Source of the DNA: a virus
Strand: one strand, 5' to 3'
DNA length: 31,144 nt
Virus record (IMG/VR): IMGVR_UViG_3300042691_027321
Coordinates: 1-31,144 of that record
Shown: piece after piece, positions 1-31,144 of the stretch
Layout of the letters: each line of letters opens with the position of its first letter
Position numbering within the stretch: the first letter of the stretch is position 1
The notes under the pieces: model-generated
What the model was told of the DNA's origin: nothing
What the model saw: the letters and a program-made list of their open reading frames with translations, nothing else
The model's database searches: none
Made by a program: the position numbers and the translations under genes

Positions 1-373
1 GCGCGGCGACCGCTTCCTTGCCGCCCTCCTCCGCGCCCACGAGCGCCTTCTGCATCCGCGCGACGGCGCCAGAGACGCCCTCGAGCGAGCCGCCCGAGAG
101 CGTCGCCGCGAACTGCAGCCGCTGCAGGGCGTCGACCGACATGCCGGTCTTGACCGCGGTGTCGTTCAGCGCGCCGGCGGCCTGCATCGCTTGGGTGACG
201 ACCGCCGCCATCGAGAACGTGGCGACGATGCCGCCCAAGTTCTTGAACGCACCGGACAGCGCGGAGACTCCGCTGTCGGTCTTCTTCAGCTCGCCCTTCA
301 CGCGGTCGAGCTCGGAGCGCATCTGCGCCGAGTCCGCCGCCATCCGAACGACGAGTGTGCCGATGTCAGCCAT
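1..373 (-). CDS. Tail tape measure protein, N-terminal part (runs off window start)
   Basis: This is the first 124 codons of a gene that continues past position 1. The protein would set tail length and later help DNA entry. The N-terminus reads MADIGTLVVRMAADSAQMR, the typical opening of phage tape measure proteins, followed by an amphipathic helical stretch rich in Ala, Lys and Glu and by segments (TGMSVDALQRLQFAATLSG) common in this family. The ATG at 373 is preceded by GGAG with a 6-base gap and overlaps the end of the tail chaperone T frame by 8 bases. Its place directly after the G/T chaperone pair is the conserved siphovirus order. Identity is secure; total length cannot be judged here. 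Confidence 0.93.
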   Translation of the reverse strand, partial: MADIGTLVVRMAADSAQMRSELDRVKGELKKTDSGVSALSGAFKNLGGIVATFSMAAVVTQAMQAAGALNDTAVKTGMSVDALQRLQFAATLSGGSLEGVSGAVARMQKALVGAEEGGKEAVAA

Positions 374-698
374 GATTCACTCCGCCAACCATCGCGGCGA
401 GGATGCGCCGCTGTTCTTCCACCGACTGGCCGCGCTCGGGCTCGGCCTTGCGCGCCGGGACAAAGTCCTCGACGCGCCAGCTCTTGCCGTTGCGCTTCGG
501 CCCGGCAGCGTTCGCCACCGTCGAGGCCACCATGCCCATCCGCCAGTTCTCCACCTCGAAGCCGAAAGGCTCAAGCTGGAAGAACGCGCCCCAGGTCGTG
601 AACTCGTCGGAGCTCATCCGCTCCTGCAGCTCACCGACCGGGATGCCGAACTGCGCCGCGAGCCGGAACCAGAGCAGCAGCTCCGGCTCGCGTGTCAG
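366..698 (-). CDS. Tail assembly chaperone T-like segment, made as a G-T frameshift fusion
   Basis: This 110-codon frame has no convincing start of its own at its 5' end and joins the upstream chaperone gene through a -1 frameshift at 698-704, giving a predicted 225-residue fusion. It contains a DUF4035/lambda gpT-like pattern: MSSDEFTTWGAFFQLEPFG, then a variable linker and VASTVANAAG, ending in a basic and acidic tail. In lambda, gpG and gpGT coat the tape measure during tail assembly and are absent from the virion; the same role is inferred here. The open frame extends upstream to 851 but that part is only the out-of-frame reading of gpG. Its stop overlaps the tape measure start. Confidence 0.85.
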   Translation of the reverse strand: MTREPELLLWFRLAAQFGIPVGELQERMSSDEFTTWGAFFQLEPFGFEVENWRMGMVASTVANAAGPKRNGKSWRVEDFVPARKAEPERGQSVEEQRRILAAMVGGVNHG

Positions 699-1042
699 TT
701 TTTTTCGGCGGCCTCGTCGGCACCCTTGCCGAGCCCGGACGCCTCGATCACCGCCTTGGCGATCGCGGAGACCGAGGCCCCGTCGAGCGCCGCCACGTCG
801 TCGACCGCGTCGAACAGGCGCACGCCGTCGGCGTCGCAGAGCCCCATCCAAGCGACCCGGTGGTCGGAGACCGGCTCGCCGCCAGCCTCAGCCTCGGCCG
901 CCCACTTCTGCAGCTGGACGCGCTCGGCGCCAGAGAGGCCCCGGACGAAAAGATCGACGCCGGCCACGGTGATCGGACGGACCGATGCCTTGGCAAGCGT
1001 CGAGCTGATCTGTGCCCGCAGGAGATCCCGGGACGCCGGCAT
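695..1042 (-). CDS. Tail assembly chaperone (lambda gpG-like)
   Basis: A 115-residue acidic-helical protein (starts MPASRDLLRAQISSTL, has VAGVDLFVRGLSGAERVQL) lying between the major tail protein and the tape measure, as tail chaperones do. The pattern of a short beta-rich N-terminus (RPITVAGVDLFV) followed by helices fits the phage tail assembly chaperone families. The ATG at 1042 overlaps the stop of the major tail gene by one base (TAATG). The gene ends in GCC GAA AAA AAC TGA, so the slippery heptamer sits directly before its stop. Most ribosomes should stop here and make gpG; a minority should shift and make the longer G-T product. Confidence 0.88.
   Translation of the reverse strand: MPASRDLLRAQISSTLAKASVRPITVAGVDLFVRGLSGAERVQLQKWAAEAEAGGEPVSDHRVAWMGLCDADGVRLFDAVDDVAALDGASVSAIAKAVIEASGLGKGADEAAEKN
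698..704 (-). other. Programmed -1 frameshift site (A AAA AAC)
   Basis: On the minus strand the zero-frame codons are GAA AAA AAC TGA, so A AAA AAC is a perfect X XXY YYZ slippery heptamer placed one codon before the stop. Slipping back one base continues with CTG ACA CGC GAG into the T-like frame, which stays open to 366. The family context (lambda G/GT) makes function likely. Confidence 0.88.
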
Positions 1043-1467
1043 TACGGGGTTACCGTCGGCAGCGCGGTCAGCTCGAGCGTGGCGTTGACCACGATCTCGC
1101 CGCCCTCAGCCGTGAGGCTGTCGATCTCGAACTTCGTGAAGAAGCCGCGGACCTGCACCTGGTACGCGCCCGGGTCGGGGAGCGTGATGCGGTAATTGTG
1201 CTGCGTGCCGGCGAGCAGCCGGGTGCGCATGGCCTCGTGGGTGGTGTCGGCCGGGTCCCAGAGGAGCTTGAGCTCGACGTTCTGCGGGTCGTGCGTGCCG
1301 ACCATGCGCTCGGGGTAGCTCGAGCCGAGGACGTAGGCGTCCACGACCTTGCGGGCGTATCCCGACCACTTGACCTCCTGAACCTGCGCGACCGCGGCGA
1401 ACACCTCGGTCGGGGTCGCGCCGTCGCCGGCCGAGAACACCGTGCCGGTGGAAATGTATGCGGGCAT
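1042..1467 (-). CDS. Major tail tube protein
   Basis: A 141-residue beta-rich protein (MPAYISTGTVFSAGDG...) with the opening typical of siphovirus tail tube proteins: a short N-terminus, then a segment linking to EVKWSGYARKVVDAY. It contains YRITLPDPGAYQVQVRGFF and ends in a conserved-looking strand pair. Rings of this protein form the tail tube. Its place between the DUF3168 protein and the G/T chaperones supports the call. It is set apart from the upstream gene by its own intrinsic terminator and a leader with GGAG 8 bases before the ATG, which suggests separate control of a highly expressed gene. Confidence 0.87.
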   Translation of the reverse strand: MPAYISTGTVFSAGDGATPTEVFAAVAQVQEVKWSGYARKVVDAYVLGSSYPERMVGTHDPQNVELKLLWDPADTTHEAMRTRLLAGTQHNYRITLPDPGAYQVQVRGFFTKFEIDSLTAEGGEIVVNATLELTALPTVTP

Positions 1468-1480
1468 CTTCTTTCTCCAG

Positions 1481-1503
1481 AAAAAAGCCGCCCGAAGGCG
1501 GCT
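1481..1503 (-). terminator. Intrinsic terminator upstream of major tail gene
   Basis: The minus strand reads a 7-bp stem AGCCGCC, a TTCG loop, GGCGGCT and then a T run (Ts at 1486-1481). The UUCG tetraloop closed by C-G is very stable. It lies between the DUF3168 gene and the major tail gene inside the late operon, so it would trim or attenuate transcription unless antiterminated. Confidence 0.85.
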
Positions 1504-1530
1504 GGGGTTGCTACGCGCCCGGGCGGGCGA

Positions 1531-1917
1531 TCAACGGAACACGAAGTCGAAGTCTTGCTGCACGACGCGGAGCGTCCGGTCGCCGTCAGCGTTGGCCTGC
1601 TCCTGCTGCTGCACGAGCGTCGCGCGCAGCACGGTCACGCCGGACACCGAGCCCGACCAGCCATCGAGGCCGGCGACGATGGCCGCGGCGACGGGCGCGA
1701 CCTGCGCCATCGTGTCGCCCACGGTCTCGATGCGAAGGGTCGCGCGCTGCAGAAGCGGCGCGTTGCCGAGCGTGCGCGCCATGCCGGCGCCTGCCGTGCG
1801 CGACACCGCGACCGCGGGCAGCTGCGGCTCCTGCACGATGACCTCGCGGTAGACCCGCTGGCCGGCACCCGTGGCGAGCGCCTTCACGCGCGCGATGATG
1901 GCGTTCTCGATGCTCAT
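1531..1917 (-). CDS. DUF3168 family tail completion/terminator protein
   Basis: A 128-residue protein (MSIENAIIARVKALATGAG) with the DUF3168 layout: an N-terminal helix, a strand around REVIVQEPQLPAVAVSRT, a central strand RATLRIETVGDT, and a C-terminal segment ending VQQDFDFVFR. Members of this family (HK97 gp12/lambda gpU type) cap the tail tube at its head-proximal end. It overlaps the preceding gp10-like gene by 4 bases (ATGA), so translation is probably coupled. Its neighbours (gp10-like before, major tail protein after) are those expected for this role. Confidence 0.85.
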   Translation of the reverse strand: MSIENAIIARVKALATGAGQRVYREVIVQEPQLPAVAVSRTAGAGMARTLGNAPLLQRATLRIETVGDTMAQVAPVAAAIVAGLDGWSGSVSGVTVLRATLVQQQEQANADGDRTLRVVQQDFDFVFR

Positions 1918-2435
1918 GGATCGACGAGCCTTTCGGTTGCGGTCGAGCGTTGGCGCGCGCGGCCGGCGATGCGGTCGAGCGCCTGCCCGAGGATGCGGCG
2001 GAACTCCGCCGGGATGCTGTTGCGGGTCGCGTCCCAGGCGGGGCCGAGGAACGGTCGAGCGCCTACCTTGCGCGCGGCGCGGCCCTTGGCCGTGAAACTG
2101 AACTCGACCAAGTGCCCGTAGAAGATGCCCTTCCGGCGGCGCTGGTAGTACAGGTTGTGCAGCGCAAGGCCGCGGCGGTCCTTCTTCTTCGGGCCGACCT
2201 GAACCTGCACCGTCTCGCCCGCCTTCGGGGTCACGGTCACGATCTTGATGGCCTGCGCAAGGCCGCCCGAGCGCGACGAGCGCTGAGCGTTCGCCACAGC
2301 CTGCCGCCGCAGCGGCAGCAGCGAGCGGCGCGTGGCGCGCAGCATCAGCTTCTTGCCGGCCACCGCGTCGAGCTCGAGCAGGCGGGCCTCGAGCTCGCGC
2401 AAGCCCTCGACCTTGATGTCCGAGACGACGGGCAT
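1914..2435 (-). CDS. HK97 gp10-like tail/neck protein
   Basis: A 173-residue basic protein starting MPVVSDIKVEGLRELEARLLELDA, the signature opening of the HK97 gp10 family, with LMLRATRRSLLPLRRQAV and the characteristic HLVEFSFTAKG and RPFLGPAWDATRN segments near the C-terminus. Members sit at the head-tail interface or the tail terminator region. It starts one base before the end of the head-closure gene (TGATG-type junction) and overlaps the next gene by 4 bases. The family call is secure; the exact structural position is inferred from the family. Confidence 0.87.
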   Translation of the reverse strand: MPVVSDIKVEGLRELEARLLELDAVAGKKLMLRATRRSLLPLRRQAVANAQRSSRSGGLAQAIKIVTVTPKAGETVQVQVGPKKKDRRGLALHNLYYQRRRKGIFYGHLVEFSFTAKGRAARKVGARPFLGPAWDATRNSIPAEFRRILGQALDRIAGRARQRSTATERLVDP

Positions 2436-2761
2436 CAGGTGAACCGCTCGAGCGTCATGATCTGCAGCTCGCGACCGCCAAGGTCCACGTCGACGATCTG
2501 CTTGATGTCAAAGAGCCGGGTGCCGAACCGGATGCGGTCCTTCGGCGTCAGGGTCACGCCCGGGATGCCGCGCATCACGATGCGCGTCGAGATGTCCGCC
2601 TGGACGTGCGAGGCGGCGAGGTACTCGCGCCCCGACAGCGGCTCGATGCCGGCCCACACGGTCGCAAGCGCCGTCCATGTCTGGACCTGGTCGCCATACG
2701 CGTCCGTGCCGTCCGTGGCGCGCTCGACGGTCACCCGGTGGCTGAGACGGCCAGCTCTCAT
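2435..2761 (-). CDS. Head closure/head-tail adaptor protein
   Basis: A 108-residue protein beginning MRAGRLSHRVTVERATDG, with the hallmark order of the SPP1 gp16-like head-tail joining family: GDQVQTWTALATVWAGIEPL, SGREYLAASHVQAD, TRIVMRG and DRIRFGTRLFDI. It would close the portal channel and form the docking surface for the tail. I chose the ATG at 2761 because it overlaps the stop of the connector gene (ATGA) and gives the normal family length; the frame stays open further upstream without coding signals. Confidence 0.88.
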   Translation of the reverse strand: MRAGRLSHRVTVERATDGTDAYGDQVQTWTALATVWAGIEPLSGREYLAASHVQADISTRIVMRGIPGVTLTPKDRIRFGTRLFDIKQIVDVDLGGRELQIMTLERFT

Positions 2762-3333
2762 AGGAGCGGCCTGTAGGGCCGCAGGAGCGCATCCACGGCC
2801 AGCGGCAGCTCGGTCACCATGTTGCCGACGTTGACGGCCTCGCGGTTCTCGTAGAAGTGCCCGACGAGCAGGCGCATCGCGTGCATCACGGGCTGCGGCA
2901 CGAGCTCGGGGCCGCCGTACCCGGCGACAAACTCGATCTCGACCGCGCCCAGCTTGTCGGCGACGCTCGGCCACTTGAAGCCGTCACGCGGCCGCAGCCG
3001 CGCAGGCTCAGAGCGCACGTCGGTCTCCCACTCCGAGCTCGACCAGGTCAAGAGCGACCCGGCGTCGTTGTAGTAGCGCACCGCCGCGACCGACTGGACC
3101 GGCGCGCGCGGGAGCTTGATGGGCTCGCCGATCGGGAAATCGTCGAGCGTCATGGTGAAGGTCTGGGTGCACAGCGCGAGCCCGCAGATGGACTCGATGT
3201 GCTGACGAGCGGCGAGGATGAAACCCGCGAGCGTGCCGTCATCGTCGAACGAGTCGACGCGCAGGTGAGCGCGCGCCTCGCTGAGCGAGAGCGGCTCCGC
3301 GGTGGGCGGGGTTGTCACCCGCAGGCCGTACAT
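2758..3333 (-). CDS. Head-tail connector protein (HK97 gp6-like)
   Basis: A 191-residue protein (MYGLRVTTPPTAEPLSLSEARAHLR...) with the gp6-like connector opening PLSLSEARAHLRVDS, the helix GFILAARQHIESICG and the beta segment IEFVAGYGG. This family forms a ring under the portal. The C-terminal part, HAMRLLVGHFYENREAV, is also typical. Start: an ATG at 3333 overlaps the previous stop as TGATG; a GTG one codon upstream (3336) is an alternative and changes only one residue. Followed by the head closure gene with a 4-base overlap. Confidence 0.9.
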   Translation of the reverse strand: MYGLRVTTPPTAEPLSLSEARAHLRVDSFDDDGTLAGFILAARQHIESICGLALCTQTFTMTLDDFPIGEPIKLPRAPVQSVAAVRYYNDAGSLLTWSSSEWETDVRSEPARLRPRDGFKWPSVADKLGAVEIEFVAGYGGPELVPQPVMHAMRLLVGHFYENREAVNVGNMVTELPLAVDALLRPYRPLL

Positions 3334-3536
3334 CACTTGTTCTCCGGCGCCGCCTTGCGGGCCTTGGTGGCCGGCTTGGGCGCGGCCTTCTCCGCATCAG
3401 CGGGGACCGCCCAGCCCTCGGCCACGGCGAGCTCGCCGCACTCAGGCAGGACGTCGACGGTCTCGCCCTCGGCGTACTGCACGACATTGGTGCCGCCGTA
3501 GGCGTAGGCGAAGGCCTTGGTCACTTTGATCTGCAT
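3333..3536 (-). CDS. Small head-region protein of unknown function
   Basis: A 67-residue protein (MQIKVTKAFAYAYGGTNVV). The first 45 residues look like a small beta barrel (alternating hydrophobics, EGETVDVLPECGELAVAEGWA), followed by a lysine/alanine-rich tail. Small proteins of this sort commonly lie between capsid and connector genes in HK97-like phages, but I do not recognise a named family. It follows a terminator after the capsid gene and has a GAAGAGG-type ribosome site before its ATG. A capsid-stabilising or connector-assisting role would be a guess. Confidence 0.72.
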   Translation of the reverse strand: MQIKVTKAFAYAYGGTNVVQYAEGETVDVLPECGELAVAEGWAVPADAEKAAPKPATKARKAAPENK

Positions 3537-3551
3537 GGAAACCTCTTCGCG

Positions 3552-3583
3552 AAAAGGAAAAGGGGCGGCCCGAAGGCCGCCCC
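3552..3583 (-). terminator. Intrinsic terminator after major capsid gene
   Basis: The minus strand reads GGGGCGGCC, a TTCG loop, GGCCGCCCC and TTTTCCTTTT. The 9-bp GC stem with the same UUCG loop as the terminator at 1481-1503 lies 39 bases past the capsid stop and before the next gene. It should make capsid mRNA end here, raising capsid relative to downstream genes. Confidence 0.85.
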
Positions 3584-3621
3584 CTTCCAGGATCGGAATA
3601 CTCCGATCAGGGTGGCGAGGA

Positions 3622-4830
3622 TCAGGTCGTGCCGAAGCGGATGACCTTGATCGCCTCGCTGTCCAGCAACATGCCGCCCACCCGCTTGGTGGTGTAGAAC
3701 GACACGTAGGGCTTGCTGCTGTACGGGTCGCGCAGCGTCGAGACGCCCACGCGATCCACGATGCAGTAGCCGGCCCGGAAGTTGCCGAACGCGATCGACA
3801 GCGAGTTCGCCGCCTTGGCCGGCATGTCCTCCGCCTCGTACACCGCGTAACCGAGCAGCGTGCTCGGCTGGCCGGCCGTCAGACCCGGCTGCCAGAGGTA
3901 CTGGCCCGTCGTGTCCTTGAGGCCGCGCAGCTCGCCGAGGATGGCCTTGTTGGTCATCCACGCCGCGCCGGCACGCAGGCCCGCCTTGAGGCGGTACACG
4001 GCGTTGATGAGCACGTCGGCCTTGTTCGCGGCCGCGAAGTCACCCGACACGCCCGTCGCGAGGTGCTCGAGGACGGCATCCGCACGCGCCCCGTCCGCGG
4101 TGGCCGCGGTCGAGTAGTTGAGGAAGCCGCGCGGCTGGTTGGTGCCGTTGCCCGAGATGAAGGCGGCGCCTTCGGCACGGGCGAACTCGGTCGCCACCGA
4201 CTGGGCGATCCACTGCTCGACGTTGAAGAACACGTCGTCCAGGGACTGCTGCGTCGCGCGCGGGTTGGCGAACACCTCGCCCATGAACGCCGAACGCTCG
4301 GCGAGCTGCGGGGTGTTGGTCTCCGGGCGCGCGGCGGTCTCACCGACCCAGCCGGACGTGGTGCCGCGGATGTCGATCAGGCGCTTGTAGTCGTTCGTCG
4401 ACACCTGCACCACGGTCGCCACCTGGCGAACGGGCGAGATGTCCACGAGCCGGGCCTGCACCTCGGCGGCGATCTCCTCGGGCAGCGCGAAGCCGCCGTC
4501 GGCGTTCACCGCCAGCTGGACCGCCTTGCGCTCGATGTCGCGCAGGCCGGTCTCGAGGCCCTTGCGCATGAAGGCGCCGAAGGCCTTCTTGTGCTCGGCC
4601 TTGTCCGGGTTGACGTCACCGCCGGCGCCGAGGGCGGCGCGGCCGGCCTTGGTCGCAGCGGCCTCGGCCGCGGCCTTGGCGGCCTCGGCAGCCTCGAGAG
4701 CGGCGTTCGCCTTCTCGAGGATCTCCTTGCGCTCGGACTCCGAGCGGCTCTTCGCGTCGCGATCGGCCGCCTGGAAGTCCGCCCAGGACTTGGCGAGGCC
4801 GTCGACGGCGCTCTTGATTTCGATGGTCAT
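3622..4830 (-). CDS. Major capsid protein, HK97 fold
   Basis: A 402-residue protein. Residues 1 to about 95 form an Ala/Glu/Lys-rich predicted coiled coil (DFQAADRDAKSRSESERKEI, then repeated AEAAKAAA), the delta domain that acts as an internal scaffold and is removed by the protease encoded just upstream. The rest matches the HK97 capsid pattern: NADGGFALPEEIAAEVQ, RPETNTPQLAERSAFMGEV, SFYTTKRVGG and LDSEAIKVIRFGTT at the end. I chose the ATG at 4830 because GGAG lies 8 bases upstream; a TTG at 4848 is the only in-frame alternative. Its order after protease and before the terminator at 3552-3583 fits a highly expressed structural gene. Confidence 0.95.
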   Translation of the reverse strand: MTIEIKSAVDGLAKSWADFQAADRDAKSRSESERKEILEKANAALEAAEAAKAAAEAAATKAGRAALGAGGDVNPDKAEHKKAFGAFMRKGLETGLRDIERKAVQLAVNADGGFALPEEIAAEVQARLVDISPVRQVATVVQVSTNDYKRLIDIRGTTSGWVGETAARPETNTPQLAERSAFMGEVFANPRATQQSLDDVFFNVEQWIAQSVATEFARAEGAAFISGNGTNQPRGFLNYSTAATADGARADAVLEHLATGVSGDFAAANKADVLINAVYRLKAGLRAGAAWMTNKAILGELRGLKDTTGQYLWQPGLTAGQPSTLLGYAVYEAEDMPAKAANSLSIAFGNFRAGYCIVDRVGVSTLRDPYSSKPYVSFYTTKRVGGMLLDSEAIKVIRFGTT

Positions 4831-4865
4831 GGTCTTGTCTCCTGACAAAGGGGGATGATTTCCGG

Positions 4866-5531
4866 TCAGCGGGCGAGTGCCGCGCTGGCCGCTTGGATCG
4901 CCATCAGCAGCTCGTCCGAGGCAGGCTCACCCTGCGTCTCATCCGAACCGGCGGCAGGCTCCCCCTGCGTCGCCTTGAACCCGTGCAGCGCGATGGCCGC
5001 CGCTGCACCTCGCGAGAACCCCTGCTCGCGCAGGAAGTTCTCGAAATCGCGTATGGTCTTGATGCCCTCGGCGCTCTTGGCCGAGGTGATCCGGGCGGCC
5101 TCGTTCGCCGGGAACGTGACCGGCGAGACCTCCCACAGGTCGAGCTCGAGCAGCGAGCGGATGCCGCTCTGCTCGTCGAAGCTCGACTTGACGGTGCTGT
5201 AGCCGATGGACAGGCCCGAGAGGGCGCCCATCTTGATGAGCTCGAGCGCCTCGCGCCCGCGCTGGGTGCCGAGCGCGAGCTGGCCCTTCACCACGAGCCC
5301 GCGCTTGTCCTCGCGGACTTCCGTCCAGACGCCGATGGGCTCGTCCGGGTTGTGCTGCCAGAGCATCGCCGGGGCGCGGTCGCCCTTCAGCGTCTGCGCG
5401 AACGCGCCCGCGACGACGATGTCGCCGTAGCTGTCGACGTTGCCGAAGACGGAGCCGTAGCCCTCGATGACGCCCTCGGCCGACGCCTTGATCTCTGCGG
5501 CCACCCGCAGGTGCTTCTTCTCGATTGACAT
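4866..5531 (-). CDS. Prohead protease (HK97 gp4/U35 type)
   Basis: A 221-residue serine protease that would cleave the capsid delta domain and itself during head maturation. Sequence markers: EGYGSVFGNVDSYGDIV near the N-terminus, the catalytic His in MLWQHN (about residue 60), the catalytic Ser in GALSGLSIGY (about 108), and WEVSPVTFPANEAA, the typical end of the catalytic domain. The C-terminal 60 residues are low complexity and may be trimmed. Start: ATG at 5531 has GAGG 8 bases upstream; a GTG at 5540 adds three residues and cannot be excluded. It begins 10 bases after the portal stop. Confidence 0.93.
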   Translation of the reverse strand: MSIEKKHLRVAAEIKASAEGVIEGYGSVFGNVDSYGDIVVAGAFAQTLKGDRAPAMLWQHNPDEPIGVWTEVREDKRGLVVKGQLALGTQRGREALELIKMGALSGLSIGYSTVKSSFDEQSGIRSLLELDLWEVSPVTFPANEAARITSAKSAEGIKTIRDFENFLREQGFSRGAAAAIALHGFKATQGEPAAGSDETQGEPASDELLMAIQAASAALAR

Positions 5532-5541
5532 CTCACTCACC

Positions 5542-6735
5542 TCACGGTTGCCCCTGCGCGGCCGGCGATCCGGCGGGCGCCATGTTGAGCGGCTGCAGGT
5601 ACACGTCGCCGCCGTTGATCGGGTTCATGTTCTCGAGCGACCGGATGTCGTTGGCCGACAACCAGCCGTTCGCCCGGCCGATCGCATAGGCGTCGTACCG
5701 GCTCTTGATGTCGCCGCGCAGCAGCCCCTCGACCGCGTGCTCTGGGAAGTAGAAGCCCGGCGCCGTGAAGAGCGCGCGCGAGAGCGCCTGCTCCCAGCGG
5801 ACGAGCCACGGGCGGATGCAGTGCGTCACGAAGTCGATCGCCTGGTGCTCAATGTTCCCGAACGTCGCGCGCTCGAGGTCGCCGATCATGTGCGGCGGGA
5901 CGCGGAAGATCCCGGCGATCTCCGACCGCTGGAACTTGCGCGTCTCGAGGAACTGGGCGTCATCGAAGGTCATCGCGATGGGCTCGACCTTGGCGCCCTG
6001 CTCGAGCACCACCGTGCGCCGCGCGTTGCGCGAGCCGCCGAAGGTCTCCTGCCACGAGTTCACGAACCGCTGCCGCGCCTCGGGCGAGAGCTGGCCCTGC
6101 AGCGTCACGGCAAGGCTCGGCGTCGCATCGTTCGCGTAGAACCGGCCGGCGTACTCCTGCGTCGAGAGCGCGACGCCCACGGTCTCGCGCGCGTCCTCGA
6201 GCACCGAGCGCCCGGTGATGCCGTCCGAAGACAGCCCGCGGATGTGCAGGATGTCCTCGGCCTCGAACTCCTGCGCCGCGCCGGCCGAGTTGCGCACCTC
6301 GTACACGAGGCTCATGTCCGGCCGCTGCTTCACCGTCACCCGGTCGGGGTGGATCGGGATCAGCTCGGACACCCGCGAAGGACCGATCCAGTTGATGTAC
6401 GCGTAGGCGTTGCCCCGCAGGCACAGGTGCGCCTGCATCATCTCGCGGAACTCCATCGCGGTCTGCCACGGATTCGGCGTGTCGTGCAGCAGGCGGTAGA
6501 GCGGATGCGTGTCCGCCCGAGCCTTCCCGCCGTTCTGGCGCTGGTAGATGTGCAGCGGCAGCGAGCCGACCGTCTCGGAGATCACGCGCACGCAGCCGTA
6601 GACCGCCGCGACCCGCATCGCCGACTCGGAGTTGACGACCGCGCCGGATGCACCCATGCGCGAACGCGCGATCTCGCGCGCGATGTCGTCGACCGTCACG
6701 GACTTGCGCCCGGTGAAGAAGTTCCACCATGCCAT
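5542..6735 (-). CDS. Portal protein, HK97 family
   Basis: A 397-residue protein forming the dodecameric ring through which DNA is packaged. It begins MAWWNFFTGRKSVTVDD and shows the family's marks: AVYGCVRVISETVGSLPLHIYQ, HPLYRLLHDTPNPWQTAMEF, LCLRGNAYAYI, IPIHPDRVTV, DILHIRGLSSDG, and FRVPPHMIGDLERATFGNIE near the channel region. The ATG at 6735 overlaps the terminase stop (TGATG); the same frame stays open to 7203 but the upstream part is only the shadow of terminase. Length is normal for the family. The C-terminus is proline and glutamine rich, likely flexible. Confidence 0.95.
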   Translation of the reverse strand: MAWWNFFTGRKSVTVDDIAREIARSRMGASGAVVNSESAMRVAAVYGCVRVISETVGSLPLHIYQRQNGGKARADTHPLYRLLHDTPNPWQTAMEFREMMQAHLCLRGNAYAYINWIGPSRVSELIPIHPDRVTVKQRPDMSLVYEVRNSAGAAQEFEAEDILHIRGLSSDGITGRSVLEDARETVGVALSTQEYAGRFYANDATPSLAVTLQGQLSPEARQRFVNSWQETFGGSRNARRTVVLEQGAKVEPIAMTFDDAQFLETRKFQRSEIAGIFRVPPHMIGDLERATFGNIEHQAIDFVTHCIRPWLVRWEQALSRALFTAPGFYFPEHAVEGLLRGDIKSRYDAYAIGRANGWLSANDIRSLENMNPINGGDVYLQPLNMAPAGSPAAQGQP

Positions 6736-8267
6736 CAGAGCACCAGCAGACCGTTGTTTTCGTACACGCTCGTCTCCTGCAGGGTCGGCGAAGCTTTCGC
6801 CGCCGCCCCGATAGCCATAGCCAGCGCGACCATGCCGTCGATGCGGCCGGTCGCCTTCGCCTTGTCGAGCTTCCGGTTGCCCGCGGCGTCCTTCGTCACG
6901 ATCGCGTTCGCAGCGCACCACGTGAGCACCGGGTGCCCGCCGTGGCAGATCCGCTCCGCCATCAGCTCGCCCTCGAGCGCATCGAGCGCCGGAGCCATGT
7001 CCCGGAACCCCTGACCGAACTCCACCAGCGGAAGCTCCCGCCCCAGCCGGGCGAGCTCGGTCTTGAACACGTCCATCCGCCAGCGATCGAAGGCGATCGC
7101 CGCGACGTCCCAGTCGTCGCAGAGCGCACAGAGGTGCTCTGCCACGGTTGAGTAGTCGACGCTCGCGCCGCTCGTCGCGACCAGCTGTCCGCGGTCCCGC
7201 CACACGTCATAGGGCGCCCGGTCCCTCGCGGCCCGGTCGCCGAGCCCGATGCCCGGGGCGAAGAACCACGGCTTGATGTGCCAGCGCCCCGCCTCGTCGC
7301 GCGTCGCCGCCACCATCGCGGTGAGGTCGTTCCGCGCCGACAGGTCGAGCCCGATGTAGACCCGGCTCTCGTAGAACACCGCGTCGTCCGGCTCGGCCGC
7401 GTTCCGCGACCACACCGCGCGCGGGACGAAGGGCGAGGTCTGGTCGATCCGCTGGTTCAGCACCAGGTTGCGGTAACTGCTCTCTCGGCTCGGCATCCGC
7501 TTCGCCGCCGCCGCCTGCTCGCGCACCTCGGTCGGGTTGAGGAAGTCGCCGAACGCGGGGTTGGCCGCGCGCATCGCATCCTCGCCGAACGGGTCGAGCG
7601 CCTCGTCCGCCGCGAACATGTAGAGCTTCGTCTTCGGATCGGCGCCGCTGCGCGCGTCGTCGATCAGCACCGACAGCAGGTCCGCGTCGGTCGGGGCCTG
7701 CGTCGAGATGACAATCGAGAGCGGCTCGGCCTGCGCGCCGCTCGCCGTCTCGAGCGCCTCGTAGAGCTCGCTGCGCGGCCCCTTCACCTGCCCGAGCTCG
7801 TCGTGCACCGTGAACACCGGGGACAGACCGTAGGCCGTCGAGGCCTCCGCCGAGAGCGCCCGGTACAGAGTCCCGAGCTCCTGGCAGAAGAGCTGCTTCG
7901 CCGTGTCCCGCACCGCCACCACCGCGTTGAGGTCGGGCGACATGCGCACGATCTTGGCGGCCAGCGCAAACAGGATCGCCGCCTGGTCTCGCGACTGGGC
8001 AGCCGAGAAGAGCTGCGAGTTCGCGCGAGCCTCCGGGCCGCAGAGATGCAGCAGCAGGAGGAACGCCGAGAGCGAGGTCTTCCCGTTCTTCCGGCCGAAG
8101 CTCACGATGGCGCGGCGCGTCGGCGTGTCGTAGATCCCGCGGATGATGTCCCGCTGCCACTCACGCAGCACCACCGGCCGGCCCACCTGCGCGCCCTCCG
8201 GCACGCGGCAGGTCGACTCGATCCACGCGATATTCCGGTCGCCGCGGCCTAGCCGCCGAACTCCCAC
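6735..8267 (-). CDS. Terminase large subunit
   Basis: The DNA-packaging motor and nuclease, 510 residues from the chosen GTG. The ATPase domain has Walker A SFGRKNGKT (about 57-64), Walker B VFTVHDE (about 151-156) and the coupling motif IVISTQA (about 185). The nuclease domain has the acidic residues in YIGLDLS (D308), IAFDRWRMD and RIDGMVALAMA. The conserved start region IAWIESTCRVPEG fits HK97-type terminases. The frame stays open to 8420, but residues upstream of the GTG at 8267 are the out-of-frame reading of the small subunit; the GTG gives an ordinary 19-base overlap. Exact start is uncertain; identity is not. Confidence 0.95.
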   Translation of the reverse strand: MGVRRLGRGDRNIAWIESTCRVPEGAQVGRPVVLREWQRDIIRGIYDTPTRRAIVSFGRKNGKTSLSAFLLLLHLCGPEARANSQLFSAAQSRDQAAILFALAAKIVRMSPDLNAVVAVRDTAKQLFCQELGTLYRALSAEASTAYGLSPVFTVHDELGQVKGPRSELYEALETASGAQAEPLSIVISTQAPTDADLLSVLIDDARSGADPKTKLYMFAADEALDPFGEDAMRAANPAFGDFLNPTEVREQAAAAKRMPSRESSYRNLVLNQRIDQTSPFVPRAVWSRNAAEPDDAVFYESRVYIGLDLSARNDLTAMVAATRDEAGRWHIKPWFFAPGIGLGDRAARDRAPYDVWRDRGQLVATSGASVDYSTVAEHLCALCDDWDVAAIAFDRWRMDVFKTELARLGRELPLVEFGQGFRDMAPALDALEGELMAERICHGGHPVLTWCAANAIVTKDAAGNRKLDKAKATGRIDGMVALAMAIGAAAKASPTLQETSVYENNGLLVL

Positions 8268-8659
8268 GGCTTCTTGGTCGCGGTCTTGTCGCTGGCGGTT
8301 GCCGCTGCTCTTGCGCCGTACCGGCTTTGCTGCGTCAGTCGCATTTTTGTTGCGAGCGACGACAGCTGTCCGCCGATTTTTGCCTGCAGGGCGATCAGCC
8401 TTTCGTAGTCGTCCAGGCATTCAGGGCTCACCTGCCGCAGCATCGCCGAAACGCGCCGCGACTCCACCGTCATCGAGCAGTAGTGCTCGAGGAGCGGCAA
8501 GTTGTCCGACCCGAACCAATCGGCCGGCTTGGACGCGACTATTTCGCGCCATACCGCCGCCTCGTCGGGCGTGAATCGCTCCGGCGGAACCACTCGATCC
8601 TGCGGCGCGACGCGCACCACCGTCATGCTCTCGATGCTTTTCCGACCGCGCTGCTGCAT
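8249..8659 (-). CDS. Terminase small subunit (P27-like)
   Basis: A 136-residue DNA-recognition subunit. It has the P27-like pattern RFTPDEAAVWREIVASKPADWF, SDNLPLLEHYCSMTVESRRV and the closing SLATKMRLTQQSRYG. AAGGA lies 5 bases before the ATG at 8659, which supports that start; an ATG at 8626 is possible. The C-terminal tail KKPWEFGG is typical for binding to the large subunit. The odd point is that the upstream HNH frame runs 239 bases into this gene. Its small size and place before the large subunit fit the call. Confidence 0.87.
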   Translation of the reverse strand: MQQRGRKSIESMTVVRVAPQDRVVPPERFTPDEAAVWREIVASKPADWFGSDNLPLLEHYCSMTVESRRVSAMLRQVSPECLDDYERLIALQAKIGGQLSSLATKMRLTQQSRYGARAAATASDKTATKKPWEFGG

Positions 8660-9476
8660 GGGATTCCTTGCCGTTTAGCATTTCCGAAGCCACCAGCCGG
8701 TAACCGGTCGGCAGGCCACAGCTTTCCGACCCGCCCCCTCCCGTCTCCGCTTTCATCCACAGGGGCAGCTGCCCGACGGCCGAGCGGTCCGACTTCTCGG
8801 CGTTGCATGCCCTGCACGCTGTCTGCAGGTTGTCGCGCGTGTGCCACCCGCCCTTGGCAAGCGGCACGCGATGGTCGAGCTCCGGCGCTCGCGGGTGTGT
8901 TGAACCTCGCAGGCGCTTCGGCGTCTTGCACGAGCAGATCTGGCAGCGCCAACCGTCTCGGTCGAACACCTCGAACGGGTCTATGTTCTCGCGTGGAGCT
9001 GCACGCAGGCGGGCTCGGCGCGTCGCTTTAGCGACTCGTTTGAGCCTGTCCCTTGTCTGCTGCTTCCGATCTTGATGCGCTACCGCGCATGCATCGCTGC
9101 ACGTGCGGCTCCATGCTCCGGTGCTCTTGAACCCCTTCCCGCAGGTCGCGCATGTAGGGCGTGAGCCCATACATGAGCTGCAATACACCCGGCCTTCCGT
9201 GTGCCCGACAAAGCCCTCGCCGCAGTGGCTGCAGTTGCGACACCAGACCCGAGTCAGCGGAGGCGATGCATCTCGCTGCTGCTGGAAGCGCGCGCGTCTC
9301 ACGTTCTGCACGTGGATGAACCCGCACTCGCGCGAGCAGCACGTCGTTCGGCCTGCCACTTTGGGCTTGTAGACCTTGCTGCAGACCAGGCACGTTTCCG
9401 CGCGCCGGTTGTTGATACGTCTATCGCCCGCGTCGATGTGGATCTCGGCCGGTGTCACGGCCGAGCAATCGAACAT
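8421..9476 (-). CDS. HNH endonuclease with stacked cysteine fingers
   Basis: A 351-codon frame starting at an ATG that overlaps the previous stop (TGATG). The N-terminal part has several Cys-pair clusters: CLVCSKVY...CCSREC (residues about 29-51), CRNCSHCGEGF...YCSSC and CATCGKGF...CSDAC. The nuclease lies at about 200-265: WRCQICSCKTPKR, ELDHRVPLAKGG, DNLQTACRACNAEKSD, that is His-Asn-Cys/His core plus zinc cysteines. After the HNH core, the last 79 codons lie over the start of terminase small subunit and look like non-coding shadow, so the true functional end is probably nearer 8660. It may be a homing-type nuclease or a packaging cofactor. Confidence 0.78.
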   Translation of the reverse strand: MFDCSAVTPAEIHIDAGDRRINNRRAETCLVCSKVYKPKVAGRTTCCSRECGFIHVQNVRRARFQQQRDASPPLTRVWCRNCSHCGEGFVGHTEGRVYCSSCMGSRPTCATCGKGFKSTGAWSRTCSDACAVAHQDRKQQTRDRLKRVAKATRRARLRAAPRENIDPFEVFDRDGWRCQICSCKTPKRLRGSTHPRAPELDHRVPLAKGGWHTRDNLQTACRACNAEKSDRSAVGQLPLWMKAETGGGGSESCGLPTGYRLVASEMLNGKESHAAARSEKHREHDGGARRAAGSSGSAGAIHARRGGGMARNSRVQAGRLVRVGQLAAPRALLLDDGGVAARFGDAAAGEP

Positions 9477-9901
9477 CACTCCTGTCGACTCCACGGGTGG
9501 GTGGGGTCGAGGGGCACGCCGTCGACGTTGCAGCCGCGCAGCGTCCCGGTCTTCTCCTGCTCCTGCTTGGCGCCGTCGTGGCACCGCTTGCACAGCGGCT
9601 GCCAGTTCGTGCGCGCCCAGAACTTCGTCTCATCGCCTCGGTGTGGCTCGATGTGATCGACAACCTCGGCCGCCGTAGTCCTGCCCAGCTGCTCGCACAT
9701 GCGACACAGCGGGTGCTCGGCGAGGAACACTCGCCGGGCGTCCTGCCACTTGCGTCCGTAGAGTCCGGCCCGCTGAGTTGGTAGCAGCCACTTCGAGGGC
9801 TTGCCCGCCATCGACACGTGATCCGCGCAGTAGCCGACCTTGCCCACCACCAGAGCCCGGCATCCGGGCGATCCGCAGGGGCGAGGAGCTGCTGCAGGCA
9901 T
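9476..9901 (-). CDS. HNH endonuclease, terminase-linked type
   Basis: A 141-residue HNH nuclease. N-terminal zinc ligands CGSPGC and YCADH precede YGRKWQDARRVFLAEHPLCRMC, then the core EVVDHIEPHRGDETKFW, NWQPLCKRCHD and a KQEQE helix; the tail PLDPTHPWS is typical of these phage proteins. In HK97 and related cos phages an HNH protein next to terminase is needed for DNA cutting during packaging, and this gene has that position, with only the second HNH gene in between. It starts at the stop of the preceding gene (TGATG). Packaging cofactor is the leading reading. Confidence 0.9.
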   Translation of the reverse strand: MPAAAPRPCGSPGCRALVVGKVGYCADHVSMAGKPSKWLLPTQRAGLYGRKWQDARRVFLAEHPLCRMCEQLGRTTAAEVVDHIEPHRGDETKFWARTNWQPLCKRCHDGAKQEQEKTGTLRGCNVDGVPLDPTHPWSRQE

Positions 9902-10158
9902 CAGCCGTTGAACGCCCGGATGGGGACGTTCCGGTTGAGGGTCTCGCCGGTCGACAGCGTGGCCGTGGCCTCGAGCTGGTAGGTGCGCCCGTGCACGAGG
10001 CCCGAGACGCGCACCGTGGACACCGACCCGTTCACGCCCTGCGGGGTGAGCGTCACGCCGGGGATCGCCGTGTAGGCGACCGAGACCAGCGTCGCGTTGC
10101 CGAGGTCGGTCCAGTTGATGGACACGTTCGCGCTGTCGTTGGGGTCGAGGTTGATCAT
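9901..10158 (-). CDS. Small Ig/fibronectin-like virion protein
   Basis: An 85-residue all-beta protein (MINLDPNDSANVSINWTDLG). The pattern ATLVSVAYTAIPGVTLTPQG, TVRVSGLVHGRTYQLEATATL and TGETLNRNVPIRAF resembles a single immunoglobulin- or fibronectin-type domain, as on many phage surface proteins. It overlaps both neighbours by a single base (TGATG at each end) and follows the 21-residue-repeat protein, so the two are probably made together and act together on the virion. Which part of the virion carries it is not shown by sequence. Confidence 0.75.
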   Translation of the reverse strand: MINLDPNDSANVSINWTDLGNATLVSVAYTAIPGVTLTPQGVNGSVSTVRVSGLVHGRTYQLEATATLSTGETLNRNVPIRAFNG

Positions 10159-10970
10159 CAGTGCACCGTGTCCGTCCTGCCGCGTCCGCTCACCGTCGAG
10201 CTGCGTCCACCGCTCACCGTCTCGCCCGAGACCGACCCGCGCACGCGCGCGAGGCGGTACACGCCGGGCTCGTAGGGCACCGTCTGACCGCTTGCCTCGA
10301 GCGTGAGCGCCCCGAGCGTCGCCGTCAGGCTGCCCCGCAGGGCGAGGCTGCCGGCCGCAGAGAGGCTCAAGGCGTCAAGGGTGACCGAGGCCGCGCCCGT
10401 GATGGGGAGCCGCCCAGAAGCCGCCAGCGTCAGCGCGCCGAGGGTCTGGTCGAGCTGCCCGCGGATCTCGGTGCGTCCGGCCGAGTTGGCCGTGAGCGCC
10501 CCGAGCGTCACCGCGAGCGTGCCCCGGACAGCGAGGCGGCCCTGAGCGTCGAGCGTCAGGGTGCCGAGCGTCGCGTTGAGCGTGCCCGTGTTGCCGTTCG
10601 AGAGCTGCCCCGAGGCGCTCAAGGTCAGCGCGCCGAGCGTGCTGCCCAGCGTGCCGCGCACCTCGAGGCGCCCGGTCGAGACAACGGTCAGCGCCCCGAG
10701 CGTCGCGTTCAGCGACCCGGTGATGCCGCCGCCCAGCGACCCAGAGGCCGAGAGCGTCAGCGCCCCGAGCGTGACATCGAGCGCGCCGAGGATCTCCCGG
10801 ACGCCCTGCTGCGCCAGCCCGTCACCGACTTGGAAACGGGCGGTGAACGGCAGCGCGGCCGAGAGCCGGGCGCCGGCCAGAGCCCCGCCTGCGCGGAACC
10901 CCTGCACCGCTCCGGCCGTGCCGGACGCGCGCACGAGCTGCGCGGATGCGCCGCCCGCGAGCAGCGCCAT
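10158..10970 (-). CDS. 21-residue repeat protein of the virion accessory module
   Basis: A 270-residue protein. Residues 1-60 (MALLAGGASAQLVRASGTAG) are non-repetitive. Residues about 61-231 are eight tandem units of 21 to 23 residues with consensus (x)xTLGALTLxAxGxLxxxGxL; a short non-repetitive tail follows (VYRLARVRGSVSGETV). Small hydrophobics alternate with Gly, which suggests a beta-solenoid or a stacked fibre. Repeat proteins of this look occur in other tailed phages near head genes, but I know no proven function. It lies between a large beta-rich protein and an Ig-like protein, all upstream of terminase. A head fibre or capsid decoration is inferred. Confidence 0.8.
   Translation of the reverse strand: MALLAGGASAQLVRASGTAGAVQGFRAGGALAGARLSAALPFTARFQVGDGLAQQGVREILGALDVTLGALTLSASGSLGGGITGSLNATLGALTVVSTGRLEVRGTLGSTLGALTLSASGQLSNGNTGTLNATLGTLTLDAQGRLAVRGTLAVTLGALTANSAGRTEIRGQLDQTLGALTLAASGRLPITGAASVTLDALSLSAAGSLALRGSLTATLGALTLEASGQTVPYEPGVYRLARVRGSVSGETVSGGRSSTVSGRGRTDTVH
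10277..10790 (-). repeat. Eight tandem 63-69 bp coding repeats
   Basis: Inside the repeat protein gene. Each unit carries GAGCGTCAGCGC or a near copy on the plus strand, encoding the complement of TLGALTL. Units are diverged, so the array is old, but its length could change by recombination between units. Confidence 0.75.
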
Positions 10971-10971
10971 G

Positions 10972-13122
10972 TCAGGCCACCGTCAGCTTGGCGTACAGGT
11001 CGACGCCGCCGGGCAGCGAGCCCGAGGGCACGAAGCGACGACGACGGCCGACGGAATCGGAGCCGATGCCCGAGTCCCAGGCCGAGCCGTTCCAATACTC
11101 GAAGACGCCGTTGGTGCTGCCCGAGCTCGCCTGGGTGAGCACGAGCGCGTCCGTGTCGGCGCGGTAGATGTTGATCGTGTGCACGCCCGGGGTCGCGCCG
11201 AAGAGCGCGGTCTGCACCCATGCGAAGGTGCCGTTGCCCGCGTTGAAGTCGCCGAAGTTCCAGCGGTACTGCGAGGGCAGCGCGTCGTCGGTCTCGTACA
11301 CGAGCGCGAGCGACAGGATGCGCGCCGGCAGCATCACGACGCCCGCAGTGCGGAACTGGAAGGCGAACTGGATCGCGCTCGGCGTGCCGAGGCCCGAGAG
11401 GTCGCCGTCCGCGGGCACGTCGGTCCACGCGCCCGAGTTGTCGTCGATGCCCGACGTGCGCACCTGCACGCGGTACGCGTCAGGCGCCACGCCCATCGTG
11501 TGGTCGCCGAGGTTGGCGACGTTGTTGGTGACGACCCGGTAGAGCTTGGCCGGCGTCGCGCCGAGGTTGATCTTCGGGCAGATGATCCGGTTGTTCACGT
11601 CCGCCTGGAAGTCGAGGTCGGCGGCGAGCGGGTACGCGGTCAAGGCGTTGGCGGTTGTGGCCGTAGCGCCGCTATACAGCCAGAACAGCCAGCCATCCTC
11701 GACCCAGACGAACGGCAGCGAGGAGCCGTTGAGCGAGTGCACCCAGACAGGGCTGTCCGTGTCGCGCAGCGACGACGGAAGCTGGCTCGCGGCGCACATG
11801 GCGCGGCGATCGAACTGCTGCCCGCCCGTGTAGTAGTCGGTGACGTAGAGCGACGTGCTCTGGCCCGACGTGGTCGCGATGACGAGCTTGTCGAGCGATC
11901 CGGCGACGTCCAGCGAGATGAACGGCGTCGAGCCGCTGGCCGAGTTGGTGTTCGTGCCGCCCGGCGGCACCTCGGACATCGAGTCAGCGACGAACGTGGT
12001 GCTCGCCGCGACGATGGCCGAGAGCGGCGCGCGAAGGATGCGGGTAGTCGTGAACAGATACAGGGACGGCACCGAAGCGCCCGGGCCGTGGTTGAGGGTC
12101 GCCACGCGGCCGTTGTTCGACTGCGACACGTTGCCCGCCACGGTCTGACCGCCGGTGATCACCATGTCGGCGCCGCTCAACGTCGCAGCGCCAGCGGTCA
12201 ACGTCAGCGCCGCGCGGATGTTGTACCGATAGATCGACAGCGTCGTCGACGCGCCGTTGGTCGAGTAGACGTACTGTTGCGTCCACGAGTCGCGGTCGTT
12301 GAGCGCGCAGCCGCCGATGGTCGTGTTCGTGATCGTCGCGGCGTCCTTGAGCCAGTAGGTCGCCTTGATCTTGTCGACCGTGGTCGCCGCCGGGATCGCC
12401 GTCGCCGGGTTCTGGAAGTCCTCGAAGCGCAGGCCCTTGGTGACGAACAGGCCACCGTTGCCGGCGGTTGCGTTCGTGGTCGCCTGGACGAGCATCAGGT
12501 CCTGGATGACGTAAGGCGTGCCGGTCGAGATGGTTCCGGCGCTGGCCGTCAGCGTGATGCTCGTGTCCGAGCCGATGGCGCTGATCTGGTACCACGTCGT
12601 GATCTGCTGCGGGTCCGTCGAGCCGAAGCCGATGCGCGAGCCGACCGAAAGTCCGGTGTTCCAAGCGGTGCCGGAACCCGTGACCGCGGTGCCCGAGACG
12701 CCGACGGTGCCGGTCGTGTAATTCTCGAGGATGGCGCGCAGGCCGCGGACAGTGTGAGCCGTGGCCGTCGGGAAGGTCAGCGTGACCGCACCGGCGAGCG
12801 TGTAGGTGTTGGTCGAGGGCACCCACGTCCAGAGCTGCACGCGGCGCGTGGCCGCCGCGGTGGCGGCGTCAGAGCCGAAGACCCAGAACAGGTCGTCGGC
12901 GATCTTGACCGGGTGGACGAAAGCCGACGGGATGGCGAGCGACGATTCGCCGAAGTTCGCCACGCCGAGCGGCGCCGGGCCGATGAACTTGTCGACCGCG
13001 CCCGCGCCCAAGTTGAACTGCCCGGTGTGCTTGCCGCGGTTGATCTTCGTCGCGTCATACGCGCCGCCGATCGCAACCTGGGCGAGCGATCCGTTGAACA
13101 GCTGTTCGATTGCGGCCTTCAT
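10972..13122 (-). CDS. Large beta-rich virion protein, unknown function
   Basis: A 716-residue protein (MKAAIEQLFNGSLAQVAIGG). The sequence is beta-rich and low in charge, with repeated blade-like stretches such as ADDLFWVFGSD, RVQLWTWVPSTNTYTLAG and VWVHSLNGSSLPFVWVEDGW that would suit a beta-propeller. At about residues 145-205 there is a recognisable small beta domain (TVGVSGTAVTGSGTAWNTGL, then IGFGS, QISAIGSDTSITLTASA) that recurs in phage structural proteins. The C-terminal region LYAKLTVA ends the chain. It overlaps the upstream 62-residue gene (ATGA). A virion surface protein or receptor-interacting protein is likely; a peptidase or enzyme motif is not visible. Confidence 0.8.
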   Translation of the reverse strand: MKAAIEQLFNGSLAQVAIGGAYDATKINRGKHTGQFNLGAGAVDKFIGPAPLGVANFGESSLAIPSAFVHPVKIADDLFWVFGSDAATAAATRRVQLWTWVPSTNTYTLAGAVTLTFPTATAHTVRGLRAILENYTTGTVGVSGTAVTGSGTAWNTGLSVGSRIGFGSTDPQQITTWYQISAIGSDTSITLTASAGTISTGTPYVIQDLMLVQATTNATAGNGGLFVTKGLRFEDFQNPATAIPAATTVDKIKATYWLKDAATITNTTIGGCALNDRDSWTQQYVYSTNGASTTLSIYRYNIRAALTLTAGAATLSGADMVITGGQTVAGNVSQSNNGRVATLNHGPGASVPSLYLFTTTRILRAPLSAIVAASTTFVADSMSEVPPGGTNTNSASGSTPFISLDVAGSLDKLVIATTSGQSTSLYVTDYYTGGQQFDRRAMCAASQLPSSLRDTDSPVWVHSLNGSSLPFVWVEDGWLFWLYSGATATTANALTAYPLAADLDFQADVNNRIICPKINLGATPAKLYRVVTNNVANLGDHTMGVAPDAYRVQVRTSGIDDNSGAWTDVPADGDLSGLGTPSAIQFAFQFRTAGVVMLPARILSLALVYETDDALPSQYRWNFGDFNAGNGTFAWVQTALFGATPGVHTINIYRADTDALVLTQASSGSTNGVFEYWNGSAWDSGIGSDSVGRRRRFVPSGSLPGGVDLYAKLTVA

Positions 13123-13307
13123 TCCTGAACCTCGTTCGGGTCAACCCCGGCGACCGTCGCGCCGAGGAAGGCGCAGACCGGGCCGTTGGTGTCGATTTCG
13201 CGGCGGCACGGCACGAGCTCGAGCAGCCCGTAGGTGCCGGCCTCGGCCACGCGGTAGCCAGGAGCGCCGGCCACCGGGTCCAGGCGCTCGACGGTGATCG
13301 TCGTCAC
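13119..13307 (-). CDS. Small protein, unknown function
   Basis: A 62-residue acidic protein (MTTITVERLDPVAGAPGYRV) with two cysteines (VPCRRE, PVCAF) and the motif GLLELVPCRREID. I do not recognise the family. It overlaps the start of the 716-residue protein by 4 bases and follows the first late gene with an 11-base gap, so it is part of the same virion accessory module. It could be a small structural or chaperone-like protein. Confidence 0.6.
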   Translation of the reverse strand: MTTITVERLDPVAGAPGYRVAEAGTYGLLELVPCRREIDTNGPVCAFLGATVAGVDPNEVQE

Positions 13308-13318
13308 AGGTCACCCCG

Positions 13319-13726
13319 TCAGGCGTTGGCGTCCGTGAGCGTGAAGCCGGTGATGCTGAACTGCTGGCCGGCGGTGAACGTCAGCGAATCGACGGTCATG
13401 TCGCCACCGTTGCCGGTGAGCGTGACGGTGCCCTGCGCGTGGCAGGTCGTGCCGGTCGAGTCGTACAGGCGGAAGTGCGCGGCGGTGCCCGAGGCGTCGG
13501 CCGAAGCGTCCACCCACGAGCCGGAGAGCGCCTTCGAGCCGCCCGAGGCTGCGGCCATCCAGTCGGACGGCAGGTTGACGGTCGCGAGCACCGAGCCGGC
13601 GTCGGCCGCGGCGCAGTTCGCCGGGACGGAGCCCGAGCGGATGCGGAGGATCGCGCTCGCGCCGATGGCGGTCTCGATCGCATCGAGGCGCGCGTTGCGG
13701 ACAGCGGTGGACAGCTGGACGGCCAT
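13319..13726 (-). CDS. First late gene: virion-associated beta protein
   Basis: A 135-residue protein starting MAVQLSTAVRNARLDAIE, with AILRIRSGSVPANCAAAD, VLATVNLPSDWMAAASGG and AAHFRLYDSTGTTCHAQG, a pattern I know as a conserved phage protein of unknown function near structural genes; beta-rich with a short helical N-terminus. The ATG at 13726 has AGGAG 7 bases upstream. It is the first gene after the late promoter/terminator segment, so it would be the first product made when late transcription passes the terminator. A virion part is inferred from the module. Confidence 0.78.
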   Translation of the reverse strand: MAVQLSTAVRNARLDAIETAIGASAILRIRSGSVPANCAAADAGSVLATVNLPSDWMAAASGGSKALSGSWVDASADASGTAAHFRLYDSTGTTCHAQGTVTLTGNGGDMTVDSLTFTAGQQFSITGFTLTDANA

Positions 13727-13744
13727 GTCGGGGCTCCTAGAACG

Positions 13745-13770
13745 AAAAAAGCCCGCACGGGGCGGGCTTT
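13745..13770 (-). terminator. Intrinsic terminator in late leader
   Basis: The minus strand reads AAAGCCCGC, a short loop, GCGGGCTTT and then TTT (9-bp stem, T run at 13750-13745). It sits about 30-57 bases past the predicted late start site and just ahead of the first late gene. It would block late transcription until an antiterminator acts, as tR' does in lambda. Confidence 0.85.
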
Positions 13771-13780
13771 GGTGGATTGT

Positions 13781-13800
13781 CTCGGGCGCAGCGCCCCGAG
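13781..13800 (-). other. Leader hairpin between late promoter and terminator
   Basis: An inverted repeat CTCGGG...CCCGAG with GCG/CGC inner pairing forms a GC hairpin starting almost at the predicted transcript 5' end and ending 10 bases before the terminator stem. Pausing or antitermination signal is possible; no function is proven. Confidence 0.55.
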
Positions 13801-13808
13801 TTGACCGT

Positions 13809-13838
13809 CTTTTAGTGTCTAGACATCCAGAGAGTCAA
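13809..13838 (-). promoter_or_regulatory. Candidate late promoter (PR'-like) with spacer palindrome
   Basis: On the minus strand, -35 TTGACT (13838-13833), an 18-base spacer and -10 TAAAAG (13814-13809) predict a start near 13802. The spacer holds the perfect 10-bp palindrome TGTCTAGACA (13816-13825). In lambda the Q protein binds between -35 and -10, so this palindrome is a candidate Q site. The promoter lies just past the Q-like gene and ahead of the leader terminator. Confidence 0.6.
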
Positions 13839-13852
13839 TGACCAATTTCCTA

Positions 13853-14218
13853 TCAAATGCACAGGCCACGAGACCGCAGCGCGCCGCGGAAGAACCAGAG
13901 CGTCGCCCGCCAGTGCGTGTACAGCGCCGCGCGCGAGATCCCGAGCCGGTTCGCCTTCACCTGGGCGGGGCTCGCGGACTTGTACCAGGCGTCGATCATC
14001 GCCTTCGTCCGCGGCGGGCTGTCGAGGTACACGCGGTCGACGAGAATCAGGATTTCGTCGTTCGACAGCTGCTCGCCGCCGAGCACAGCGCCGTCGTGGA
14101 TCAGCCGCAGCCGCTCGAGCGGGTGCATGCCGCCGCCCTGCCCTTCGCGCGCGTCACGCGCCCAAGCGTCGAGCAGCTGGTCGACGGGCTGCAGGTCAGG
14201 GTCGAGGGATGCGGTCAT
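13853..14218 (-). CDS. Probable antitermination protein Q-like late regulator
   Basis: A 121-residue protein (MTASLDPDLQPVDQLLDAWA). It shows the order of phage Q-type antiterminators: a helical N-terminus DAWARDAREGQGGG, an acidic strand-helix DEILILVDRVYLDSPPRTKAM, then a helix-turn-helix-like end PAQVKANRLGISRAALYTHW followed by a basic tail. A regulator of late genes is expected exactly here, as the last gene of the replication operon and just upstream of the late promoter and terminator. ATG at 14218 has GAGG at 5 bases. The sequence match is only to the pattern, so an ordinary HTH regulator is the alternative. Confidence 0.6.
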   Translation of the reverse strand: MTASLDPDLQPVDQLLDAWARDAREGQGGGMHPLERLRLIHDGAVLGGEQLSNDEILILVDRVYLDSPPRTKAMIDAWYKSASPAQVKANRLGISRAALYTHWRATLWFFRGALRSRGLCI

Positions 14219-14457
14219 GAGGTCCTCAAGCAGCGTTCGGTGATCCGGGTGACGTACCAGTCCGAAGCGCCACCAGCGGGCGCGTAGAGGCGCAGGACGT
14301 CGAGAGCTTCGGCAGCGGTCGCGAACCTGAGCGCGCCGGCGTGCCAGAATTGGCACCAGACCGGCTGCGCGTAGCGGTCGAGGCCCGAGAGGTAGACCTC
14401 GCCCGTCTCCGGCCGGCGGGTGATGCACCACAGGAGCGGCGGGTCGCGGTCGGTCAT
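14215..14457 (-). CDS. Small protein of unknown function
   Basis: An 80-residue protein (MTDRDPPLLWCITRRPETGE) with several tryptophans and aromatic residues (DRYAQPVWCQFWHAGALRFA) and a helical stretch TAAEALDVLRLYAPAG. No known family recognised. It overlaps the resolvase-like gene upstream and the Q-like gene downstream by 4 bases each, so it is translated in the same coupled series. Role unknown; regulation or DNA metabolism would fit the operon. Confidence 0.68.
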   Translation of the reverse strand: MTDRDPPLLWCITRRPETGEVYLSGLDRYAQPVWCQFWHAGALRFATAAEALDVLRLYAPAGGASDWYVTRITERCLRTS

Positions 14458-14786
14458 GGCTCCATGGGCCCCAGCTCGCCGCGGATGAGCGGCAGGGCGT
14501 CCTCGAGGCGCATGACCACAAGCCATTCCTTCCCGTCGCCCCGGCAGGCGACGACGGGCGTGTCGTGTGGCCCGCAAGCCGCGACACACTGCTCGACCCA
14601 CTCGTGGACGGCGATGCCTTTGCGACGCTTGACCTCCCAGGCGAACCGCCCAGTCTGGGTCAGGTCGTGCCCACCGTCGCGGGCCTGCCCGAGCTTGCGG
14701 CGCACCACGAGCCCGAGCTGCTCGCTGAGGATCTTGGCGACCTCGCGTTCGCCGTCCTTGCCCTTCTCGCGCGACCGCCTGCTCAT
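14454..14786 (-). CDS. Holliday-junction resolvase-like nuclease
   Basis: A 110-residue protein with the PD-(D/E)xK nuclease shape: MSRRSREKGKDGEREVAKIL (acid in the first helix), then LGQARDGGHDLTQTGRFAWEVKRR, which has the GGHD aspartate and the ExK lysine pattern, then a strand-helix VVACRGDGKEWLVV. Similar phage proteins are annotated as resolvases resembling archaeal Hjc. It would process branched DNA during replication or before packaging. It is coupled to its neighbours by 4-base overlaps on both sides. Start chosen at the ATG overlapping the small membrane gene. Confidence 0.72.
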   Translation of the reverse strand: MSRRSREKGKDGEREVAKILSEQLGLVVRRKLGQARDGGHDLTQTGRFAWEVKRRKGIAVHEWVEQCVAACGPHDTPVVACRGDGKEWLVVMRLEDALPLIRGELGPMEP

Positions 14787-14923
14787 GACGCCCCCCACAC
14801 GAGCGCGATGACCGCGCGCGCGACGACGATGGCAACGCCGCCGAGGATGCCGAAGAACACGCCGACCGCGGCCCACACCGCGAGGACCTTCAGCCAGCCG
14901 ATCAGGGCGTCGATGGTGCTCAT
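14783..14923 (-). CDS. Small membrane protein
   Basis: A 46-residue protein (MSTIDALIGWLKVLAVWAAV) with a hydrophobic core of about 30 residues (LAVWAAVGVFFGILGGVAIVV) and few charges, so one or two membrane segments. It overlaps the HNH gene upstream (4 bases) and the resolvase-like gene downstream (4 bases), which argues for a real gene despite its size. Function unknown; it lies among replication genes, so a membrane role such as anchoring or host interference is only a guess. Confidence 0.68.
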   Translation of the reverse strand: MSTIDALIGWLKVLAVWAAVGVFFGILGGVAIVVARAVIALVWGAS

Positions 14924-15324
14924 GCGGCGCGCTGCTCGCGTTGAGCCTTGAGCTTCGCGTTGAGGGCTTGGCGATACGCGAGGTATTTCGGCGCGTTGAG
15001 GTTTTCACGCTGCGTTCCCCAGCGGAGGTTCTCAGGCCGGTTGTTGCGCGCGTCCTCGTCCAGGTGCATGCAAACCTGGCCGGGCTGAGGCGGCCCGCTG
15101 AAGGCTTCGCAAACCAGGCGAGCGACCTTGTACGTCCGACGACGAAGGACGTACAGATACCGGCTCCCGTCCCACTGGCCGAACGAGCCGACTCCGCCGT
15201 AGATCCGTGTTCCGCCGTATGGCATCGGCGCGACGCGAGCGCAGGCGCGGACTCGCCCTTGCGATGAGACCTCGATGACCGGCACCGAGGGCACCTGCTT
15301 CCAGATTTCCTGTGCCGCGGACAT
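14920..15324 (-). CDS. HNH endonuclease (NUMOD4/HNH_3 type)
   Basis: A 134-residue protein. The N-terminal half has a NUMOD4-like segment IWKQVPSVPVIEVSSQGRVR, with more VAPMPYGGTRIYGGVGS; the middle has YKVARLVCEAFSG; the core CMHLDEDARNNRPENLRWGT is the HNH_3 signature (His, Asn, Asn). Homing-type nucleases with this make-up spread into phage genomes. The start is an ATG at 15324 overlapping the SSB stop (TGATG); TTG at 15327 is an alternative. Its presence inside a strictly overlapping operon suggests long co-existence with the neighbours. Confidence 0.86.
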   Translation of the reverse strand: MSAAQEIWKQVPSVPVIEVSSQGRVRACARVAPMPYGGTRIYGGVGSFGQWDGSRYLYVLRRRTYKVARLVCEAFSGPPQPGQVCMHLDEDARNNRPENLRWGTQRENLNAPKYLAYRQALNAKLKAQREQRAA

Positions 15325-15752
15325 CAAAATGGAATCTCACTGTCGTCGAACTCGTCGCGCTGCTTCGGCTCGGCCTGCTGCTTCGCCTGGGCGGGGCGCT
15401 CCGAGCGCTGGCCGTCACCCTTGCCGCCGAGCAGCTGCAGCTCGTCGGCGATGATTTCCGTGGTGTAGCGGTCGGCGCCGCTCTTGTCCTGCCACTTCCG
15501 GGTGCGCAGGCGGCCCTCGATGTACACCTGCGAGCCCTTGCGCAGGTACTGCGCGGCGATCTCGGCGAGGCGGCCGAAGAGCGAGACGCGGTGCCACTCG
15601 GTCAGCTCCTTGTCCTCGCCCGTGGTCTTGTCCTTCCACCGCTCCGAGGTCGCGACCGACAGCGAGCAGACGGCGCTGCCGGACGGCAGGTTCTTCAGCT
15701 CGGGGTCCTGCCCGAGGTTTCCGAGGACGATGGCCTTGTTCACTCCGCGCAT
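15324..15752 (-). CDS. ssb: Single-stranded DNA-binding protein
   Basis: A 142-residue SSB with an OB fold: [56 protein letters not shown] and [15 protein letters not shown] glutamine- and lysine-rich linker follows, and the acidic tip DDSEIPF at the C-terminus matches the SSB tail used to recruit replication and repair proteins. AAGGAG lies 8 bases before the ATG at 15752. It would coat single strands during phage replication and aid the RecT/exonuclease pair. The frame is open further upstream only as a shadow of the neighbour. Confidence 0.95.
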
Positions 15753-15997
15753 GTCGTGCGCTCCTTGGGTTGCTGGTTGACTGGTTGGCCGTAGACGCGC
15801 TGGAAGAGCTGCGCCCACGTCTCGCAAGACTTGCCCGCGGCGCGCCCGGCGATTGCCATCTCGCGCCCCGAGTTGACGATCGCCGCACGGATGCGCTCGC
15901 GGCGCTCCTCGCGGGTGGTGACGCCGCCGTCCCAGGACATCGGCATCCCGAGCCTGCGGGCCATCCACGCCTCGACGACGAGCTTGTCGCCGTTCAT
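15740..15997 (-). CDS. Small helical protein, unknown function
   Basis: An 85-residue protein ([20 protein letters not shown]) rich in Arg, Glu and Ala, mostly helical: [36 protein letters not shown]. It overlaps the loader gene upstream (4 bases) and the SSB gene downstream by 13 bases. I do not recognise the family; a DNA- or replisome-linked helper would fit the operon. Confidence 0.65.
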
Positions 15998-16521
15998 GCG
16001 GGCCTCCGGATGGTCGGCAGCAGCTCGGCGACCTTGGCCGGGCCGGTGACGCGGCCGCGCCACGTCGAGCTCGGCCCCGCGATCGCGGGCAGCTGCTCGC
16101 GGATCTCGACGCGCTGCTCGAGCTCGCGGAAGGCTTCGCCGAAGCGGCGCTCGAGGAACTGCAGGCTGTCGGCGTAGGCGCCCGCGATGACCGGCCATCC
16201 GCCGATTGCCTGGACGGCGCGCTCAACCTCGGGCACCGCGGGTCCTGCGCGCCATGCCCCGCGCGCGTGCTGCAGCGCTGCGGCCCACGCCTCGCCTGCG
16301 GTCATGCGTCCGGCCTTGCGCAGGTCGGTGAAGTCCGCCGGGCGCGGCATGAACCGCGAGTGCGCCAGCAGGTGCCCCGCCGCCTGCTCGAACTCGGCGA
16401 GCGGCCAGTCGCGCAGGGCGAGCCAGTACGCGTCGAGCAGCGGGCCGTCGAGCTCGCGCTCGTAGACCTTCGAGAGGCCGGCCAGCACGGCGCGGAAGCG
16501 GGTGAAGTCGTCAGCCTGCAT
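15994..16521 (-). CDS. Probable DnaB helicase loader
   Basis: A 175-residue helical protein ([20 protein letters not shown]). It has the pattern of G39P/lambda P-like loaders: a helix, then [37 protein letters not shown], where the FMPRPADF turn is typical, then a variable C-terminus. The loader brings the host helicase to the origin bound by the initiator, encoded immediately upstream with an 11-base overlap. The family call rests on pattern and position, so a different replication factor remains possible. Confidence 0.55.
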
Positions 16522-17308
16522 CGCGGAGCTCCGGCGGTCGCCAGTTGGCCGTGCGGTCGACGTTCGCGCGGGTGAGCTTCGACAGGTCGGTGCGCGGCGG
16601 GTCGCGGTAGAAGCGCAGCCCGGCGTCGATGTGCTTGGCGTCGCGCAGCAGCAGCTCGATCGCGTCGTACACGGTCGAGCGGTCGTTCTGGCCCATGTGG
16701 TGGGGCGAGTTCTTGTAGCCGCTGATTGCCTGGCAGAGGTCGGCCTCGGGGTAGGCCTTGAGGGCGTCGCGGATCAGCTTGCGGCGCTTGGCGTCGAGCT
16801 TGGCGGCCGGGTGGTTGTGCACCGAGCGCCAGTGGTCGAACACGCGCTGGACGACCTCGCGGTCGGGCGTCTCGCCCGACAGAGGTTCCGAAGGAACCTC
16901 AGTACTCCTATCCCTTCCTATCCTATCCATATCAGGCGCGAGGGTTCCCGAATCACTCGCGAGGATTCGCGAACCTTCGCGAGGACCGGGGAGCTTGGAC
17001 GCGGTCGGGTGGTCAATTCGCTGGTGATTCCGCCACTTGGACACCTGCAGGTAGGTGGAGCCGTCGACGGTGTAGCGCTCGATGCACTGCTCGCGCTCGA
17101 GCTCGACCAGCCAGCCCTCGATCTTCTTCGGCGCGTCGTCGTCGTAGGGGTAGAGAAGGCTCGCGAGCATTCGCGAGGCCGCGCGAGTCCTCCCGTCGTC
17201 ATCGCAAACGGTCCAGAGCAGAACGAAGAGAAGCCGAGCCTCTCGCGAGACTCGGCCCATGCTCTCGGACTGCGGGAACTCGGGTTTGATGGATCTGATC
17301 CGTGGCAT
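16511..17308 (-). CDS. Phage replication initiator (O-like)
   Basis: A 265-residue protein beginning MPRIRSIKPEFPQSESMGRV, the conserved opening of a phage replication protein group with a winged-helix N-terminus (REARLLFVLLWTVCDDDGR, then SLLYPYDDDAPKKIEGWLV and YLQVSKWRNHQRIDHPT). A low-complexity linker follows at about residues 105-145, and the C-terminal region (VFDHWRSVHNHPAAKLDAKR) is helical, as for helicase-loader recruitment. GAGG stands 5 bases before the ATG. In lambda-like phages the origin often lies inside this gene; I could not see clear iterons. Located directly after the Cro-like gene. Confidence 0.8.
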   Translation of the reverse strand: MPRIRSIKPEFPQSESMGRVSREARLLFVLLWTVCDDDGRTRAASRMLASLLYPYDDDAPKKIEGWLVELEREQCIERYTVDGSTYLQVSKWRNHQRIDHPTASKLPGPREGSRILASDSGTLAPDMDRIGRDRSTEVPSEPLSGETPDREVVQRVFDHWRSVHNHPAAKLDAKRRKLIRDALKAYPEADLCQAISGYKNSPHHMGQNDRSTVYDAIELLLRDAKHIDAGLRFYRDPPRTDLSKLTRANVDRTANWRPPELRDAG

Positions 17309-17323
17309 CGGCTCCTCGTGGGG

Positions 17324-17596
17324 TCAGGTCGCCCTGGCCGCCCCTTTCGGGTGCGGCGCCCGCGAACGGGCTCGGACAGGGCGGGGTTCGGTGGTGGGTC
17401 GGCGGCGGGCCTCGGCGGCCAGCTGCTTGCGGTAGAGAGCGTCGAGCTCGAGCGCAGCGTCGCCGCGAGGCTTCTGCGTCCGGCCGCGCTCGATGTCGCA
17501 GACGGCCGACGTGGAAAGACCGACCAACGCGCCAATGGCGGCGTGGGTCATTCCTGCGGCGCGCAGCGCCTTGATTCGGGTGGACCAGGTAACCAT
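17324..17596 (-). CDS. Cro-like HTH regulator, probably leaderless
   Basis: A 90-residue protein with a helix-turn-helix: STRIKALRAAGMTHAAIGAL, VGLSTSAVCDIERGR, then a basic low-complexity tail. As the first gene of the divergent operon facing the repressor gene, it matches Cro. The ATG at 17596 has no ribosome site, and the predicted start of transcription is at about 17597, so the mRNA would be leaderless. The open frame runs upstream to 17638 through the promoter and operators, so that part cannot be coding. Low-confidence point: a GTG or internal start could be used instead. Confidence 0.7.
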   Translation of the reverse strand: MVTWSTRIKALRAAGMTHAAIGALVGLSTSAVCDIERGRTQKPRGDAALELDALYRKQLAAEARRRPTTEPRPVRARSRAPHPKGAARAT

Positions 17597-17603
17597 ATAG
17601 GGA

Positions 17604-17632
17604 GTTTTACGGGATAGCGTAATGACTGTCAA
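17604..17632 (-). promoter_or_regulatory. Early promoter PR-like, minus strand
   Basis: On the minus strand, -35 TTGACA (17632-17627), exactly 17 bases, -10 TAAAAC (17609-17604). Predicted start near 17597, one base before the Cro-like ATG. Operator 17607-17622 overlaps the -10 by 3 bases and operator 17630-17645 overlaps the -35 by 3, the same geometry as at the other promoter. Confidence 0.75.
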
Positions 17633-17678
17633 CGGCATAGCGTAGGGAATCTGTGTCCTACTTCACGGAGTTCCGTAA
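17607..17678. promoter_or_regulatory. Repressor operator cluster with three sites
   Basis: Three 16-bp sites share ACGG-N5-CGT: 17607-17622 (TTACGGGATAGCGTAA), 17630-17645 (CAACGGCATAGCGTAG) and 17663-17678 (TCACGGAGTTCCGTAA). The first is nearly symmetric, arms TTACG and CGTAA. The first two start 23 bases apart and cover the minus-strand promoter; the third lies nearer the repressor gene and may tune its own promoter. Binding by the protein at 17702-18115 is inferred. Confidence 0.75.
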
Positions 17679-17701
17679 CCGGACGGGGTACGGTGAGAGC
17701 C

Positions 17702-18115
17702 ATGAACACGACAGGCGAACGAATCAAGGCCCGGCGCGAGGAGCTGCAGATGACCGTTGCGGCCCTGGCGAAGGCTGCCGGCATCGCGCCGACGACGCTC
17801 TACGACCTCGAGCGCGGCGACCAGAAGTCGACCACGAAGCTGCACCGCATCGCTGCGGTGCTCGGCCTCTCTACCGATTGGGTCGAGACAGGCCGAGGCG
17901 CGCGACTACTGGAAACGCCGAGGGTTTCGGACGCGCGAGCGCACTACAGCGTGCACGGTTTCATGATGACACCCGAGGCCGCGCGCGTCGCGGCCGAGTG
18001 GGAGAAGCTCGACGAGCCCATGCGCTCGCAGGTGGCGCTGATCATCGAATCGCTGGTCGCGACCCAGATCCGCTCAAAGCGCAAGCGCCCCGCGCTGCAC
18101 ACCGCCGCAACCTGA
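17702..18115 (+). CDS. Repressor (CI-like), short form without S24 domain
   Basis: A 137-residue HTH protein. The N-terminal HTH spans about residues 5-60: ERIKARREELQMTVAALAKA, AGIAPTTLYDLERGDQ, TKLHRIAAVLGLSTDW. The C-terminal 70 residues (HGFMMTPEAARVAAEWEKLD, RSQVALIIESLVATQI) are helical and lack the Ser-Lys dyad and Ala-Gly cleavage site of LexA-like repressors. So SOS self-cleavage is not evident, and induction may need another route. It is flanked by two operator clusters and transcribed toward the recombination operon, in the place of lambda cI. The ATG at 17702 has a weak GAG before it. Confidence 0.8.
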   Translation: MNTTGERIKARREELQMTVAALAKAAGIAPTTLYDLERGDQKSTTKLHRIAAVLGLSTDWVETGRGARLLETPRVSDARAHYSVHGFMMTPEAARVAAEWEKLDEPMRSQVALIIESLVATQIRSKRKRPALHTAAT

Positions 18116-18161
18116 CCCGATAAGGGCGCGTCCGCCGCCCTGCCGTCCGCGTGGCGGTCAA

Positions 18162-18200
18162 TTACGGGATACCGTTGACATACATTACGGGAAGCCGTAC
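18162..18200. promoter_or_regulatory. Second repressor operator cluster, two sites
   Basis: Two sites with ACGG-N5-CGT: 18162-18177 (TTACGGGATACCGTTG) and 18185-18200 (TTACGGGAAGCCGTAC), starting 23 bases apart. They sit over the plus-strand promoter at 18175-18203 with the same 3-base overlaps of -35 and -10 as in the first cluster. Confidence 0.77.
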
Positions 18201-18203
18201 TGT
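18175..18203 (+). promoter_or_regulatory. Early promoter PL-like, plus strand
   Basis: Consensus -35 TTGACA (18175-18180), a 17-base spacer and -10 TACTGT (18198-18203). It predicts a start at about 18210 and reads into the recombination/integrase operon. The -10 matches the consensus at three of six positions. Confidence 0.7.
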
Positions 18204-18212
18204 TCTCGACAC

Positions 18213-18229
18213 CCCCGGACGGTCCGGGG
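18213..18229 (+). other. GC hairpin in early leader
   Basis: CCCCGG-ACGGT-CCGGGG forms a 6-bp stem, 5-base loop hairpin at the expected 5' end of the early transcript, ending 8 bases before the GGAGG of the first gene. No T run follows, so it is not an intrinsic terminator; a role in mRNA stability or antitermination is possible. Confidence 0.5.
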
Positions 18230-18247
18230 CCCTGTTGGAGGACAGAG

Positions 18248-18445
18248 ATGAGCAACGAAGCTTTCGACTGGCTGCTGCTGCTGTGCGGGTGGTTCGCGCT
18301 GCTCGGCCTCGGTGCCGCAGCGCTCGGCGCATACGAGTGGTGGCTGCGTCATCGCAGCCGTGAGGTGCTGCCGAAGCCCGGCGGCCGCGCGCGGATCTAC
18401 CGCGCCGACCCGCCGTCGGTTTCGCGCTGGGGGAGCACCCGATGA
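18248..18445 (+). CDS. Small membrane protein, first early gene
   Basis: A 65-residue protein. Residues about 8-31 (WLLLLCGWFALLGLGAAALG) form one membrane helix, then a basic segment (RHRSREVLPKPGGR) likely on the inner face. GGAGG lies 6 bases before the ATG, a strong site. It is first in the early operon, the position where lambda N and host-takeover genes lie, but it does not resemble N (no arginine-rich RNA-binding N-terminus). Function unknown. Confidence 0.7.
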   Translation: MSNEAFDWLLLLCGWFALLGLGAAALGAYEWWLRHRSREVLPKPGGRARIYRADPPSVSRWGSTR

Positions 18446-18786
18446 AAGCGCGCACCAAGACCTGCTCGGCCTGCGGCGAAGACCTGCCGCTCGTAGTGTT
18501 CCGCAAGGTCGGCCGCGGCCTGAGCAAGACCTGCTCGGGCTGCGAAAGCGGCGCGTCTGCCGCTGAGGAACCCGCCGCCGAGCCCAACGTCCTCCTACAG
18601 ATCCGCCCGGGCTACGAGCTGCGGGTGTGGGTGGACGGTGACGGCGACCTTGTGCTCGCCCAAGAGACGGCCGAGGGCGAGTCCCGGATCTATCTCGGCG
18701 AGAGCCAGGTGAAGCAGCTCGCCGAGTTCCTCTCGCCGGTGAAATCCGGGGAGGAGTGGAGCCCCGCGACGGAAACCGAGTCGTGA
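18442..18786 (+). CDS. Small zinc-finger protein
   Basis: A 114-residue protein starting MKARTKTCSACGEDLPLVVF with CSAC (residues 8-11) and CSGC (about 31-34), a two-pair cysteine finger. A Pro/Ala/Glu linker follows, then a beta-rich segment LLQIRPGYELRVWVDGDGDL and an amphipathic helix (GESQVKQLAEFLSPV). The ATG overlaps the previous stop by 4 bases. I recognise no family beyond the zinc ribbon; host-factor or nucleic acid binding is plausible. Confidence 0.68.
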   Translation: MKARTKTCSACGEDLPLVVFRKVGRGLSKTCSGCESGASAAEEPAAEPNVLLQIRPGYELRVWVDGDGDLVLAQETAEGESRIYLGESQVKQLAEFLSPVKSGEEWSPATETES

Positions 18787-18986
18787 GCGCGCCCGACCTC
18801 GCCTGGGCCCGGTTCCGCGACCGCCTCGCCGACGCCGTCGTCGCAGGCCTGCTGCCCGCGCCGCCGCCCGTCGCCGTCCAGCTCGACGGCATCACCGTCG
18901 GCGAGCTGCTCGCCGCTCTCAAGTTCACCGGCATCGTCGCATCGAACCGCGACGGCGCCCTCGTCCTTCACCGCAGGGGAATCTGA
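18783..18986 (+). CDS. Small helical protein
   Basis: A 67-residue protein (GTG start, MSAPDLAWARFRDRLADAVV). It has an N-terminal helix, a Pro-rich middle (LLPAPPPVAVQLDG) and a second helix-like region (GELLAALKFTGIV). The GTG overlaps the previous stop (GTGA) and the gene ends where the exonuclease ATG begins (TGATG). The coordinated ends support a real gene. No family recognised. Confidence 0.6.
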   Translation: MSAPDLAWARFRDRLADAVVAGLLPAPPPVAVQLDGITVGELLAALKFTGIVASNRDGALVLHRRGI

Positions 18987-19603
18987 TGCTCGCAGAACAA
19001 CGATCCGCCGATTGGTTCGCCGCCCGCCTTGGCTGCGCGACCGCCTCGTCCTTCAAGAACGTCCTCGCCAAGCTCAAGAACGGCAAGCCCGCGCAGGCGC
19101 GCGAGTCGTACCTGATCGAGATTGTGACCGAGCGGCTGACCGGGCAGCCGGTGCCGCACTTCACGACGGCCGCCATGCAGTGGGGCATCGACAACGAGCC
19201 CGCAGCGCGCATCGAGTACGAGTTCCGCACCGAGCGCGTGGTCGAGGAGACCGGGTTCATCCGTCACCCGTCCATCCTCGCCGGCGCCTCGCCCGACGGC
19301 CTCGTCGAGGCCGATGGCGGCATCGAGATCAAGTGCCCGAGCAGCACGACGCACGTCCAGACGCTGCTGACGGGGATGCCCGAGGAGCACATGCCGCAGC
19401 TGCAGGGCGCCATGTGGATCACGGGCCGGAAGTGGTGGGACTTCGTGTCCTACGACCCGCGGATGCCGAAGGACCTGCAGATCTACATCGAGCGCATCGA
19501 GCGCAACGACATCTTCATCGCGGGGCTCGACGCCGAGGTCCGCGCCTTTCTCGCTGAGGTCGACAGCACCGTCGACCAGCTCACCCGGAGGAACGCAGCA
19601 TGA
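18986..19603 (+). CDS. YqaJ/lambda-type exonuclease
   Basis: A 205-residue PD-(D/E)xK recombinase nuclease that would resect double-strand ends for annealing by the RecT gene next door. Markers: MLAEQRSADWFAARLGCATAS (active site arginine helix), PHFTTAAMQWGIDNEPAAR (glutamate), FIRHPSILAGASPDGLV (aspartate) and GIEIKCPSS (ExK), with later MPQLQGAMWITGRKWWDF. The size is close to phage YqaJ exonucleases. The ATG overlaps the previous stop and has AGGGGA at 5 bases. A 4-base overlap joins it to the annealing gene. Confidence 0.92.
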   Translation: MLAEQRSADWFAARLGCATASSFKNVLAKLKNGKPAQARESYLIEIVTERLTGQPVPHFTTAAMQWGIDNEPAARIEYEFRTERVVEETGFIRHPSILAGASPDGLVEADGGIEIKCPSSTTHVQTLLTGMPEEHMPQLQGAMWITGRKWWDFVSYDPRMPKDLQIYIERIERNDIFIAGLDAEVRAFLAEVDSTVDQLTRRNAA

Positions 19604-20328
19604 CCCATACCACCGCACTCTCGACCGCCATCGGATTCAGCGACGTCGAGCGCATGGCGAACGCCGTCGCGAAGTCCGGCCTCTTCGGAGTCCGGACGCC
19701 CGACCAGGCGCTGTCGCTGATGCTGATCGCGCAGGCCGAGGGCCTGCACCCGGCGCTCGCCGCGCGCGACTACCACGTCATCAACGGCAAGCCGACGCTC
19801 AAGTCCGACGCCCTGCTCGCGCGGTTCCAGGCGAACGGTGGCCGCGTCGAGTGGACCGAGTACACCGACAAGGCGGTCTCCGCCAAGGTCGGCCACCCGC
19901 AGGGCGGCACCGTCGAGATCCGCTGGACCATCGAGCAGGCCGAGCGCGCCGGCCTGACCCGGAATGCGACTTGGAAGTCCTACCCCCGGCAGATGCTCCG
20001 CGCGCGCGTGATCTCCGAAGGCGTCCGCGCAGTGTTCCCGGGCGTCGCCGTCGGCGTCTACACCTCCGAAGAGGTGCAGGACATGACGGCCGCGACCGCG
20101 AGCTCGGTGGCGGTCGCCGACGAGCCTGTCGTGGCGAGCCCGGTGCAGCTCGTGCGCGAGGCCCCGGACGTCGACACGCTCAAGACCCGCTACCGCGACG
20201 CGATCGTCGTCGCGCGGAAGGCGAAGGACAAAGACCTCGAGGCGCAGCTGTCGGCCGCGAAGGATGCGCGCAAGTCCGAGCTGGAGGCCATCGACGCGGA
20301 GCCCGCCGACCAGCCGGAGGCCGCATGA
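19600..20328 (+). CDS. recT: RecT family single-strand annealing protein
   Basis: A 242-residue protein pairing with the exonuclease for homologous recombination of phage DNA. It carries the RecT pattern QALSLMLIAQAEGLHPALAAR, DYHVINGKPTLKSDALLARFQ, ANGGRVEWTEYTD, EIRWTIEQAERAGLT, SYPRQMLRARVISEGVRAVF and VGVYTSEEVQD. The C-terminus is Ala/Lys/Glu-rich and probably disordered. The ATG overlaps the exonuclease stop by 4 bases. The exo-RecT pair is the counterpart of lambda exo-bet. Confidence 0.9.
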   Translation: MTHTTALSTAIGFSDVERMANAVAKSGLFGVRTPDQALSLMLIAQAEGLHPALAARDYHVINGKPTLKSDALLARFQANGGRVEWTEYTDKAVSAKVGHPQGGTVEIRWTIEQAERAGLTRNATWKSYPRQMLRARVISEGVRAVFPGVAVGVYTSEEVQDMTAATASSVAVADEPVVASPVQLVREAPDVDTLKTRYRDAIVVARKAKDKDLEAQLSAAKDARKSELEAIDAEPADQPEAA

Positions 20329-20543
20329 GCGCCTCGCAGACCGAGCAGATCCGGAAGGCGCTGCTCTCAGGCGCCGAGATCACGCCGCTCGAGGCCCTGC
20401 AGCGGTTCGGCTGCCTGCGCCTTGCCGCGCGCGTCGCGGACCTGCGCGCCGAGGGCCTGCAGGTCGAGACGGTCGCCGACCAGGCGAACGGCAAGCGGTT
20501 CGCCAGGTACCGGCTCGCGAGCCCGCAGCGGGTGCTGCTGTGA
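20325..20543 (+). CDS. Small HTH-like protein
   Basis: A 72-residue protein (MSASQTEQIRKALLSGAEIT). Residues 20-55 (TPLEALQRFGCLRLAARVAD, LRAEGLQVETV) resemble the winged HTH found in small phage proteins that follow RecT (helix-turn-helix domain of the HTH_39 sort). It ends in RYRLASPQRVLL. Coupled to both neighbours by 4-base overlaps. A DNA-binding role is likely; target unknown. Confidence 0.68.
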   Translation: MSASQTEQIRKALLSGAEITPLEALQRFGCLRLAARVADLRAEGLQVETVADQANGKRFARYRLASPQRVLL

Positions 20544-20650
20544 TCGAGCTCGGGCTGCTCGCCGGCGTTGTCGAGGCGCTGTCCGAGGTCTTCGCGATGT
20601 TCGCGATTGTCCTCGCCCTCGCCGTCGCGCTGCGGTGGCTCATGAAGTGA
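20540..20650 (+). CDS. Tiny membrane protein
   Basis: A 36-residue protein starting at GTG (MIELGLLAGVVEALSEVFAM) with one hydrophobic segment (FAIVLALAVALRWLMK) and a basic end. It overlaps both neighbours by 4 bases (GTGA at start and end), which is the chief reason to believe in it. Function unknown. Confidence 0.55.
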   Translation: MIELGLLAGVVEALSEVFAMFAIVLALAVALRWLMK

Positions 20651-20799
20651 CCCTCCCCCGAGCCCAACGGGACAAGGACGCCGCGTCGGCCGGCGTGTGG
20701 GCAGCCGACACCTACCCCCGCTCGAGGTGCGCGAGATCTGTCTGCCGAGGCCGGCCCGGACGCACCAGCCGGAACTGGAGGAACCATGCTTGTCGATGA
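20647..20799 (+). CDS. Possible small basic protein
   Basis: A 50-residue frame from a GTG that overlaps the previous stop (GTGA) and ends 14 bases inside the next gene. Its composition is Arg/Cys-rich (RSRCARSVCRGRPGR), unlike the neighbours, so it could be a shadow; the overlap pattern is the only support. The alternative is that this 136-base stretch is a spacer carrying the GGAGG of the next gene. Confidence 0.32.
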   Translation: MTLPRAQRDKDAASAGVWAADTYPRSRCARSVCRGRPGRTSRNWRNHACR

Positions 20800-21094
20800 C
20801 GGAGTGTTCGAGGCGCTGGCCGAGCTCGATGCCGAGCCGCCCGCGCCGACCGTGGAGCAGGCCATCGCCCGCATCCACGCCAAGGGCCTCGGGACCGAGG
20901 CGACCGTGCTGCTCGGCCGAGGCGACGCCGCTTGGTCGATGCTGCGCTCGCTGCGCGACGCGCTGCGGCGGCTCGACCCTGCCTGGTGCGCGACGCACGG
21001 GCAGGAGCAGATCAGCGACGAGGATCTCGACAAGGCAATCGCGACGCTCGAGGACCTGCTCGAGGATCACGACGCGCACGGGGTGGAGCCGTGA
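20786..21094 (+). CDS. Small acidic helical protein
   Basis: A 102-residue acidic protein (MLVDDGVFEALAELDAEPPA) with GGAGG 4 bases before the ATG. It has helices EQAIARIHAKGLGTEATVLL, AWSMLRSLRDALRRLDPAW and DLDKAIATLEDLLEDHD. Phages often carry such small acidic helical proteins as inhibitors or adaptors, but I cannot name a family. Its strong ribosome site is unlike its coupled neighbours, so it may be expressed at a higher level. Confidence 0.68.
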   Translation: MLVDDGVFEALAELDAEPPAPTVEQAIARIHAKGLGTEATVLLGRGDAAWSMLRSLRDALRRLDPAWCATHGQEQISDEDLDKAIATLEDLLEDHDAHGVEP

Positions 21095-21210
21095 GCCGCG
21101 GTCCGGAGTACGAGCGCATGGCCGAGCTGCTCACGCGCGCGGTCGTGCTACTGGCCGTCGTGCTCGGTGTGGTGGCGCTGGCCGCGTCGCTGCACGAGGT
21201 GGCGCCGTGA
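21091..21210 (+). CDS. Tiny membrane protein
   Basis: A 39-residue protein from GTG (MSRGPEYERMAELLTRAVVL). A short amphipathic N-terminus precedes one hydrophobic helix (AVVLLAVVLGVVALAASL). Starts and ends with GTGA overlaps. Function unknown; third small membrane protein of this operon. Confidence 0.58.
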   Translation: MSRGPEYERMAELLTRAVVLLAVVLGVVALAASLHEVAP

Positions 21211-21398
21211 CCGGCCGCACGCCGAGCCTCACGCTCGAGCAGTACCGGCGGGTGCGCGAGCTGCGCGACCTGCAGCGGCGATACAGCGACAAGTTTGTCG
21301 CGCACGAGCTCGGCATCTCGGTGACCAACCTGCGGCGCATCAAGAGCCAAGGCATCAAGCGCTACGACTACGAGCTCGCGAAGGAGACGAAGCCATGA
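21207..21398 (+). CDS. Small HTH protein
   Basis: A 63-residue protein (GTG start, MTGRTPSLTLEQYRRVRELR). It has a homeodomain-like HTH: LRDLQRRYSDKFVAHELGIS, VTNLRRIKSQGIKRYD. Such proteins bind DNA as small regulators or resemble transposase/resolvase HTH modules. It is coupled by GTGA and ATGA overlaps. Target unknown. Confidence 0.65.
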   Translation: MTGRTPSLTLEQYRRVRELRDLQRRYSDKFVAHELGISVTNLRRIKSQGIKRYDYELAKETKP

Positions 21399-21868
21399 GC
21401 GGCAAGTTCAATTTCGAGATCGAGCAGCAGCGGTTCGACGAGCGGCGGCTGTCTGCGGAACCGAAGCTGGAGCTGGTGGGGTGGGTCAGTGACAAGGCTG
21501 TGCGGCTTCTTGCGCTTGGTGCCAACGTGCACGCCGACATTTACACATGCGAGGCACCGGGGTGCGTTCCCCTTTACGCCGCACCACCGGAGCCGGACGC
21601 CAAGCGGGAGCCTGCGACGGATGCAACCGATAATCGGCGGGTCTGGGACGCCTACATCGAAGCCTGCCGCGAGTTCGAGCGGTTCCACGGCATCCGTGCG
21701 AGGGAGCAGCAGCCAGGCGCTGCCGGAATGTCAGGCGCCGAGGCTGACCGGGTGCTGACCGACGCGCTGAGGAAGCCCTGCCGATACCCTGCCTGCCAGG
21801 ACGCCGACGGGCGCTGCCCGCGGATCTTCGCAGGCCAGTGCTCGGGGCCGGGCGGGGTGGTGGCATGA
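21395..21868 (+). CDS. Hypothetical phage protein
   Basis: A 157-residue protein (MSGKFNFEIEQQRFDERRLS). It has the phrase VPLYAAPPEPDAKREP, which recurs in hypothetical phage proteins, and a C-terminal four-cysteine-like end (CRYPACQDADGRCPRIFAGQ). The ATG overlaps the HTH gene stop. No functional family recognised; the cysteine cluster suggests zinc binding. Codon use is less GC-extreme than in its neighbours, which hints at a separate history. Confidence 0.65.
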   Translation: MSGKFNFEIEQQRFDERRLSAEPKLELVGWVSDKAVRLLALGANVHADIYTCEAPGCVPLYAAPPEPDAKREPATDATDNRRVWDAYIEACREFERFHGIRAREQQPGAAGMSGAEADRVLTDALRKPCRYPACQDADGRCPRIFAGQCSGPGGVVA

Positions 21869-22416
21869 GCGCCCTCCTCGAACGCGGCCTGCGCCCAATC
21901 GCAGAGCTCGCCGCCGATCGCCCGCATGGGCACCGGCTGCGGTACCTCGCGGGGTGCCGGTGCTTCCAGTGCCGCCGGTCGAACAGCGACTACGAGCGCG
22001 AGCGCCAGGCGGCCCGGGCCGCGGGCGACTGGAACGGCCTGGTCGATGCCGACCGCGCGCGGCGACACCTGAGAGCGCTGGCCCGGCAAGGCGTCGGCCG
22101 GCGGATGGTGGCGGCGGCGTCGGACGTGGCCCTGTCCGTGATTGCCGACGTGCGCGCCGGCCGGAAGCTCAAGATCCGCGCGCGCTCCGAGCGCCGCATT
22201 CTCGCGGTCACGCCGGCCTGCCGGGGCGACGCGGCGCTCGTGCCGGCGGGGCCGACGTGGGAACGGATCGAGTGGCTGCTCGATGAGGGCTTCACCAAGG
22301 GCCGCATCGCGCTCGAGCTCGGCAGGAAGACGCGGGCGCTGCAGCTGAATCGTGAGTGGGTGACGGCGCGCAACGCCGCTGCCGTCGAGGCGCTCGTGCG
22401 GAGGTATCGGCAGTGA
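21865..22416 (+). CDS. Hypothetical protein with short Cys-rich motif
   Basis: A 183-residue basic protein (MSALLERGLRPIAELAADRP). The N-terminal HGHRLRYLAGCRCFQCRRSN has a GCRC-x2-C pattern resembling small iron- or zinc-binding motifs in phage proteins. The middle is helical and Arg-rich; the C-terminus RIEWLLDEGFTKGRIALELG resembles an HTH. DNA-binding is plausible. ATG overlaps the previous stop by 4 bases. Confidence 0.62.
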   Translation: MSALLERGLRPIAELAADRPHGHRLRYLAGCRCFQCRRSNSDYERERQAARAAGDWNGLVDADRARRHLRALARQGVGRRMVAAASDVALSVIADVRAGRKLKIRARSERRILAVTPACRGDAALVPAGPTWERIEWLLDEGFTKGRIALELGRKTRALQLNREWVTARNAAAVEALVRRYRQ

Positions 22417-22592
22417 ACGACATGGAACGACTGGCCGAGCTCGCGCGCGAGGCCGGGGCGCTCGACGTCGAGGGCGACGGCGAGGAGATCATCTTCGACC
22501 GGCAGGCCCTGCGGCAGTTCGTGACGAAGCTCATCGAGCTCGGCGTCGTGCGGGTGCGGAACGTGGTTCCACTCAGGAGGCCCGCAGGATGA
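22413..22592 (+). CDS. Small acidic protein
   Basis: A 59-residue protein from GTG (MNDMERLAELAREAGALDVE) with an N-terminal helix, an acidic stretch GDGEEIIFDRQALRQFVTKL and a short strand. It overlaps its neighbours by 4 bases on each side. No family recognised; a partner protein is plausible. Confidence 0.58.
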   Translation: MNDMERLAELAREAGALDVEGDGEEIIFDRQALRQFVTKLIELGVVRVRNVVPLRRPAG

Positions 22593-22873
22593 CCGCCGAG
22601 ACGCGTTCCGGCGGCGCTCAGGGCGAGATGCGCCCCTGCGGGTACTGCGCCGCCCTGTTCGTGCCTGCGCGGCCCCAGCAGGCTTTCTGCTCGACCAAGT
22701 GCCGCTCAGGCCACCACGTCGACCGTGGCGCCACCGGGGCGGTGCGCAGCGTCCGGCGCATCAAGACCGGCGCGTCGGTGGTGGTGCACCTGACCGGCCC
22801 GGCGGCCGAGTCGGCGCTGCAGCTGCACCTGGGCGACGAGGTCCGGATCGTGGAGAGCGTCGAGTGTTCCTGA
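22589..22873 (+). CDS. FCS-type zinc-finger protein
   Basis: A 94-residue protein. The N-terminal zinc finger reads CGYCAALFVPARPQQAFCST then KCRSGHH, a Cys-x2-Cys...Cys-x3-Cys FCS pattern. The rest has SVRRIKTGASVVVHLTGPAA and LQLHLGDEVRIVESVE. Small zinc fingers of this sort are frequent in phage early regions and bind nucleic acid or host proteins. It overlaps its neighbours by 4 and 10 bases. Confidence 0.68.
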   Translation: MTAETRSGGAQGEMRPCGYCAALFVPARPQQAFCSTKCRSGHHVDRGATGAVRSVRRIKTGASVVVHLTGPAAESALQLHLGDEVRIVESVECS

Positions 22874-23073
22874 GCCAGTCGGAGATCGAGGCCCTGACCG
22901 GCCGCGTCCGGCCGGCGGCGCAGATGCGCGCCCTCGAGCAGATGGGCATCCCGTTCCTGCGGCGCCCCCAAGGCGCGCGCGGGCGGTCGCCTGTCGTCCT
23001 GCGGTCGGCCGTCGAGGGACTGCTGCCCGCCCCTGCTACCATGGCCCCGGAGCCCCGTCTGAGGTTGCCCTGA
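22864..23073 (+). CDS. DUF4224 protein, likely recombination directionality/excision helper
   Basis: A 69-residue protein from GTG: MFLSQSEIEALTGRVRPAAQ, MRALEQMGIPFLRRPQGARG. This is the DUF4224 pattern, usually found directly before the integrase gene. The fold would be HTH-like, as in excisionases. Its stop overlaps the integrase ATG (TGATG), giving the coupled xis-int arrangement. Role as excisionase is inferred from place and fold. Confidence 0.72.
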   Translation: MFLSQSEIEALTGRVRPAAQMRALEQMGIPFLRRPQGARGRSPVVLRSAVEGLLPAPATMAPEPRLRLP

Positions 23074-24044
23074 TGCCGCCCCGCCAGCGAAAGACAGACC
23101 GCCACCTGCCCGCCTGCGTCTACCACAAGCACGGCGCCTACTGGTTCGTCCACGCTGGGCGCTGGACGCGGCTCGGGACCGACCTGCAGGCGGCGCTCGC
23201 CGAGTACGCGCGGCTGCGCGAGCGGCCGAAGGGCGGCATGGTGCAGCTCATCGACGACGCGCTGGCGCACATGCGGCCGAAGCTCGCGAAGTCGACGGCG
23301 CAGCAGTACGAGGTCGCGGCGAAGAAGCTGCGGCAGATCCTCGCGGAGTTCTCGCCCGAGCAGGTGAGGCCCAAGCACGTCGCGGCGATCAAGGTCGCGC
23401 TGCGCGACAAGCCGAACATGGCGAACCGCTGCCTGTCGGTGCTGCGGTCGGTGTTCGCGCTCGCGCTCGAGTGGCAGATCGTCGAGTCGAACCCGGTGGT
23501 CGGCATTCGCCGACACTCGGAACAGAAGCGGGACCGCTACATCACCGACGAGGAGTTCGTCGCCATCCGTGCCGCAGGCTCGCCGCGGTTCCAGTGCATG
23601 GTCGACCTGCTGTACCTGACCGGCCAGCGCGTGAGTGACGTCCTGGCAATCCGGCTCACCGACCTGACGCCCGAGGGCATCCGGTTCAAGCAGGGCAAGA
23701 CCGGCGCGAAGCTGCTCGTCGCGTGGACGCCCGAGCTGCGGGCGGTGGTGGAGCGGGCGAAGGGGCTGGGCGGCAACGTGCGCGCGATGACGCTGTTCTA
23801 CACCCGGCGCGGCGCGGTGCCGGCGTACTCGACGGTGCACGACCAGTGGCAGGAGGCCTGCCGAGTGGCCAGAGTCAGGGATGCGCACATCCACGACATG
23901 CGGGCGAAGAGCCTGACCGACGCGAAGCGCCAAGGCCTCGACGCGACGGCGCTCGCCGGTCATGCGTCGGCGGCCATGACGGAGCGCTACATCCGCGCGC
24001 GCGAGACGCCCGTGGTGATCGGCCCGGGCGGGCGAAGGGTCTGA
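23073..24044 (+). CDS. int: Tyrosine-family integrase
   Basis: A 323-residue site-specific recombinase. It has an N-terminal arm-binding-like start, a SAM-like core-binding domain (about 55-145, VQLIDDALAHMRPKLAKST) and the catalytic domain with R186 (TGQRVSDV), K209 (QGKTGAK), H274 and R277 (HIHDMRAKS), H297 (LAGHASAA) and the nucleophile Y306 (MTERYI). All expected catalytic residues are present, so it should be active. It would insert the phage into the host chromosome at the attP region that begins 4 bases downstream. The ATG is coupled to the DUF4224 stop. Confidence 0.95.
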   Translation: MPPRQRKTDRHLPACVYHKHGAYWFVHAGRWTRLGTDLQAALAEYARLRERPKGGMVQLIDDALAHMRPKLAKSTAQQYEVAAKKLRQILAEFSPEQVRPKHVAAIKVALRDKPNMANRCLSVLRSVFALALEWQIVESNPVVGIRRHSEQKRDRYITDEEFVAIRAAGSPRFQCMVDLLYLTGQRVSDVLAIRLTDLTPEGIRFKQGKTGAKLLVAWTPELRAVVERAKGLGGNVRAMTLFYTRRGAVPAYSTVHDQWQEACRVARVRDAHIHDMRAKSLTDAKRQGLDATALAGHASAAMTERYIRARETPVVIGPGGRRV

Positions 24045-24047
24045 GGT

Positions 24048-24267
24048 ATTAGACAGTCTAATAGACACGCATTGGACAGCGCATCTAAGTATTTGAATGG
24101 AAAGGATTTCAGAACATACCCCGGTAATGCAGCAGTACGCCCGAAACAGGGGGTTAAGCGTCGGGAATTCTTAGGAATTCCGGACACGGCTGTCTAATTC
24201 GTTGGGGTGAGATAGGCTCGCGTAACCTGCTGAAATCGCAGGGGCGCGAAGTGGCAATTAGACAGCG
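24048..24267. other. attP-like region with arm repeats and core candidate
   Basis: This AT-richer gap after int holds copies of ATTAGACAG(C): 24048-24056, a one-mismatch copy ATTGGACAGCG at 24071-24081, an inverted copy at 24189-24198, and ATTAGACAGCG at 24257-24267. The first copy is also half of a perfect palindrome ATTAGAC-A-GTCTAAT (24048-24062). Between the arms, GGAATT-CTTAGG-AATTCC (24164-24181) is an inverted repeat with a 6-base spacer that could be the crossover core. No open gene is credible here. The match to a host attB cannot be tested. Confidence 0.7.
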
Positions 24268-24282
24268 TTGGAGGACGTGACC

Positions 24283-24495
24283 ATGGGATTCGGAATCGAC
24301 TCAATCGGCGGCCTGCTGCTGGTCGCGCTGCTGCTGTGGCTGTACCTGCTGCCCTGGTGGGTCGCCAAGGGCCGCCGCCACCCGAGCGTCTACTCGATCG
24401 CGGTCGTGAACGTGTTCCTCGGCTGGACGTTCATCGGCTGGGTCGGCTGCCTCGCGTGGTCTCTTTCTGCAGCCGGCAGGCCGCAAGCTCCCTGA
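24283..24495 (+). CDS. Superinfection-immunity type membrane protein
   Basis: A 70-residue protein with two membrane helices: LLLVALLLWLYLLPWWVAKG and VVNVFLGWTFIGWVGCLAW, with HPSVYSIAVVNVFLGW between, the pattern of the T4 Imm-like superinfection immunity family. Such proteins block DNA entry of related phages from the inner membrane. GGAGG lies 8 bases before the ATG. It stands alone beside attP on the opposite strand to the lysis genes, the usual location of lysogenic conversion genes. Its end overlaps the Rz1-like gene by 65 bases on the opposite strand. Confidence 0.78.
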   Translation: MGFGIDSIGGLLLVALLLWLYLLPWWVAKGRRHPSVYSIAVVNVFLGWTFIGWVGCLAWSLSAAGRPQAP

Positions 24496-24721
24496 TTGCC
24501 CGCAGCTTGAGCGTGGACTCGTCCACGCATTCGGTGGCGTCGAGGTAGGCGCGCGCGAGGTCCCCGTTGGTGGCGAGCTCGCGCGCTGGCGGCGCGCAGG
24601 GTTCAGTCAGCGCGACCGGGATCGCCGGGCACTGCTCGATCACGACCAAGCGCGGCGCGCACGCTGTCAGGAAGAGGCTCGCGAGACCAGTCGCGAGCAG
24701 CGGGATCGTTCTGGAACGCAT
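24431..24721 (-). CDS. Outer-membrane spanin lipoprotein (Rz1-like)
   Basis: A 96-residue lipoprotein: MRSRTIPLLATGLASLFLTA with the lipobox LTAC (cysteine about residue 21), then Pro-containing VIEQCPAIPVALTEPCAPPA and a helical tail. As the o-spanin it would join the i-spanin in the periplasm and fuse the two membranes at the last step of lysis. It starts inside the i-spanin gene in another frame, as spanin pairs often do. The upstream part of the open frame (to 24775) lacks a signal start. The C-terminal half, with Cys and a helix, is longer than in lambda Rz1. Confidence 0.82.
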   Translation of the reverse strand: MRSRTIPLLATGLASLFLTACAPRLVVIEQCPAIPVALTEPCAPPARELATNGDLARAYLDATECVDESTLKLRAIRELAACRLQKETTRGSRPSR

Positions 24722-24983
24722 CGGAGAGGCCCTCGCGGCGGCGGTCGGCCCGGCGGCGGGCCTCGGTAAGGTCACGGTCTAGGGCGGCCATTACGGCCTG
24801 CTGGGCGGCCAGCGCCTCGGCAAACCGGGCACCCGCCTCGGCGGTCGCGGACTCCCAGCGGGCGCGCTCCTGGGCGACGCCGCGGTCGTGCGCCCAGTCG
24901 TAGGCGAGCCAGAGGCCGGCCGCGACGAGCAGCGCGCCGAGCGCGTAGCCGGCAAGGCGCAGGGTCAGCCAGGGCGGGATCAC
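24603..24983 (-). CDS. Inner-membrane spanin (Rz-like)
   Basis: A 126-residue protein from a GTG overlapping the previous stop. One N-terminal membrane helix (YALGALLVAAGLWLAYDWAH) is followed by a long charged periplasmic coiled coil (AQERARWESATAEAGARFAE, ALDRDLTEARRRADRRREG). This is the Rz pattern. The spanin works with the lipoprotein encoded in the overlapping frame. The 5' part of the open frame, up to 25169, is a shadow of the upstream gene. Confidence 0.83.
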   Translation of the reverse strand: MIPPWLTLRLAGYALGALLVAAGLWLAYDWAHDRGVAQERARWESATAEAGARFAEALAAQQAVMAALDRDLTEARRRADRRREGLSDAFQNDPAARDWSREPLPDSVRAALGRDRAVPGDPGRAD

Positions 24984-25336
24984 GGTCGCCTCCCGATCCA
25001 CTCCTTTGGGCGATCGTCCCCTTCCGGGTACTGGGTCGCGTAGAGCGTCAGCATCCGCAGGTTGCACATCGCGTGCGCGAGGTGCGGCAGGCCCGACTCC
25101 GGGTCGAGCTCCTCGCCGCGTTGCCACGCCGCGAGGTGGCGCATCGCGCAGGCGAACGGCACCGACCACGGCATGCCCTTCGCCCAGTTCCAGGCGGCGT
25201 ACTTCTTGCGCCCGTGCTCCCAGACCCGCGCCTCGTCCTCGAGCGTGCAGAGCGGGATGAGGTCGAAGGCGGGCTTGCCGTCGTTGAACCGCGCCCCGCT
25301 CCCCTTCTGGTCGCTGTTGACGTCACCGATGGACAT
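24980..25336 (-). CDS. dATP/dGTP diphosphohydrolase-like protein (DUF5664)
   Basis: A 118-residue protein with the DUF5664 / dATP-dGTP diphosphohydrolase N-terminal domain: GARFNDGKPAFDLIPLCTLE, EARVWEHGRKKYAAWNWAKG, ACAMRHLAAWQRGEELDPES and LPHLAHAMCNLRML. The His, Glu and Asp residues in RHLAAWQRGEELDPESG fit a metal-binding nucleotide hydrolase. GGAG lies 5 bases before the ATG. It lies between a metallophosphoesterase-membrane pair and the spanins, an odd place for a nucleotide enzyme. It may change the dNTP pool late in infection; activity is inferred from the family. Confidence 0.82.
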   Translation of the reverse strand: MSIGDVNSDQKGSGARFNDGKPAFDLIPLCTLEDEARVWEHGRKKYAAWNWAKGMPWSVPFACAMRHLAAWQRGEELDPESGLPHLAHAMCNLRMLTLYATQYPEGDDRPKEWIGRRP

Positions 25337-25550
25337 GCAGACTCCGGATCTGATTGAAGGCGCGCCGCAGCGCGTAGGAGCGCACCACGGAGATCACCGT
25401 GAAAATCACCCCCATGCCGAAGGCCTGCGCCCCCGTCACGTGGAACCCGAAGAGCGGCAGGATTGCCATGTTCGCGCACCAGTTGATGCCGAACCCCACC
25501 GCGACGTTGGCCCAGGACTCGATGAACGAGCCGAGTCGGGTCTGGCTCAT
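25323..25550 (-). CDS. DUF7220-like two-helix membrane protein
   Basis: A 75-residue membrane protein (MSQTRLGSFIESWANVAVGF) with two hydrophobic helices (VAVGFGINWCANMAILPLFG, GMGVIFTVISVVRSYALRRA) and a basic C-terminus. This is the DUF7220 pattern, found in phage lysis regions. It may be a holin-type or membrane-associated lysis helper. It overlaps the upstream metallophosphoesterase gene by 4 bases and the next gene by 14. Confidence 0.75.
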   Translation of the reverse strand: MSQTRLGSFIESWANVAVGFGINWCANMAILPLFGFHVTGAQAFGMGVIFTVISVVRSYALRRAFNQIRSLHVHR

Positions 25551-26659
25551 GCCGCCGCCCTCCGCCGCCGCAGCCACGTGAGGTAGTCGGCCGCGGCCTC
25601 GATGTCGTGCTCGACGCGCACGAGCCCGAGCTCGCCGGCTTGCGGGTCGAGGATGACGGTGCAGCTGGGCGCGATCATCGCGGGCGGCAGGCCGAGCGCG
25701 TCGGCGTAGGCGTCGTGGATCTTGTAGCTGCCGAGCTGCAAGAGGTGCGCGAGGTGCCCGGTCGCCGCGATGCGCAGCAGCTGGTACCCGCCCGTATGCT
25801 TGTGGCCTGACACGATGACGTGGTCGTGGTGCGTGAGCTTGGCCGCGCGCAGCTGGCCGTGCGACGGGTTCCACATCGAGTTCCCGGGCCAATCGTGGCG
25901 CGCCGCGATGCGCACCTCCGCGCCGTTCTGGAACGTGAGCGCGACGCGCACCGTGTGGTCGCCGGTGAGCGTGACGCCGGCCTGCCGCTGTATCCAGCGC
26001 AGCGGATCTCCCGCCCCGCTCCAGTGGTCGTGATTGCCCTGCACCATGAAGAGCCAATGCGGGCCGAGCTCCGTCACCAGCCACTCGACGAGCTGCCAGG
26101 ACTGGTCGGTCGTGGTCTCCTGCTCGCCGTAGAGCCGGGCGAGACGGCCGATCCAGTTGTTCTGCAAGTCGCCGATGCAGGCCGCGTACAGCCCCGGCGT
26201 GCGCTTGATGACCTCGATGTCCCGCTCGAGCTGGCCGAGGTCGGTGTGGTCGTCATCGACGTGCGGGTCGCCCAAGAGCGTGACCGCGATGGGCTCGTTC
26301 CCCTTCACCTTCACGCGGATGAGCTTGCGCGCCTCGGCCGCCGCGTCCTTCCGGGCGAAGGCGGCCTTGCGCCGGTCGATGAGCTCGCGGATGTCGATCT
26401 TGCCGCTCGGCAGTTTCGGCACCTCGAGGAGCTCGCGCTTCTTGGGCGCGTTCTCCACCACGCCCCCCACGGTGCGGAACCGGGCGCCCGGGTCATAGCT
26501 CGACTCGGGCACCGGCACGCCGCGGGACTTGAGCCCGTCGATGCGCTGGGAGACCGCGCGCGAGTTGATGCCGAGCTGGCGTGCAGCCTCGGCGCGAACC
26601 CCCTTTGCGGCATTGAGCGCCGCGAGGACCTGTTCATCCGTTACTTTTTGGGCGGGCAC
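25547..26659 (-). CDS. Calcineurin-like metallophosphoesterase with N-terminal HTH
   Basis: A 370-residue protein. Residues 1-48 hold an HTH (VTDEQVLAALNAAKGVRAEA, ARQLGINSRAVSQRIDGLK). Residues 126-290 form a two-metal phosphoesterase with all hallmarks: LLGDPHVDDDH (D131, H133), IGDLQNN (D164), QGNHDHW (N209, H210), ARHDW (H255) and GHKHTG (H286, H288). It could act on nucleic acid, nucleotides or phosphoproteins. A GTG at 26659 with AGGAGG 4-5 bases upstream is the start. The HTH fusion suggests DNA targeting. Found within the lysis module, downstream of an HExxH protein. Confidence 0.85.
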   Translation of the reverse strand: MPAQKVTDEQVLAALNAAKGVRAEAARQLGINSRAVSQRIDGLKSRGVPVPESSYDPGARFRTVGGVVENAPKKRELLEVPKLPSGKIDIRELIDRRKAAFARKDAAAEARKLIRVKVKGNEPIAVTLLGDPHVDDDHTDLGQLERDIEVIKRTPGLYAACIGDLQNNWIGRLARLYGEQETTTDQSWQLVEWLVTELGPHWLFMVQGNHDHWSGAGDPLRWIQRQAGVTLTGDHTVRVALTFQNGAEVRIAARHDWPGNSMWNPSHGQLRAAKLTHHDHVIVSGHKHTGGYQLLRIAATGHLAHLLQLGSYKIHDAYADALGLPPAMIAPSCTVILDPQAGELGLVRVEHDIEAAADYLTWLRRRRAAA

Positions 26660-26978
26660 GGGGCCTCCTGTGTGAGAACGAAGCAAGCGCCTGCTGCAAC
26701 AGGCTTCCGAAGTTGTCGACGAACACCTCGTCGCTGTAGAGCCGGTGCTCCATCGCGCCGAGCACCGCGTGCACGAACTCGTGGCAGAAGGTCTGCTGGA
26801 TGGCGGTGTCGGGCTGGTCGCTGCGCACGTCGATGCGATGGAGCTTCGGGTCGTACAGGCCGAGCGCGTTCTTCGCGTGCGGCCAGCGCGAGAGCGAGAG
26901 GATGCGGACGGTGACGACGTGGCCGTGCAGCTGGAACGCCTTGGGGATGCCGAGGCGCTGGTGGCGGCAGGCGGCCAC
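26634..26978 (-). CDS. Putative HExxH zinc metalloprotein
   Basis: A 114-residue protein from a GTG two bases after the holin stop. The motif QTFCHEFVHAVLGAMEHRL has HExxH (H66, E67, H70) with a downstream Glu, the metallopeptidase signature. The first 60 residues look beta-rich and lack a signal peptide, so it would be intracellular. A Glu/Asp-rich partner is not seen. The start is uncertain since no ribosome site precedes it. Its small size resembles SprT/ImmA-like minimal peptidases; substrate unknown. It overlaps the metallophosphoesterase gene by 26 bases. Confidence 0.7.
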   Translation of the reverse strand: MAACRHQRLGIPKAFQLHGHVVTVRILSLSRWPHAKNALGLYDPKLHRIDVRSDQPDTAIQQTFCHEFVHAVLGAMEHRLYSDEVFVDNFGSLLQQALASFSHRRPRARPKSNG

Positions 26979-26980
26979 GG

Positions 26981-27208
26981 TCAGCGGTGCGGCAGCGCGG
27001 TGGTGGTTTTCGTGCGCAGATAAAGGTTCACGAGCGCCCCGATGAGCATGATGGCCGCGGCGACCTTCTGCCCGAACAGGGTCGTGAGATGCGCGCCGGC
27101 GAGCTCGATGCCCGCGATGATGAAGATCGCGGTGTTGGCCCACATCGTTTTCGAGCGCAGGGAGCCGCGCAGCCAGTCGGCCGTGCTGATGGTGGTCTCG
27201 TCGGTCAT
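26981..27208 (-). CDS. Holin
   Basis: A 75-residue membrane protein (MTDETTISTADWLRGSLRSK). It has two membrane helices: WANTAIFIIAGIELAGAHL and AAAIMLIGALVNLYLR, with polar ends and a TKTTT tail as in phage holins near endolysin. It would make membrane pores that let the amidase reach the cell wall and trigger lysis. It overlaps the amidase stop by 4 bases (ATGA). Confidence 0.8.
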   Translation of the reverse strand: MTDETTISTADWLRGSLRSKTMWANTAIFIIAGIELAGAHLTTLFGQKVAAAIMLIGALVNLYLRTKTTTALPHR

Positions 27209-27717
27209 ACATGCCTCCGCAGGGTGTTGGCGATGGCGGCGCAGCAGGCCGCCCGGTGGGTGCGGATCTGCTCCGCGTGGTAAATGAACTCGGGCTCGAG
27301 GACCAGCGCCGCGCAGCGGGTCTGCGCGAGGAAGGCGAGCGGCCCCTTCGCGGGGTTCGCCTGGAACCAGCCGGGCTTGATGCCGCGGCTCGGCAGGAAG
27401 AACCGAGCGAGCACCGCCTGCACGTCGGCCGCGAGCACCGCGCCGCGCACCGAGCCCGGGGCGTGCAGGGTCTCGGAGCCGCGCGCGGTCGGCGTCGCCG
27501 CGTTGAAGTGGATCTCGACGGCAAGGTCGACGGGCTGGGCGCGCGCGTTGATCCAGCGGACCTTCGCGCCGAGCTCGAGCGCCGGCACGAGCTGGGCGCC
27601 CGGCAGGTGGCGGGAGATTTCCGCCACCCAGAGCCGCGCCTCGGCGTGCTCGACCAACCCCTTCCACGCCGCACCGGGCGCCGCCGGGTGGTGCCCGGCG
27701 GAGAGGAACAGGCTCAC
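27205..27717 (-). CDS. Endolysin: N-acetylmuramoyl-L-alanine amidase
   Basis: A 170-residue amidase cutting the bond between muramic acid and the peptide in peptidoglycan. It has the Amidase_3 motif LFLSAGHHP (metal histidine at about 9-10), a metal-ligand glutamate region (LVEHAEARLW), the conserved VDLAVEIHFNA (H70) and the catalytic glutamate in VLEPEFIYH. It lacks a signal peptide and a cell-wall domain, so it would depend on the holin. The GTG start overlaps the previous stop (GTGA); the frame runs further upstream as a shadow. Confidence 0.9.
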   Translation of the reverse strand: MSLFLSAGHHPAAPGAAWKGLVEHAEARLWVAEISRHLPGAQLVPALELGAKVRWINARAQPVDLAVEIHFNAATPTARGSETLHAPGSVRGAVLAADVQAVLARFFLPSRGIKPGWFQANPAKGPLAFLAQTRCAALVLEPEFIYHAEQIRTHRAACCAAIANTLRRHV

Positions 27718-27983
27718 CGGCCCCGGTCGAGGACGCGGTCTAGCTTGTCCTCGATGGATTGCAAACGGGTCGTCTGGTCGGCGAGCCGCGCCTCGATGAC
27801 CGCGATCCGGCGGTCCGCCTCGGGCTGGATCTTCACCTGTTCGACGGTCTGGATACGGCGGCTCATTTCGTCGAGCCGTTGCGTCATCGTCGCGCCCCAC
27901 CAGATCAGCGCGACAACCAGCGACGCGTCGACGACGAGCGAGCCGAGCGGCACCCGGAACTTCGAGAGATCGGTCGCGCTCAT
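27714..27983 (-). CDS. XhlA-like membrane coiled-coil protein
   Basis: An 89-residue protein (MSATDLSKFRVPLGSLVVDA). It has one membrane helix at about 12-31 (LGSLVVDASLVVALIWWGAT), then a coiled coil of about 50 residues (RLDEMSRRIQTVEQVKIQPE, EARLADQTTRLQSIEDKLDR). This shape resembles XhlA/hemolysin-type lysis helpers, which work at the membrane with holin and amidase. It lies between the fibre-chaperone-like gene and the amidase with a GTGA overlap. Confidence 0.73.
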   Translation of the reverse strand: MSATDLSKFRVPLGSLVVDASLVVALIWWGATMTQRLDEMSRRIQTVEQVKIQPEADRRIAVIEARLADQTTRLQSIEDKLDRVLDRGR

Positions 27984-27984
27984 G

Positions 27985-28377
27985 TCAGCAGTCCTCAGCG
28001 TCGGCGAACAGCGGCGGGCCGGCCTGCTCAGGCACCCAGACCCGCATGGTCTCGGTGCGCAGCACCAGCAGCTCGGGGCCGTCCGCCGACGGCACCGGCA
28101 CCGTGACCTCGCGCTCCTGGTAGTGCGCCGGGACAACCGACGGCTGCGAGCGCACCCACTCGTAGGCTTCGGCGGTGCCGCCGTGGCCGAGGTAGCCGGA
28201 GAACGTCTGCCGCGCGTCTGCGAGCGGCGGCATCCCGGCCTCGCGCGCGGCCTGGTCGCGGTAGCCCGCGAGCTCGACGGTGCCGTGGCCGGTGGCGAAG
28301 GCGGTCGTGATCGAGGCGATGCGCCAGTATTCGACCGCGTGGCCGGATGGGAGGGTGACGAGTTTGCGCAGGGCCAT
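27985..28377 (-). CDS. Conserved protein after tail fibre, possible fibre chaperone
   Basis: A 130-residue protein (MALRKLVTLPSGHAVEYWRI). It has a beta strand N-terminus (VEYWRIASITTAFATGHGTV), a helical part RDQAAREAGMPP and a C-terminal beta segment (VTVPVPSADGPELLVLRTET). Small genes right after a long tail fibre often encode assembly chaperones or fibre-tip proteins. The start overlaps no neighbour: it begins 5 bases after the fibre stop. Function is inferred from location. Confidence 0.7.
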   Translation of the reverse strand: MALRKLVTLPSGHAVEYWRIASITTAFATGHGTVELAGYRDQAAREAGMPPLADARQTFSGYLGHGGTAEAYEWVRSQPSVVPAHYQEREVTVPVPSADGPELLVLRTETMRVWVPEQAGPPLFADAEDC

Positions 28378-28382
28378 CGGTC

Positions 28383-31144
28383 TTACTCCGTGCTGGTGAG
28401 TGCTAGGGTGTTCTTGGAGACGGTCGTGTTGACGTTCGCCCACGAGGTGAAGCGGAGCTTGAACGTCTTGTCCGTGGTGCCGCCGCTGGTGTCGGTGTAG
28501 GTGCCCGAGCCGCCTGCGCTTTGCTGGTAATAGCCCGGCTCGGCCACCGACGGGATCGGCGCTAGCCCGAAGTGCGAGCCGGTGAAGTTGAAGGTGGCGA
28601 CGTCGGTGTAGGAGCCGGTGCCGATCTTGCGCGAGAGCACCACGGTGAAAGTCGGGTTTTGTTTGGTCGTGGCGTTGTAGTCGGTGAGGCCCTGCGTCGT
28701 TCCGGGGAAATCGTCGTCGCCGAGGAAATCGAGCGCCATCGTGAGCGTGATGTTGCCGCCGTTGGTCGAGAAGGGTCCGAGGATGGCCTCGTTCGCGTTG
28801 GTGAGGTTGGTGCCCTGCACCGAGTTCTTCAGCACGCCCGCCAGTAGCGCGCCGCCGAAGTACGCGGCGCCGTTGGTCTTGAGGTAATAGACGGCGTTCG
28901 ATTCGGTGCAGTTGGCGAGGTTGGACTGGTAAGGCCCATACCACTCGATGAACTGCGACGAGCTGCCGAACGGCGCGCCCGTGACCTTCATGTAGGAGCC
29001 GGTCGTGACAGTCGTCCGGCCGTTGGAAACGTCCACGCGGAAGGTGTCGGCGGTGTTGCGGATGACGCCGGCCGTGAGCGTGCCGACGTTCGCCGAGATG
29101 GCATCGAGCGACGAGACCGAGAGCTTGGCCGCGGTCACGGCGCCGGCCGCGATCTTGTTCGCGGTGATGGCGTCGGCTGCGACCTTCGCGGCCGTGATCG
29201 CGCCGTCTTGGATCAGCGTCGCAGGGAGAACTTCCTCGATGCGGAGGTCTTGGATCTCGTGGACAGAACTGCCCCCACCGTAGCCGATGATGAAAAGCGG
29301 CGACATGGTGCGCGCGTTCGACGGGAATGCCCTGGCGGTTCCAGCGCCGAAGGTGCCGGTGTAGTCGACCCAGACGCCATTCGCCGCGCCGATTGCGCCG
29401 GCGGCGGCGTAGTACCACTGACCGCCGTCGCCGGTAATGTTGGCGCCGCTCGAGTCAAACAGCGCGACGCCCATGTAGATCAGAGAGCCGGAGCCCGAGA
29501 CATTCCGCAGCCATGCGCGGACGCGGTAAGTCTTGGCCGGATCAAACGGAACTCGCCGCGCCTCGTTCATCCACGCCTGCACGCCGGCAGCGGAGCGCGC
29601 GACCGTGTTTCCGACCTTGCCGTCGGTCACGGTCGCAAAGGTCGCCGCGCCGCTGAACTCCACCCACGCGGACGGGTCCGCCATCGCGGGATCAGCATTG
29701 AGCGCGGAGCCCGGCGCGATGACCGCAAGCTTGGTGGTCGTGACCGACCCCGCGTCGAGCTTCGCGGCCGTAACCGCGTTGGCCGCAAGCTTCCCCGTCG
29801 TGATGGCGTTCGCCTGGATCTCGTTCGCGCCGACCGCATCCGCGGCAATCTTCCCGGCGACGACTGCGCCGGCCACGAGCTTCGGCGTGGTGACCGCGTT
29901 GTCGGCGATCTCGGTCGCCGTGATGGTGCCGGGAAGAATCTCCTCCGGTCGCGGCGAAAAGCCCGACGGCAGCTCGCCCTGCTCGACCTGGACCGCGCAG
30001 ATATCGAAGGTCGCGCCAGACGGCATAGAGTTAAAGCCGTTACCGCCGACCTCCCAAGACACGTACAGCGTGCCGAAAGGCGTCTGCCCATTGTTCGCCG
30101 GTTGCACGCGCCAGGCGTAACGCTGCCAGGTGCCGTCGATAAGCGGCGGGTTGGCGAGCTGCACCGCCGGGCTAAAGCCCATGTTGGAGTAGAGGCCCTG
30201 CATGGTCCGGCCGACCGCGCCAGCGCCGTTCGCGCGCGCCCAAAAGCTGATCACGTAGGTCACGCCAGGCGTCCACGATTCGACGCCGGCACCTGGCACG
30301 CCGACGTTGTTTGCCGTGTATATGCCGAGCGTGTTGCTTACTGACGCGTTGGCGGTGACGCGGAAGAAGTTGGTGCCGAACAGACCACCGGCGTTGATGC
30401 TCGGCGTGATGGAAATCCCGCCGTTGTTGTAACTGCCCCAGCCGTTCGGATATCCGCCAGAGTGATTGCGGAAGCCGGCGTTGTAGACCAGATTGCCGCC
30501 GCCCACCCCGACGTTGAGCTGCGAGGCGACGAGCTGCCCCGTCACCTTGCCAGCGCCGACGGCCGCGATCTGCGAGTCCGCGAGCTGCCCGGAAATGTCC
30601 GCCGCCGGCACCGCCGTCGTCCATGCGCTGCCGGTGTAGCGGTAGAGCTTGTCGTCGGTGGTCAGGTAGACCATCCGACCCTCGAACAGATTGGTGCTCG
30701 GGAGCGCGGCGACGATCTCGTAGCCGGTCTTGTTCTTGGCAAGCGTGAAGGTCGCCTGGTAGGTCACGCCGCCGTAGACCGCCGAGATCGTCAGCGTGCC
30801 GGTGTCGCCGGTCATCGCGGTGACCCGGTAGTAGCCCTTCGGCTGGCCGGAGACGGGCGTGTTGGTCGCGGTGTTCACCGTGCCGGTGACGCCCGAGCCC
30901 GCGAGCGCCGAGAGCGTGGCCGAGGCCGTGACGTCGGTCGCGCCGTCGCGCACCGTCACCAGGCCGGCCGCGTCCGCGAACGACGGGACCGACCCGTCGG
31001 CGAAGGCGAACAGCTGCACCGCGTCGCGCGACAGCGAGATCGAGACCGCGTTGGTGCCGTTGGTCCCGTTGGTGCCGTTGGTGCCGTTGGTGCCGTTGGT
31101 GCCGTTGGTGCCGTTGGTGCCGTTGGTGCCGTTCGTCCCGTTGA
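28383..31144 (-). CDS. Long tail fibre/host specificity protein (5' end outside window)
   Basis: The frame is open to the window edge, so at least 919 codons lie here and the gene starts beyond 31144. The first visible part is GTN triplet repeats, then beta-rich domains, an AxY-type jelly-roll carbohydrate-binding-like module (NLVYNAGFRNHSGGYPNGWG ... VEQGELPSGFSPRP), a set of NAIT-x-x-KL repeats (e.g. ANAITTGKLAANAVTAAKL) forming a fibre stalk, a second carbohydrate-binding-like module, and a C-terminal part with IRNTADTFRVDVSNGRTTV as in lambda J/phage fibre ends. It probably recognises the host surface. A GTG at 31019 exists but is not a real start. Confidence 0.88.
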   Translation of the reverse strand, partial: NGTNGTNGTNGTNGTNGTNGTNGTNGTNGTNAVSISLSRDAVQLFAFADGSVPSFADAAGLVTVRDGATDVTASATLSALAGSGVTGTVNTATNTPVSGQPKGYYRVTAMTGDTGTLTISAVYGGVTYQATFTLAKNKTGYEIVAALPSTNLFEGRMVYLTTDDKLYRYTGSAWTTAVPAADISGQLADSQIAAVGAGKVTGQLVASQLNVGVGGGNLVYNAGFRNHSGGYPNGWGSYNNGGISITPSINAGGLFGTNFFRVTANASVSNTLGIYTANNVGVPGAGVESWTPGVTYVISFWARANGAGAVGRTMQGLYSNMGFSPAVQLANPPLIDGTWQRYAWRVQPANNGQTPFGTLYVSWEVGGNGFNSMPSGATFDICAVQVEQGELPSGFSPRPEEILPGTITATEIADNAVTTPKLVAGAVVAGKIAADAVGANEIQANAITTGKLAANAVTAAKLDAGSVTTTKLAVIAPGSALNADPAMADPSAWVEFSGAATFATVTDGKVGNTVARSAAGVQAWMNEARRVPFDPAKTYRVRAWLRNVSGSGSLIYMGVALFDSSGANITGDGGQWYYAAAGAIGAANGVWVDYTGTFGAGTARAFPSNARTMSPLFIIGYGGGSSVHEIQDLRIEEVLPATLIQDGAITAAKVAADAITANKIAAGAVTAAKLSVSSLDAISANVGTLTAGVIRNTADTFRVDVSNGRTTVTTGSYMKVTGAPFGSSSQFIEWYGPYQSNLANCTESNAVYYLKTNGAAYFGGALLAGVLKNSVQGTNLTNANEAILGPFSTNGGNITLTMALDFLGDDDFPGTTQGLTDYNATTKQNPTFTVVLSRKIGTGSYTDVATFNFTGSHFGLAPIPSVAEPGYYQQSAGGSGTYTDTSGGTTDKTFKLRFTSWANVNTTVSKNTLALTSTE
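31051..31140 (-). repeat. Ten 9-bp tandem repeats coding Gly-Thr-Asn
   Basis: The plus strand carries ten copies of TTGGTGCCG (two variants TTGGTCCCG and TTCGTCCCG), coding for GTN triplets in the fibre. The array ends at the window edge and may be longer. Such short repeats can change copy number by slippage, so fibre length could vary. Confidence 0.88.

Follow-up and report, generated by a model that had tools for sequence, protein, structure and literature searches.

Two candidate modules of DNA- and nucleotide-handling genes between the endolysin–holin and spanin genes of a putative temperate phage

The window analyzed here, a 31,144-nt stretch of viral DNA that may be a fragment (IMG/VR record IMGVR_UViG_3300042691_027321, positions 1 to 31,144), carries a block of four minus-strand genes within a lysis region. 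The block is preceded on the same strand by an N-acetylmuramoyl-L-alanine amidase gene, the endolysin (27205–27717; PF01520, E 9.6e-7; phrog_435, E 4.8e-21), and a gene for a small holin-like protein (26981–27208), which returned no lysis-family match in Pfam and PHROG profile searches and is named for its hydrophobic stretch (residues 27–62) and the neighboring amidase gene. After a gap of 2 nt follow the genes for an HExxH protein of 114 aa, a predicted zincin-fold metallopeptidase (26634–26978, GTG start; phrog_1233, E 4.3e-10), and for an HTH-fused calcineurin-like metallophosphoesterase (MPE) of 370 aa (25547–26659, GTG start; phrog_7339, HTH_8), which we refer to as module A. Module B comprises DUF7220, a small hydrophobic, probably membrane-located protein of 75 aa (25323–25550; PF23858, E 3.4e-29), and DUF5664, a predicted dNTP pyrophosphohydrolase of 118 aa (24980–25336; PF18909 dGTP_diPhyd_N, E 1e-30). 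An Rz-like inner-membrane spanin (24603–24983; phrog_89, E 2.5e-6) and an Rz1-like lipoprotein spanin (24431–24721; PF23793 LysC, E 5.7e-9) come next, both on the minus strand, and an integrase-like ORF, named by eye, lies on the plus strand (23073–24044). Given this integrase beside the block, we take the phage to be temperate. Coordinates and profiles confirmed the gene order and families proposed between holin and spanins in a first-pass annotation, as well as the overlaps of 4 to 26 bases reported there (HExxH/MPE 26 nt, MPE/DUF7220 4 nt, DUF7220/DUF5664 14 nt, DUF5664/Rz 4 nt). Relatives of each of the four genes were found in many other contigs, and on this basis their arrangement is more than chance.

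The window MPE matched phrog_7339, annotated as ‘DNA repair exonuclease’ (E 5e-39), and HTH_8 (E 1.9e-5); the Pfam Metallophos profile scored 12.3 bits, under its gathering threshold of 21.5. Seven residues that we take to be metal ligands from the calcineurin-like motif (DxH, GD, GNHD, H, GHxH), namely D131, H133, D164, N209, H255, H286 and H288, were invariant in 11/11 aligned sequences (the window protein plus ten others, 39–93% identity), bearing out the earlier claim of a complete two-metal phosphoesterase active site. A structural model (pLDDT 69) gave VIA Z scores of 13.2 to PolD DP1, 12.6 to Mre11 and 11.4 to both LpxH and Vps29, and a best Foldseek E of 4.5e-6, with LpxH as the top match. 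Judged by its modeled fold and metal ligands, the protein is a calcineurin-like MPE; Vps29 and LpxH, which are not nucleases, match the model almost as closely as Mre11. With Mre11/SbcD and PolD DP1 it has the fold and metal ligands in common, and it differs from them in an additional N-terminal HTH. As to a Rad50/SbcC partner, the proxy family AAA_23 had no match in the window, itself possibly a fragment.

In the HExxH protein, H66, E67, H70 and E84 were invariant in six aligned sequences. The first structural matches of its AlphaFold2 model (pLDDT 88.6) were IrrE/PprI, SPRTN, Wss1, CapP and ArdC, every one at Z < 8; the best Z was 7.2, with PprI and SPRTN within 1 of it, and unrelated zincins followed close behind. 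The predicted zincin fold, the HExxH motif and a downstream invariant Glu are common to these proteins and the window protein, which differs from them in being a bare catalytic domain of 114 aa, with Z ≤ 7.2 and sequence matches under the Pfam cut-offs. Assignment as SprT was rejected, as the SprT-like Pfam profile scored 14.6 bits against a cut-off of 25.6. An SprT-like mycobacteriophage protein, MPC00488, resembling human SPRTN, is already described in a published report (PMC12363180). Among solved structures, sequence searches with the DUF5664, MPE, HExxH and DUF3310 proteins returned nothing better than E 0.58, and every NCBIfam match of the block proteins fell under the cut-off.

Inspecting the neighborhood of HExxH genes revealed a recurrent pairing. 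In 102/102 filtered loci (profile E ≤ 1e-10, match over 200 nt, at least 1 kb downstream; three short loci dropped), the gene directly after the HExxH gene encodes a predicted enzyme of a phosphoester-cleaving type; these loci represent 47 distinct HExxH rows, with many near-copies or one contig fetched twice, come for the most part from a single broad group of phages and include 20 that had been selected for an MPE. The partner was a phrog_221-type MPE in 47 loci, a window-type MPE in 29 and a PD-(D/E)XK nuclease in 14, the latter label being assigned by default (phmmer found the nuclease in the locus for 14/14, and its place directly after HExxH was read in five of the 14). The remainder comprised a 256-aa MPE in nine loci (assigned by motif and read directly in four of L220, L235, L241, L252 and L257), a 5'-3' exonuclease in two and a phrog_284-type MPE in one. 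Within an overlapping set selected for HExxH, a nuclease-like gene came next in 74/74 cases. A tree of 45 HExxH rows requires at least 10 partner changes, and two loci (L007 and L040) have one identical HExxH stretch with two partner types. That the pairing is kept in related viruses while the nuclease-like gene changes points to a putative working partnership of the two genes, as far as gene order and sequence tell.

This regularity does not extend to all phages. Among nine records of distant HExxH homologues in named phages, a nuclease clearly came next in one (BB8), weak matches under the Pfam cut-off came next in two (cr3_1, E 0.038; MT839267, E 0.099), and six had no nuclease in that position. 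Likewise, an HExxH-like protein found by motif only (locus L158) is followed by a non-nuclease gene of 90 aa. We therefore rejected a general rule that a nuclease invariably comes after HExxH, which fails in those six homologues and in L158. The literature searched (in one search, the matches listed) contained no fixed protease–nuclease pairing in which the nuclease is exchangeable, and within that literature the gene pairing is novel.

Turning to module B, DUF7220 scored 101.5 bits against a Pfam cut-off of 28 and shows a single hydrophobic peak over threshold (residues 38–61); our search found no literature on this family. DUF5664 scored 106 bits (cut-off 27) and shares 43% identity across 107 positions with the DUF5664 protein of Arthrobacter phage Wayne (ALY10775.1), an assayed dATP/dUTP/dGTP pyrophosphohydrolase (PMC12884076). 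Both proteins have the same Pfam domain, no DUF550 fusion and common KY, NW, RH and GE.LDPE.G..H residues; the Wayne protein is longer (198 vs 118 aa) and has an additional N-terminal region. By analogy with this biochemistry, the nucleotide-pool control suggested by the first-pass annotation gains support as far as DUF5664 is concerned. Unlike its window counterpart, the Wayne gene adjoins a PurA-like adenylosuccinate synthetase gene in a Z-DNA phage; neither a PurZ-type adenylosuccinate synthetase (PF00709; controls matched 14/14) nor a family A polymerase had a match in the window, with the reservation that the window may be a fragment.

DUF7220 and DUF5664 are neighbors, in either order, in 8/17 and 16/25 clusters of other phages; in some other phages they adjoin replication genes. 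The DUF7220–DUF5664 segment 25549–24998 is common to the window and a second locus (L056) at 85.5%, with no match found for the flanks, and the minus-strand segment 24990–25546 is absent from two sister phages (L008 and L004), which have a DUF3310 gene there instead. The two genes are thus exchanged as one piece, with edges at gene ends. DUF3310 occupies this slot in further sister phages as well (L005 and L017–L020). The domain also forms residues 122–184 of the T7 nucleotide kinase gp1.7 (E 4.5e-23), and with DUF3310 in the same slot, the site appears to accommodate genes for nucleotide handling. At 71–73 aa, the three slot proteins tested lack most of T7 gp1.7 (196 aa), so kinase activity is not implied. 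Distant homology between DUF5664 and DUF3310 as occupants of one slot was rejected (hhalign probability 1%).

Taken as a whole, the four genes were earlier proposed to form one coupled unit. The coupling stands; a single four-gene unit does not, and the data resolve into two modules, HExxH with its nuclease-like partner (102/102 and 74/74) and DUF7220 with DUF5664. Within the loci fetched, this precise four-gene string was limited to the window and a contig 99.97% identical to it over 3 kb, which together represent one virus. Families of both modules also meet elsewhere in other orders: L158 contains all four, and phage BB8 has HExxH, a 5'-3' exonuclease, DUF5664 and DUF7220 in a row, differing from the window in its type of nuclease, its place after an annotated DNA polymerase and the position of DUF5664 before DUF7220. 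In L056, L138–L142, L158 and L081, DUF7220 and/or DUF5664 also have an MPE nearby on their own strand; opposite-strand MPEs in 27 loci of the DUF5664/DUF7220 scan and an MPE 3 kb off in L107 were excluded from this linkage. Plain independent scattering of the families is therefore not what we observed: the modules meet repeatedly in these loci and in BB8, with other MPE types and orders.

An alternative is that unlinked accessory genes, each useful alone, gathered as morons at a permissive site between the lysis genes and the integrase gene. The slot content varying between sister phages, the confinement of the four-gene string to one virus among the fetched loci and the varied neighbors of distant HExxH homologues would all fit. 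However, HExxH retains a nuclease-like partner across at least 10 partner changes, and the DUF7220–DUF5664 pair recurs in other phages, replication-type surroundings included. We consider such a gathering of unlinked genes rather unlikely.

The position of the block inside the lysis genes might also reflect lysis control, with DUF7220 serving as an additional holin or an antiholin and with enzymes that aid lysis, for instance by making released DNA less viscous. A lysis-type gene lay near the MPE in 10/16 tested loci, the neighbors being hand-chosen (20 of 218 ORFs, from 16 of 27 loci, picked by size and sequence and searched against PHROG). Reports on cluster K mycobacteriophages (Hammy, Waterfoul, Amelie) describe a nuclease-containing gene cluster between holin and integrase (PMC10700055), in which the holin is followed by a cytotoxic TM protein and an MRE11 nuclease (PMC10700055, PMC11797047), and another report assigns DUF3310 to one type of lytic cassette found in enterococcal phages (PMC10630273). 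Yet DUF7220 returned no lysis-family match (Pfam, PHROG) and, like DUF5664, lies beside replication genes in other phages. We consider lysis control very unlikely. In cluster K, the MRE11-annotated metallophosphoesterase sits a few genes past lysin and holin and is cytotoxic when overexpressed. The window MPE was rejected as a member of the Hammy gp34 family, with no BLASTP similarity (best E 0.19) and different PHROGs (284 vs 7339), and none of Hammy gp32, gp33 and gp35 matches HExxH, DUF7220 or DUF5664. The earlier view that no system of this composition was known needs qualifying: DUF5664 has by now been characterized (PMC12884076), and a nuclease cluster at such a site is published (PMC10700055).

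The fold matches of the HExxH protein include CapP and ArdC, which act in defence and anti-restriction; this would suit an anti-phage or anti-defence block, acting for example by dNTP depletion against competitors or by protease attack on host defence proteins. SaV, a DUF3310 protein of lactococcal phages, has moreover been described as a toxic protein with a link to AbiV sensitivity (PMC8306868). Against this, PADLOC models gave 0 matches for 4/4 window block proteins at E ≤ 0.1, and no match or E ≥ 0.009 for ten related proteins; DUF5664 and DUF7220 also adjoin replication genes in other phages. The previously suggested defence against other phages found no backing in these PADLOC searches, and we regard this as the least probable of the readings considered.

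Our tentatively favored reading, at somewhat less than an even chance, is that a temperate phage carries these genes as an accessory block, in which two modules with separate inheritance sit between endolysin/holin and spanins: module A would act in DNA processing and module B would lower purine dNTPs. The first structural matches, DNA-damage proteases for the HExxH protein and DNA nucleases for the MPE, speak for this reading. The HTH would direct the phosphoesterase to DNA late in infection, the MPE domain would cut phosphodiesters, and the IrrE/SPRTN/Wss1-type peptidase would remove or cleave protein on the DNA so targeted. DUF5664, with the small membrane protein DUF7220, would convert dATP, dGTP and dUTP to dNMP and PPi, a hydrolysis proposed to lower the purine dNTP pool. 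Processing of protein-bound DNA together with purine-dNTP hydrolysis is the likely role of the block, by a predicted mechanism. The sequences themselves establish families, motifs, gene order, module boundaries and partner swapping; from these we infer the peptidase and nuclease activity of module A and their action on the same DNA, dNTP hydrolysis by the window DUF5664, the role of DUF7220, and late expression. The DNA processing proposed in the first-pass annotation is supported, as a predicted activity, by the nuclease-like partners of HExxH. A more specific and unlikely version casts HExxH and the downstream nuclease as a two-component phage device that acts on protein-blocked DNA, much as SPRTN/Wss1 plus Mre11 would. 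A DNA-sensing protease would strip off covalently or tightly bound protein, and any of several interchangeable nucleases would then cut the DNA laid bare; one nuclease could stand in for another since all that counts is that the two activities are paired. If true, the pair would be a dedicated phage tool for protein–DNA crosslinks or other nucleoprotein.

Partner retention through repeated changes suggests a function for the phage family phrog_1233 that can be tested, and the DUF7220–DUF5664 pair connects an unstudied small family with a dNTP hydrolase whose activity has been measured. In the lysis region, enzymes acting on DNA and nucleotides appear to come and go as whole modules. MPEs without HExxH were common (15/35 in the MPE scan), and seven of these 15 have a Cys-rich ECCDC protein upstream instead.

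Four mutually overlapping genes lie on the minus strand of this virus contig, between amidase/holin-like genes and Rz/Rz1: an HExxH gene (26634-26978; phrog_1233, E 4.3e-10), an HTH-metallophosphoesterase (MPE) gene (25547-26659; phrog_7339 ‘DNA repair exonuclease’, E 5e-39; Fis-type HTH, E 1.9e-5), a DUF7220 gene (25323-25550; Pfam E 3.4e-29) and a DUF5664 gene (24980-25336; Pfam dGTP_diPhyd_N, E 1e-30). Gene calls, Pfam and PHROGs bore out all coordinates, overlaps and motifs that the first-pass annotation had claimed for the four, and Pfam and PHROGs confirmed the flanking amidase and both spanins.

The same annotation had read these genes as one coupled unit. Scans of viral contigs yielded 35 loci for MPE, 18 for HExxH, 33 for DUF7220 and 80 (the best of 141) for DUF5664, and gene mapping on the fetched loci (L-numbers) revealed HExxH and MPE to co-travel in related phages, and DUF7220 and DUF5664 to lie side by side in many phages beyond these, with either gene first. 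Coupling therefore holds for each pair, but not for a single unit: the block consists of two modules, A (predicted protease plus nuclease-like protein) and B (membrane protein plus predicted dNTP hydrolase), joined between the holin and spanin genes. Strings of MPE-DUF7220-DUF5664 with other MPE types occur in L056 and L139/L140, the order DUF7220-DUF5664-MPE in L138, L141 and L158, DUF7220-MPE in L142, and DUF5664-MPE in L081. L158 holds all four families within one short block; its HExxH-like protein, recognised by motif, is followed by a 90-aa gene, not the MPE.

For module A, we kept HExxH loci with a profile match of E ≤ 1e-10, a span over 200 nt and at least 1 kb downstream, dropping three shorter ones. 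By sequence-based family assignment, the next gene was of a phosphoester-cleaving enzyme type in 102 of 102 loci, several of which share a contig and 20 of which, stemming from the MPE scan, were pre-selected for MPE (the others: HExxH scan 13, DUF5664 15, DUF7220 1, DUF3310 51, plus the window and phage BB8). Partners were a phrog_221-type MPE (47 loci), the window-type MPE (29), a PD-(D/E)XK nuclease (14), a 256-aa MPE (9), a 5'-3' exonuclease (2) and a phrog_284-type MPE (1). The 256-aa MPE was labelled by motif; phmmer placed the PD-(D/E)XK nuclease within all 14 of its loci, and in five of these it was read immediately downstream of HExxH. These loci comprise 47 distinct HExxH rows. A tree built from 45, leaving aside the two exonuclease rows, required at least 10 partner changes; its starred branches alone forced 6 changes in the phrog_221 label and 5 in the window-type one, at bootstrap values that were not yet fully stable. 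L007 and L040 share an identical HExxH stretch beside different MPEs. A second scan, by HExxH alignment, returned 80 loci, 6 of them too short; an MPE of three types came next in 74 of 74, representing 32 distinct HExxH proteins on contigs that overlap the earlier sets.

The pairing is not a general law: distant HExxH homologues occur in nine records from named phages, and there a nuclease came next in BB8 (PF02739, E 7.8e-12), the next gene was weakly PD-(D/E)XK-like, below cut-off, in two (cr3_1, E 0.038; MT839267, E 0.099), and it was of another kind in the remaining six. HExxH was missing from 15 of the 35 MPE-scan loci, with a small Cys-rich ECCDC protein replacing it in 7 of the 15; this protein (motif CCDCxLxH) precedes the MPE in place of HExxH in L016, L020, L021, L026-L029, L056, L139, L140 and L263. 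L053 (409-2640) carries, consecutively, HExxH, 5'-3' exonuclease, HNH-like (by eye) and MPE-like genes. Our literature search found no published description of the HExxH-nuclease pairing or of DUF7220.

Module B is exchanged as a unit, since alignment breaks match its ends. The window aligns to sister contig L008 from 27300 to 25547 (87.4%) and from 24989 to 24300 (92.0%), the DUF7220-DUF5664 piece being absent from L008, so that the edges lie no more than about 10 nt from where the genes end; against L056, the sole aligned part of window 24300-27300 is 25549 to 24998 (85.5%). Counting same-strand genes no more than 1 kb away, 8 of 17 DUF7220 clusters (85% identity) had a linked DUF5664, plus L158, found by Pfam only, and 16 of 25 DUF5664 clusters a linked DUF7220. 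Among 50,697 named-phage records, 1,162 matched DUF5664 and 76 DUF7220; of eight DUF7220 records fetched, three had DUF5664 within 4 kb. In phages AcaML1 (L175:2718-4237) and Vibrio 1.021.A (L174:2896-4210), the DUF7220 gene and one annotated as a DNA methylase share 4 to 14 nt; the genes for DNA enzymes to which DUF7220 is coupled are therefore of several kinds. Pseudomonas phage UAntarctica (L172:4001-8078) has two copies of DUF7220, separated by about 3.7 kb, among an array of small genes.

Where other phages carry DUF7220-DUF5664 after the MPE, a DUF3310 protein occupies the slot in L004, L005, L008 and L017-L020; the three of these proteins that were tested have 71-73 aa and match PF11753 at E 2.6e-17, 9.7e-15 and 7.3e-15. 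T7 gp1.7, which is annotated as a nucleotide kinase, contains DUF3310 at residues 122-184 (E 4.5e-23), a tie also made in an excerpt of PMC10700055. Profile-profile comparison gave no match between DUF3310 and DUF5664. Another small Cys-rich protein takes the slot in L010 (7083-7265; no match in Pfam), L014 (7083-7283) and L263 (1820-2032).

Chosen neighbours were searched for 16 MPE loci, and in ten of these loci there was a lysis-type match at E < 1e-3, nine in PHROG class lysis and the tenth (L027) in a family that is named for endolysin but filed with head and packaging; matches were weak in L265 and L010, and none was seen in L261, L262, L266 or L026. In two Pseudomonas phages (L001 and L002, both 4998-6011), the window-type MPE overlaps a gene, antitermination protein Q per one record, with lysis genes following a few kilobases downstream. 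Cluster K mycobacteriophages offer a published parallel in an MRE11-type MPE that comes after lysin and holin and is cytotoxic upon overexpression (excerpts of PMC10700055 and PMC11797047; arrangement also read from the phage Hammy gene map), but theirs belongs to a different family. L087 and L131 share the order polymerase-like gene (by eye), HExxH, PD-(D/E)XK, further genes, DUF5664, DUF7220 and SNF2-type helicase (family tests run on L087); L091, L101 and L112 show this layout without a DUF7220 match, and in BB8 HExxH, nuclease, DUF5664 and DUF7220 likewise sit in replication-type surroundings. Because of these surroundings in L087, L131 and BB8, these gene families are best placed with the metabolism of DNA and nucleotides, the lysis region being one of the sites they occupy.

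Structure models support a zincin fold for HExxH and an MPE fold for its partner, and do no more than lean towards DNA-acting relatives. The HExxH model (pLDDT 88.6) had IrrE/PprI, SPRTN, Wss1, CapP and ArdC as top rows (Z 7.2 to 6.0), other zincins following at 5.9; Foldseek returned nothing with E below 0.1. The MPE model (pLDDT 69) matched PolD DP1 (Z 13.2), Mre11 and a polymerase delta regulatory subunit (12.6), and Vps29 and LpxH (11.4), Foldseek ranking LpxH first and Mre11 second. The window DUF5664 protein is likely a dNTP hydrolase, since its homologue from phage Wayne (hit H36 of the present search; 43% identity over 107 positions) has been assayed: an excerpt of PMC12884076 reports conversion of dATP, dUTP and dGTP to monophosphates, with a kcat of 0.48 per second for dATP. 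DNA processing plus purine-dNTP hydrolysis is the most likely function of the block. Defence against other phages, also raised at first pass, finds little support: a PADLOC search of the four window proteins gave no match, but an excerpt of PMC8306868 reports SaV, a DUF3310 protein and hence a member of the family that alternates in the slot, as toxic and tied to AbiV sensitivity.

Between integrase and Rz1, at 24048-24266, the words ATTAGACAG / CTGTCTAAT recur at 24048, 24190 and 24257, with ATTGGACAG at 24071 and a perfect 11-nt inverted repeat (24189-24199 / 24256-24266); these may be integrase arm sites or an operator.
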